Assembly (NCBI GenBank): GCA_946405515.1
Contig: CAMJHM010000011.1
Location: 1-48,870, forward strand
DNA: 48,870 nucleotides
DNA from: an uncultured Fibrobacter sp.
Lineage (GTDB): Bacteria; Fibrobacterota; Fibrobacteria; Fibrobacterales; Fibrobacteraceae
Direction: 5' to 3'
The notes beneath the pieces are model-generated. The model worked only from the letters and a program-made list of their open reading frames with translations, had not been told where the DNA came from and did not search any database. Shown here one piece after another: positions 1 to 48,870 of the stretch. The number at the start of each line of letters is the position of its first letter. The first letter of the stretch is position 1. Position numbers and translations under genes: made by a program.

Positions 1-541
1 CGTTCTTCTCGACACTCTGGAGCTTGTAATCCTCGAAGGTGTCCTTCTCGATGACGAGCGCGTAGACCTCGCCCGTTTCCTTCATCGTCTTGACGGCCTT
101 CGCAATCTGCTTAGCGGCCTTGTCTTCTTCTTTGCAGAGCACATCGAAGTTCACGCCCATCGTGTTGAGGATGCCGGTCGTCACTTTGCCCTGCTTCACA
201 TGCTGCGGTTCGTCGTGAACGCCGGGGCGGCCACGCCAGCCAATGAGGAGCAGCACGGGAATGTTGTAGACTTCCTTGTCGGTGAGCGATGCAAGCGGGT
301 TGATGATGTTGCCTTCGCCCGAGTTCTGCATGTACACGACACCGATGTTGCCCGTAGCCAGGTGGTAACCTGCGGCAAGCCCCACGGCGGCACCTTCGTT
401 CGCGGCAATCACGTTATGCCTTGCATCCTTGTTGTCGGCGATGTAAGCGCAGATGTTCTTAAGCAATGAATCGGGGACTCCGGCAAAAAAGTCAATGCCG
501 TAAGAGCCAAGCGTGTCGATAAAAAACTTCGGAGAGATCAT
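1..541 (-). CDS. aepY: Phosphonopyruvate decarboxylase, N-terminal part (partial at window edge)
   Basis: The reverse strand from the ATG at 541 reads open to the window edge (180 codons; the C-terminal half lies outside). It begins MISPKFFIDTLGSYGIDFFAG and continues with GVPDSLLKNI and AANEGAAVGLAAGYHLAT. This is the thiamine-diphosphate pyrimidine-binding half of the phosphonopyruvate decarboxylase family; Glu49 in the ANEG motif is the expected cofactor-activating glutamate. The enzyme decarboxylates phosphonopyruvate to phosphonoacetaldehyde, which pulls the unfavourable PEP mutase equilibrium forward. It lies 13 nt downstream of aepX on the same strand, so the two are almost certainly co-transcribed. 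The TPP-diphosphate-binding C-terminal motif and any AEP transaminase gene are outside the window. Confidence 0.9.
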   Translation of the reverse strand, partial: MISPKFFIDTLGSYGIDFFAGVPDSLLKNICAYIADNKDARHNVIAANEGAAVGLAAGYHLATGNIGVVYMQNSGEGNIINPLASLTDKEVYNIPVLLLIGWRGRPGVHDEPQHVKQGKVTTGILNTMGVNFDVLCKEEDKAAKQIAKAVKTMKETGEVYALVIEKDTFEDYKLQSVEKN

Positions 542-554
542 AGGTAGAATACCG

Positions 555-1865
555 TTACTTCTTCATCGTTCCGGGAATGAGGTTCAAAATCTGCTTGATG
601 GGCATGCAGTAGTCGTTCGAAGCCTCGAGGCTACGGCTGTGCGTAAGGATGGATTCGGCGCACTTCACCATTGCCGGGTAGGCAGACCTCAACATGTGGT
701 TTGCATAGATGACAATGTTGATACCCCAAGTCGCCAGTTCTTCTTCGGTAAACTGGTTGTAAGTCGTAGGCACGGCGACAATCGGCGTATGCGCGTCTTT
801 CTCGCGGAAGCGCTTGCAGAATTCCTTGATGTCTTCGCCGCTCTTGTCCTTGGAGTGAATCATGATGCCGTCGGTGCCGGCAGCCACGTAGGCATGGCAG
901 CGTTCCAGGGCATCGTCCACAGGCTTGCCCGCAATGAGCGATTCGCAGCGGGAAATCACCATGAAGTCGTTCGTGACCTGGGCATCCTTGCCTGCACGGA
1001 TCTTGGTGCAGAAGCCTTCAATAGTGTCCTGCGTCTGGATGGCATCGGTCCCGAACAGGGAGTTCTGCTTGAGGCCAACCTTATCTTCGATAATGACAGC
1101 CGAAATGCCGAGGCGTTCGAGCGTGCGGACCGTGAAACCGAAATGTTCCACCTTTCCACCCGTGTCACCGTCAAAAATGACCGGCTTGGTCGTCACTTCG
1201 AGCGTGTCGTTCAAGTCGTGCAAGCGGGTCGTGAGGTCCACGGCCTCGATGTCCGGTTTGCCCTTGCTCGTGGAGTCGGTCAGCGAAGAAGACCACATAC
1301 CGTCGAACTCGCGGACGCAGCCGTTGACTTCCACGCTCGTGTGTTCTGCGATAAGGCCCGTAAGCCCGTTGTGGGATTCCAGGATGCGGACAATCGGCTT
1401 GGCCGCAATCAGACGACGCAGCGAAGAAAGCCTTGCCTGCGGGGTCGTACCCAGCGATTCAATTTCTTTTTTAAGTCCAGTCGAAGTGATACCCTGCGTA
1501 TAGGGGATTTCGATGACCTTCCCGCCCAGGGATTCCATGACCTTGAACACCTCGTCACGGATATATTTGTCCGGTCCATAAAGCCAGTCATCGCCGTGGA
1601 TGATGTAGTCCGGCTTGTATTTTTTCAGATTCTCTACGTAGCTCCACTCGTCCTGGGGAACAATTTTCGAAACGCCCTTGATATTCTCGATGACATTCTT
1701 GCGCTGTTCGTAGTTCAAGTACGGAAGACGCTTATGCGTCGCTATCGCCTTGTCCGTAAAAAGCCCAATTATCACGTCGCCATACTTGGTCCCTTCATTG
1801 ATGATATTGATGAGACCCGGGTGCATAATGTCACCAATCATTCCTAGATAAACAGTCTTTGCCAT
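555..1865 (-). CDS. aepX: Phosphoenolpyruvate mutase with N-terminal cytidylyltransferase-like domain
   Basis: 436 aa. Residues about 1-135 form a nucleotidyltransferase-like Rossmann domain (GMIGDIMHPGLINII, then HGDDWLYGP near 90). Residues about 145-436 are the PEP mutase TIM-barrel domain of the isocitrate-lyase superfamily, with the diagnostic EDK(X5)NS signature at 260-269 and metal-site aspartates in FDGDTGG (231-237). It rearranges PEP to phosphonopyruvate, the first step of C-P bond formation, and is followed by aepY. The N-terminal motif normally reads HxGH but here is H15-P-G-L18, so nucleotidyl transfer may be impaired; the mutase half looks intact. The ATG at 1865 starts exactly at the conserved beta strand. 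It is divergent from the glycosyltransferase at 2037. Confidence 0.93.
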   Translation of the reverse strand: MAKTVYLGMIGDIMHPGLINIINEGTKYGDVIIGLFTDKAIATHKRLPYLNYEQRKNVIENIKGVSKIVPQDEWSYVENLKKYKPDYIIHGDDWLYGPDKYIRDEVFKVMESLGGKVIEIPYTQGITSTGLKKEIESLGTTPQARLSSLRRLIAAKPIVRILESHNGLTGLIAEHTSVEVNGCVREFDGMWSSSLTDSTSKGKPDIEAVDLTTRLHDLNDTLEVTTKPVIFDGDTGGKVEHFGFTVRTLERLGISAVIIEDKVGLKQNSLFGTDAIQTQDTIEGFCTKIRAGKDAQVTNDFMVISRCESLIAGKPVDDALERCHAYVAAGTDGIMIHSKDKSGEDIKEFCKRFREKDAHTPIVAVPTTYNQFTEEELATWGINIVIYANHMLRSAYPAMVKCAESILTHSRSLEASNDYCMPIKQILNLIPGTMKK

Positions 1866-1945
1866 GCTAAACCTATTATTGAAACAATCTATAGGCCTAA
1901 TTTAGAAAATAAAAAACCAAAACAATTAATCCTCAGGGGGAAAAG

Positions 1946-1974
1946 TTGACTAAACCCCCTCATATAAATATATT
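1946..1974 (+). promoter_or_regulatory. Sigma70-like promoter for the GT2-CotH operon
   Basis: TTGACT at 1946-1951 and TATATT at 1969-1974 are separated by exactly 17 nt. The predicted start is near 1981, giving a leader of about 56 nt before the ATG at 2037. The -10 hexamer is duplicated 20 nt downstream (1989-1994) within the tandem repeat. Confidence 0.55.
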
Positions 1975-2007
1975 TGTCCATTGTATGATATATTTGTCTA
2001 CAGTATG
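1968..2007 (+). repeat. Two adjacent 20-bp imperfect direct repeats over the promoter
   Basis: The copies at 1968-1987 and 1988-2007 both have the form ATATATTTGTC(N4)GTATG and match at 17 of 20 positions with no spacer. The first copy includes the -10 hexamer. They may be a duplicated promoter or tandem regulator sites. Confidence 0.75.
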
Positions 2008-2036
2008 CAACATTTAAAGCATTTCTTTGGAAATAT

Positions 2037-3029
2037 ATGATAAGCCGAGCCCAAGATGAAGTGACAGCCAAATGGTCTGCAAACGAGAAGCCTCTCGTAA
2101 GCATCCGTTGTACAGCGTTCAATCACGAAAAATTCATCGCACAGTGTCTAGAGGGGTTCCTAATCCAAGAAACGGACTTTCCATTCGAAGTTTGCATACA
2201 CGACGATGCCTCCTCGGATAACACCGCCAAAATCATCCGGGAATACGCTGAAAAATACCCCAAGATTATAAAACCCCTGATAGAAACAGAAAACCAATAT
2301 TCCAAAAACGACGGCAGTTTCACCAGAATGGTCAATTCAATGCTAAACAGCAAATATATTGCCGTATGTGAAGGGGACGACTTCTGGACCGATCCGCAAA
2401 AGTTGCAGCGTCAAATAAAATATCTAGAATCGCATCCTGATTGTTCGGCAGTCATTCATCGCTGCATGAAGCTCAACGACAGAACTGGTAAAATTGAAGG
2501 ACTATTCCCAAAATTCGAAACAGAACGCGACATCCCCACCGAAGAAATAATTTTAGGGGGCGGCGGCTTTTTCGGCACGAACACCATTGTCTATCGCACC
2601 GAAATCAAAAATTTCTATGCCGAAGAATATTGGGACGTAAGCCCTGTTGGCGATTTTCCTTTAATATTGTCCTGCGCATACGTCGGCAAAGTTCATTACA
2701 TGCCCGAGGCCATGTCTGTGTACCGAATTTTCAGCCAGGGTTCATGGTCCAGTTCCACTTTGATCGGTAAGCAGGCTTTCGCGAAGAGATCAGCCCATAT
2801 TGAAGGTTGCGAAAAATCGCTTCGCAGCTACGATAAATTCACCAATAATCAATATACCCAGGCAATCCAAGAAAAAATAGACCTCAACAATTTCAATTTG
2901 TACTGGGATTATGGGATGTGGACAAAATTAAAGTCAACATCTCATTACAAAAAGCGTTCGTTCATCGGGAAAATGAAAGCGTTGTACCATTGTATTTCTT
3001 GCCACTGTCCATTTAAATCAGCAAAATAA
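2037..3029 (+). CDS. Family 2 glycosyltransferase
   Basis: 330 aa, cytosolic or peripheral. A GT-A fold runs from about residue 20: the strand VSIRCTAFNHEKFI, then CIHDDASSDNT (nucleotide-sugar-binding acidic motif), then CEGDDFWTDPQKL near 115-127, which supplies the metal-binding acidic residues typical of this GT2 group. The sequence is similar in style to LPS and exopolysaccharide glycosyltransferases; donor and acceptor cannot be read from it. There is no transmembrane segment. It is the first gene of a five-gene plus-strand unit; the CotH gene starts 14 nt after its stop. Composition is visibly more AT-rich than the housekeeping genes later in the window, as is common for surface-glycan loci. 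Confidence 0.88.
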   Translation: MISRAQDEVTAKWSANEKPLVSIRCTAFNHEKFIAQCLEGFLIQETDFPFEVCIHDDASSDNTAKIIREYAEKYPKIIKPLIETENQYSKNDGSFTRMVNSMLNSKYIAVCEGDDFWTDPQKLQRQIKYLESHPDCSAVIHRCMKLNDRTGKIEGLFPKFETERDIPTEEIILGGGGFFGTNTIVYRTEIKNFYAEEYWDVSPVGDFPLILSCAYVGKVHYMPEAMSVYRIFSQGSWSSSTLIGKQAFAKRSAHIEGCEKSLRSYDKFTNNQYTQAIQEKIDLNNFNLYWDYGMWTKLKSTSHYKKRSFIGKMKALYHCISCHCPFKSAK

Positions 3030-3043
3030 GCCCCCAAAAAAAG

Positions 3044-4870
3044 ATGAAATGGCAATTTAAGTTTTTCTCCTTCTTCATCATAGAGTTGCTCTTCGCATGT
3101 AGCAACTCTACTTTTCCCGTTGAAGAAGTCGACGATGCTATAATTGCCACCGACCTCATAACCCTTGACGAGACCGGAAATAGCGCAAATAAAGGCGTGC
3201 TTATCCAGGAGCCCGTTCCATCTCTCTTTTTTTACGAAACCAAAACACATATTTATAATAAATTTGTGACATTCAAACTTCAAGAAGAAGATTCCAGCAT
3301 AATTGTGCATTGCACCAATGATGGATCCATTCCAACAATTGATTCCCCCATTTACCAAGAAAACACCTCTATCGAAAAAAATTCAATTATACGCTGTATC
3401 GGTTTCAAAGACAGTATCCCCGCGACACCCACCGCAACACACACTTTCATTATCGACAGCTCCATAAAAATGCCCATCGTATCCATCACAGTGGATCCGG
3501 TCTTTCTGAAGGAATACTACATAAACAACAGGTCTACCTGCGCAGAACCATGCAAAACGGCGCCCTATTGGGAAGACATCGAATTTCCTGTTCACGTTGA
3601 ATATTTCAGCAACGGGAGCCAATCCACAGAAAGCGATTTCGAGATAGACGCAGGCATTTCGTTCGCCGGCAACTATAGTCGCTGGTGGCCGAAAAAATCA
3701 GTCAAAATCGAGATGAGGCAGGAATATCAAGAAGGGAAACTAGTCTATCCTCTATTCGATACCAGGCCAGAGGTAAACAAGTTCAAGTCATTCTTATTGC
3801 GTAACAATGGTTCCCGCTATGGTCGTGATTTCTATGGCGACGCGGCAGCGACGCGAATTCTTGAAGGAACGGGACTGGACTACCAGAGAAGCCAGCAGGT
3901 CGTTGTTTTCTACAACGGTCGCTACTACGGCATACACGACCTCAGGGAAAAAATCAACAAACACTTTATCGAAACAAATCACGGCATCGACGACGACATC
4001 GTCACCATTGTAAAGCACAACGGAAACGGAGACATCAAAATCAATGACGGGACGAATGATTACTACGAATTGATGGATTTCATCTTGAACAACTCCTTCG
4101 ACAAGGACCATCAAGAAAACTACGACTGGCTTAAAACGCAAATGGACATGAACAACTTCGCAGACTATATAGCTTACGAGGTCTATGCACAAAATGACGA
4201 CTGGCCACACAACAACGTGAGGGCATGGAAAACCCCCAATACACTTTGGAAGTTCATCGTTTTCGATATGGATTATGGTTTTGATTATGAAAGGATAATC
4301 AGCGGTTTTGATGAAACGGAAACCATGTTTGAATGGATCCGGAAAAAATCTGCAAAAAAGGAATTTGGCAAATTTTTTACAGCCATTATCGAAAACCCCC
4401 AGTTCAAGCAAAAATTCCTGCACCGCTCGGCCATACTGTTCAACCTTTTCTTCAACAGCACAAACGTTGAAAAAGCCGTAGACAAAACAGTTTCTCAATT
4501 GGATCCAGATGAAATGGACCGTGATCTGGAACGATTCCACCGGACACTCACTTTTTACAAAAACGGCGAGACCATGAAAACCTGGGCAAAGCAAAGGGAC
4601 ATCGACATCTGGGAAGAATACAGGAAAGAGTTCGAGTTGCCCGAAAATATTACCCTGACGTTCAAGTCCAAAGGTCACGGGAAAATCCTCATCGAAGACC
4701 GGTCGGTTCCCGAAAACTACACAGGAAAATTTTTCGGAGGTGTCGACATGGTTTTGACCGCCGAACCGGACGCAGGCTTCATTTTTGACAGCTGGGAAGA
4801 TGGATCTCGCGAGAATCCGCGAACAATATCACCAAACGACAACAGGAAATATACTGCAAAATTCAAGTAA
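3044..4870 (+). CDS. CotH-domain lipoprotein (copy A)
   Basis: 608 aa. A lipoprotein signal peptide ends in LLFAC (lipidated Cys19). Residues about 65-145 resemble the chitobiase C-terminal-like (CHB_HEX) module (CTNDGSIPTIDSPIY). Residues about 150-470 form a CotH domain: FPVHVEYF, ISFAGNYSRWWPKKS, FLLRNNGSRYGRDFYGDAAA, FYNGRYYGIHDLREK and the metal-binding type FDMDYGFD near 408. Residues about 535-608 form a divergent InlB B-repeat-like module ending FDSWEDGS...YTAKFK. Characterised CotH proteins are atypical protein kinases, so an extracytoplasmic kinase role is possible but not shown. It sits 17 nt before a close paralog and inside a glycosyltransferase operon. The name CotH comes from spore coats; nothing here suggests sporulation. 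Confidence 0.88.
   Translation: MKWQFKFFSFFIIELLFACSNSTFPVEEVDDAIIATDLITLDETGNSANKGVLIQEPVPSLFFYETKTHIYNKFVTFKLQEEDSSIIVHCTNDGSIPTIDSPIYQENTSIEKNSIIRCIGFKDSIPATPTATHTFIIDSSIKMPIVSITVDPVFLKEYYINNRSTCAEPCKTAPYWEDIEFPVHVEYFSNGSQSTESDFEIDAGISFAGNYSRWWPKKSVKIEMRQEYQEGKLVYPLFDTRPEVNKFKSFLLRNNGSRYGRDFYGDAAATRILEGTGLDYQRSQQVVVFYNGRYYGIHDLREKINKHFIETNHGIDDDIVTIVKHNGNGDIKINDGTNDYYELMDFILNNSFDKDHQENYDWLKTQMDMNNFADYIAYEVYAQNDDWPHNNVRAWKTPNTLWKFIVFDMDYGFDYERIISGFDETETMFEWIRKKSAKKEFGKFFTAIIENPQFKQKFLHRSAILFNLFFNSTNVEKAVDKTVSQLDPDEMDRDLERFHRTLTFYKNGETMKTWAKQRDIDIWEEYRKEFELPENITLTFKSKGHGKILIEDRSVPENYTGKFFGGVDMVLTAEPDAGFIFDSWEDGSRENPRTISPNDNRKYTAKFK
4583..4725 (+). repeat. 143-bp perfect repeat, copy 1 (CotH copy A 3' end)
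   Basis: Bases 4583-4725 are identical to 6607-6749 in the next gene, a constant offset of 2024 bp. The segment encodes the end of the CotH domain and the start of the C-terminal repeat module. It is far more similar than the rest of the two genes, which suggests recent gene conversion. Confidence 0.9.
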
Positions 4871-4887
4871 TCATTAAGAAGGACGTT

Positions 4888-6894
4888 ATGAAGACAACGG
4901 GGAGAATTTTTTGTGCACATTCGGTCATCCTATGTTTAGGATTACTTGCCGCGTGCAGCAATTCTTTACCGGAGTTCTACGACAGCGAATCGGAAATTCT
5001 AGATATACTCTATGGTGACGGCTATACAGAAGAGGCTACCACAACCGGAGAAATGAATCTTGACGATTTAGATTCAAATCATCAAACTTATTTTTCATCC
5101 ACAACTGAAGGTATTAACACACCCACAAAATCCTCAACCAAATTAACCCTATCAATCGATTCAAGCCAGTCAATTGACTCAACCCAGTCAATCGCTTCGA
5201 CCCAGTCAACCGACTCAACCCCGTCAATCAAACAAGAAAAAAAATACGACACTGATTTTTTCAAAACATCCACCCACATTTCCCCAAAAGCAGCAACGAT
5301 ACACCTTCCTTCGTTAGATTCAGTAACACACTTGCATTGCACCAATGATGGAACCATTCCAACAATTGATTCCCCTATTTTCCAAGAAGACTTCTCTATC
5401 GAAGAAAATTCAATTATACGCTGTATCGGTTTCCAAGACAGCACCCCCGTAACACCCACCGCAACGCACACCTTCCTTATTGAAAACGCCGTAAAAATGC
5501 CCATCGTATCCATCACAGTGGATCCGGTCTTTCTGAACGAATACTACATAGACAACAAGTCGACTTGCAAAAAGCCGTGCAAAACGGCACCCTATTGGGA
5601 AGACATCGAATTCCCCGTACACGTTGAATATTTTAGCAACGGGAGCCAATCCACAGAAAAAGACTTCGAAATTGACGCAGGTATCTCTTTCGCCGGCAAC
5701 TACAGCCGTTCTGAAGAAAAAAAGCCTGTCAAGATTACAATGCGAAAAGAATATCAAGAGGGGAAACTCATCTATCCTCTATTTGACACCCGGCCTCAAG
5801 TGAACAAGTTCAAGTCCTTCTTATTGCGGAACAACGGAACCCGCTTCTTGCGAGATTTCTATGGCGATGCGGCAGCGACAAGAATTTTGGAGGGAACCGG
5901 TATAGATTATCAGAGGAGCAAACTAGTCGTCGTCTTTTACAATGGCATCTACTATGGCATACACGACCTCAGGGAAAAAATCAACAAGCACTTTATCGAA
6001 ACAAACTACGGCATTGATGACGATATCGTTACAGTCGTAAAACATTATGGTTCCGATATAACCGCAAACGATGAATCCCCCGATTATTATGACATGGCGC
6101 AATTCATTTCAACCCATAACTTTGACGAAAACAATCCCGACAACTACGCCAAGATCGAATTGCAGATAGACATGAATAACTTTGCAGACTATATGGCATA
6201 CGAAATCTATGCGCAAAATGACGACTGGCCCCAAAACAACGTGAGGGCATGGAAAGCCCCCAACACCCTTTGGAAGTTCATCGCTTTCGATATAGACTAT
6301 GGCTTTGATAACGAAAAATTCATATACGGTTTCGATGAAACCGAGACCATGTTCGAATGGATTAGGAAAACAAACAGCGCAATGAGATTCAATGAATTTT
6401 TTATAGCCTTTATTAAAAATCCCAAGTTCAAGCAAAAATTCCTGAATCGTTCGGCCATACTGTTCAACCTTTTCTTCAACAGCACAAACGTAGAGAAAGC
6501 CGTAGACCAGATAGTTTCTCAATTGGATCCAGCCGAAATGGATCGCGATTTAAACAGATTTCGCCGTCATCACGCCTTTTTCAGGGACGGCGAGACAATG
6601 AAAACTTGGGCAAAGCAAAGGGACATCGACATCTGGGAAGAATACAGGAAAGAGTTCGAGTTGCCCGAAAATATTACCCTGACGTTCAAGTCCAAAGGTC
6701 ACGGGAAAATCCTCATCGAAGACCGGTCGGTTCCCGAAAACTACACAGGGAAATTTTTTGGTGGCGTCAACATGGTTTTGACCGCCGAACCGGACGCCGG
6801 ATTCATTTTTGACAGCTGGGAAGATGGGTCTCGCGAGAATCCGCGCATCATATCACCGACAGACAATGCCGTCTATACAGCAACGTTCCGATAA
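4888..6894 (+). CDS. CotH-domain lipoprotein (copy B), with Ser/Thr repeats
   Basis: 668 aa, paralog of the preceding gene. Signal peptide with lipobox LLAAC (Cys23). Residues about 30-135 are a low-complexity Ser/Thr-rich linker containing four six-residue repeats (SIDSSQ, SIDSTQ, SIASTQ, STDSTP; residues 89-112) not present in copy A. Then come a CHB_HEX-like module (about 145-200), the CotH domain (about 205-530; ISFAGNYSR, FLLRNNGTRF, FYNGIYYGIHDLREK, FDIDYGFD) and a C-terminal InlB-like repeat module (about 595-668). An AAGGAC ribosome site lies 6 nt before the ATG. Predicted to be an outer-surface or periplasmic lipoprotein. Kinase activity is inferred from the family only. The Ser-rich linker would be a plausible phosphorylation target. 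Confidence 0.88.
   Translation: MKTTGRIFCAHSVILCLGLLAACSNSLPEFYDSESEILDILYGDGYTEEATTTGEMNLDDLDSNHQTYFSSTTEGINTPTKSSTKLTLSIDSSQSIDSTQSIASTQSTDSTPSIKQEKKYDTDFFKTSTHISPKAATIHLPSLDSVTHLHCTNDGTIPTIDSPIFQEDFSIEENSIIRCIGFQDSTPVTPTATHTFLIENAVKMPIVSITVDPVFLNEYYIDNKSTCKKPCKTAPYWEDIEFPVHVEYFSNGSQSTEKDFEIDAGISFAGNYSRSEEKKPVKITMRKEYQEGKLIYPLFDTRPQVNKFKSFLLRNNGTRFLRDFYGDAAATRILEGTGIDYQRSKLVVVFYNGIYYGIHDLREKINKHFIETNYGIDDDIVTVVKHYGSDITANDESPDYYDMAQFISTHNFDENNPDNYAKIELQIDMNNFADYMAYEIYAQNDDWPQNNVRAWKAPNTLWKFIAFDIDYGFDNEKFIYGFDETETMFEWIRKTNSAMRFNEFFIAFIKNPKFKQKFLNRSAILFNLFFNSTNVEKAVDQIVSQLDPAEMDRDLNRFRRHHAFFRDGETMKTWAKQRDIDIWEEYRKEFELPENITLTFKSKGHGKILIEDRSVPENYTGKFFGGVNMVLTAEPDAGFIFDSWEDGSRENPRIISPTDNAVYTATFR
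5152..5223 (+). repeat. Four 18-bp tandem repeats encoding Ser-rich hexapeptides
   Basis: Units 5152-5169, 5170-5187, 5188-5205 and 5206-5223 are in frame and imperfect, each beginning TCAAYYG or similar. They encode residues 89-112 of CotH copy B. Confidence 0.9.
6607..6749 (+). repeat. 143-bp perfect repeat, copy 2 (CotH copy B 3' end)
   Basis: Identical to 4583-4725. See the first copy. Confidence 0.9.
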
Positions 6895-6914
6895 ATATTT
6901 CCTAGCAAAAAAAG

Positions 6915-6920
6915 TATATT
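6915..6920 (+). promoter_or_regulatory. TATATT -10-like element just upstream of the Alg14-like gene
   Basis: TATATT ends 11 nt before the ATG at 6932, so transcription would start about 5 nt before the start codon. No good -35 hexamer is seen. It could give a near-leaderless internal transcript in addition to read-through from 1981. Confidence 0.35.
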
Positions 6921-6931
6921 TACAGCCAGTC

Positions 6932-7390
6932 ATGCACAAGAAACGTATTTTAGCAGTGGCATCCATTGGGGGCCACTGGGTTCAGCTACTTCGAATCACC
7001 CAACCTCTAGAGGAAAGCTACGAGGTTGTATACATGAGTACACATCCCAAATGTGAAAAGATGGTTCCTGGTAAAAAGTTCTTTCACGTTCCAGATTTCA
7101 ACCGTTGGACCATTTGGAAGTCGATTCCAGCAACAATAAAGATTTTTTTCATTTTATTGAAAGTCCGTCCCAATGCAGTCCTCACAACCGGGGCTGCGCC
7201 AGGTTTGCTCACTCTCTTAGCGGCACGTCTTCTTTTCATCAATACCCTATGGATTGACTCTATTGCTAACGTCAAAGAGCTCAGCGGATGTGGAAAACTC
7301 GCGCGTAAATTCGTAAAAAATGTCTACACTCAATGGCCGGATTTGGCAAACGGAAAAGTCAAGTACGCCGGGAACATTTTAGGGGACTAG
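6932..7390 (+). CDS. Alg14-like membrane subunit of a split UDP-sugar glycosyltransferase
   Basis: 152 aa. The protein opens MHKKRILAVASIGGHW, the glycine-rich N-terminal strand and loop of the Alg14/EpsE/WelE type family, then a hydrophobic helix (IKIFFILLKV) and TTGAAPGLLTLLAARLL. This is the membrane-anchoring, acceptor-binding half of a GT-B enzyme; the donor-binding half is the next gene, 3 nt downstream. A longer open frame reaches back to 6809 inside the CotH gene, but the family N terminus fixes the start at 6932. No clear Shine-Dalgarno sequence precedes it. The likely reaction is addition of a second sugar to an undecaprenyl-linked acceptor in exopolysaccharide synthesis; the sugar is unknown. 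Confidence 0.85.
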   Translation: MHKKRILAVASIGGHWVQLLRITQPLEESYEVVYMSTHPKCEKMVPGKKFFHVPDFNRWTIWKSIPATIKIFFILLKVRPNAVLTTGAAPGLLTLLAARLLFINTLWIDSIANVKELSGCGKLARKFVKNVYTQWPDLANGKVKYAGNILGD

Positions 7391-7393
7391 CCT

Positions 7394-7861
7394 ATGATTT
7401 TTTGCACGATAGGAACACAAGCTCCCTTTGATCGCCTGCTCAAAATAATCGATGAAATCGCACCGACTTTAGGCGAAGAAGTCATCGCCCAGACATACAA
7501 AAGCGAGCTCCACTTCAAGAATATTCGCACCGTTGAATTCCTCCCGCCCACAGAATTCAACGAAATCTTCATGTCTGCAAGGCTTATCGTGGCCCATGCC
7601 GGCATGGGAACGATTGTCTCTGCACTCAAAGCGGAAAAGCCCATCATCATCTTTCCTAGAAAGGCGAGCTTTGGGGAACACCGGAACGAGCACCAGTTAG
7701 CAACAGCCGAAAAAATGCAAGCCCTCGGCTACGTTTACACAGCCTATACCGAAGACGAACTGAAAGCGCTCCTCTTGAAAAAGGATCTCGTTCCGCTTCA
7801 TAAATTAGGCGATTTCGCAAGCCCTTCTCTCATAGACGAAATAAAGAGCGTTATTGGCTAA
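7394..7861 (+). CDS. Alg13-like catalytic subunit (GT28 C-terminal domain)
   Basis: 155 aa. MIFCTIGTQAPFDRLL at the N terminus, VAHAGMGTIVSAL near 70 and IIFPRKASFGEHRNEHQ near 90 are the nucleotide-sugar-binding features of the GT28 C-terminal domain in Alg13/EpsF/PssE-type proteins. It pairs with the Alg14-like gene immediately upstream to form one GT-B enzyme. It closes the plus-strand unit and converges on the pyruvyltransferase gene with only 3 nt between stop codons. No terminator hairpin is visible at the junction. Confidence 0.87.
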   Translation: MIFCTIGTQAPFDRLLKIIDEIAPTLGEEVIAQTYKSELHFKNIRTVEFLPPTEFNEIFMSARLIVAHAGMGTIVSALKAEKPIIIFPRKASFGEHRNEHQLATAEKMQALGYVYTAYTEDELKALLLKKDLVPLHKLGDFASPSLIDEIKSVIG

Positions 7862-7864
7862 CAA

Positions 7865-9034
7865 TTAGTCTTCTGCCAAAATCTTCTGCAAATAATCAAT
7901 GGAGCGATTTCGGAATTCATTGAGTTTTTCTGATTCCATTGCATCCACCGAACTGCCCTGCAAAGATTCTAGGGAATTCAGTTCAACCAAATGGTGACGC
8001 GCTCCGCAAACAGAAAGCAAATCAACAACGCGACTATCGGAACCATTTATTTGCTTGACGACAGAGTAAAAGTCCCGGCCAAAGTTCAGCGAGAACGCAG
8101 TCCCATGGAACGATGTGGTCACCACCAGCGACGCATCCCGGAACAAGCGGAGAAATTCGACAGGCCCAACGCTGTCAAAAGACAAAGCCCCTTCAATACT
8201 ATAGCCTTCTTTGAGGCCATGAAGGACCACGACTTGCAAATTGCGTTCGCGGGCAAGCTTGTTTACAAAAGGAATAATCGATGGATACGGGTCAAAAGAA
8301 TAATGCAGGATATAGACCAACAAATATTTCCCCTTGACCAAAGGAGCAGCCGGGCAGAATTTCAACCATTCTTCCCGATCCAGCAATAACGACGGATCGC
8401 AAACAATCTCTGCCGGGGAGCCAATCAATCCTTTAACAACATCCGAAGTGGACTGTTCTCGGACCGAAATGCGCTTATACTGTTCCAGATACTTTCGATA
8501 GAGTTCCACCGAACCTTCTGGGATGGCCTTTCCGGCAAAACTAGCGGCATAGCTGTACTTCCTTGCTCCCGCAGGCGCAAAGCCAAGCAAAAAATTCGGA
8601 TCGTCTACCATGTACTGAGGGTTCCACACTTGGTCGCTGCCCGTCATATAAATGTCGTAGCGTTCCTGAGAACCCATCAACGATTCTATCGTCGTATATT
8701 CCTTTGAGAGTTTGAAATACTTCCGGTAGAAAGCACGGAATGCCGAGTGTTGCCGGAACCGGCGAATCGCGGCATCGGCCTTTTTCTTTTTCGATTTTAC
8801 CCGGAGTATCTTCAGCAGCACGCCAACCAAAGCAATCAAGGCGAAATGGACCAAACTGCGTTTTGGGAAAAACTTGACCTGCTGGCGTTCACAATGTTCC
8901 CTATTGGGATACAGATAATCAATGATTGTCGCCTGGCACCCTAAATCTTCCACTTTACGTTGCAAAGCATACGCCTGAAGAGCCGAACCATAGTTCAGCA
9001 CCTTATGCATTGTAATAATACCAACACGCTTCAT
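7865..9034 (-). CDS. Polysaccharide pyruvyltransferase family protein
   Basis: 389 aa, soluble. The N terminus MKRVGIITMHKVLNYGSALQAYAL, the central MTGSDQVWNPQ and ASFAGKAIP, and the C-terminal VVTTSFHGTAFSLNFGRDFYSV match the PS_pyruv_trans family (GT-B-like). Such enzymes transfer pyruvate from PEP to a sugar to make a ketal, or act as related transferases in exopolysaccharide loci. Its ATG overlaps the TGA of the FrhB-like gene by 4 nt (ATGA), so translation is probably coupled; this gene pair recurs in many exopolysaccharide clusters. It is the last gene of the minus-strand block. The exact substrate is unknown. Confidence 0.88.
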   Translation of the reverse strand: MKRVGIITMHKVLNYGSALQAYALQRKVEDLGCQATIIDYLYPNREHCERQQVKFFPKRSLVHFALIALVGVLLKILRVKSKKKKADAAIRRFRQHSAFRAFYRKYFKLSKEYTTIESLMGSQERYDIYMTGSDQVWNPQYMVDDPNFLLGFAPAGARKYSYAASFAGKAIPEGSVELYRKYLEQYKRISVREQSTSDVVKGLIGSPAEIVCDPSLLLDREEWLKFCPAAPLVKGKYLLVYILHYSFDPYPSIIPFVNKLARERNLQVVVLHGLKEGYSIEGALSFDSVGPVEFLRLFRDASLVVTTSFHGTAFSLNFGRDFYSVVKQINGSDSRVVDLLSVCGARHHLVELNSLESLQGSSVDAMESEKLNEFRNRSIDYLQKILAED

Positions 9035-10230
9035 CTTTTTCGCCGCAACAAACGATTAAGGGAATCTCTAATTTTTCGAGGAATCAATTTACGACGGAAA
9101 CGCCTGACGCGCCACATGAGCGGGCTCTCGTGAGCCAAGTAGTTTTTCTGTAGTTCGTCAAAAGACAGCGTTTCCATTTTCTTGTATATCACATCCCTGA
9201 TAGCCGGTTCTTTTGTCGGGTGATACAAGTTTCCATTTCCAGCACAGGCTTCATCTACAGACAATCCCATAGATTTCACTTTGTCCGAGAGGCTTTCGAA
9301 TACCTCGCGCCCTTTTTCCGTATTCACCAAAAGCAGGGACAGTCCCAACTTTTCGGAAAAATCGTGCTTTCCCGAATATTGCGAGATTCCCCAAAAATCA
9401 CCAATTGTCAAATCAGCCGGCCGATCAAGGTTCGCATATTTACATCTATAACAAGATTTTCGATATGTCTCCCCTCGCAAGAAAGTAGCATAATATGGAT
9501 CGCAGAAAGGATTCAATGTTGTCACAGTTCCATTGCAGGTAAACGACCCTACCATGCCCCAACCACTGGGGCCCTTATCGCGAAAGCAATATTTCTCAAC
9601 CACTTCTCCGTGTTTTTCGCCAAGCCATTTCAAATAAGCGCCAAACAATTGCGCGCTGGGGGTTCCATGGCATGCCAAATCCACAGTTGTGAGATTATCA
9701 TACTTCTTCGACAAGAATGCATCTAAGCCCGCAATCTGGCAAGGTGTCCCAGAAAAAAGAACTTCCCGACCTTCTGCAAGAATCGACTTCACCTGACCAT
9801 AGATGTCGCCCAAAAAGCTAGCCACATACTTGGAACCTTGGAGCTTATGTAAATCCTCCATGCGTTCAACAACAACATGGGTCACAACAAGAGCATCCGA
9901 GAAAGCAGCACCTACAACAGCGCCATTCCTTTCCAAAACACCTGTAGCAAGCGCCGCAAAGGCTCCTCCAGAGGCGCTCTTGGCCAACCGATCCACATCA
10001 CCACATTGGACAATATAGGCTTTCTGCAAGGGTCTACGAATAGGTTCCTGCATTTGAGGGCAATGTTTTTGGCACAAACCACATTCAACGCAAGCATCGC
10101 GATCTATTTGAGGATAAAAGAAGCCTTCTTGATTCGGGACCATTCGAATGCATTGTTTTGGGCAACTTTGAGCACAGCTGCCACATCCGCAACAATCATT
10201 CTTATCCAAGATGTCCAAAATAGGTTTCAT
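9031..10230 (-). CDS. Coenzyme F420 hydrogenase/dehydrogenase beta-subunit-like ferredoxin protein
   Basis: 399 aa from the ATG at 10230; an upstream TTG at 10233 is less likely, because the ATG shares its A with the TGA of the preceding gene (TGATG). Two 4Fe-4S binding sets lie at the N terminus (CCGCGSCAQSCP at 14-25; CVECGLCQKHCP near 47-58), followed by FrhB/FdhB N- and C-terminal domains (SGGAFAALATG, FSGTPCQIAGLDAFL, DLACHGTPS, LTIGDFWGI). In exopolysaccharide clusters members of this family are next to pyruvyltransferases and may do flavin-dependent redox chemistry on a sugar; the actual reaction is not known. It is coupled on both sides. Confidence 0.87.
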   Translation of the reverse strand: MKPILDILDKNDCCGCGSCAQSCPKQCIRMVPNQEGFFYPQIDRDACVECGLCQKHCPQMQEPIRRPLQKAYIVQCGDVDRLAKSASGGAFAALATGVLERNGAVVGAAFSDALVVTHVVVERMEDLHKLQGSKYVASFLGDIYGQVKSILAEGREVLFSGTPCQIAGLDAFLSKKYDNLTTVDLACHGTPSAQLFGAYLKWLGEKHGEVVEKYCFRDKGPSGWGMVGSFTCNGTVTTLNPFCDPYYATFLRGETYRKSCYRCKYANLDRPADLTIGDFWGISQYSGKHDFSEKLGLSLLLVNTEKGREVFESLSDKVKSMGLSVDEACAGNGNLYHPTKEPAIRDVIYKKMETLSFDELQKNYLAHESPLMWRVRRFRRKLIPRKIRDSLNRLLRRKR

Positions 10231-11504
10231 CAAGGGGATTCCTCTAACGGTTTGTTTTCCTTTTCATTTTCTTTTGCATTGAATAAAATTTCATACTTCA
10301 AGAGTATAATAGAGAAAATGAACAAAACAGACATTTCAATGCCTATAACCGTAGACATCGTTTTTCCGACAAGGAACCCAAGGGGTAAGAAAATCCAGAT
10401 AAAATGCTTTTTACAAAGGATTACCATAGAATTTATAATACAAGTCATATAGGCGACTGCTCCTACAGCACCATAATCCACAAGCAACTGGAACCAAATA
10501 CTCTCGGCTCCATAAATATCCTTGTCCACATCCTGAACATAACTCCAGATAAACCCAGATCCATTTCCCCAAATAGGAGAATTCGCCCAATAATACAAGC
10601 TAATCAGCAACTGTTCCAACCGCATGTCGGTATTGCTTCCACCAACAGATGTCTGGTCCGTATTGACAAAGGCGTTTATAACTTCTATAAAGAACGGAGC
10701 ACAAAAGCCCAATACAACCAACAAGAGGACAATCTTCACAAACATGTATCGTGCTTTCAACATTTCATGCCCAGCCACCCCCAGAAGGGCCACGCACGAA
10801 GCTGCAATAACCGAACGAGTTCCTGTAATAAACATGCCAATAGCGCACAGGGGATACAGCAGCAATAGGAATTTTTTCATGTCTATTGAAAATTTATCTG
10901 TAACCCAATAAATCGTTGACAAAGCCAATCCATAAATGAGTCCAGTTGGAGCCGGCGTAGACAAGAATCCTTGGCACCTCTTAACACCGAAGCGCATCTT
11001 GTCGTAATCCAAAACACTATCATTGCCCATTCCACTTGAAATAATATATCGAATCACGGGATTAGAACCGCTCACCATCTCAAACAAGCTGTACAATCCC
11101 ATGGCAACGACAAATATCATGATAGCCTTCAGCAAGGACTGCAAGTCTTCTTTTGTCTCAATACAGGCCCAAAGGATTAACGGATAAATATAATACGCGT
11201 TGAAAGTCATCATCGCGGTAGGCCAATGCGGCACAATGAAATAGGATGTCCCGGCAATAGACAGGAACATGGCCACGGAACCTATCCAGAACGGATACGT
11301 TCTCATCATGTCTCGTTCTTTTCGCCTCAACTTAAACGGAGCAAGGGCCGTCACCATGGCAGCCACCACCTCGTACATTGAAAACGGCACCCCCGGGAAA
11401 ACAAGCATCAACAAAACCAAGTGCAATGGCGCCAACAAAAAAACGGTGCGCTTATAATCATAGCACAAGAGCATGAAAAAGACAACTGCTATTAAATATT
11501 GCAT
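10230..11504 (-). CDS. Wzy/O-antigen ligase-like polysaccharide polymerase
   Basis: 424 aa integral membrane protein with about ten to twelve hydrophobic segments from the first residue (MQYLIAVVFFMLLCYDY) to the C terminus (VLFIFSIILL). A large periplasmic loop near residues 280-340 (SVGGSNTDMRLEQLLISLYYW, WGNGSGFIW) has the arrangement of the Wzy_C/O-antigen polymerase family. It would polymerise lipid-linked repeat units at the outer face of the inner membrane. The stop overlaps the next start and the start abuts the upstream GT2 stop at 11505 with no gap, so it belongs to the same transcript. Sequence identity in this family is low, so the subfamily is uncertain. Confidence 0.8.
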   Translation of the reverse strand: MQYLIAVVFFMLLCYDYKRTVFLLAPLHLVLLMLVFPGVPFSMYEVVAAMVTALAPFKLRRKERDMMRTYPFWIGSVAMFLSIAGTSYFIVPHWPTAMMTFNAYYIYPLILWACIETKEDLQSLLKAIMIFVVAMGLYSLFEMVSGSNPVIRYIISSGMGNDSVLDYDKMRFGVKRCQGFLSTPAPTGLIYGLALSTIYWVTDKFSIDMKKFLLLLYPLCAIGMFITGTRSVIAASCVALLGVAGHEMLKARYMFVKIVLLLVVLGFCAPFFIEVINAFVNTDQTSVGGSNTDMRLEQLLISLYYWANSPIWGNGSGFIWSYVQDVDKDIYGAESIWFQLLVDYGAVGAVAYMTCIINSMVILCKKHFIWIFLPLGFLVGKTMSTVIGIEMSVLFIFSIILLKYEILFNAKENEKENKPLEESP

Positions 11505-12497
11505 CTACTTGAAAACAGCCACTAAAATTTTTCGGATACGGAAAACAATCATGGGGCTTACGCCCTTACACAAAACTCGCGCAAAAACTTTATCCCATGG
11601 TTTCAAATTCAATGCATAGCGAATATACTCGCCATTCTCCTTCAGCGTTTTCAGGAGACTGGGCAATTTGTCAAAGAACGCCCGATTATTGCCCACAATG
11701 ATTTTTCGCATGAAATGGAAACAATGCCCGGCAAGAACAGATCTGGCTTCCTTGTCGTAACGGCCGCCATACACATCACGAGAAAGCCTAACGTTTTCTT
11801 CAACTTCCTGCATCAGGTACCAAAAATCCGAATTGATTGTCGTCCCACTGATACTATCGGAACGGGTTGAATAATGGTACAGGACTTTCGGGACAAAGGC
11901 AACCTCGGGCGCTTGCATAATAAAGGCACGCGTCACTGGAATATCTTCGAAATTCCTTCCTAATGGGTAGCGTATGTTTTCCCACAAAGACTTCTTGTAC
12001 AATTTATTCCAGGCCCAAGACGGCATAGACGATCCGTCGAAGAAGTAATGCAAAACCTGCTCTTGCGGAAGCGTCAACGAACCTGGATTCAAGCAACGCG
12101 ACCCTAACGCTTTGCCGTTTTCATCGTCATGTTCAACACCGCAAATAGCGATGGAGCAGCCCGATTTCGCCAAAGCATCGTGAAGACATTCGAACATATC
12201 CGGCTCACACCAGTCATCGCTATCGACAAAACCAATATATTCACCTTTGGCAATATCGATTCCAGCATTCCGAGCAGACGAAAGGCCGCCATTTTCTTTA
12301 TGAACGACAATAATTCTAGAGTCCTTTTTCGCCAACTGGTCGCATAACTGGGGGCAATTATCCGGAGAGCCGTCATCCACCAAAATGATTTCCAAATTCG
12401 AATACGTCTGGGCCAAAATACTATTGACACACTTCTCCAAGTAGCGTTCTACCTTATAGATCGGAACAATAATCGATATCAAAGTCTGTTCACACAT
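11505..12497 (-). CDS. Family 2 glycosyltransferase
   Basis: 330 aa from the ATG at 12497 (a TTG two codons upstream is less likely). A GT-A fold starts at once: LISIIVPIYKVERYLEKCV, LEIILVDDGSPDNCP, NGGLSSARNAGI and YIGFVDSDDWCEPDMFE, which contains the catalytic-metal DSDD motif. C-terminal residues about 250-330 are basic and amphipathic, typical of membrane-associated capsular GT2 enzymes. It precedes the polymerase with no gap. A TTGAAT-17-TATATT promoter is placed about 80 nt upstream, so it probably heads its own sub-operon of four genes. Confidence 0.9.
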   Translation of the reverse strand: MCEQTLISIIVPIYKVERYLEKCVNSILAQTYSNLEIILVDDGSPDNCPQLCDQLAKKDSRIIVVHKENGGLSSARNAGIDIAKGEYIGFVDSDDWCEPDMFECLHDALAKSGCSIAICGVEHDDENGKALGSRCLNPGSLTLPQEQVLHYFFDGSSMPSWAWNKLYKKSLWENIRYPLGRNFEDIPVTRAFIMQAPEVAFVPKVLYHYSTRSDSISGTTINSDFWYLMQEVEENVRLSRDVYGGRYDKEARSVLAGHCFHFMRKIIVGNNRAFFDKLPSLLKTLKENGEYIRYALNLKPWDKVFARVLCKGVSPMIVFRIRKILVAVFK

Positions 12498-12575
12498 AAT
12501 CAAGGGACCTTAGAACTATACCTGGTGGAATTCCATCGTCAATGCAACTTCGGAGTGTTGTCTAACGTGCATACA

Positions 12576-12604
12576 AATATACTCTAACAGGGGCATTTAT
12601 TCAA
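12576..12604 (-). promoter_or_regulatory. Candidate promoter for the GT2-polymerase sub-operon
   Basis: Read on the minus strand, TTGAAT (12604-12599) and TATATT (12581-12576) are 17 nt apart, in the 168-bp gap between the ATP-grasp gene and this GT2. The same gap has a weak AAGGG/CCCTT hairpin (about 12626-12640) that might partly terminate the upstream transcript. Confidence 0.5.
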
Positions 12605-12665
12605 CCGCTCCCCAGCAAACAAGGGCAACGGCAACACCCTTTTTTCAAGCACAAATCAGTTATAG

Positions 12666-13571
12666 CTATTTTTCGCAATCTATCGGCAAAACAGTCAGCT
12701 GGCCCATTTTATCCAGGAATTCCTGCGTATAGAAATCCATAAATCCGGCCTGCGAAGTCATTGTAATTTCGCCAAAATAGATTTTTTCGCCACACACATA
12801 CATATCTATACGGGCTACGGGTATTCCCCTTCCCAACCGACTGACCGCATCCATCAACTTGTCAAAGCAAGCTGGTTTTGGGACATGATCCTTCGGCATT
12901 ACATAGTGGCTCGTCCACACCGACCATTCCGGATGAAAATTCCAATCCATGTCGTAAACAGCCACATTTGCATGGTACTGCTGACGGTTCCATGTACACC
13001 ACGTAAACAACGGCTTGCCATCAAAGACCCAAACCTTGTAATCAATCAGGGACGTAGAATTACAAGGCTGCGTGGAAGCATCCAACATTTGCTCCGCAAT
13101 AATGCAGGGCTTAATTTTTGCATAGTGAAGTTCACCAGACAATACGCTCAGCTTTTTCTTGAGCTGTTTCTCAAAATGTTTCTTGGTCGTTTCGATATCT
13201 AGTTTACTTTTATCCGTACACACAACAACATCGCCACTTCCATTGTTACACTTCATCACAAATTGATTCGGTAGGGCATCCCAATCGATTTCATCTACAG
13301 AATCCCATTTGCCAATCAGAGGAATAAGCGTATCGCCCAGCCCACATTCTTTCACAAATTCACGGACCCTATACTTGTCTGCATATATCGGCCACATGGA
13401 TGTATCACCGTAGAATTTCATCCAATTGATTTTCTCATTAACATCCTTCGGATGCTTGAAATTCGGCCATTTATGGCACTTGACCAAGAATTTCAATTTA
13501 GAAGTTCTAAGCGGAGTCAGCACATGCAAGTGAGTAAGAATCGTGACAATGAAATTTATCAAAGATTTCAT
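12666..13571 (-). CDS. TupA-like ATP-grasp protein
   Basis: 301 aa from the ATG at 13571, which overlaps the TGA of the CapA-like gene (ATGA); a longer frame to 13628 is rejected because of this coupling. An N-terminal hydrophobic stretch (SLINFIVTILTHLHVL) is followed by HPKDVNEKINWMKFYGD, FVMKCNNGSGDVVVC (phosphate-binding loop of ATP-grasp), CIIAEQML, LIDYKVWVFDGKP and a C-terminal IDMYVCGEKIYFGEIT with metal-binding acidic residues. This matches the TupA-like ATP-grasp family, named after teichuronopeptide biosynthesis, in which amino acids are joined to a polymer. It could attach an amino acid to a sugar acid or to another amino acid. Substrate unknown. Confidence 0.85.
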   Translation of the reverse strand: MKSLINFIVTILTHLHVLTPLRTSKLKFLVKCHKWPNFKHPKDVNEKINWMKFYGDTSMWPIYADKYRVREFVKECGLGDTLIPLIGKWDSVDEIDWDALPNQFVMKCNNGSGDVVVCTDKSKLDIETTKKHFEKQLKKKLSVLSGELHYAKIKPCIIAEQMLDASTQPCNSTSLIDYKVWVFDGKPLFTWCTWNRQQYHANVAVYDMDWNFHPEWSVWTSHYVMPKDHVPKPACFDKLMDAVSRLGRGIPVARIDMYVCGEKIYFGEITMTSQAGFMDFYTQEFLDKMGQLTVLPIDCEK

Positions 13572-14689
13572 TTTATATTTTCCTTTAGCCTTAGGGCGCG
13601 GAGAATAGCCCAACGATGACTCTCGCATTGAATATTATTAAGAGCATGGACCTTATTGAAAAATCCTCGACCCATCAAGCCTTCCAAAAAGCCTTTAATA
13701 AAATTCTTCTGCAAGGCACCGGTCACTAGCCCACCTCTGGAGAACATTCCCATATAATGAGGCAGAAGTTTTTTTACGCTTTTGTCCACTTCCTTCTTGT
13801 ACGCTTCGTCATCAGACAACGTGTCATTCATCCATTTCAAATGCTCAGCGAACTCCTGAGAATCGTTATCACTAATATACAGGTCCTTGCCATCGAACTT
13901 GATCGGACGAATTTGCATTTCTATATCATGAGAGCCCGAAACTTCCAAAACGCAACACAAGCTCTCATACCAATGCTTTGGAACATTATTTTCCTTTAGC
14001 GCTTCGAAACAGAAATTCCCTAGACTATAGCATATCGGCTTGTTCTTGTAGATTTCCCAGCCTTGCGGAACATGCGGGTGGCTTGCAATTACAGCATCTG
14101 CGCCCAAATCAATCCATTGCTTGTAAACTTCCCTCCATTCAGGAAGAGGCATGTCCATATACTCAACGCCACCGTGGGGCATAATAATCAACGCATCCAC
14201 TTTGTCGCGGCTGTCAACAATCAACTTATTGATAGCCGGGCTCATGGCCCATGCACATCCACAGCCGCCTTTTTCGGTTAGCGTTCCAAACTCACATTGC
14301 GTGCATGCGATAAAGCCAACCTTTTTGCCATCCTTTGTGTCAATTGTTTTAAGGCAATAAGCCTCATCCCAAGACCCACAACCAACCGTGACAATCTTTT
14401 CGAAAGCCTTTTGTGTGGCGATCATTCCCTGTTCGCCAAAATCCATTGTGTGGTTATTGGCCATAGACACAACATTGAAGCCCCGGTCCATCAGCCAGTT
14501 TGGAGACTCGATGTGCTGGCAAATATTGGGGCCACTTTTTTTCAAGGGAGCGCCACTCGTTTTTATTGGCGCCTCAAAATTAGCCATGTTGACATCGCTA
14601 GAATTGAGCAACAAAGTCAACTCACTGCTCAGATTCAGGTGTTTCACCTGATTGACCTTAAAATCTCCGAACAAAACTACTCTTGCCAT
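13568..14689 (-). CDS. CapA-family protein (metallophosphatase fold, capsule/poly-gamma-glutamate type)
   Basis: 373 aa. It opens with ARVVLFGDFKVN and has VNMANFEAPI, VVSMANNHTMDFG, IMPHGGVEY and ADAVIASHPHVPQGWE, and CYSLGNFCFE: the ordered Asp, Asn-His, His and His-x-His motifs of the PGA_cap/CapA calcineurin-like fold. In Bacillus CapA is needed for poly-gamma-glutamate capsule export or assembly; many Gram-negative homologs sit in exopolysaccharide clusters with unknown roles. No signal peptide or membrane anchor is present at the N terminus, unlike many CapA proteins, so it is probably cytoplasmic. Its start overlaps the end of the upstream GT4 gene by 13 nt and its end overlaps the ATP-grasp start. 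Confidence 0.87.
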   Translation of the reverse strand: MARVVLFGDFKVNQVKHLNLSSELTLLLNSSDVNMANFEAPIKTSGAPLKKSGPNICQHIESPNWLMDRGFNVVSMANNHTMDFGEQGMIATQKAFEKIVTVGCGSWDEAYCLKTIDTKDGKKVGFIACTQCEFGTLTEKGGCGCAWAMSPAINKLIVDSRDKVDALIIMPHGGVEYMDMPLPEWREVYKQWIDLGADAVIASHPHVPQGWEIYKNKPICYSLGNFCFEALKENNVPKHWYESLCCVLEVSGSHDIEMQIRPIKFDGKDLYISDNDSQEFAEHLKWMNDTLSDDEAYKKEVDKSVKKLLPHYMGMFSRGGLVTGALQKNFIKGFLEGLMGRGFFNKVHALNNIQCESHRWAILRALRLKENIK

Positions 14690-15738
14690 AGGCCCATCTC
14701 TTTCATCGTTTGCGATGTCAAAACATTGTCAATATCATACAATGCTGCATTTTTCTGGCAATTTCTTGCCATCTCAGCTAGATTATACTTTTGCTCTATA
14801 CATTTTTTCATGCACTCTTTAAGGGCAACAACATCGTGAACAGGAATAAACATTGCTGTTTCACCATCCTGCATAAATTGCCTATTATGGGCCCAATCTG
14901 TTGCAATAAGCGGCAGGCCACATATAAACGCATCGATAAAAATACCGGCAAAGCCTTCGCCATTCCAATAAGTCGGGAATAACATGACATCGTATTCCGC
15001 AAGTTTATCATAGCCAGCATTGTCGCGCAAATTCAAAAAACCGCTATAATGTACATTAGGGAGCTTCGAAACTTTTTGCGTAAAAACGTTCTCGAAGGAA
15101 TCTGCAACCTTTCCGTAGAAATCTATCGAGTATTTATTTCCCAGCCCCTCGTCATTAAGAATCTTGGCGCTTTCCAATATATAATCGCAGCCTTTCTCGC
15201 ACATAATCCTGCTAAGGAAAACAAATTTTAAAGGACGGTTGTTTAAAGTAGCCAATCGGTTGTCTATATTGGGATAATACGGAATAGGCTTAAAGTTCGG
15301 AAGGACCTTGACTTTTTTCACACCACTTTGCGCCAACTGTTCCTTCATTATCGGGCTTTCAACAATAGTCAGATCGATATAATCGATTACGTTCGCCGCA
15401 TACATTCCATTATTGACCTGATTCCCCAAATTTCCACCAATAACCCAATGGATAGAAGGCTGCTTCCATCTTAATTTTTTCATCAATTTCATCATTGAAT
15501 ATACATTCACTGTACTTGTCGAAAAAATAAGCACATAACGACGATGAAAAAGCATAAGCAATGCTAATTGCAAGAAAACCCAAGGATGTTTGCGCCAGTT
15601 CTTGAAATCGACTTGATGGCAGCGAACACCAAACGACTCCAGTTTTTGAATCAACAACTGGTTTTTCATGGTTTCACCACAATCCGCGGGCTTGCCTGAA
15701 TTTATCCACCCAATAATTATTGCTTCTTTCTTTTTCAT
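14677..15738 (-). CDS. Family 4 glycosyltransferase
   Basis: 353 aa from the ATG at 15738; a GTG at 15750 is an alternative start. An N-terminal Rossmann strand (AIIIGWINSGKPADCGETMKN, glycine-rich acceptor loop), LIFSTSTVNVYSMM, and the C-terminal donor-binding motif YDVMLFPTYWNGEGFAGIFIDAF with its EGF(A)G...E-type arrangement identify a GT-B retaining enzyme. It contributes one sugar to the repeat unit. It overlaps the CapA-like start by 13 nt. The gap of 94 nt upstream holds no strong promoter that I recognise, so it may continue the ugd transcript. Confidence 0.88.
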   Translation of the reverse strand: MKKKEAIIIGWINSGKPADCGETMKNQLLIQKLESFGVRCHQVDFKNWRKHPWVFLQLALLMLFHRRYVLIFSTSTVNVYSMMKLMKKLRWKQPSIHWVIGGNLGNQVNNGMYAANVIDYIDLTIVESPIMKEQLAQSGVKKVKVLPNFKPIPYYPNIDNRLATLNNRPLKFVFLSRIMCEKGCDYILESAKILNDEGLGNKYSIDFYGKVADSFENVFTQKVSKLPNVHYSGFLNLRDNAGYDKLAEYDVMLFPTYWNGEGFAGIFIDAFICGLPLIATDWAHNRQFMQDGETAMFIPVHDVVALKECMKKCIEQKYNLAEMARNCQKNAALYDIDNVLTSQTMKEMGLWQE

Positions 15739-15832
15739 ATCAGCAATCACGCATCCTTTCGATTTTCAGGTTCCTCTATAATTCCGCATCAAACTGAGAC
15801 ATTCATTGAAATAAATCCTCGTCTACACATAA

Positions 15833-16882
15833 TTAAAGAGCCTTGGAATAATGTTCAAAATACGCCCTTGCAGTATTAGCAACATTGTAATTTTTGCGAA
15901 CATGTTCAAATGCTTTTTCGACAGTTTCTTTTGGGAAATCCCCTAAAACAATGGACTCGATTTTTCTAGCGCAATCGTTTACGTCCCCACATTTAAAGAA
16001 CGCACCATACTTACCAGATTCAATAATACTCATAGGGCCGGCATTATCCGCAATCAAGACAGGCACCTGCGCAGCCATGGCCTCGGCAATGGTGAGCCCA
16101 AAACCTTCAAACAACGAGGGTTGTATCACCAAATCGTAATTGCACAAATTTTCAAAAAGATACTTCTGGCTCTGCGAACCTAAAAAACGAATCTTATCGT
16201 GCCACTTCAGCTCTGAAGCCGTTTTCTCGAGCAATTCTCTTGACGAACCATCCCCAATAAAATCCAAAGTAAATTCGCATTCCGGATGCGCCTCATGAAA
16301 AAGATTCAAAGCTTCCATCAAAAGAAGCTGCCCCTTTTTATGCGCTTCTAGGCGACTCACCTGGACAAATTTTCGAATCTTTCTATCGTCGGAAGAACGT
16401 TTTTTAAACGAATCCACCGAGATACCATTTTCCACAACAATACTTTCTTTACCGTAATGCTCCAAAACACTCTGTCGAACACTTTCTGAAATTGCAAAGA
16501 TCGTCTTGAACTTATGAATACATTTAAAAGGATTCTGTTCATTATAAACATCATGAATCGTTACAAATATCGGGCATCGAATAAAAGGGTGGAAAAGAAA
16601 GCGCCACGACTTTGGACTATGCAGGTGAATAACGTCCGGATGAATCTTCATGATATGACGGTTCAATCGGATTAAATGTAACGGAGACTTACTCCCAGCA
16701 GGTCTCTGATTATACACAACATTCACTTGTGGGCAAAACATGCCCATAAGCTCACGATCATACACATCGTTAATGACCAGCACATACACATCCGCATAAC
16801 GAGATTGTGAATTTGCAATATTCACCAACATCGTTTCGATGCCGCCAAGAGTCATGCTATAGACAATATGCAGAATCTTCAT
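15833..16882 (-). CDS. Family 4 glycosyltransferase (EpsF-like)
   Basis: 349 aa. The start MKILHIVYSMTLGGIETMLVN carries the GGIE acceptor loop; HPDVIHLHSPKS follows, and the C-terminal domain has KFVQVSRLEAHKKGQ (phosphate-binding) and PSLFEGFGLTIAEAMA with the canonical E-x7-E motif. This is a complete retaining GT-B enzyme of the EpsF/GT4 type. It follows ugd by 56 nt on the same strand. Donor sugar unknown; UDP-glucuronate from the neighbouring dehydrogenase is a possible donor for one of the transferases of the locus. Confidence 0.9.
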   Translation of the reverse strand: MKILHIVYSMTLGGIETMLVNIANSQSRYADVYVLVINDVYDRELMGMFCPQVNVVYNQRPAGSKSPLHLIRLNRHIMKIHPDVIHLHSPKSWRFLFHPFIRCPIFVTIHDVYNEQNPFKCIHKFKTIFAISESVRQSVLEHYGKESIVVENGISVDSFKKRSSDDRKIRKFVQVSRLEAHKKGQLLLMEALNLFHEAHPECEFTLDFIGDGSSRELLEKTASELKWHDKIRFLGSQSQKYLFENLCNYDLVIQPSLFEGFGLTIAEAMAAQVPVLIADNAGPMSIIESGKYGAFFKCGDVNDCARKIESIVLGDFPKETVEKAFEHVRKNYNVANTARAYFEHYSKAL

Positions 16883-16938
16883 AAACTCTTTCCAGCTTAT
16901 TCAAAACAATTTCTGCACTAAAATTGGACTTGGCAATT

Positions 16939-18309
16939 CTACTCTGCCTTACCCTTACCAATGCTGGACACTTCGAAACCGATCTTGCGGAGAGCGTCGG
17001 CATCGAGGATGTTGCGGCCATCGAATACAAAGGCAGGCTTGGCCATACCCTTGTAGATGCGGGTCCAGTCGAGTTCGGCAAAGCACTTCCATTCGGTGCA
17101 GATGACCACAGCATGGGCACCTTCGGCAGCCTTGTACGGGTCTTCTTCGAACTGGACCTGATCAATAACATCCTTCAGGTCGCGCTTCGCGTCGGGGATA
17201 GCCTTCGGGTCGGTCACGACCGGCTGTGCATGTTCGGCGAGCAGGTCACGGACGACGAGATTTGCGGGACTTTCGCGGGTATCACCGGTGTTTGCCTTGA
17301 AGGCAAAACCGAACACGGCAATCTTCTTGCTTGCAATCGTGTTGAACATCGTTTCGAGCATGCGGTCCACCACGCGGTGGGTCTGCCACTCGTTGATTTT
17401 TACGACCGATTCCCAGTAGGCGGCGACTTCAGGGAGCCCATAGTAGCCGCACAGGTACACGAGGTTCAGAATGTCTTTCTTGAAGCAGCTACCGCCAAAG
17501 CCGATGGAGGCCTTGAGGAACTTCGGGCCAATGCGGCGGTCCTTGCCCATCACGTAGGCAACTTCATCCACGTCGGCACCAGTCTTTTCGCAGAGAGCGC
17601 TGATGGAGTTGATGGAACTGATACGCTGAGCCAAGAAGGCGTTCGCAGTGAGTTTCGTCAGTTCGGAACTCCAGAGGTTCGTCGTAAGGATGCGGTCACG
17701 CGGCACCCAGTGAGCATACACGTCCACCAACTTCTGGCAGGCAGCAAGGCCCGATTCCGTCTGATGGGAGCCAATGAGCACTCGATCGGGCTCAAACAGG
17801 TCGTTGATGGCAGTGCCTTCGGCGAGGAACTCAGGGTTGCTGAGCACTTCGAAATGCAGGCCCTTGTCGTTGCTGTTCAGGATGCGTTCCATCGCAGCGG
17901 CGGTACGCACCGGGAGCGTCGACTTTTCGACGATAATCTTGCCTTCGTCGGCAATTTCCAGAATGTTGCGGGCAGTCTTTTCCCAGTACTGCAAGTCAGA
18001 AGCCTTGCCGGCACCGTGGCCAAAAGTCTTGGTCGGCGTATTCACCGAAACGAAGATGATGTCCGCTTCCTTGATGGCGGCAGGGATATCCGTGCTGAAA
18101 AACAGGTTGCGACCACGGGCGCGTTTTACCACGTCATCGAGGCCGGGTTCAAAAATCGGGAGGTTGTCGCTGTTCCAGGCATCGATACGAGCCTGATTGA
18201 TATCGACTACGGTAACCTTGACATCAGGACACTTGTCGGCGATAACAGTCATAGTGGGGCCACCGACGTAGCCCGCACCGATACAAACAATATTGGTTTT
18301 GAAACTCAT
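16939..18309 (-). CDS. ugd: UDP-glucose 6-dehydrogenase, eukaryote-like type
   Basis: 456 aa. NAD-binding GAGYVGGPT at 11-19, SVNTPTKT at 88-95, the linking [18 protein letters not shown] at 157-165, and the catalytic nucleophile Cys275 in [17 protein letters not shown]. It oxidises UDP-glucose to UDP-glucuronate. Length and motifs ([12 protein letters not shown], the [11 protein letters not shown] stretch) resemble the animal and plant UGDH group more than the shorter bacterial Ugd/TuaD group. It is GC-rich and codon-polished compared with the AT-rich neighbours on both sides, so it may be an old housekeeping gene beside a newer capsule block. No clear ribosome site precedes its ATG. Confidence 0.95.
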
Positions 18310-18377
18310 AATGCTTTCAATTTAGCAAATTGGAACCGCATCAGCAAAGGGATTGCCCATATATCCCATTATTTCAA

Positions 18378-19724
18378 CTACAACCCATTTATTTCTAAAT
18401 CTAATTCCGAAATTTGGTCTTTATAGGCGTTCTTGAGCATTTCTATGGCGTCATCGAAATCCAATTCCTCATCCCCAATCAAATCCCCCTCTATGTCAAT
18501 GGGCCATAACGAAAGATTTCTTTCGTTAGATTCACGAATATAGTCAGCAATGGAATCAATAAACACATCATTCTTGAGAAACTCTTTTTTATACGAATTC
18601 CATTTCTTTTTCAAAATCGAAATAAAATTCTGATTTTTCCGCAATTTATCGTACCACAAGCTGCCAACACAACAAAGGCCCAATTTTGTCGGTTTAAATG
18701 TCATATAATCAAAATCCCAAACAGGCCCGACTTTCAATTTTTTATTTGGCTCCTTATACATAAAAACACTTTTAGGATGATTGATCTCATAATTTTGCGA
18801 AACATTATACACAATAAAATAATCTGCGAAACTATTAAAATCAATGTAATCCTCTATATCCAAATCCCACTTTCCTTTATATATAATAGACTCAACCGTA
18901 TCTATGTAGTTTCGAATATATTCGAACGAAGCATCCGTCGGGTTTTCGGGATTTTTTATATTCACAGGATATTTCTTTATCTTCGTTTTGAATTTGTATT
19001 CTTCATCGTAATTCGTATCAAATTCAAGTAAATACGATTCCTTATCGATATTCAATCTATTTTTTTTCACCTCTATTTTTTCGCAGAGATAATAATTTCC
19101 CAAAAATTTTTCATTCAAGAACAATTCTACAAAAACACCTTTCGGATTCCATTTCAAATCGGTATCCGATGCGACTTTCAGCGCCAATGCATTGCGCATC
19201 AAAGTACGTTCGCGATAATTCGCCAACAAGACCCATTTCTTTGCTTTGGGCAAGCCAAACAAAGAGACTTTTTCGTTGAATTTAATAGCATAAGGTTTCT
19301 TGGGATAGAACAACCATGTCGTATTCCCGCGCCCCCGAATCATCATATCGTAAACTTTAGACTCTGGATTACTTTGTCCAAAAATCTGAAATTTTGCATT
19401 TACAAAGTTTTTACGGGTTTCAACCCCTTTATTATTTTCTGTACGAATAACAATTCTGGGCAAACCGACATACGGGTACAGAGAGTCGTTGAACAGGAGA
19501 GTTTCCTCTACCGGCAAACAATCCTCTTTTAAATCTTCGTAAGCAGAGCAAGAAGTTATCGCATAACTAGGACGCAGAACTTGTTTCGATGCCATCTCAC
19601 TTTGCGAATTTGCGGCAACCATTTGCTCCGCGACACATTCAAGACATTCGCTATTGCTACAAGCAGCAAGAAAGGCCGTTAGGCAAAGACAGCCGATATA
19701 ATAACGAAAATCAAGAGATAGCAT
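18378..19724 (-). CDS. CotH-domain lipoprotein (copy C), AT-rich
   Basis: 448 aa from the ATG at 19724, which gives a normal lipoprotein signal (LTAFLAACSNS, Cys22); the open frame extends to 19841 but that extension has no secretion signal. The CotH domain covers about residues 85-440: MMIRGRGNTTW, KKPYAIKFNEKV, WVLLANYRERTLMRNALAL, GVFVELFLNEKFLGNYYLCEKIEV and VGPVWDFDYM, the conserved acidic motif. It lacks the CHB_HEX, lamin-tail and InlB-like modules of the other three copies and is closer to canonical CotH in motif wording. It is strikingly AT-rich against ugd just downstream, a possible sign of transfer. Possible extracytoplasmic kinase. Confidence 0.87.
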   Translation of the reverse strand: MLSLDFRYYIGCLCLTAFLAACSNSECLECVAEQMVAANSQSEMASKQVLRPSYAITSCSAYEDLKEDCLPVEETLLFNDSLYPYVGLPRIVIRTENNKGVETRKNFVNAKFQIFGQSNPESKVYDMMIRGRGNTTWLFYPKKPYAIKFNEKVSLFGLPKAKKWVLLANYRERTLMRNALALKVASDTDLKWNPKGVFVELFLNEKFLGNYYLCEKIEVKKNRLNIDKESYLLEFDTNYDEEYKFKTKIKKYPVNIKNPENPTDASFEYIRNYIDTVESIIYKGKWDLDIEDYIDFNSFADYFIVYNVSQNYEINHPKSVFMYKEPNKKLKVGPVWDFDYMTFKPTKLGLCCVGSLWYDKLRKNQNFISILKKKWNSYKKEFLKNDVFIDSIADYIRESNERNLSLWPIDIEGDLIGDEELDFDDAIEMLKNAYKDQISELDLEINGL

Positions 19725-19810
19725 TACACGAAATAATAAATAAATTAGGAGGGTATGGCCACTCCAGCCCTTGAGGTAGCCCATAAATTCCAAATCAGCC
19801 CCCCAACAAC

Positions 19811-19837
19811 AAAAAGCCCCCCTTCGTAGAGGGGAGC
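19811..19837 (-). terminator. Rho-independent terminator after CotH copy D
   Basis: On the minus strand an 8-bp stem (arms 19830-19837 and 19816-19823, one G-U pair) with a 6-nt loop is followed by TTTTTG. It lies 33 nt beyond the stop codon of the gene ending at 19870. Confidence 0.8.
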
Positions 19838-19869
19838 ACAAAAGGAGTGCTTTATAATTTTAAACAAAA

Positions 19870-22800
19870 TTACTTGAATTGAGCGATAATATTGGTGACT
19901 TGGCCCGGAGAGACAACGCGTTTTGCATCCGTCACGCCATCGCTCCAACTGGAGAACACTGCACCGTTGGTTGCCCTGGCAATAAGCGTTACAGGCACAT
20001 TGCTGTAGAACTTTGCCGTGAGGGAAGACTTACCCAACGGGAGTCCGTCCACGAGGACTTCCCCGGAACCAGACGTGCCAATCGTCATCTGAACTCCGGT
20101 ATCGGCCAACCCGAAGAATGATTCCATCTCCGACGTCACCTGCTGCTGTCGTGAAGAAGCGAAGTTCGTAATCGTGGCAAAGTCCTGATCCATGCTGGAA
20201 GCATTGAAGCCCCAGAATTCCTGGTCACGCGCCATTTCGGACTGGACCTGGCTCTGCAAGTCATTAACCATCTGCAGAATGCGTTCCGAGGTGAAATAGG
20301 AAGCCAGCAACACGACAAACCTGTTCACGAACGCACGCGCAAACGATGCATTTTCAAGAAGCCTGCGGAGCAGGAGTGTTTCCTTGGCAGTGCCGTTACC
20401 ACCAGCGGCGCCACCCATGCCAAAGCCGGCAGCCATCTGCGTACCGTTTGCACTAGTGACATAGCTGAAGATATTCGTATTGTTCATGGAATAGTTTGTT
20501 CCGAATCCAAAGTCGGTATCGTAAATAAACCATTTCCATTTGGTCTTCTGGCTTGCCACGCGCCACTTCTTCATGTTGTTGTGCGGCCAGTCACGGTTGT
20601 TTATGAACATTTCCGTCTGCATGTAGTTGATATAGTTGTCTATATCGATCTGTTCCGCCACCTTGTTGAAGTTCGCATCTTCCTTCAAGCTATTGGTATT
20701 GGACTGGAGCCAATCCATCATGGCTACGTAATCGGCACTGGAACCGGCCGTTGCCTCGTCATTGGCGTCGAGCAAGTCGATGTCGTTGCCGTCAAAGCCA
20801 TACTTGGTCTCGTAATAGTACTCGTTGTTACGTTCACGCATATCGTGGATGCCGTAGTATGCGCCATTGTAATAGACAATTACGTAGCGACCACGCTGGT
20901 AATCAACATCCAAGCCTTCTGTGATCTGCGTTCCCACGCGGTCACGAACGTAGTCATTTCCACAGTTGTTACCGAAGTTACGCACCGAGAAGGCCTTGAA
21001 TTTGGTCAGTTCGGGGTGGTCGGGGAACAGGTTGTATTTAAGGCGCTTGTCGCCGTACTGTTCGCGGAAGGTCACGGAGAAGGACTTCTTTTCCTTGGCA
21101 CGGCTGTACTGGCCCGAAATCTTGAAATCGCCCATGATTCCGAAACCAGGCTGTTTGGCACCGGGTTCAAACAGTTCCACATACACGGGGAGTTCCCTGT
21201 TGCTCCAGTAATTCGCGCCCTTGTGCGGGTCCATCATCTGGGCACCATCACCGGTCATGTACAAACCCGAATCCGGGCTGAACATGGACAGCGGATCTGT
21301 CGTGACAAAGAGAACGGGGAGCGAAGGCTGCGTTTCGAACACATAAGTGCGGTTAAGCATTTCACTGCGATACGCGCCATCGACATACGTCACGCAACGG
21401 AGCACAGTTGTGGAAGAAATATTCAGAGATTGCGTTACCGGGCTGCTGTTGATTGTCGGTTCAGCACCACCCGTAGCACAACGGCTACCCTGCGGGAGCG
21501 TAACCGTCACAGGTGAAGAATAGAACCCGGACGGAGGAACGGACGACTCGCCAGAAGCAGCCTGAGTCGCGCTCACTTCGCCAATCGTGGCACCATACGG
21601 GCTCGGATCGGCAATGCCCCACTGACCGGCAGCATTCTTGCCCCATGTCGCAGTGACAGGGACGGCATTGTAGCGGACAGAGTCCAGAATTCCGCCTTCC
21701 TTGTTCACGAGGTAAAGCGCACCGCCATCCTTGTCCACTTTGAAGGTCGTATGCGGTTCATGGCCACGGTTACGGCCAATATAAGAGAAAATCTTGATTT
21801 CGGTATTTTCGACGGCCTGCGATTCCGATAAGAACGTCGTACCGGATACATTTGCGAGGTTGAGGCCCATGGCCTTGTCGCCAAGACGGATACTATATAC
21901 AGTGGAGGAGTCACCTGTACCCTTGAGGTTCTTGCCGCTCCAACTACCGATAGAACCATTGTTGTCGTTCAGGTTCAGGCGAATCTTGTGCCCCTTTGTG
22001 ACATAGCCCTTGAGCACCAACTGATTTACCTTGCTCAAGTTGGTCGTGCTGGAATTGACGACGAACGAAGCATTCGAGGCACCGGCAGGCACACTCAAGA
22101 CAGCACCAAACATATTAGCGCCATTCTGATTAAAGCACAGAGCGGATTGGCCCGGCAAATTGCTAACGGCCGGAGCGCTTGTTCCCGTAGTACCGCCCAT
22201 GCCCATGCCACCTTGGTTTACGCCACCTTGGTCGCCGCCCATCATACCACCGCCCATCATGCCGCCACCCATCATGCCGCCAAAGTCGAAACCGCCCATA
22301 CCGCTGACAACGCTTTCGTTCGCTTGGCAGTTCGTGGAGATCAGATTGATGGAATCGGAAGGAGGAGTATAGTCAGAGAAGTTCTTGCCCGACATGAATA
22401 CGACCATGTAGGACTTGGCTGGAATGACCGCATTACCGAACGACCAGCGACGCGGGAACTTGAGGTCATTACTCAACGCAATGCCGCTCAAATCCACCGG
22501 GGAATCCGAAGTGTTGTACAACTCGAGCCAACCCGGGTCGTTACCATCTTCGTCCTTAAGACTTGCGTTCGATGGAGAAACTTCACTGAAGACCACCGGG
22601 AAATTCCCTACATAGGGAGGGGGTTCAGTCAAGGGGACCTGCGTCGTATCTTCGCCGGGGAGGAGGCCCTCGTGAGAGTCCTTTGCCGAGAAATCGCGGG
22701 CCGTGCTACTGGCCGGAACCCCGCTACCGCTGGACCCGGCCACGACTTCGCCCGTGACAGGGTCGACATACGCGGAACTACCCGGTTGGGAATCCGTCGA

Positions 22801-23004
22801 GCCGGGGGTGACATCACCATTTTGCTCGCCACTAGAGGACGAACCGACAATGACGTCATCACCGCCCTGGGGGTCACCAGACTGGGCGATGGGATTCGGA
22901 TTGTTGGAATCCGAATCATTGGAGCATGACATTAAGGCAATGCATGCCGAACAAAACAAAACCTTAATCCATACAGTCGAGAGTGGAGATTGTCTGTACT
23001 GCAT
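19870..23004 (-). CDS. Large CotH-domain lipoprotein with lamin-tail domain (copy D)
   Basis: 1044 aa. Lipobox LMSC (Cys27), then a Ser/Gly-rich linker to about 125. A lamin-tail domain at about 130-215 (VVFSEVSPSN, WLELYNTSDSPVDLSGIALSND) is interrupted or extended by a Gly/Met-rich stretch near 240-275 and a beta-rich region to about 460. A CHB_HEX-like module follows (about 490-560), then CotH at about 570-940 (DFKISGQYSRAKEKKSFSV, FSVRNFGNNCGNDYVRD, YYNGAYYGIHDMRERN, FIYDTDFGFG), and a C-terminal InlB-like repeat (FSSWSDG...IIAQFK). It is likely surface exposed. It has its own terminator. Whether it is a kinase or an adhesin-like structural protein cannot be decided from sequence. Confidence 0.9.
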   Translation of the reverse strand: MQYRQSPLSTVWIKVLFCSACIALMSCSNDSDSNNPNPIAQSGDPQGGDDVIVGSSSSGEQNGDVTPGSTDSQPGSSAYVDPVTGEVVAGSSGSGVPASSTARDFSAKDSHEGLLPGEDTTQVPLTEPPPYVGNFPVVFSEVSPSNASLKDEDGNDPGWLELYNTSDSPVDLSGIALSNDLKFPRRWSFGNAVIPAKSYMVVFMSGKNFSDYTPPSDSINLISTNCQANESVVSGMGGFDFGGMMGGGMMGGGMMGGDQGGVNQGGMGMGGTTGTSAPAVSNLPGQSALCFNQNGANMFGAVLSVPAGASNASFVVNSSTTNLSKVNQLVLKGYVTKGHKIRLNLNDNNGSIGSWSGKNLKGTGDSSTVYSIRLGDKAMGLNLANVSGTTFLSESQAVENTEIKIFSYIGRNRGHEPHTTFKVDKDGGALYLVNKEGGILDSVRYNAVPVTATWGKNAAGQWGIADPSPYGATIGEVSATQAASGESSVPPSGFYSSPVTVTLPQGSRCATGGAEPTINSSPVTQSLNISSTTVLRCVTYVDGAYRSEMLNRTYVFETQPSLPVLFVTTDPLSMFSPDSGLYMTGDGAQMMDPHKGANYWSNRELPVYVELFEPGAKQPGFGIMGDFKISGQYSRAKEKKSFSVTFREQYGDKRLKYNLFPDHPELTKFKAFSVRNFGNNCGNDYVRDRVGTQITEGLDVDYQRGRYVIVYYNGAYYGIHDMRERNNEYYYETKYGFDGNDIDLLDANDEATAGSSADYVAMMDWLQSNTNSLKEDANFNKVAEQIDIDNYINYMQTEMFINNRDWPHNNMKKWRVASQKTKWKWFIYDTDFGFGTNYSMNNTNIFSYVTSANGTQMAAGFGMGGAAGGNGTAKETLLLRRLLENASFARAFVNRFVVLLASYFTSERILQMVNDLQSQVQSEMARDQEFWGFNASSMDQDFATITNFASSRQQQVTSEMESFFGLADTGVQMTIGTSGSGEVLVDGLPLGKSSLTAKFYSNVPVTLIARATNGAVFSSWSDGVTDAKRVVSPGQVTNIIAQFK
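22238..22282 (-). repeat. Three 15-bp tandem repeats encoding GGMMG
   Basis: Units at 22238-22252, 22253-22267 and 22268-22282 are nearly identical and in frame, encoding a Gly/Met-rich stretch of CotH copy D. Such repeats can change length by slippage. Confidence 0.85.
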
Positions 23005-23098
23005 ATCTATAAGGTAACCATATAACGGGCCCCAAAGCCATGATTTTGCGAAAAAATGGAGATATACGTTGTGTTTTTTACATCAACCCGAACGCACC

Positions 23099-23112
23099 GT
23101 GATGGCCGTCAC
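23099..23112. promoter_or_regulatory. 14-bp near-palindrome upstream of CotH copy D
   Basis: GTGATGGCCGTCAC matches its reverse complement at 12 of 14 positions and lies about 95 nt upstream of the start at 23004. It may be an operator; no regulator is identified. Confidence 0.3.
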
Positions 23113-23161
23113 ACCCCGAGTAAAATTTTAATTACCAGTCACAAGACTAGCATCTATTTGC

Positions 23162-23998
23162 TTAATGAGAATTTTTTCTTGGTCTGCGGACTACAAAAAG
23201 AGCCGCACCAATCAGCACCAAAGATACCGAAACGATTTTCCCTAACGGGAAGGATTCAGCAAAAACAATTCCGCCGCCAAGAGTCGGCACGGCAGCACCG
23301 ACCGCAGCGCTGAACGGAACAATGAAGAGGGCGCGCCCCCTCGAGAAAGATACCTGCGAATAGAGAAACGCGATAGAGTACGTCGCCACATAGCCCCACA
23401 GGCGAGCATCCAGAAGGAGCCCAAGAATGGTGTCTATACCGAGAGTATCCAAATCAAAATCCATGGCCATGCTCTTGTAGAACACCGCCGAAAGCCCAAA
23501 GCCCATCCCCATAATCAGGGAATCCACTATCTCACGATTCTTATAGCACAGATGTACAAATAAAGTAACTACACTGAGAATTCCCGCATAGCTCCAGAGC
23601 ATCGCAACATTCTGCGTACCGGTGGCCTCCCCCATCGTCTCGACCGAGTAAGTAAGCCCCGCCACCACAAAACAAATGGCAATGATAATGCGCTTGGTCA
23701 ACTTTTCCTTGAGAAGCCAAAATCCCATGAGGGCCGTAAGCACAGGGTTCAGCACCATCATCGGCTGTACCTGGCTCAAATCGTAACGGGCCATGGCCAC
23801 ATAGTAACCAAGAGTCGCAATTACCGAACAAGAAATTCCAAGCCACCAGTAGCCATTGCTCACGACACCCTTAAAGAATTGCCAAGGGTTCGCGACACCT
23901 CCCGTCCGTTTGCCCACCTTGGAAATTCCCGATTTCTCGAGAATGTTGCCGCAGGCAAAGCAAAACGCGGGGCCAATAGTCAACAAGAAAAAGAGCAT
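23162..23998 (-). CDS. EamA/DMT-superfamily transporter
   Basis: 278 aa, about ten transmembrane helices in two five-helix halves. Typical EamA features are the helix-end pattern PMMVLNPVLTALMGFWLLKEKLT at the end of the first half and the matching SFSRGRALFIVPFSAAVGAAVPTLGGG...FAESFPLGKI at the end of the second. It probably moves a small metabolite across the inner membrane. The substrate is not evident, and the position between a CotH gene and a lytic transglycosylase gives no clear hint. A lipid- or sugar-linked role cannot be excluded, because some DMT proteins act in cell-envelope pathways. Confidence 0.82.
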   Translation of the reverse strand: MLFFLLTIGPAFCFACGNILEKSGISKVGKRTGGVANPWQFFKGVVSNGYWWLGISCSVIATLGYYVAMARYDLSQVQPMMVLNPVLTALMGFWLLKEKLTKRIIIAICFVVAGLTYSVETMGEATGTQNVAMLWSYAGILSVVTLFVHLCYKNREIVDSLIMGMGFGLSAVFYKSMAMDFDLDTLGIDTILGLLLDARLWGYVATYSIAFLYSQVSFSRGRALFIVPFSAAVGAAVPTLGGGIVFAESFPLGKIVSVSLVLIGAALFVVRRPRKNSH

Positions 23999-24057
23999 CT
24001 TCAGAAAATCACAATAATTACGTTTGGGCCAATGTAGAATTTATGCCACAGGGTTAT

Positions 24058-26382
24058 TTACAGCTTGTCGTAAATTTCTTGGTAAATCCAGTAATTGCCC
24101 ATAACGCGCTTCACATAGCCACGGGTTTCCCAATAGCTGATTTCTTCGACGCGGATATCCCAGGGGAGCCCTTCGCCAGCAGCCTGCCAACGCTTGGTCG
24201 GCTTAGGCCCTGCATTGTAGTTCCCGAGCACATACATGTAATCGTCTTGGTACTCGGCCTTCAAATCCACCAAATAGCGGACGCCCAAACGGATATTCAT
24301 GTAGGCGTTGTACAGGAGTTTCGGGTCGAAGTCCGGAATCTGTTCGGCATCGGCCAGCATTTTTCCGGTCTTGGGCATAATCTGCAAAAGTCCGCAAGCC
24401 CCCACAGGCGACGTGATTTCAAAGTTGAATATGGATTCCTGGCGCATCACGCTGTAGACAAAGAACGGGTCGATGCGCGTACCCGAATGGTACACGACCT
24501 GTTCGGTGTACGGCACGGGGTAAAGGTAATGCAGAACATCTATCGGAGGAGCCATCAACCGGCGACGATCGATATTGTTCTGGAACTGGCGGGCCAGGCG
24601 GTAACCGGCAGCCGTCTCCCCCATCTCGTAAAAGAGCTTACCGTATTCGTAAAGGAAATCCAAGCGCTTGTAGTTCTTTTTGCGGGCCTCGTCGTAAACG
24701 GCGAACGCCTCTTCGGCAAAACCATACTGGAACAACGTCTTGATCCGTTTGTAACGTTCGGGATTGTACGACGTATCGGCACGGACGCCCTTCTGCGAGG
24801 AGCGAATCCAGGCGAGCGTCTGCTCCGGCGACATCGGAATGCCGTGAGCGAACGGAATGTCTTTCGCGGCCATGAGCTTGTACTCTTCCAACTTGATGCG
24901 ACTGCGATGGGCATAATAAGCCAGCGGGAAATCCCGGATGCAATCCAGGTACGCAGCCCGAGCCAACGAATCCTTACCGAGCTTCATGTACACATCGCCG
25001 AGGAACATACGGGCGCCACTGCCACTCCAAAGGAATTGTTCCTTGGTCGCTTCTGTAAAGGCCGCAATAGCTTCGTTCCACATTTCTTGCTTGTAGTAAA
25101 TGAACCCTATGCGGAACTTGGCCCACTGCCTCTTCACGTTGTTCCTAAACCGTTTATCCGTCAATTGCCTAAAGCAAATCAAGGCACTGTCAAATTGTTC
25201 CTTCTGCTCGTACTCAAAGCCGCGAACCCAAAGGTTGTTTGCGTTTTCTTTGCTGAACTGGTTCACCTCGTGCAGCAAGGAATCGAGCCTCTTGATTTCG
25301 GCGGCGTTTTTCGCAGAGTTGTTGCGCAACAGGCGCAAAGTGGACTGCATCCACAACGGGCGCGCCTCCACAGAATCCAAAAGGTAACGGAACTGCGCAA
25401 TGGATTCCGCATCCCGCTTAAGAGTCCGCAAGCTGACCGCGCGTTTTTCCCACAAGACAATGCGGACATCACGCGCAAGCGTACTCGGCGGGAGAGGCAT
25501 GAGCGTCGTGTCTTCGGGTGGCGGGACAACCATTTCCGGGTTCGAGATGACCAAAGCCGAATCGAGAATGCGGATGGAATCGAGCAAGGAAAGGCACACG
25601 CTGGCCTCGTCCTTGGCACAGGCCATCCTAGCGTACGCCACCTTTTCGGGCAATGTTTCCTCGACGCCCCGAACTTTGCGCAAACGGCGAATAGCAGCAA
25701 ACGCAGAATCCTTGTACGAGGTCGGACTCGTAAGCAACTGCGTATACAGGCGCTTGGCCGGTTTCAGTTGTTTAAACTTTTCCAGGTAACGCGCATAGCG
25801 GTACTTGAGCACATGAGCATCCGACGATTTGGAATACTTGTCCAAAAAGACCTTGAGGGAATCCGCATGGGCACGGTCGCTGAGGGTTGAATCGGCCATG
25901 GCGGCCTCGATACGCAGGCGCGAAGAAACCCGCATCCACTTTTCATCTTTTTCAAGCCCCTTGCCTAACTTCAAAGTATTCCACATTCCTCGGTAGTCGC
26001 CCTTGCGGTACTTGGAACGCGCCATGCGCAAAATAACTTCACCCGTCAACTGCGGGTCGGCTGCACGCAAAGTATCGTATGCCGCATAGGCGCTGTCCCA
26101 ATCTTCTTTGTAATAATAGTAGGCAGCCTTCGCAAAGTCGCGGACTTTTTTAGGGAGCGTTGAATCCAACGAATTATTCTGGGCCCGTTCAGCACGGATG
26201 ACTACATTTTGGAAATGAGCCGAAGGAATTTGTTCCAAATCCGCATAGGGACTCGGAGGAATGACTGTCGCCGTTGAATCGAGCACGGCGGTCGAAGACA
26301 TTGCCGGCGCAACAGTCACCGTGTCGGAGCTCCAAGCAAGCGACGCCATCAACAAAACACATACAAAATAACCAAATCTCAT
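24058..26382 (-). CDS. Secreted lytic murein transglycosylase with TPR-like N-terminal region
   Basis: 774 aa. The signal peptide (FVCVLLMASLAWSSD) is followed by a long alpha-helical region (about 60-590) with TPR-like repeats (AKAAYYYYKEDWDSAYAAYD, FRIGFIYYKQEMWNEAIAAF). The C-terminal SLT (GH23-like) domain has the catalytic glutamate in MRQES (Glu649), then GLLQIMP, then GNYNAGP with the substrate-binding NYNAG motif. It cleaves the MurNAc-GlcNAc bond with 1,6-anhydro ring formation in the periplasm. The architecture resembles Slt70. It lies 54 nt downstream of ptsI; a hairpin in that gap may separate them. Confidence 0.92.
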   Translation of the reverse strand: MRFGYFVCVLLMASLAWSSDTVTVAPAMSSTAVLDSTATVIPPSPYADLEQIPSAHFQNVVIRAERAQNNSLDSTLPKKVRDFAKAAYYYYKEDWDSAYAAYDTLRAADPQLTGEVILRMARSKYRKGDYRGMWNTLKLGKGLEKDEKWMRVSSRLRIEAAMADSTLSDRAHADSLKVFLDKYSKSSDAHVLKYRYARYLEKFKQLKPAKRLYTQLLTSPTSYKDSAFAAIRRLRKVRGVEETLPEKVAYARMACAKDEASVCLSLLDSIRILDSALVISNPEMVVPPPEDTTLMPLPPSTLARDVRIVLWEKRAVSLRTLKRDAESIAQFRYLLDSVEARPLWMQSTLRLLRNNSAKNAAEIKRLDSLLHEVNQFSKENANNLWVRGFEYEQKEQFDSALICFRQLTDKRFRNNVKRQWAKFRIGFIYYKQEMWNEAIAAFTEATKEQFLWSGSGARMFLGDVYMKLGKDSLARAAYLDCIRDFPLAYYAHRSRIKLEEYKLMAAKDIPFAHGIPMSPEQTLAWIRSSQKGVRADTSYNPERYKRIKTLFQYGFAEEAFAVYDEARKKNYKRLDFLYEYGKLFYEMGETAAGYRLARQFQNNIDRRRLMAPPIDVLHYLYPVPYTEQVVYHSGTRIDPFFVYSVMRQESIFNFEITSPVGACGLLQIMPKTGKMLADAEQIPDFDPKLLYNAYMNIRLGVRYLVDLKAEYQDDYMYVLGNYNAGPKPTKRWQAAGEGLPWDIRVEEISYWETRGYVKRVMGNYWIYQEIYDKL

Positions 26383-26395
26383 ATTTTCTCTCTAT

Positions 26396-26425
26396 TTGCG
26401 AATTGCAACAACATTGCAACCGCAA
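26396..26425 (-). promoter_or_regulatory. Inverted repeat in the leader of the transglycosylase gene
   Basis: Arms 26396-26408 and 26414-26425 (TTGCG-AA-TTGCAA against TTGCAA-C-CGCAA) enclose a 5-nt loop, 13 nt upstream of the ATG at 26382. There is no T-tract, so it is more likely an operator or leader hairpin than a terminator. Confidence 0.4.
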
Positions 26426-26436
26426 GCCCAACTACG

Positions 26437-28281
26437 TTACAGGCGTTCTACCTGGCCCACGAAGCTGGAAATACCCAAATCCGTAATCGTCTGCGCATAC
26501 TTCTTGTACAAGTATTCGTTCACGTCCTTGGCATCGTCCAATTGCAGGATAGTCAAGGCCGTTTCGCGGACGTCTTCAAAGTTAATGGAGCGGATAATCT
26601 TCTTTGTTGCCATGACGCTCCACGGCGTCATCGAAAGTTCATCCACACCAAGCCCTACGAGCAAAAGTACGCTCAACGGGTCCGAACTCATTTCGCCGCA
26701 CACCGCAACGGGAATCCCCTCCCTGTGGGCAGCAACGACCGTCTGGTAAATCATGCTCAGCACAGCCGGATGGTGCGGCTGGAACATATCCGTTATAAGT
26801 TCGTTCGTACGGTCAACGGCCAAAGTGAACTGAATCAGGTCGTTCGTACCGAGGCTAAAGAAATCGACTTCCTTGGCGAGCTTTTCCACAAGCATCACGG
26901 CCGCAGGGACTTCAATCATCACCCCAACCTTGATGTCGCCGATTTTCGTGCCTTCTGCAATCACCGCCTGGCGGCATTCTTCGATACATTCCTTAGCCTG
27001 GTGAAGTTCACTCATGCTAGAAATCATCGGGAGCAAGATTCTCAAATTACCCGCAGAACTGGCCCGGAGCATCGCCTTGAGCTGCGACCGGAAAATGTCC
27101 TTCTTGTCGAGGCACACGCGGATGGAACGCCACCCCATGAACGGGTTCGCCTCGTTCGGCGAAGTCACACCGGGAACAAGTTTGTCGCCACCAGCATCGA
27201 GCGTTCTGATAGTCACCGGGTTGGGCGCCATGTTCGAAAGAATCAGGCGGTAAGCATCTTCCTGTTCTTCTTCCGAGGGGACATCCTTGCGGAAATAAAG
27301 AAATTCAGAACGGAACAGGCCAATCCCCGTTGCCCCGTAATCCTTGACTTTGTCGGATTCCGTCGGCAATTCGATGTTTGCGTGCAACGTAATGTACTTG
27401 CCATCGCGCGTCATCGGTTCGAGCTGGCGCATGGTGTACAATTCCCTGCGCTGGCGTTCGTAAACTTCCTGGCGTTCGTGGAACCGGCGGATATCGTCTT
27501 CGTTCGGGTTCACGATGACCTTGCCACCCGAACCATCGACAATAATCATGTCGTCGGGTTTGACGAGGCCCGCCAAGTTGCGCAAGCCGAACACCGCAGG
27601 AATCTGCAACGAACGGGCAAGAATGGCGACATGGCTCGTGCGTCCGCCCGTGTCCATGACAATCGCGCTGACCTGCCCCGGTTTGATCGACATGAGCAAG
27701 CTGGGTAAAATTTCGTGGGCCACGAGGACCACACCATCTTCGGCAGCAATGTCCTCTAATACCGGTCCGGAATCTTCCATGGCCGCCATCAGGCGGTTGT
27801 ACAAGTCCCTCAAGTCCGTTGCCCTATCACGCATGGCCGGTGAATCAATCGCTTCGAACTTGTCAATAAAGGCGCCCAGCACAACGTGGACTGCCCAGCG
27901 GGCATTCTTGTGGCCGACGCGAATTTTCTCGAGGACCCCGTTCACCAGTTGGGGGTCCTGCAAAATCATCAAGTGCGTCGCAAAGATCATGCTGTCTTTG
28001 AGGCCCGCACGAGATTCAGATATTTCCTTGATTTGCGCAATTTCCTTAGCCGTCTTGCTTACAGCTTTCAGGAAGAGTTGCTCCTCGGTAGGAATCCTGC
28101 TTTCGGGCAGGGTTTCTTCGACAACGGAAATTTCACGATTAATTACGGGGAAGACTCTCCCCATGGCAAAGCCGGGCGAAGAAGGCACACCGACCTGGAC
28201 GGTTCTCGTCTTGGCCTTCCCAGTATCCCCGACCTTCACTGCCGGATCAAGCTCAACACGGTTCTTCGTTGAAGTGGTCAT
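26437..28281 (-). CDS. ptsI: Phosphoenolpyruvate-protein phosphotransferase (PTS Enzyme I)
   Basis: 614 aa. EI normally begins near its GxxxSPGxA motif; here GVPSSPGFAMG is at 31-41, so about 28 extra residues precede it. The phosphohistidine is His217 in GGRTSHVAILARS. The PEP-binding TIM barrel follows, with GLFRSEFLY, RTLDAGGDK, the MIEVPAAV motif and SLGTNDLIQF. It transfers phosphate from PEP to HPr. The start overlaps the end of ptsH by 29 nt, implying coupled translation. No EII genes are in the window, so the pair could serve regulation rather than sugar uptake. Confidence 0.95.
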   Translation of the reverse strand: MTTSTKNRVELDPAVKVGDTGKAKTRTVQVGVPSSPGFAMGRVFPVINREISVVEETLPESRIPTEEQLFLKAVSKTAKEIAQIKEISESRAGLKDSMIFATHLMILQDPQLVNGVLEKIRVGHKNARWAVHVVLGAFIDKFEAIDSPAMRDRATDLRDLYNRLMAAMEDSGPVLEDIAAEDGVVLVAHEILPSLLMSIKPGQVSAIVMDTGGRTSHVAILARSLQIPAVFGLRNLAGLVKPDDMIIVDGSGGKVIVNPNEDDIRRFHERQEVYERQRRELYTMRQLEPMTRDGKYITLHANIELPTESDKVKDYGATGIGLFRSEFLYFRKDVPSEEEQEDAYRLILSNMAPNPVTIRTLDAGGDKLVPGVTSPNEANPFMGWRSIRVCLDKKDIFRSQLKAMLRASSAGNLRILLPMISSMSELHQAKECIEECRQAVIAEGTKIGDIKVGVMIEVPAAVMLVEKLAKEVDFFSLGTNDLIQFTLAVDRTNELITDMFQPHHPAVLSMIYQTVVAAHREGIPVAVCGEMSSDPLSVLLLVGLGVDELSMTPWSVMATKKIIRSINFEDVRETALTILQLDDAKDVNEYLYKKYAQTITDLGISSFVGQVERL

Positions 28282-28525
28282 TAAAGAGTTGTTCCAATTG
28301 CTGAACTATGGTTTCTTCATCCTCGCCATCAACTTCGAACTTGACTTCGGAGCCGGCAGGAATCGCAAGCATCATTACATTCAAAATGCTCTTGGCATTT
28401 GCCTTCGAGCCTTCGAAAACAATGGAAACATCACTCTTGGCTTGCCCCGTGATATCCACGATCATGCCCGCAGGTCGGGCATGCACGCCAAGCTTGTTAG
28501 TGACCGTCAATGTTTTTACAATCAT
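28253..28525 (-). CDS. ptsH: Phosphocarrier protein HPr
   Basis: 90 aa, the usual HPr length. The active-site histidine is His15 in KLGVHARPAG; the second regulatory site Ser46 lies in AKSILNVMMLA, so phosphorylation by an HPr kinase is possible. The fold-typical ending EETIVQQLEQLF is present. It accepts phosphate from Enzyme I, whose gene overlaps its 3' end. The MCE-protein gene ends 8 nt upstream, so the three genes form an operon. Confidence 0.96.
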   Translation of the reverse strand: MIVKTLTVTNKLGVHARPAGMIVDITGQAKSDVSIVFEGSKANAKSILNVMMLAIPAGSEVKFEVDGEDEETIVQQLEQLFNDHFNEEPC

Positions 28526-28533
28526 CGTTTTCC

Positions 28534-29454
28534 TCAGAAGAAGTCCACATTTATATCCAGACCATCCTGAAGAATGATTCTGAAAAGGCTGTCCGCAGAA
28601 CGAACCGTCTTGACCAGTTCGTCGTGCAGCGTCTTATCGTTCAACAGGAGCCCAACGGTGTTGTCCTTAGCCTGCGTTTTCGCCTGCACCTGGCCAACCA
28701 GTTCGTCCAGATGCTTGGTGACGCCTTCCAGCTCACCGATGAGGTTGTTGGCATTGCCCACCACCTTGTCCGTATTGGCAAAGAGGCTGTCGATAGGCTG
28801 CTTCACGCCGTCGACCAATTGGTTCACCTTGCCCGTTGCTTCGTTAAGCCCAGCCAAAGTCCTCTTAAGTTGCGGATCCGTGTTCTGCACGAGGCCCATC
28901 AGGCGGTCCTCGAGATTTTCGGCCTTGTCAAGCAAAGTCTTGAAACGGTCCTGGAATTCTGGATTGGAGATGGTTCCATTCAGCGCGGCCTTCACCGATT
29001 CGAGCAAGACCTTGGTGCTGTCGCAAACTTCGCCAGCCAGACCAAGCGCTTCGGCAATGCCGGCATCGAACTGGCCATCGATCGTATCACCCGGAGTAAA
29101 ATACTTTTCCTCGTCACCGAGAATAATGCCTATCTGGCGTTCGCCCATGATACCGATATTCTGGACGCGGATTTCGGAATCCTTCGGGATTCGCACGTCG
29201 TCGCGCAGGCGGATAGTTACCACGACGCGGTGGCCGGAAAGTTCGATATTTTCGACCTTACCGAGTTTGACGCCATTAATCTTGACAGGGTCATCCAGAA
29301 CAAGGGTGCTCACCTGCGTAAACTTCAAATGGAACGTATTGAATTTTTCCCGCGGGTCCTTCTCGTTCAAGAAGAAAATGCCGAACACCAGCACAACCAC
29401 GGCTAGGAGAACGACGAGGCCTACAGAAAAGTATAGTACAGAATTCTTCTTCAT
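28534..29454 (-). CDS. MCE/MlaD-family protein
   Basis: 306 aa. One N-terminal transmembrane helix (SVGLVVLLAVVVLVFGIFFL), then an MCE domain at about 36-115 (FTQVSTLVLDDPVKINGVKLGKVENI, VTIRLRDDVRIPKDSEIRV). The remainder is helical and coiled-coil-like, as in many solute-binding subunits of MCE lipid transporters. MlaD hexamers hand phospholipids between the membranes with an ABC transporter (MlaF/E); those partner genes are not in this window. It is first in the operon with ptsH and ptsI, an unusual grouping. It may take part in outer-membrane lipid transport. Confidence 0.88.
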   Translation of the reverse strand: MKKNSVLYFSVGLVVLLAVVVLVFGIFFLNEKDPREKFNTFHLKFTQVSTLVLDDPVKINGVKLGKVENIELSGHRVVVTIRLRDDVRIPKDSEIRVQNIGIMGERQIGIILGDEEKYFTPGDTIDGQFDAGIAEALGLAGEVCDSTKVLLESVKAALNGTISNPEFQDRFKTLLDKAENLEDRLMGLVQNTDPQLKRTLAGLNEATGKVNQLVDGVKQPIDSLFANTDKVVGNANNLIGELEGVTKHLDELVGQVQAKTQAKDNTVGLLLNDKTLHDELVKTVRSADSLFRIILQDGLDINVDFF

Positions 29455-29504
29455 TTTCTGTACCTAATCTAGTAATTCCATTTCAATTTTTATTTGCATA
29501 CGTG

Positions 29505-29535
29505 CAAAAATGCCCTTTTCACATACAAAACGGGC
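29505..29535 (-). terminator. Probable terminator after the TrmH-like gene
   Basis: On the minus strand GCCC-g-TTTT and AAAAGGGC (arms 29527-29535 and 29512-29519) form a hairpin followed by ATTTTTG. It starts 2 nt after the stop codon at 29538. Confidence 0.55.
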
Positions 29536-29537
29536 CC

Positions 29538-30185
29538 TTATTCGTCCACACGAACAATGGGGCTATTGTTTTCAATGCCGTTCACGTGGCGATCCAGCCA
29601 GTCCAAAAGCAACTGGTCCCGTTCGGCAGCGGGCAGGGCGAACTTTTCGCGGCCTTCCCTCTGCATGTACACATCGAGATAAGTCATGAGCACGCCACCG
29701 GCAACCGAAACGTTCATGGACTCGGTAATGCCATACTGCGGCAGCTTGAACTCGTAATCGGCATGGGCGAGCGTATCGGGGTGATTCCCGTGGAACTCGC
29801 TCCCGAGATAAAATGCGGTAGGCTGGCTCAAGTCGAGGTCCAGCACGGAGTTCGTGGTATTCGTGCTCGCGACGGCAATCTTGTAGCCCTTCGCGCGGAG
29901 CTTTTCCATGCACAGCATGCGCTTCTTGTACAGGTACAGGCTCATCCACTTGTAGCTGCCCTTGAGGATAGACTTGTTCACGCTGTAGGCGTTGTCCTCT
30001 TCGATGATATGCACGTCCTGGAGCCCGAACACTTCTGCCGTGCGAATGACCGCCGAAATATTGTGCGGGTCGAACAAGTCCTCGAGAACCATGCAGAAAT
30101 GCCTAGTACGGCGGTTGACGACCTCCGTCAGCAAGTCACGACGGCGTTCCGTCACACGGGCAAGCAACGATTCCAATTCACTCAT
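29538..30185 (-). CDS. trmH: TrmH-like tRNA (guanosine-2'-O)-methyltransferase
   Basis: 215 aa. The three SPOUT knot motifs are present: VLEDLFDPHNISAVIRTAE (motif 1, with the invariant Asn and Arg), FYLGSEFHG (motif 2) and ITESMNVSVAGGVLM (motif 3). The long C-terminal helical extension and the N-terminal RVTERRRDLLTEVV are as in TrmH, which methylates G18 of the tRNA D-loop using S-adenosylmethionine. The stop of the upstream unknown gene is 2 nt before the start, so it is the last gene of a three-gene operon. Another TrmH-group rRNA methyltransferase is possible but less likely. Confidence 0.9.
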   Translation of the reverse strand: MSELESLLARVTERRRDLLTEVVNRRTRHFCMVLEDLFDPHNISAVIRTAEVFGLQDVHIIEEDNAYSVNKSILKGSYKWMSLYLYKKRMLCMEKLRAKGYKIAVASTNTTNSVLDLDLSQPTAFYLGSEFHGNHPDTLAHADYEFKLPQYGITESMNVSVAGGVLMTYLDVYMQREGREKFALPAAERDQLLLDWLDRHVNGIENNSPIVRVDE

Positions 30186-30187
30186 CT

Positions 30188-31273
30188 CTATTTTCCTTTC
30201 TTTTTTTCGATGAAAAGCGGGGCCGACTTTTCGTTCATGATAATGGGGACACTGTTCTTGTCCCGTTCGGCCCTTTCCTTCTGGAGCTTCTCAAAATCAC
30301 CCAGGCGCCAGTGGCCCCCGTTCACGACATTCTCGAAATCGATAATGTACTGGACATTCATATCGGACTTCAGCACAGCGCTTTTGAGCATCGGCTCTTT
30401 GTTGCCGGAGAAGTAGGATTTCGAGGCCTTCTTGATATCGTTGACGATGTGGTCGATTTTTTCGTCAACAACGCTCTTGAATACGTTCATCTGCATAATC
30501 GAGTTCAGCACGGTATTTGCCGGGAACACGATAGCCGTTAGCTTGTACTTAAGTTCGTTCCGGCTAACCTCGTCCATGTCGAGGTAGGCAACCGCAGTCC
30601 CGTGCAAGGACCATCTCAATATTTTCGCATGACCGTAGCCAAAGAACAGGTTGCGCATGCCCAACTTATGGCCCGCACTATCTTGCAGGGCCCAATAAAA
30701 ATCACCGGAAAGGCTCCGTCCGTTACTCCCCGAGAAGAATCTGCGATTCGGACTCGTGTAACGCAGTTCGTAATGGGAATCCAGATAAGCGTTAATCAGT
30801 TCCGCGGTAAAAGGCATGTTGTCGAACAAATAGCTGATGACATCGGCACCGAGCGGCAGCGTCCCCTTGTTCTCGTAAATCACACGGTACTGGCGACCGA
30901 GACGGGCATAAACTTCGATGGACATCGGGACACCCGGATCCGCCTTGAACCCGCGCTTGGTTATCTCGATAAATGGAGCGCAGAATTCCGCATCGTACTT
31001 CACCTTCGGCCATGGGGCCTGGTCTTCGGGCTTGCACGTCGGATAATCCATGTCTAGGCAAATCTTGACACCAGAACAGAGCGACCGGTAGTCATCATCG
31101 TTATTGAGACGGGCCTTGATTGCCGTACGCAAACGGTTCTCGGCAATAGGAGCCATGTGGATAGAAGCATCCTTCGCCGGTTCGGCCGGAGCACCGGCAA
31201 AGCACACGGCTTGCAACAAGGCAAGGACACAAAGGCAACGCTTTACCAGACCTATTGCAGTTGAGCAAGCCAT
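30188..31273 (-). CDS. Secreted protein of unknown function
   Basis: 361 aa. I do not recognise the family. It has an N-terminal signal peptide (VKRCLCVLALLQAVCFAGAPA) and then a soluble region with several Cys residues between 65 and 100 (SLCSGVKICLDMDYPTCKPED) that could form disulphides in the periplasm. No repeats or anchor are seen. The C terminus is highly charged (KEKKKGK-like). It lies 3 nt after the M16-like lipoprotein gene and 2 nt before trmH on the same strand, so all three are co-transcribed. A function in the cell envelope is a guess from location only. Confidence 0.8.
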   Translation of the reverse strand: MACSTAIGLVKRCLCVLALLQAVCFAGAPAEPAKDASIHMAPIAENRLRTAIKARLNNDDDYRSLCSGVKICLDMDYPTCKPEDQAPWPKVKYDAEFCAPFIEITKRGFKADPGVPMSIEVYARLGRQYRVIYENKGTLPLGADVISYLFDNMPFTAELINAYLDSHYELRYTSPNRRFFSGSNGRSLSGDFYWALQDSAGHKLGMRNLFFGYGHAKILRWSLHGTAVAYLDMDEVSRNELKYKLTAIVFPANTVLNSIMQMNVFKSVVDEKIDHIVNDIKKASKSYFSGNKEPMLKSAVLKSDMNVQYIIDFENVVNGGHWRLGDFEKLQKERAERDKNSVPIIMNEKSAPLFIEKKKGK

Positions 31274-31276
31274 CCG

Positions 31277-32791
31277 CTACCTAAACTCAAGACTGTCCAG
31301 AGAAAGGACCGTGAAGGGTTTCAGCGCATCAAATTTCGCCACTGGGCCGACAATGGAAATCGTCATCTTGTCGCGGCTGAAATACTTGGCAATCATCGCC
31401 TTCACCTGTTCGGCGGTCACCGCATTGATTTCCTTCACGTATTCCAAGTAATGGTCGTAGGTCTTGCCCAGGAGTTCGCCCTTCGCAAAGATGACAGCCG
31501 TCGCTTCTGGAGAATCAAACAAACTCGGCAGGCTCTCGACCAAGGACTTTTTCGCCTGGGCAAGTTCTTCGGCGGTCGGGCCATCCTTCGCCAATTTTTC
31601 CACTTCTTCGAATACGAGCTTGATGGCGAAATCAACCGACTCCACCTTGGTCTGCAAAGCAATCGTCGTGAGCGCCGTGTCGCGGTACTCGTTGCCGACT
31701 GCACTATAGACGCTATAGGCCAGGCCTTCGTCGCTGCGCACACGGTTCATCAAGCGGCTCGAGAAACTCCCTCCGCCAAGGATAAAGCTTGCGACGGCAG
31801 CAGGATAGTAATCGGGATGGGGCCTACGCACAAACGGCTGGTTCATCACGATGTTCGCCTGGGTAATGTCGCGGTCCACCACGAACACACCTGGCTTGCG
31901 CAAGAACTCAAGCGGTTTCGGTGGAGCCTTCACAGCAACCGGAGCCGTCGGGAGGTCGGCGAAAAATTCCTTGAGCATAGTCACCGCAGAATCGCGGTCC
32001 ACATCGCCCGACAGCGCAAAGATGATGCGGCGTGACGAGAACAGTCCCTTCGAAAGGCGCTTCACGTCGGCGACAGAGACCTTGGAGTATTCCTGTGCGT
32101 TTGCGTCCCAGAGCCTGGGCGAAGGAGCGTAGTTCACCTTCATCTGCAACGCCTGCAAGACCTTCCCCGGAGTATCGTAACGGCGATCGTAACTGGTCAC
32201 GAAGTTCGCCTTCACGATTTCGAGTTGATCCTTGTCGAAAGCAGGTTCCTTCACAATCTTCTTCACCAGAGCGAGCATCGCAGGGAAATCCTTCGAAAGG
32301 CAGTCGATATCGAACGACGACGTAAATGTTCCCGTCGAAGTAGAAATGCCCGCACTCACAAATTCAAGAGAATCATCCAGCGCATGAGCCGGAAGCCCTA
32401 CGGCACCGCCACGGCGGAACATGGCACCGACCATAGAACTCGCGGCCTCGTCCTTGAGAGCGAGGGATTCGTGCGGTTCATCGAAGAACACGGTAAAATT
32501 CACAAGCGGGAGTGTCCGGTCCGACACGACGTAACCCGTAATGCTATCGGACAGCTGCACCCTGAAATCCTTCGGGTACGGAGCGACATAGCGGAACTCG
32601 GGGAAAGCGATATCCTTGTAGCTAGCCGGTACAGCGGAAGCGGCAGGAGTTGCAGGAGCAGGCGCCACAGCGGAATCCTGTGCAGCAACACGCGGGGTCA
32701 CCTCCCCAGCCGATGTCTCGGGAGCCGGAGCCCCGGAACACGCAACCAGGGCCAGTGCGGTAATGGCAGAAAACGATACAAACTTACGCAT
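31277..32791 (-). CDS. M16-family peptidase-like lipoprotein lacking the zinc-binding motif
   Basis: 504 aa from the ATG at 32791 (ten residues inside the longest frame), giving a lipobox LALVAC (Cys18) and an Ala/Pro-rich linker. Two M16 halves follow: LVNFTVFFDEPHES...GAMFRRGG and, in the C-terminal half, VRSDEGLAYSVYS, the Arg/Tyr substrate-binding region. The catalytic HxxEH motif is missing: the expected helix reads DEAASSMVGAMFRRG. It therefore looks like the non-catalytic partner of a two-subunit M16 peptidase; a zinc-binding partner is not in the window. Predicted periplasmic or outer-membrane lipoprotein. Confidence 0.86.
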   Translation of the reverse strand: MRKFVSFSAITALALVACSGAPAPETSAGEVTPRVAAQDSAVAPAPATPAASAVPASYKDIAFPEFRYVAPYPKDFRVQLSDSITGYVVSDRTLPLVNFTVFFDEPHESLALKDEAASSMVGAMFRRGGAVGLPAHALDDSLEFVSAGISTSTGTFTSSFDIDCLSKDFPAMLALVKKIVKEPAFDKDQLEIVKANFVTSYDRRYDTPGKVLQALQMKVNYAPSPRLWDANAQEYSKVSVADVKRLSKGLFSSRRIIFALSGDVDRDSAVTMLKEFFADLPTAPVAVKAPPKPLEFLRKPGVFVVDRDITQANIVMNQPFVRRPHPDYYPAAVASFILGGGSFSSRLMNRVRSDEGLAYSVYSAVGNEYRDTALTTIALQTKVESVDFAIKLVFEEVEKLAKDGPTAEELAQAKKSLVESLPSLFDSPEATAVIFAKGELLGKTYDHYLEYVKEINAVTAEQVKAMIAKYFSRDKMTISIVGPVAKFDALKPFTVLSLDSLEFR

Positions 32792-32866
32792 TTGACTAGA
32801 AAATAGCAAATGAACAGGCAACAGAAACTATACAATCCAAATTGGAGTATCGATTTGACATTTTTA

Positions 32867-32896
32867 TCGACCACCCCTCAAAAAACAACATATATT
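32867..32896 (+). promoter_or_regulatory. Candidate promoter of the small RNA
   Basis: TCGACC at 32867-32872 (4 of 6 to consensus) and TATATT at 32891-32896 are 18 nt apart. The predicted start near 32902-32904 falls right before the first stem of the folded region at 32906. A TTGACA at 32855-32860 is too far (30 nt) to pair with this -10. Confidence 0.4.
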
Positions 32897-32902
32897 CATT
32901 AA

Positions 32903-33038
32903 TGAGCCTTCCTGGTGGATACATCATCGGTTGCCGAGTTCGCTCGGGCCGCCCGACTCTCAAGAGTCAAACCCACCCGGGAGGCTTTTATCTATCTTCC
33001 CAAGGAGCCCAGTGCCCGCCAGCACTGGGTCTTCTTTT
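32903..33038 (+). ncRNA. Candidate structured small RNA of unknown family
   Basis: About 136 nt, not a coding region. Stem P1 pairs 32906-32918 with 32973-32985 (12 of 13 pairs, including one G-U). Inside it are P2 (CGG and CCGAG at 32928-32938 with CTCGG and CCG at 32943-32951, UUCG loop) and P3 (GACUC at 32955-32959 with GAGUC at 32964-32968, UCAA loop), forming a three-way junction. P1 is followed by TTTTATCTATCTT and then by a perfect 8-bp terminator hairpin. The T-tracts define the plus strand. It is divergent from the M16-like gene and convergent with batB. It does not match features I know for 6S, SRP, tmRNA or RNase P RNA. Confidence 0.55.
33008..33038 (+). terminator. Rho-independent terminator of the small RNA
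   Basis: CCCAGTGC (33008-33015) and GCACTGGG (33022-33029) form a perfect 8-bp stem with a 6-nt loop, followed by TCTTCTTTT. No plus-strand gene precedes it, which supports an RNA gene upstream. Confidence 0.75.
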
Positions 33039-33053
33039 ATTCCTTCGGTCAAA

Positions 33054-34082
33054 TTAGCTGAAGCGGCCAACAAGCTGGCGGCGACGGCGACCACGTTCGG
33101 AAACAAGCGCCTCGACAAGGAACAAGAGCGCCGCAAGGCCCAGGAATATCTGGTAGCGGTCCTGGTAGTTTTCCAGGCGATCCGTTGCCTGCTCCTTTTT
33201 CTCGAGCGATGCGATTTCCGTCAGCACCTTCTGCAACTGGAACTCGCTCGGATTCGCATAGAAATACAGGCCACCCGTCACGTTGGCAATTTCTTGCAAG
33301 GTCCCTTCTTCGAGGCGCGTGGTGACAATATTGCCCTGCACATCCTTCTTGTAGGCGACCTCGCCGCTCTTGGTCTTTACCGGTATGGGCACGCCTTCGC
33401 GGGAGCCTATACCCACCGTATAAATCCTGATACCGAGTTCGGCAGCTTCCTTCGCCGCGTTCACGGCTTCGGCTTCGAGTTCTTCGCCGTCGCTCATCAA
33501 AATCATCACGGAATACTTCCCAGCGCCGCCGGAATTCTTGAACAGTTGCATGCCCTTGCGAATAGCCGATTCCAAGTTCGTACCCGGCATCAGCCACCCC
33601 GGATTCAGTTCTTGCAACATCATCTGCACGGTACCGTAATCAAGCGTGAGCGGCACCATCACCTGAGCCTCGCCACTGAACGCAACTAGGCCCACGCGGT
33701 CGCCCGAAAGCGATTCCAGGAACGCGGCAATTTCATGGCGCGAACGCACAAGACGGTTCGGCTTGATATCCTCCGCCAACATGGAAAGGGAAATGTCCTG
33801 CAAAAGCACGAGGTCGAGGCCACGACGCTCGATATGTTCCATCTTATGCCCCCACTGCGGGCGGGCAAGCGCAACGAACAGGAACGCAAGCGCAAGCAAA
33901 AGCAACAGAATCTTGGTCAGGCGCCGCCACGGGGACACCGAGGTAGAAAGTTTAGGGAGCATGGAGAGCGAGACAAAGCGCGCGGCAAGTTTCTTGCGAC
34001 GGTGATACGCGTAGACGAACAGCAAGGCAAACAGCGGCAATGTAAACAAGCACCACAGAAAATCAGGTTCGGCAAATCGCAT
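33054..34082 (-). CDS. batB: VWA-domain membrane protein, BatB-like
   Basis: 342 aa. Two N-terminal membrane helices (DFLWCLFTLPLFALLFVYAY; LLLLLALAFLFVALARP) precede a von Willebrand A domain at about 88-290 with an intact MIDAS: D96-x-S-x-S (QDISLSM), then T in PLTLDYG and a D in LMSDGEE. A C-terminal helix (FLGLAALLFLVEALV) closes the protein. This is the BatA/BatB architecture of Bacteroides aerotolerance-type operons, which are thought to act in the cell envelope or in stress. A BatA-like partner lies at 35558-36652, unusually separated by an opposite-strand gene. A ribosome site GGAGA lies just upstream of the ATG. Confidence 0.88.
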   Translation of the reverse strand: MRFAEPDFLWCLFTLPLFALLFVYAYHRRKKLAARFVSLSMLPKLSTSVSPWRRLTKILLLLLALAFLFVALARPQWGHKMEHIERRGLDLVLLQDISLSMLAEDIKPNRLVRSRHEIAAFLESLSGDRVGLVAFSGEAQVMVPLTLDYGTVQMMLQELNPGWLMPGTNLESAIRKGMQLFKNSGGAGKYSVMILMSDGEELEAEAVNAAKEAAELGIRIYTVGIGSREGVPIPVKTKSGEVAYKKDVQGNIVTTRLEEGTLQEIANVTGGLYFYANPSEFQLQKVLTEIASLEKKEQATDRLENYQDRYQIFLGLAALLFLVEALVSERGRRRRQLVGRFS

Positions 34083-34087
34083 TCAAG

Positions 34088-34120
34088 TCTCCTATGGAGA
34101 GCCCGTTACGGGCAATCTCC
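34088..34120 (-). promoter_or_regulatory. Leader hairpin with a duplicated Shine-Dalgarno-like GGAGA
   Basis: On the minus strand the leader reads GGAGA (34120-34116), a 6-bp stem GCCCGT/ACGGGC, TCTCC (34100-34096), then the ribosome site GGAGA (34092-34088), 5 nt before the batB ATG. TCTCC can pair with either GGAGA, so the ribosome site could be exposed or hidden. Confidence 0.45.
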
Positions 34121-34369
34121 AAAAACACCCTGAATATACAAAAAACTGCGTTATACGCCCACGACTCCATTTCAATTGAGAGAAAAGACGCTATTCTCCA
34201 TTGTTTATTTGCGAGAAAAACAGATATGCTCCCTCCAGTTTACGTTTTTGTGAATATGTTGTAGATATAGCGTTTATATGTTCATTCGAAAAAAAATTTT
34301 TTTCATTTATTTTTCAATATTTTTTCTGCCACTTCCGGTCTTTTTTCTTATAATATTGCTATCGCCCTA
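34121..34369. other. AT-rich intergenic region between batB and the degenerate GGDEF gene
   Basis: About 250 bp of AT-rich sequence separate two divergent genes, with several A/T runs near 34287-34325 (A8, T7, ATTTATTTTTCAATATTTTTT). No convincing promoter pair, terminator or small ORF was seen. Confidence 0.5.
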
Positions 34370-35557
34370 ATGGGTTTTGTGTTTTTTGGGGGTTATGGAT
34401 TTGAAATGCACAACATTGCGCTAATAGAAATCGGTATTTGCTGTACAGCTATCCTGCTGCTGGTTTTATACCAGTACCGTATTTCGCTTTTGCAGTTCCC
34501 CGAAGAACGCACGTTCAAGAAAATTCTCATCTTGATGATTGCAGAGACTATCCTGGATATTGGCGGCAAGCTCCAGTTTCCCGACAGATTCTCGAATCCG
34601 GATGTCAAGTACCTCATCGTCGTGCTCACTGCGGCGCTAACGCAATTCATTCCCTATCTCTGGAACCTGTTCGTCCATTACAAGATATACGGGAGCGCCT
34701 ACCATTTCCGCAAATATGCCATTCCCATCACGATTCCGCTCGTCATGGGCGTCCTATACTGCATCACTCGCATCTACCAACTGCAGCCCGGACACAAGGA
34801 ACTCAGCGTCACCGAATTGTGGACCATAACGAACTCCATCAGCATTTTCTATATAGCGATGGCGAGCTTCATTTCGTTTAGATCGGCTCACAAGAACAAC
34901 ACGAAAACAGGCTGGAGACAACAGCAGTATCTTTGCTGGATCATGCTCATTCCTGTAGTCGCAATCATTATCCAGATAGCCCTACAAAAGCTCGAGATTC
35001 CCATCGTAACACCCGTCGTGACCCTGGTCCTCTTGCACATCCATATTTCCCAGCAGAGCATGCTCATCACGATGGATCACTTGACAGGGCTAAACAACGA
35101 ACGACGGCTCAATAATTTCCTCCGGGACAAGACCGCAGACCTCACTTCGGAACAAAGGCTCTTCTTATTGACCATCAAATTGGACAACATGCGCCATATT
35201 CGTCGCAAATTCGGCCGGAAAAAAGTGGAAGAAATCGTCGTGGCATTCGCCAATTTTTTGAGGGAGCGCATGCCTGGCGACAACATGTTCCTAGCCCACT
35301 ACCAAAAACATTCCTTTGCCATAGTCCTTGAAAAAAAGACCTGGAACGATGTGGAAGCCTTCTGCAACATGCTCATTTCGACAAGCAACTCGACGAAACT
35401 GCAAAGTCTCGCCCCCTGGCCGCTCACATTCAGCATCAACTATTCCGAATTTGGCAAGCCGGGAGTGAACAACGTCATTGAATTCCTGGACGACACCAAG
35501 AACAACTGCTACAAGCCGACGACCTCGCTATACACGAGAAGCGGATTCAAACCCTAA
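34370..35557 (+). CDS. Membrane protein with degenerate GGDEF domain
   Basis: 395 aa. About six to seven transmembrane helices in the first 230 residues (IGICCTAILLLVLY, KILILMIAETILDIGG, YLIVVLTAALTQFIPY, ITIPLVMGVLYCI, WIMLIPVVAIIIQIAL, VTPVVTLVLLHIHI). A GGDEF-type domain follows: MDHLTGLNNERRLNNFL matches the signature start, but the GG(D/E)EF site is replaced by YQKHSF, so diguanylate cyclase activity is not expected. It may be a sensor or a c-di-GMP/GTP-binding regulator. The start could instead be the ATG at 34406; GGGGG precedes it. Its stop directly abuts the stop of batA on the other strand. Confidence 0.8.
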   Translation: MGFVFFGGYGFEMHNIALIEIGICCTAILLLVLYQYRISLLQFPEERTFKKILILMIAETILDIGGKLQFPDRFSNPDVKYLIVVLTAALTQFIPYLWNLFVHYKIYGSAYHFRKYAIPITIPLVMGVLYCITRIYQLQPGHKELSVTELWTITNSISIFYIAMASFISFRSAHKNNTKTGWRQQQYLCWIMLIPVVAIIIQIALQKLEIPIVTPVVTLVLLHIHISQQSMLITMDHLTGLNNERRLNNFLRDKTADLTSEQRLFLLTIKLDNMRHIRRKFGRKKVEEIVVAFANFLRERMPGDNMFLAHYQKHSFAIVLEKKTWNDVEAFCNMLISTSNSTKLQSLAPWPLTFSINYSEFGKPGVNNVIEFLDDTKNNCYKPTTSLYTRSGFKP

Positions 35558-36652
35558 TTAAGGAATCCTCACAAAGCGCGTATTGGCGAGCAGAAGTTCC
35601 AACAAGATAAGCAAAGCACCCACTAGTAACCATGGGTAGAACTTTTCCGAATACCGGGCGTAAGCGACGGTTTCTATTTCAGTCTTTTCGAGTTCATCGA
35701 TTTCGGAATAGATATTCTCAAGTTCTTCACGATTTTCGGCACGATAGAACCTTCCGCCAGTCTTTTGGGCAATACCCTTGAGAACATCTTCATCGATGCC
35801 CTCCTCGGGGGTAATTTCCCTTTCTGCCCACGATATTTCACCCGTCCAAGGGTTCTGCTGGAATCCGAGAATCTTGCCCTTCTTTTTGCCTACACCGACC
35901 GTGTAGACCTTCACTCCGAGCGCCTTGGCCACATCGGCCGCATGCAGCGGAGAGACAAGGCTTGCATTGTCCTTACCATCCGTCAAAAGCACGACGACAC
36001 GGGACTTCGCGGTAGACTTCTTGATGCGCGCAAGCGAGTTCATAAGGCCATCGCCTATGGCCGTTCCGTTGCCCGTGGCGGTAGAATCGTTCACCGCCGA
36101 TAGAATCTCAAGCAGGGAGCCGTAATCCAATGTTAGAGGGCACTGGGTAAAAGAGCGCCCTGCAAATACGGAAAGGCCGATACGGTCGCTATGACGCTTC
36201 TGGATAAAGTCCGCAATGACCTCCTTGGCATAGCCTAGGCGGCTATACTTCCAAAAATCGCCACTCTTGAGCAGGCGTTCGGCGTTCATCACCCCGAGTT
36301 TCGCCTGTTCGGCACGAGTCAACATGTCGAGCGTGCCCATGGACCCCGACACGTCTAGCGCGAGCATGATATCGACACCATCGGTAGAGGTGTATTCCAC
36401 TTCCATCGCGTTCTGCGGGCGTGCAAGCGCAATAACAAAGCAGCAAAGGGCAAAAAGACGCAAGGCCGGGACAATATGCCTCAAGCGAACACGACGGCTA
36501 GGAACAGCCCTACGTGCGATAGAAAGCGCAGGAAACTTGATAGTACTCTTGCGGCGCCGGTTGCGGTAAACATAAAGCGCGACAAGAACAGGGACAAAAA
36601 CTAGTAGCCAGAAGGCTTCGGGATTCTGAAAATGCAGTGCACCGATATCCAT
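35558..36652 (-). CDS. batA: VWA-domain membrane protein, BatA-like
   Basis: 364 aa. Two N-terminal helices (FWLLVFVPVLVALYVY; LRLFALCCFVIALARP), a VWA domain at about 92-310 and a C-terminal helix (PWLLVGALLILLELLL). The MIDAS is intact (D100-x-S-x-S in LDVSGSM; PLTLDYG; LLTDGKD). Between DVSGSM and the next core helix there are about 25-30 residues not usual in BatA (starting GTLDMLTRAEQ, ending SRLGYAK). The stop codons of this gene and the plus-strand GGDEF-like gene are directly adjacent (35557/35558). It probably works with BatB. Confidence 0.87.
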   Translation of the reverse strand: MDIGALHFQNPEAFWLLVFVPVLVALYVYRNRRRKSTIKFPALSIARRAVPSRRVRLRHIVPALRLFALCCFVIALARPQNAMEVEYTSTDGVDIMLALDVSGSMGTLDMLTRAEQAKLGVMNAERLLKSGDFWKYSRLGYAKEVIADFIQKRHSDRIGLSVFAGRSFTQCPLTLDYGSLLEILSAVNDSTATGNGTAIGDGLMNSLARIKKSTAKSRVVVLLTDGKDNASLVSPLHAADVAKALGVKVYTVGVGKKKGKILGFQQNPWTGEISWAEREITPEEGIDEDVLKGIAQKTGGRFYRAENREELENIYSEIDELEKTEIETVAYARYSEKFYPWLLVGALLILLELLLANTRFVRIP

Positions 36653-36699
36653 TTCGATTCCAATTCCATTATCAAGGGGATTCCCCCGAAACAGACTAG

Positions 36700-36705
36700 A
36701 ATATA
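36700..36705 (-). promoter_or_regulatory. TATATT -10-like element for batA, next to a terminator
   Basis: TATATT on the minus strand directly follows the T-tract of the GH8 terminator. The start would be near 36693, giving a leader of about 40 nt for batA. No good -35 hexamer. Confidence 0.35.
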
Positions 36706-36735
36706 CAAAAAAGGCCGCAGGCAGACCCGCGACCT
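36706..36735 (-). terminator. Rho-independent terminator of the GH8 gene
   Basis: On the minus strand AGGTCGCGGG and CCTGCGGCCT (arms 36735-36726 and 36721-36712; two G-U-type pairs) with a 4-nt loop are followed by TTTTTTG. It sits about 20 nt past the stop at 36756. Confidence 0.82.
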
Positions 36736-36755
36736 TTTTAAAAATCCTTTTTGGA

Positions 36756-39026
36756 TTACTTCACGATGACAGAGCGAACTTCGTTGCCAACGCGAATCAC
36801 GTAGGCACCCTTGTTCTTGACCGTGACGAACTGGCTGCCGTTCTTGATCATGCCGGTCTGGATGACCTTGCCCTGCATGGAGAACACAGCGTAGTTAGAG
36901 CCAACAGCAGCGTTGCTGATCTGGATCTGGAGACCGTTGACGGAAGCATTGAACCTTGCCGGAGCAAAGACCGTCGGGAGAGCGTCGCCCGAAGAGCCAG
37001 ACACGACAATGCCAGAAGAATTCGGGTTGACCGGATTAGAACCAGACGAGCTGGAACCAGCCGGATTGTCGGAAGAAGTCGGCTTCGTTTCTTCAGCGAT
37101 TTCGCCACGGACACCCGGCATCTTGGTGATGGAGACCGGATCAATCACACTGCCGCTCGCATCGAGGAATTCGATAGCTCTGATAGAGACATCACCGATG
37201 CCGCCTTCCTTCTGCTTGACTTCGAACTTGAGGCCTCTGACATCCTTGATAATCTGAGAACCTTCCGGAGCCTTGTTCTTGTCAACCCAGTCAAGAAGAC
37301 CGCCCAAGTTACCCTTTTCGGTAAAGCCCTTGAAACCGTAGTCTTCCGGAGTCATGTCGTATTCAATCACCTTGTAGTCAGCAGAATTTTCAACGTAGAT
37401 ACCCGGTTCAGAACCAGCTTCTACAGATTGACCATTGAGAACAGCCATGCGGATAGGACCAGAAGCCTTGATGTCTATACGGAGCTTTGCTACACCGAGA
37501 GCCTTGAGGTCAACACCCTGCTTGCTGTCGGGGAGGAAGGACATGGCGATACCGGCACTCGGGTACAGGAGCGTACCAGCGTCGGCAGCTTCCTGCGTCC
37601 ATTCCGGTTCAGGACCAATCTTCATAGAAGCTTCGGCATAGATCTTGCCACCACGGAGAACCAGCGGAGACGTACCGGAGTCCGGCTTCATTTCGGTACC
37701 GATACCATACTTGTCATGGTAAGCGCCCCAGTGCCAGAAACCGGAAACACCCACGGTGGTGTCCTTCATTTCCATCTGCTTACCATTGACATCGCTCAAA
37801 GACGGAGCCTTGCTCGGATCCGGAGTGAAAGCGGTAAAGCCGGTCATGTCGTAGAAGTTAGGCATGTTACCAGTCATGAGGAGGAGGTAAAGGAGGTTCA
37901 GAGTGGACGGGTAGTACTTTTCACCCGGATTGTCCCCTTCGCCGCAGTTTGCAGCCTTGGCACAGGCCGTCTTGGAAGCAAGGTAGCTATAGACCGATCC
38001 GAGATACTTCATACCAGTTTCAGTTTCGTCACTGGAGGCAGCGAGACCGAGACCACCAGAGAAGGTGGAAGAAGCGAAGTTACGCTTCTTGGACTTTTCA
38101 GCCTTACCGTCTATATAGTAACCGGAGTTGATTTCGCTAGCAACGGGAGCTTCGGTATAGAGCCACTTGGTAACGGTGGCATTGAAAGTCTTGGAAGAAG
38201 CGGTGCCGAACCAGTAGTAGTCCCAAGCGGTACGCCACGGAGTACGGGCAGCATCGTCAAAGAAACCGGCATTTTCGGACTGCTGCACAGAAGCAGAAGT
38301 CTTCGTCGGCTGATGGCCGTCCCAAGTACACCAGTCCGGAACGAGGCCCGTGGACTGGTTCTGGCAAGCCTTGATTTCGCTTGCGCCCCAGGTAGCAACA
38401 CCATTCCAGTCGCCAGAGCCACCCACCGCAGCGAACACGCGGAAGTTGGCCAAGGTGGCGTAGCTCGGGTTGAAAGCGTCATTCCACTGGCTACCCGGCT
38501 TAATCTTGGTGCCATTGATATCGTTGGTGGACATCCAACCGATAATCTTCTTGGCGTCGTCCAGGTAGGAAGCGTTGTCCCACTGCTTGGAAGCCATGAT
38601 AAGGGCGAGGGCAGCGTCGAAGTCAGCGTCGGATGCAGAACCAGTACCGCCTTCGCAGCCAACACGCCAGTTCATACCGGCACCGTTACCGCCATTGGAC
38701 TTCCAGGTCCCATAAATCTTGTCGAACATTTCCTTGGCGCCATTGGTGCCATCGTCCATATACACGGCAATCAACATACCATAGGCGATTGCTTCGGACA
38801 CAGTGGAGCAGGTGCCTTCGGGAGCAAGGATATAGCCCTGACTTGCATCATACCAGGCATTTTTCCACTTGTTATAATGTTCCTTGATCATGGAGACATC
38901 GGCATACTCAATGACGTTGCCGTGAGGATGCTTCATGTTTTGGGGGAAGGGGTACTTCGGAGCGGCCATAGAGGAGACCGCAGCGAGGGCTACCGCCGTT
39001 GTCAAAACTGTAAATACTTTTTTCAT
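36756..39026 (-). CDS. Secreted GH8 beta-glucanase with C-terminal sorting-like tail
   Basis: 756 aa. Signal peptide (TVLTTAVALAAVSSMAA). The GH8 catalytic domain covers about residues 25-400: TCSTVSEAIAYGMLIAV with the catalytic acid Glu78, ASDADFDAALALIMA and DWCTWDGHQP. About 405-640 is a beta-rich region resembling carbohydrate-binding modules (VGVSGFWHWGAYHD; LRIDIKASGPIRMAVLN). A Ser/Gly/Asn/Pro linker (about 650-690) leads to a 70-residue tail (SNAAVGSNYAVFSMQGKVIQ...YVIRVGNEVRSVIVK) of the type seen on Fibrobacter exported enzymes. It probably acts on beta-1,4- or mixed-linkage glucan. The ribosome site AGAAGG precedes the ATG. Confidence 0.9.
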   Translation of the reverse strand: MKKVFTVLTTAVALAAVSSMAAPKYPFPQNMKHPHGNVIEYADVSMIKEHYNKWKNAWYDASQGYILAPEGTCSTVSEAIAYGMLIAVYMDDGTNGAKEMFDKIYGTWKSNGGNGAGMNWRVGCEGGTGSASDADFDAALALIMASKQWDNASYLDDAKKIIGWMSTNDINGTKIKPGSQWNDAFNPSYATLANFRVFAAVGGSGDWNGVATWGASEIKACQNQSTGLVPDWCTWDGHQPTKTSASVQQSENAGFFDDAARTPWRTAWDYYWFGTASSKTFNATVTKWLYTEAPVASEINSGYYIDGKAEKSKKRNFASSTFSGGLGLAASSDETETGMKYLGSVYSYLASKTACAKAANCGEGDNPGEKYYPSTLNLLYLLLMTGNMPNFYDMTGFTAFTPDPSKAPSLSDVNGKQMEMKDTTVGVSGFWHWGAYHDKYGIGTEMKPDSGTSPLVLRGGKIYAEASMKIGPEPEWTQEAADAGTLLYPSAGIAMSFLPDSKQGVDLKALGVAKLRIDIKASGPIRMAVLNGQSVEAGSEPGIYVENSADYKVIEYDMTPEDYGFKGFTEKGNLGGLLDWVDKNKAPEGSQIIKDVRGLKFEVKQKEGGIGDVSIRAIEFLDASGSVIDPVSITKMPGVRGEIAEETKPTSSDNPAGSSSSGSNPVNPNSSGIVVSGSSGDALPTVFAPARFNASVNGLQIQISNAAVGSNYAVFSMQGKVIQTGMIKNGSQFVTVKNKGAYVIRVGNEVRSVIVK

Positions 39027-39277
39027 TCTGTTACCTTCTGAAAAAAATGGATAACTCCCAGCACCACCTCTAAATACACAAACACCAATCCAATTTAAAG
39101 GCAGACACTATAAATATAAAATCAAATAGCATTTTTAAAAGATTTCCAAGTGTAATAAATCGGTTTCAATTGTGAACAGTGAAGAAAAACACGGTTTTTT
39201 ACACAAAGTTTGTGCACTTCGTCACAACGTTCCGTACACAACGTTTAGAAATTTTTACAACAATGGATAAAGCGAGT
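39027..39277. other. Upstream region of the GH8 gene with repeats and palindrome
   Basis: This 251-bp AT-rich gap carries a 6-bp-arm palindrome CACAAA-G-TTTGTG (39202-39214) and a 9-bp direct repeat CACAACGTT (39223-39231 and 39237-39245, 14-bp period), about 180-220 nt upstream of the GH8 start. They may be regulator sites. A clear terminator for the acyltransferase gene was not found here. Confidence 0.45.
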
Positions 39278-40447
39278 CTAGCGAGCCGTTTCAGAAGCCG
39301 ATTTAGAGGCCTTCGCCTTCTTGCGACGCCACACCTTGAACTCCATATAAAGCGTGCTCACCGTATAAATGAACAACAACAGGAGCAACGTATTCTTGGG
39401 ACGGTTCAAGTTGCAGATTCCCCAGGCAATCGTGATAATCGGCAGGTGAATCAAGTACGGGTAGAACGATGCACGACCGATTTTACGAACAAGCGGGATA
39501 CAGAAGAACAAAGCGAGGAAGCCCTTGCCGCTCAACAGAGAAAGCACGAGAAGCCCGTAGATAAACACCGGGAGACTGTGGTGGAAAGCGTAATTGAAAC
39601 CGGCATTCAAGTTCGGGTTCAACAAGAACAAGCTCCCGTAAAGGGCCGCAAGTAAGAGCACCTGCGCTACGCCGCTCACGTAGTCGCGCTTGAGGAAGTC
39701 AAAGAACCCCTCGTTGTAGAGGCGGTAAATCACCATGCCGAACAAGTACTCGAAAATGCGGACCGGGGCGAACATGTGGAAGAACCTGTACTTGGCGGCA
39801 TAGCCATCGAACCAGAGGTTATCGGTCAAACCAAAGATCACAGCCCATACAATCCCCGGAATAAAGACCGCGCCGAAAAGCACCCAGAGCGTACGGTTAT
39901 TTTGTCTGAACAACCAACGGCTGAACCACGGCGTGATGGCGTAGCAGACAAAGAAACTCGTCAGCGACCATGAAGGTTCGTTCAACTTCATGCCCAAATC
40001 GGGGACGATGGACCACGTGAGCGAAATATGCATGAGCAGGCTACGCCAAGGATGGGTCATGGCGGCAAGGCCCTTCGATGCGCAATCTCCCAGCTCGCCA
40101 AAAGAAGGCAAATGCGTGTAGCCGCTCAACTTGAACACGAGCACGACAAACATCAGGAGAGTCATGAAGAAGTGGAGCCGATACAGCTTGGCAATGCGGC
40201 TGAACATGAACGGGATGACCGGAATCCGGCGCTCGGGGTCGCTGAACTTGCTTGCGAAAAGGAAGCCCGCCAGCACGTAGAAAATGCCTGCGGCAAAAGC
40301 GGGTGCATTGAAAACGGGCATGAGCCACGTGCAGTCGGCCATGTAGGCAAGGGCATTGGAACTGCCCAGGTGGAGCATCACGATATTGAGGCTCGCCAGC
40401 AGGCGCAGTCCGTCGATGGCCGGGAAATAATTCGCAGGTTTCGGCAT
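39278..40447 (-). CDS. Acyltransferase family 3 membrane protein
   Basis: 389 aa, about ten transmembrane helices. The start FPAIDGLRLLASLNIVMLHLG carries the conserved Arg and His of the OafA/YrhL-type acyltransferase 3 family. Later segments include YVLAGFLFASKFSDPERR and GRASFYPYLIHLPI, the conserved C-terminal motif. These enzymes move acetyl or other acyl groups onto surface glycans or lipids across the inner membrane. It is a single gene; a TATATT element lies 17 nt before its ATG, so its mRNA leader would be about 10 nt. The target may be a surface glycan, but it is far from the capsule block. Confidence 0.88.
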   Translation of the reverse strand: MPKPANYFPAIDGLRLLASLNIVMLHLGSSNALAYMADCTWLMPVFNAPAFAAGIFYVLAGFLFASKFSDPERRIPVIPFMFSRIAKLYRLHFFMTLLMFVVLVFKLSGYTHLPSFGELGDCASKGLAAMTHPWRSLLMHISLTWSIVPDLGMKLNEPSWSLTSFFVCYAITPWFSRWLFRQNNRTLWVLFGAVFIPGIVWAVIFGLTDNLWFDGYAAKYRFFHMFAPVRIFEYLFGMVIYRLYNEGFFDFLKRDYVSGVAQVLLLAALYGSLFLLNPNLNAGFNYAFHHSLPVFIYGLLVLSLLSGKGFLALFFCIPLVRKIGRASFYPYLIHLPIITIAWGICNLNRPKNTLLLLLFIYTVSTLYMEFKVWRRKKAKASKSASETAR

Positions 40448-40464
40448 TATAGCCGAAATTTAGC

Positions 40465-40470
40465 AATATA
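40465..40470 (-). promoter_or_regulatory. TATATT -10-like element for the acyltransferase gene
   Basis: TATATT on the minus strand ends 17 nt before the ATG at 40447. No good -35 hexamer is visible. Confidence 0.3.
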
Positions 40471-40601
40471 TACCCCTCCCCATCCTTGGCCGATGCTCTT
40501 TTCTGCTCATAGATTTCCTGTTCGTGCCTATTTTCGTGATGTTTTTCACGGAGGGGCATGCCATTCTTTTTTTTTCCATTCTATTTTTCTTATTAATAGT
40601 G

Positions 40602-40607
40602 TATATT
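40602..40607 (+). promoter_or_regulatory. TATATT -10-like element implying a leaderless kinase mRNA
   Basis: TATATT ends 8 nt before the ATG at 40616. Transcription would start within about 2 nt of the start codon. There is no Shine-Dalgarno sequence between. Confidence 0.4.
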
Positions 40608-40615
40608 CCTTTATT

Positions 40616-42673
40616 ATGATTAAAATTGAGCAAAATCTACTCGACGCACTGACCTACAAAGCTTATGGCTATTTCGAATGCAACCTGACCAAGGATGTCG
40701 TAATAGGCGATTTCTATAGATTTGTCAGAGGCCGCCCGGTCCCGATGCGGAAAGGGAGGCCTCACGGAGAAGTCCACTACACGGAGTTGCTCAACCTTTG
40801 GGCAAAAGAAAACGTGCTCACCAAGTCCAGGGAGTTCCTGGAAACGGCAAGCCGAGAAAAACTCATCGAAAAGTTCAATAAGAACGTGCTGACTACCCAA
40901 GCCAGTTACTGGACCGTCCCCGCCGAAGGGACCACCCCCATCTGCCTCGAACAGAAGTTCTACCTGATGAAGGGCGACGACGGCGACATCTACACTCTCT
41001 GTGTAGTGAAGGATGTGTCCGAACGCGAACGCAAGCATACCCGGATAGCCCAGATGGATGCCATGCTGAACGGCATCACCAGCGACTTCGAAAGCATCTT
41101 CTACGTCGACCTGGACCGCGACACCTACTTCTGCTACCGCACCAGCAAGCGGATGGAGGACTGCCTCAAGAAGTTCGAGACCCAGCCCCCCTACAGCAAG
41201 CAGATGGAAAACCTGGTGGACGGTCTCGTGACCAAGAGCGACCGCATGAAGGTATACGCACGCCTGCAGAGGGACTACATCCTCAATTACCTCGAACGCG
41301 AGCCAGCCCTCTTTATCGAGTTCAAGGCGAACATCGACGGAAACGAGCAGTTCTACCGCGCAAAGCTCACCCGCGACAAGGACAGCCACACCGGGAACTG
41401 CGTCATCCTAGGCTTAAGCAATGTGGACGAGGAACGGAAAGCCGAACTTGAATTACGCGAACAGCAGAACCGCCAGAAAACGGAACTGCAAGAAGCAACC
41501 GCCAAGGCCGAGGCAGCGAACGCCGCGAAGAGCCGTTTCCTGTTCAACATGAGCCACGATATCCGCACCCCGATGAACGCCATCCTCGGGTTTGCCTCCT
41601 TAGCCCGCAAGTACATCGACAACAAAGTCCAAGCCATCGATTATCTCGAAAAGGTCGCCCTCGCCGGGGATCACCTGCTGAGCCTCATCAACGACGTGCT
41701 CGACATGGCGCATATCGAAAGCGGCAAAATCAACCTGAAGAACGACCCCATCAACCTGCCGGAGTTCATCACCAAGTTCACCTCCATCATGCAGGAATCT
41801 GCGGCCAAGAGCGAAACCACTTTGGAACTTTCGCTGAAAAACATCCAGAACGAAAACGTCTACGCCGACGCCATGCACCTGGAGCGCGTCCTCCTGAACA
41901 TCTTGAGCAACGCCATCAAGTATTCCCCGCACAACAGCCGGATTTTGTTCACCGTAAGGCAGACCCCAAGTTTCCAGGGCCTCGCCTGCTTCGACTTTAT
42001 TATCGAAGACAACGGCATCGGCATGAGCAAGGAATTCCTGGCGCATGTTTTCGACGCTTTCTCCCGTGAACAAAGCTCCACCGCAAGCGGGGTGAACGGG
42101 ACCGGGCTCGGGCTTTCTATCACCAAGAACCTCGTCGAGATGATGGGCGGAACAATGGAAATCGAAAGCGAGCAGGGCAAGGGCACGACCGTGACCTGCC
42201 ACCTCACCTTCAATATCCAGGACAAGTTCTACACCTACAAGAAGGACAGCAACGCCAAGCCCAAGGAAATCCAGAGCGGATTGTTCGAAGGGAAAAGGGT
42301 CTTGCTTGTCGAGGACAACGAACTGAACCGCGAAATTGCGCTAGACCACCTGAAAGAACTCGGCTTCATCGTGGACGAAGCCGAAAACGGCGCCGATGCG
42401 CTCCAAAGGATCAAGAGCAACAGGCCAGGCCTCTATGACCTCGTGCTGATGGACATCCAGATGCCCGTGATGGACGGCTACGAAGCCGCCTGTGAAATTC
42501 GCAAGTTGGGCAATTCCGGCTATTCTCAGGTCCCGATTGTCGCCATGACCGCAAACGCCTTCGAAGAAGACCGCCAAAAGGCCTTCCAGGTCGGTATGAA
42601 CGGGCATGTCGCCAAACCGGTCGACCCGCAAAAACTCTCCGACTACTTGGCCCAATTTTTTATCAAGGCCTAG
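40616..42673 (+). CDS. Hybrid sensor histidine kinase with receiver domain
   Basis: 685 aa from the ATG at 40616; the frame stays open upstream to 40028 but that part overlaps the acyltransferase gene and has no domain. Two PAS-like sensing regions (about 1-145 and 150-270), a coiled coil (about 275-310), HisKA with phosphohistidine His314 in FNMSHDIRTPMNA, an HATPase domain (N box NILSNAIKYS, G1 DNGIGM, G2 GTGLGLSI), and a C-terminal receiver with phospho-acceptor Asp613 in LVLMDIQMPVMDG. No transmembrane helix, so it senses inside the cell. The HPt protein 24 nt downstream is the likely next relay partner. No output regulator is encoded nearby. Confidence 0.92.
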   Translation: MIKIEQNLLDALTYKAYGYFECNLTKDVVIGDFYRFVRGRPVPMRKGRPHGEVHYTELLNLWAKENVLTKSREFLETASREKLIEKFNKNVLTTQASYWTVPAEGTTPICLEQKFYLMKGDDGDIYTLCVVKDVSERERKHTRIAQMDAMLNGITSDFESIFYVDLDRDTYFCYRTSKRMEDCLKKFETQPPYSKQMENLVDGLVTKSDRMKVYARLQRDYILNYLEREPALFIEFKANIDGNEQFYRAKLTRDKDSHTGNCVILGLSNVDEERKAELELREQQNRQKTELQEATAKAEAANAAKSRFLFNMSHDIRTPMNAILGFASLARKYIDNKVQAIDYLEKVALAGDHLLSLINDVLDMAHIESGKINLKNDPINLPEFITKFTSIMQESAAKSETTLELSLKNIQNENVYADAMHLERVLLNILSNAIKYSPHNSRILFTVRQTPSFQGLACFDFIIEDNGIGMSKEFLAHVFDAFSREQSSTASGVNGTGLGLSITKNLVEMMGGTMEIESEQGKGTTVTCHLTFNIQDKFYTYKKDSNAKPKEIQSGLFEGKRVLLVEDNELNREIALDHLKELGFIVDEAENGADALQRIKSNRPGLYDLVLMDIQMPVMDGYEAACEIRKLGNSGYSQVPIVAMTANAFEEDRQKAFQVGMNGHVAKPVDPQKLSDYLAQFFIKA

Positions 42674-42697
42674 GACGTTCAAACCAAGAGGTATCCC

Positions 42698-43054
42698 ATG
42701 ACCCTACAAGAATTTTACGCCAGCGTTGATGAATCCCTAGAAAATGTCTTGAACCGCCTCCACAAGGAAGAACGCATCACCAAGTACCTCGGGCTGTTCT
42801 TGCAAGATCCGAGTTTCAACGACCTCGAAAAGGCCTTCGGAGAAAAGGATGCCGAAAAGGCGTTCCGTGCAGCGCACACGCTCAAGGGTGTGGCCGCCAA
42901 CCTCGGATTCCAAAAGCTCTACGAAGCAAGCAGCGCCTTGACCGAAGACCTCCGCCCCGGAGCGTTCACCGAATCATCGGTGACGCTGTTCAGCAACGTG
43001 CTGGACCTGTACAGCAGCGTCATCGAGAATATCCGTACCCTCCTGAAAGCATAA
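42698..43054 (+). CDS. HPt-domain phosphotransfer protein
   Basis: 118 aa, a single four-helix HPt domain. The phosphorylated histidine is His60 in AHTLKGVAANLGF. It should take the phosphate from the receiver domain of the hybrid kinase directly upstream and pass it to an unlinked response regulator. An AAGAGG ribosome site precedes the ATG. Its TAA lies in the A-tract that on the other strand is the T-tract of the GH10 terminator. Confidence 0.92.
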   Translation: MTLQEFYASVDESLENVLNRLHKEERITKYLGLFLQDPSFNDLEKAFGEKDAEKAFRAAHTLKGVAANLGFQKLYEASSALTEDLRPGAFTESSVTLFSNVLDLYSSVIENIRTLLKA

Positions 43055-43090
43055 AAAATCGGCCCCGGCGTTGGAGGAACCGGGACCGAT
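43052..43090 (-). terminator. Rho-independent terminator of the GH10 gene
   Basis: On the minus strand an 11-bp stem (arms 43080-43090 and 43058-43068, one G-U pair) with an 11-nt loop is followed by TTTTTTAT. It lies 45 nt past the stop at 43136 and overlaps the HPt stop codon on the other strand. Confidence 0.8.
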
Positions 43091-43135
43091 GGTGTATGGA
43101 TTAGGATTTGGTTTTATGAGAGAATCTACGCGTTA

Positions 43136-44926
43136 TTAGCGGACCACTCGCACAGCCTGCATCTTGCCTGTCGCACGGTTGCGCAGGAAGTAAACACCCG
43201 AAGTCTTGATATCGCTAGAAGACTTGAGCAATTCCGCAGTCGCCTTGAAGCCGTATCCGCTAATGATGCCCATGCGCATGCCATGCGTGTCGAACACGTA
43301 GTAGTGCTGTAAAGTGCTGGTCTCGTCCAGCTGGATGTTGGACGCGAGGCCAAGAGGATCGCCCGGAGTCGTCGTAGTGCCGTTCGAGAACTCGAGGTAG
43401 TCGATATTGCAGTTGCTACCCGTAATCACGACCTTGACAACATGCGGACCGGCAGTGAGAGTGACCTTGCCAGCATCGACAACCTGGTACACGCTCCAGT
43501 CTTCACCGGTCTGGGGGACCGCCACTTCGATGCCGGCATCCTGACCGTCAATCTGCAGCTTGAATCCGGAAGAAGTCGCACCACTAGACACGTTTGCGGT
43601 GACAGAGTACTCGCCAGCAGTGGCCACGTTCACCGTGTAGACCAACCATTCGTCGGTAGCTGTGTAACCGAGCGCGACACCCGTACCACCGGCGACCAGG
43701 TCCACACCTTCATCGGCACGGACACTCGCATCGCCCTGGTTGGCGCTATCGTCGTCGCTATAAGCACTGCGGCTTCCGCCTTCATCGTAGTTTTCGGCCT
43801 CGATCTTGCCCGGAAGCACTGCGGCAACGCCCTTGTACGGAGTCGGGTCAGGAGGAGGAGGAGGAGGAACGTACTCGGCGCCATTAAGAAGGCCAGTCGT
43901 ATTGACACCCTTGTTCGACGCAAGGTATTCCTTCAGCCAGGTCATAGCCGCACGATCCTTGCCATCCTTGATGATACCGGAGTTACCGTTGGTCACCCAA
44001 GTTGCACCGTAGATATAGCCCCACAGGGTAATGCCGGCAACGTGTTCGTTTTCCATGAACAGGGAAATCTGTTCCTGATAGCACTGCTTCTGGGTCTGGT
44101 CATTATCCGTACCGATATCGTATTCCGAAATGAACATCGGGGTCTGCGTTTTTTCCCAAATTTCGTCAAGGACGCTCTTCAGGGTGTTGATGTTCAAGCA
44201 GCCGCCGCCACCACCGGTACCACCGGCGCCACCGCCCTGGGTCATCATGTCATGAGCTTGGAGGCCGTAGGCATCGACAGGAGCGCCATTTTTCTTGATG
44301 GTCTGGATCAGCTGGATACCTTCGTTCTTCTGCCACTGGACGGTATTGTAGTCGTTGTAAATCAACACGGCTTCCGGCCAACGTTCACGCGCCATTTTGA
44401 AGGCCGTGGTCACGAAGGTGTAGTCACCGTTGTTGTCGCCGCCGAGGGCCTGGATAATCTTGGTGTTGTTGTAGCCGGAGTGATACTGGTTGTTGCCAGT
44501 ACGGATAGCTTCGTTCACCACGTCAATCATGTCGAGGTCGGGGTACTGCTTCTTCACGCGGTCGAACCAATCGGTAATGGCCTTCTTGGTATCGTCGGCG
44601 CTCAGGTTGCCCAGCCAGTTCGGATACTGCGAGCCCCACACCAGAGCGTGGAACTTGAAGTAGCCTCCGTTGTTCTTCGCCCAGTTATAGCAGGCGTCGC
44701 AACCGCTGAAATTGTAGTTGCCACGGGAGCCTTCGATAGATTGCCACTTACATTCGTTTTCAGCAGTAATCTGGTTCCAGTAGGTACCGAAATCGGAACG
44801 CACTTGGCCGCGGGTCGTAATATTACCGACAAACTTGGCGGCACCGTCAGCCAACCCAGGACCAGCAAACGAATACGCCGAAGCAAAAAGCACGGCTGAG
44901 GTAATTATAGATTTAAAGCTAAGCAT
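43136..44926 (-). CDS. Secreted GH10 endo-xylanase with CBM6 and sorting-like tail
   Basis: 596 aa from the ATG at 44926: AAGGA is placed 8 nt upstream, so the GTG at 44932 is not the start. Signal peptide (SIITSAVLFASAYSFAG). GH10 barrel at about 25-345: KFHALVWGSQYP, acid/base Glu139 in DVVNEA and nucleophile Glu268 in FISEYDIG. A Gly-rich loop (about 231-243) interrupts the barrel. A Pro linker leads to a CBM6 (about 365-510; KIEAENYDEGG, DEWLVYTVNV, IDYLEFSNG) and a tail (about 530-596) ending KMQAVRVVR. It cleaves beta-1,4-xylan outside the cell. It is paired with the GH43 gene upstream on the same strand. Confidence 0.94.
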   Translation of the reverse strand: MLSFKSIITSAVLFASAYSFAGPGLADGAAKFVGNITTRGQVRSDFGTYWNQITAENECKWQSIEGSRGNYNFSGCDACYNWAKNNGGYFKFHALVWGSQYPNWLGNLSADDTKKAITDWFDRVKKQYPDLDMIDVVNEAIRTGNNQYHSGYNNTKIIQALGGDNNGDYTFVTTAFKMARERWPEAVLIYNDYNTVQWQKNEGIQLIQTIKKNGAPVDAYGLQAHDMMTQGGGAGGTGGGGGCLNINTLKSVLDEIWEKTQTPMFISEYDIGTDNDQTQKQCYQEQISLFMENEHVAGITLWGYIYGATWVTNGNSGIIKDGKDRAAMTWLKEYLASNKGVNTTGLLNGAEYVPPPPPPDPTPYKGVAAVLPGKIEAENYDEGGSRSAYSDDDSANQGDASVRADEGVDLVAGGTGVALGYTATDEWLVYTVNVATAGEYSVTANVSSGATSSGFKLQIDGQDAGIEVAVPQTGEDWSVYQVVDAGKVTLTAGPHVVKVVITGSNCNIDYLEFSNGTTTTPGDPLGLASNIQLDETSTLQHYYVFDTHGMRMGIISGYGFKATAELLKSSSDIKTSGVYFLRNRATGKMQAVRVVR

Positions 44927-44932
44927 ATCCAC

Positions 44933-45106
44933 ATCCTTGTTTTGGTTAATTCCATACTATCTATAATCTATCCCGACACCATCCATAGAGCCTTTTCCGA
45001 GGCTTAAAATCTATGGATAAATAGTCCATGCGCCATTGCCATTTTGTCAATGACATCGTGGGTTTTTGGGGCAATGGAATAGCGCATTTTTTGGCAAAAA
45101 CGCTTT
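44933..45106 (-). other. Long structured leader region before the GH10 gene
   Basis: This 174-bp gap contains a compound hairpin (outer arms 44981-44988/45011-45018, inner arms 44989-44993/45000-45004) about 55 nt upstream of the GH10 ATG, and a second inverted repeat with 8-bp core arms CCATTGCC/GGCAATGG (about 45033-45040 and 45070-45077). No T-tract follows either, so they may be leader structures or processing sites. Confidence 0.5.
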
Positions 45107-47422
45107 CTATTTCGCGATATTGACCATGAAGGTTTTACCACCGTGCACCTCGCGCAACAGATAAACGGAAGGCCCAAAACCACGCCTGCGGAGTTCCTGC
45201 GAAGCGGCATTTTTTTCTGTGGTCACACGGCCCAAAAAACGCCCGTCCAGACCATAGACACCATACGTCCCGACAGAGGCCGAAGTCAACCGAACAGCCC
45301 TACGCAAAAGCGTCGTCGTATCCGTTTCCGGAGCGTCCTTGCCACTCACAAAATTGATGTAGTCGACATTCACATAGTTGCCGACAATGACCATCTTGAG
45401 CACATGCTCGCCCGCCGTCAGTCCGGTAACGTTCGCCGACACGCTCGCGTAGGTGGACCAGTCTTCGCCTTTGGTTGCAACAAGCGTATCCGTAACCGCC
45501 ACATCGTCGATGAACAGCTGGACGCCCACATCGTCGGCATTGGTCGCCATGCTCACGTAGACGGTATAATCCCCGGCCGTCTTCACGTCGACAGAATACT
45601 TGAGCCATTCACCGTCGGCCGTATAGCCGATCGCATAGCCCTTGGAAGCATCGGCAGAATCCAGCTGCACAATGTCCACGCCGTCTTCGCGGTACACGCC
45701 ACCCTCATTTTTGCTGTCACTATCGCGATAGGCGCGGTTCGCCTTGCCCTCGTCATAATTCTCGGCTTCGACCTTGCCCGGAATCGCTGCACGGACGCCC
45801 TTGTACGGAGCCGGAGGGGTAGTATCCTGCTCGATAGCATCCAGGTAGATTTCATCCTTGTAGTCGGTACCGATCTTGAACCAATCAAAGTCGGCATAGC
45901 CGCCCGCCGTCTTGGTCGCGTAATTGAACAGGCCAAAGCGGTAGCCCACGAACATGTGGAGCGAATAACTGAGGCTTACGTTGTCGCCAATCTTTTTCCA
46001 TTCCGTACCATCGGTGCTGTAGTAGAACGAGGCCGTACCGCGGTCAATCGGCAAGTCAAAATCGACACGCAAATAAACCTTGGAATCGGAGAGCGGTTCA
46101 CTCGCCTTTTGGCTTTCGCCATTTTCGCCACCGCTGTACATCACGACCTTGTAGCTATCACCGCTCTTGGCTAGCGCGACAAAGCCTTTGTCATCCTGCA
46201 AGGCGACGAGGCCCGCGATATCGCCGTCCTTCATGCCCGAGCCATCCACGAGCGTCCTGCCGGAGCACTTGGGGCCGAACGTACGCTGGGTGAGCGTATT
46301 CTTCGCGGTCACAATTCTAGAATCGGTGCGGCTCGTGGTAATGCGGAAATACCCGGGATTCGCCGTCAAGCTCCAGTTCTTGTCGTCGGGATTGTGGTTC
46401 CATTGCCATTCGAGCGGGAGCACGTCGGAATCGAAATCGTCACTTGTGACCATGCCGTAGCCCGGCAACGGGGATGCGGGCAATTCAAGCGTCGCCGGAG
46501 CCTTCTTGGAGCCTCCCTCGGGTTCTGGCCAGCCATCCTTCCAGACCATCGGAACAAGGTGCGACATACGGCCAACCGGGCCGGAATCGCGGAACAGGAG
46601 CGCGTACCACTTGCCATCCGGAGTGTCAAAAATGCCACCCTGGGCTACACCGTTATCCTGCAAGAAAATGCGACCGGAAAAACCGTCCAGGAGACTCTTG
46701 GAACGATACACCACCTCGGTGCGGCACGAACCGGCGGGCCATGAAATCGTAAACAAATAGTATTCCCCGTTAATCTTTTCCATGTGCGAGCCTTCTTGCT
46801 GCACGTAGTAGTTACTGGAACCCGTCACCCGGTTGATGCTCACGCCACCGAGCTTGCCGCTCTTGCCGCCCTGCTTGACGCCCGAGGCATCGTCATTGAG
46901 CTGCACGTAACTGATCTGGTCACCACTGCCATAGAACACCCATGCGGTGCCGTCGTCATCGAAGAACAAGGACGGGTCATGGTAGAAGGGCAACTGCACC
47001 TCGGTCCAGGGGCCATTTTCCACATCTGCCGTTTTGTAGAGGTGCGTCTTATTGCTGGTGTATGACGGTGTCAATACATAGAAAAAGCCGTCACGGTAGC
47101 GGATGCTCGAAGCCCAGGAACCCTTGCCGTAGGCGTCCTGGCCGTTGAGGTTCATATTGTTGTTGTTGATGAGGGTCTGGTAGGCATACCCCACCGTGCG
47201 CCATTGTGCAAGGTCGGTACTCTTGAAAACAGGCACACCGGGCGCGAAATGCATGGTCGTCGTGACCATGTAATAGGCATCGTCGACGCGGACAATGGAG
47301 GGGTCCGGACTATCGACATAGAGAATCGGGTTATTGACCGTGTCCGCATTTGCGGTGTCAAAAATGGCAAAAACAGCCAAAACGGCCACAACAAGCCTAG
47401 AAAGGCGCTTAAACGTTCCCAT
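45107..47422 (-). CDS. Secreted GH43 xylosidase/arabinofuranosidase with CBM6 and sorting-like tail
   Basis: 771 aa. Signal peptide (RLVVAVLAVFAIFDTANA). Five-bladed propeller GH43 at about 28-315: the catalytic base Asp40 in VDSPDPSIVRVDDAYY, DDDGTAWVFYGSG, and the acid in QEGSHMEKINGEYY. A concanavalin-like beta-sandwich (about 325-535; DDFDSDVLPLEWQWNHNP) as in beta-xylosidases follows, then a CBM6 (about 545-690; PGKVEAENYDEG, DGEWLKYSVDV, VDYINFVSG) and a tail (about 700-771) ending GGKTFMVNIAK. The ribosome site AAGGAG precedes the ATG. It removes xylose or arabinose from xylan-derived chains, complementing the GH10 enzyme. Confidence 0.93.
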   Translation of the reverse strand: MGTFKRLSRLVVAVLAVFAIFDTANADTVNNPILYVDSPDPSIVRVDDAYYMVTTTMHFAPGVPVFKSTDLAQWRTVGYAYQTLINNNNMNLNGQDAYGKGSWASSIRYRDGFFYVLTPSYTSNKTHLYKTADVENGPWTEVQLPFYHDPSLFFDDDGTAWVFYGSGDQISYVQLNDDASGVKQGGKSGKLGGVSINRVTGSSNYYVQQEGSHMEKINGEYYLFTISWPAGSCRTEVVYRSKSLLDGFSGRIFLQDNGVAQGGIFDTPDGKWYALLFRDSGPVGRMSHLVPMVWKDGWPEPEGGSKKAPATLELPASPLPGYGMVTSDDFDSDVLPLEWQWNHNPDDKNWSLTANPGYFRITTSRTDSRIVTAKNTLTQRTFGPKCSGRTLVDGSGMKDGDIAGLVALQDDKGFVALAKSGDSYKVVMYSGGENGESQKASEPLSDSKVYLRVDFDLPIDRGTASFYYSTDGTEWKKIGDNVSLSYSLHMFVGYRFGLFNYATKTAGGYADFDWFKIGTDYKDEIYLDAIEQDTTPPAPYKGVRAAIPGKVEAENYDEGKANRAYRDSDSKNEGGVYREDGVDIVQLDSADASKGYAIGYTADGEWLKYSVDVKTAGDYTVYVSMATNADDVGVQLFIDDVAVTDTLVATKGEDWSTYASVSANVTGLTAGEHVLKMVIVGNYVNVDYINFVSGKDAPETDTTTLLRRAVRLTSASVGTYGVYGLDGRFLGRVTTEKNAASQELRRRGFGPSVYLLREVHGGKTFMVNIAK

Positions 47423-47800
47423 ACTTACTCCTTGGCAACACCACCCTTCGCGGGAGGGCGCTGCGCAACAAAACCACGCCTATAAAATACCCTTGAAAAC
47501 CGGACATATTATTTGTTCCAGAACCGTTTTTATGGATTTTTTATCAAGACAAATCTCGTCCGTAATTTATTGACACCCGTGCATTTTACCACGGCTCCGT
47601 AAAGTTTCGCATACAAAGAAAATGTGGACATTTTGCATTATCCCCCCCCTTTTTTCTCAATATTCACAACACTTATTACAAGGCCCTTTTAAAAAAAAAC
47701 ACGGATTCAAGGCGGCCACTTCTATATTGAATGAGGAGTATGCTCAACGGCCATTTCACATGACCGTTGGAAATATGTAACGAACCAAAAAGGAGTAAAC
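47423..47800. other. Divergent control region between the GH43 gene and the esterase gene
   Basis: This 378-bp region separates divergent hydrolase genes. It includes a C8/T6 run (47642-47656), an A9 run (47691-47699), a TATATT element at 47723-47728 for the esterase, and a hairpin CAACGG-c-CA/TG-a-CCGTTG (47745-47769) near the 5' end of its predicted mRNA. No gene was seen in it. Confidence 0.5.
47723..47728 (+). promoter_or_regulatory. TATATT -10-like element for the esterase gene
   Basis: TATATT with a predicted start near 47735 and a leader of about 66 nt. No good -35 hexamer. The leader begins with a hairpin at 47745-47769. Confidence 0.35.
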
Positions 47801-48870
47801 ATGATCGGTTCACACGTCAAGGCAATTGCAAGTGGGGTTGCATTGCTGAGCACAATGACCTTCGCATGGTCCATTTCTGGCACGGTGGTGACAGAAGCCG
47901 GCGTAGGCATTCCCCAAGTAAACATTTCCTGTTTCAATTTCCCCGGTTTAGCTGCACAAACCGATGCTACAGGTGGTTTTGCCATTATTCATAATGATGA
48001 TGGCACATTTAACGCCATAAAGGCTATCTCGGGCAAGCAGGTGTCTGTCAATTATTCTGGCAACATCCTCAGCATGGAAGGGCTGAACGCACAAACCCTA
48101 ACAGTTTCTCTTATCGATGTTCTTGGCAAGGTGACTTACAACAAAGAATATCGCAACATCCAAGGGAACCTCTCCATCGACATGAGCAAGTACATGAGGC
48201 AAAAAGCCTCGTTCCTGCGCGTGACGACCGATGGCAAGAGCAGCACCTATCAGTTGACCTCGAAGGGCGCCCTTCTCAGGGAAGGCGATCCGCTGGCCAT
48301 GCTCATGTTCTCGAAGGCAGGCTTTGAAAACCTCAACTACCAGATGGTAGCCGAAGTCGAAGCCAATGTCAGGATTGTCTTGAAGGCTACAGGAGCTGCT
48401 GGCTCCAGCAGCAGCAATATCACCACGTCTAGTTCTAGCAACCACATTCCCTTCGATAATCCCTTTGGCAGAAGCAGTTCCAGCGTCGTTGCTGGCTCCA
48501 GCAGCTCCACCGTCACATCGAGCAGCAATCCGGGCCCCAGCCAGCAGAGCTCTTCTAGCGTAGCTCCCGCATCCAGCGATACGACAGTGACTGTTGACTG
48601 CTCCGGCAAGACAGCAAAGGTCGGAGATAAGCAAAACATGGACGTGACCGTCGATGGCAAGAAGCGTACTTTCATCATGCACATTCCGAATGCCTACAAG
48701 GGCGACAAGCCCGTACCGCTCGTTATTGACTACCACCCGATTGGCGGTAGTGGCCAGGGCGAATTTGGCAGCTCTCCGTACAAGGCCAAGACTGACCCCG
48801 AAGGCGTAATCACGCTTTACCCGGACGGCACTAGCAAACCGGGTGGAATGGGTAACGGCTGGAACGTCGG
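47801..48870 (+). CDS. Secreted CE1/LpqC-like esterase, N-terminal part (partial at window edge)
   Basis: The open frame runs from the ATG at 47801 (AGGAG 5 nt upstream) to the window edge, 356 codons. A signal peptide (AIASGVALLSTMTFAWS) is followed by a carboxypeptidase-regulatory-like beta module (about 24-65; SGTVVTEAGVGIPQVNISC), then a sorting-tail-like domain (about 68-140; TLTVSLIDVLGKVTYN, ASFLRVTTDGKSSTYQL), a Ser-rich linker (about 185-265), and the start of an alpha/beta hydrolase (RTFIMHIPNAYKGDKPVPLVIDYHP, DPEGVITLYPDG). The oxyanion-hole strand is visible; the catalytic serine lies beyond the edge. Likely a feruloyl or acetyl xylan esterase given the neighbours. Confidence 0.82.
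   Translation, partial: MIGSHVKAIASGVALLSTMTFAWSISGTVVTEAGVGIPQVNISCFNFPGLAAQTDATGGFAIIHNDDGTFNAIKAISGKQVSVNYSGNILSMEGLNAQTLTVSLIDVLGKVTYNKEYRNIQGNLSIDMSKYMRQKASFLRVTTDGKSSTYQLTSKGALLREGDPLAMLMFSKAGFENLNYQMVAEVEANVRIVLKATGAAGSSSSNITTSSSSNHIPFDNPFGRSSSSVVAGSSSSTVTSSSNPGPSQQSSSSVAPASSDTTVTVDCSGKTAKVGDKQNMDVTVDGKKRTFIMHIPNAYKGDKPVPLVIDYHPIGGSGQGEFGSSPYKAKTDPEGVITLYPDGTSKPGGMGNGWNV

Follow-up and report, generated by a model that had tools for sequence, protein, structure and literature searches.

A predicted small RNA between two minus-strand genes

The whole stretch of DNA analysed here (the window) comprises 48,870 nucleotides from an uncultured Fibrobacter sp. On its minus strand lie a gene for an M16 peptidase-like protein (31277–32821; its ATG start is likely at about 32790) and a BatA/VWA-domain gene (33054–34082). 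Between them, and read from the plus strand, is a predicted small RNA (32904–33038; about 135 nt), to which the M16 gene is divergent and the VWA gene convergent. The predicted start of this RNA is near 32902–32904 and its predicted end near 33038–33042. A first-pass annotation of the locus had stated that no plus-strand gene uses the terminator found here, and indeed the only overlapping plus-strand open reading frames are TTG-start frames of 71 and 252 amino acids, the latter antisense to the VWA gene. No tRNA or tmRNA was found in the region.

The minimum free energy of 32903–33038 is −62.4 kcal/mol, compared with −40.8 ± 3.7 kcal/mol for shuffled sequences (z −5.8, 0/200). The predicted fold of 32904–32987 is a three-way junction formed by a closing stem, P1, and two hairpins, P2 and P3, all of which are supported by both the fold and covariation. 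P1 pairs the 5' strand GAGCCUUCCUGGUGG (32904–32918) with the 3' strand CCACCCGGGAGGCUU (32973–32987). The first-pass annotation had the non-coding stretch begin exactly at a 13-bp closing stem; the stem starts at 32904 and consists of 14 pairs, 9 + 5 bp flanking a single U·C mismatch. The two hairpins with UUCG and UCAA loops described in that annotation are both recovered in the predicted fold. P2 (32928–32951, UUCG loop) is the part most variable in length and sequence among relatives, and its stem covaries. P3 (32955–32968) has the form GACUC-UCAA-GAGUC, with covariation that includes changes from U-A to A-U and from G-C to A-U. The junction bases 3' of GGUGG are invariant. A pyrimidine-rich single-stranded linker of 14 nt, UUAUCUAUCUUCCC (32988–33001), follows P1 and reads CUAUCCUCC or AAUCCCUCC in relatives. 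The intrinsic terminator that had been noted next is also present as described, with a hairpin at 33002–33036 and a T-rich tail that extends the element to 33042. Nearly every pair of P1, P3 and the terminator has a probability close to 1, but the basal part of P2 reaches only about 0.3.

Conserved promoter, palindrome and terminator

The TATATT promoter proposed earlier for this RNA stands up well. The −10 box lies at 32891–32896 and a −35-like hexamer, TCGACC (family consensus TTGTCC), at 32867–32872, 18 bp upstream on the same strand, and both are conserved in relatives. Further upstream is a palindrome that the first-pass annotation had not noted, ATCCAAATTGGAGTA (32835–32849; consensus TTCCAAnTTGGAnTA), a putative activator-binding site as judged from its conserved distance and its occurrence before other genes. 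The centre of this palindrome, whose general form is TTCCAAnTTGGA, precedes the first stem base by 63 nt in the window and by 62–65 nt in nearly all scored homologues, and in 50 of 53 homologues 7 nt lie between the end of TATATT and the stem. In 24 diverged upstream regions the only conserved elements are the palindrome, TTGTCC 18 bp from the −10 box, the −10 box itself and short A/T tracts; the palindrome and the two boxes keep a fixed spacing while the intervening DNA has diverged. In subtype B the right half of the palindrome is degenerate. One homologue (L129) was missed by the palindrome search expression, although TTGGAATA is present at the expected place. In CRP-type promoters, class I activation classically goes with a dimer site near −61.5 and a poor −35 box, an arrangement like the one seen here.

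The 3' end takes two main forms among the 53 homologues. Six or more T directly after P1, with no separate terminator, are found in 25; another 25 have a broken T-run together with a separate hairpin and its T-run; and in 3 the tail of the separate hairpin is weaker, related genomes among these not being independent. A strong T-run after P1 and a separate terminator hairpin are mutually exclusive in this set, and the window is of the hairpin type. Since the T-run and the hairpin replace each other, RNAs of the window type should be made as one product of about 135 nt. This speaks against the "two exit signals" and the additional 85-nt product of the first-pass annotation, at least for the subtype in the window. 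The T-rich run TTTTATCT after the closing stem is probably not a second exit signal, and the TTTTAT that follows P1 looks like the remnant of a T-run. At loci that do have the T-run (e.g. L096, L100, L112 and L118), GTAYCC is conserved directly after it, beyond the expected end of the transcript and in sequence that is otherwise no longer conserved.

Distribution and covariation in Fibrobacter

Covariance models find the fold in 63–64 of about 80 Fibrobacter genomes, at essentially one locus each; the count is given as a range as the weakest matches in the genus (subtype B, 28–35 bits) rest also on the pattern, the promoter and synteny. There was no convincing covariance-model match in 87 other genomes of the phylum. 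DNA similarity alone detects close copies and, in further genomes, the conserved start. A search pattern for the two strands of P1 occurs once per genome in 37 genomes, every one of them of the same genus, and its reversed control gave 0 matches. When 84,980 species were scanned by pattern, 23 Fibrobacter-labelled records were found together with 4 isolated matches elsewhere (in Hymenobacter, an actinomycete, Elusimicrobia and Acidovorax), which we take as chance. Additional rows from the covariance models are either the opposite strand of the same loci, matched because the stems are nearly symmetrical, or weak matches taken as chance. Among the latter is a match in G143:C94 (L139), which lies inside gene-like sequence without promoter elements; a better match in G143 is found elsewhere. 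The covariance models gave no match in 16 genomes of the genus, and nothing was found at the flank of the VWA gene, checked in 12 of them; loss, divergence or incompleteness may account for these cases. G009, G011, G023, G024, G034, G035, G115 and G124–G128 are among the genomes without a match.

In types A, A', B and D the RNA lies between the M16 and VWA genes or adjoins M16. In one genome (L129, G031:C110:22594-22688), unlike all others seen, it is directly upstream of M16 on the same strand. In type C, the palindrome, the promoter and the RNA are intact downstream of bioB, with varied genes after them. That the type C unit is found at a different locus indicates an autonomous gene rather than a leader. 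In its conservation the RNA thus behaves as an sRNA gene is expected to, with its own promoter and its own terminator independent of the neighbours.

The first-pass annotation had named covariation in relatives as a check of the fold. Covariation was analysed in a model-based alignment, since the subtypes differ in length and a MAFFT alignment does not recover P2 and P3. In 31 distinct sequences of types A, A', C and D, 95.2% of cells are paired. Changes on both sides of a pair occur in 9 of 27 pairs and in 28 cells, compared with 3.9 pairs and 6.0 ± 2 cells after shuffling, and pairing falls to 33–47% when the partners are slid; the alignment had been fitted to the model, and covariation counts are inflated by relatedness among the sequences, but shuffles and slides are nonetheless far lower. 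Compensatory changes are therefore present well above the shuffled level. Type B follows the same structural plan and adds a C-G to U-A exchange in P2. Sequence conservation is 0.92 in P1 and 0.96 in P3, against 0.66 at unpaired positions.

A search for the palindrome followed at N40–56 by TATATT gave matches in 49 of 80 genomes of the genus, and 1 match for the reversed control. The overall lengths from palindrome to TATATT fall into two groups, 58–64 and 68–74 nt, in a search whose window ended at 74 nt and which counted orthologues more than once. The genes downstream encode a sugar porter (PF00083), a FIST-GGDEF protein, other GGDEF/EAL-like proteins, a response regulator, a pseudopilin-like protein and DUF2147, some of these names being assigned from sequence by eye. 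In G005, G029, G002, G021 and other genomes of the genus (L172–L191), a small candidate regulon (sugar porter, FIST-GGDEF, GGDEF/EAL, pseudopilin-like and DUF2147 genes) is delineated by TTCCAAnTTGGAATA ahead of TATATT.

Comparison with known RNAs

The first-pass annotation had recognised none of the known small RNAs here and had pointed to Rfam as a check. Rfam 15 indeed gave no family at the gathering score, and a relaxed scan only three matches at chance level (E 0.67–9.2). The 6S RNA models (RF00013 and RF01685) did not match the region even at E 10, and neither of them gave a credible match in the genomes of the genus. A sub-threshold 6S match of 39.8 bits was seen in another family of the class (L031, G040:C53:361-539). 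SRP RNA (RF00169) was rejected, as the SRP RNA of the genome is located at G000:C9:48462-48558. Hfq was detected in 0 of 80 genomes of the genus, and an Hfq-dependent sRNA was rejected on this ground. A Y RNA was likewise rejected: its ends, like those of the Fibrobacter RNA, are paired in a closing stem, but no TROVE/Ro partner protein was found over the cut-off in the same 80 genomes.

Three features recall 6S and 6S-Flavo RNA, namely a closing stem that pairs the ends, a large junction and a small hairpin on the 3' side, and these RNAs also occur as one copy per genome. The Fibrobacter RNA differs in having no model score, a much shorter length than RF00013 (187 positions), a strong P3 and a specific operator. 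The streptococcal csRNAs, which are cia-dependent, offer a likeness of mode, a relation in sequence having been sought through Rfam only. They too are short and free-standing, with promoters of a dedicated regulon, and the single strand beside their terminator is able to base-pair with Shine-Dalgarno sequences; the unpaired region between their stem-loops is complementary to these sequences (PMC3091779). The csRNAs, however, are multi-copy and mostly simple stem-loops with an anti-start-codon sequence, whereas the Fibrobacter RNA is a single-copy three-way junction with a different operator.

Small RNAs are not mentioned in the F. succinogenes genome paper or in one transcriptome paper (open literature, main texts), Fibrobacter appears in a 2010 survey of structured RNAs only among the references, and the open literature searched contained no described Fibrobacter small RNA. 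The RNA represents a new family within a known kind of small RNA, and no catalogued family matches it.

Discussion

Here we have described a predicted RNA at 32904–33038 that we are highly confident is the product of a conserved autonomous gene of the genus Fibrobacter. The covarying structure, the conserved promoter and terminator and the lack of an Rfam match strongly support the central proposal of the first-pass annotation, a new small RNA with a three-way junction; its second exit and 85-nt product find no support for this subtype. As a whole, the locus is best explained by an activator-controlled, Hfq-independent, trans-acting sRNA expressed from a free-standing conserved gene, a reading to which we give a probability of about one half. 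The 16 genomes of the genus that gave no match count against it. A regulator binding to the palindrome, about 62 bp upstream of the start in a class I position, would probably switch the promoter on. We infer that the sigma-70-type promoter TCGACC-18-TATATT then makes a single RNA of about 135 nt, which would fold into the three-way junction and end at the separate intrinsic terminator. The junction could provide a scaffold that is stable or bound by protein, and the linker or the P2 loop may pair in trans, without Hfq, with purine-rich Shine-Dalgarno regions of mRNAs.

This pairing step is tentative, and we consider it somewhat less likely than not. CCUCC is the core of the anti-Shine-Dalgarno sequence, and it is unpaired in the P2 loop of type B, L107 and L129 and in the linker of types B and D. 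The linker in the window has UCUUCCC in its place. CCUCC is absent from many T-run subtypes, and T-run subtypes mostly have no exposed copy; this speaks against Shine-Dalgarno pairing. A base-pairing seed usually makes unpaired positions more conserved than helices; the reverse is found here, which fits a protein-bound scaffold and speaks against a pairing seed.

A regulatory sRNA acting on mRNAs is most likely in our view, and its serious rival is an RNA that works by binding a protein, either by sequestering RNA polymerase as 6S RNA does or as a sponge for another RNA-binding protein. P1, the large junction and P3 would then form the binding surface, and the single strands would not matter. 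Such an RNA would account for the higher conservation of paired sequence, the invariant junction bases after GGUGG and the single copy per genome, and for a genus in which 6S RNA is undetectable with either model. Nevertheless, the lack of any 6S match at E 10, the far shorter length and the short P2 argue against a 6S-like RNA, and an operator common to sugar-transport and GGDEF genes suggests a specific rather than a global role. On balance we regard protein binding as rather unlikely. That the RNA is a global protein-binding substitute for 6S, with a compact three-way junction regulating RNA polymerase or some other hub protein, is quite improbable; if true, a 6S replacement would stand in a genus with neither 6S nor Hfq detectable. 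It is also improbable that the RNA is a diverged member of a known family missed by the Rfam models. Housekeeping RNAs do diverge, and 6S-Flavo was itself an overlooked 6S RNA (PMC2864571), but the genome carries its SRP RNA at another place and the region has neither an Rfam match nor a 6S-like score.

The surroundings of the RNA bear on two further explanations. Its position directly upstream of M16 on the same strand in L129 would suit a cis-acting leader or attenuator of a neighbouring gene. In most genomes, however, the VWA gene downstream is convergent and M16 divergent, type C lies at another locus and every copy ends in its own terminator; gene orientation and the second locus mostly refute a leader, and we reject it as very improbable. 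A location between divergent and convergent genes could also point to a repeat or a bidirectional terminator rather than an RNA gene, yet the single copy, the conserved promoter geometry, the branched covarying structure and the presence of the RNA together with its promoter at another locus make this scarcely credible.

Returning to the activator-controlled sRNA, a conserved RNA under regulation offers a concrete entry to gene regulation in Fibrobacter, where Hfq is not detectable. These are gut and rumen bacteria and leading cellulose degraders of the rumen. The palindrome TTCCAAnTTGGA also names a candidate regulon common to the RNA, sugar-transport genes and GGDEF (probable c-di-GMP) genes. 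Since palindrome and TATATT also precede sugar-porter and GGDEF genes, the RNA probably belongs to a regulon with them. In type C only (e.g. L035, L036 and L098), there is another inverted repeat, ACCACTTT-n-AAAGTGGT, directly before the −10 box and overlapping it, which is possibly a repressor site.
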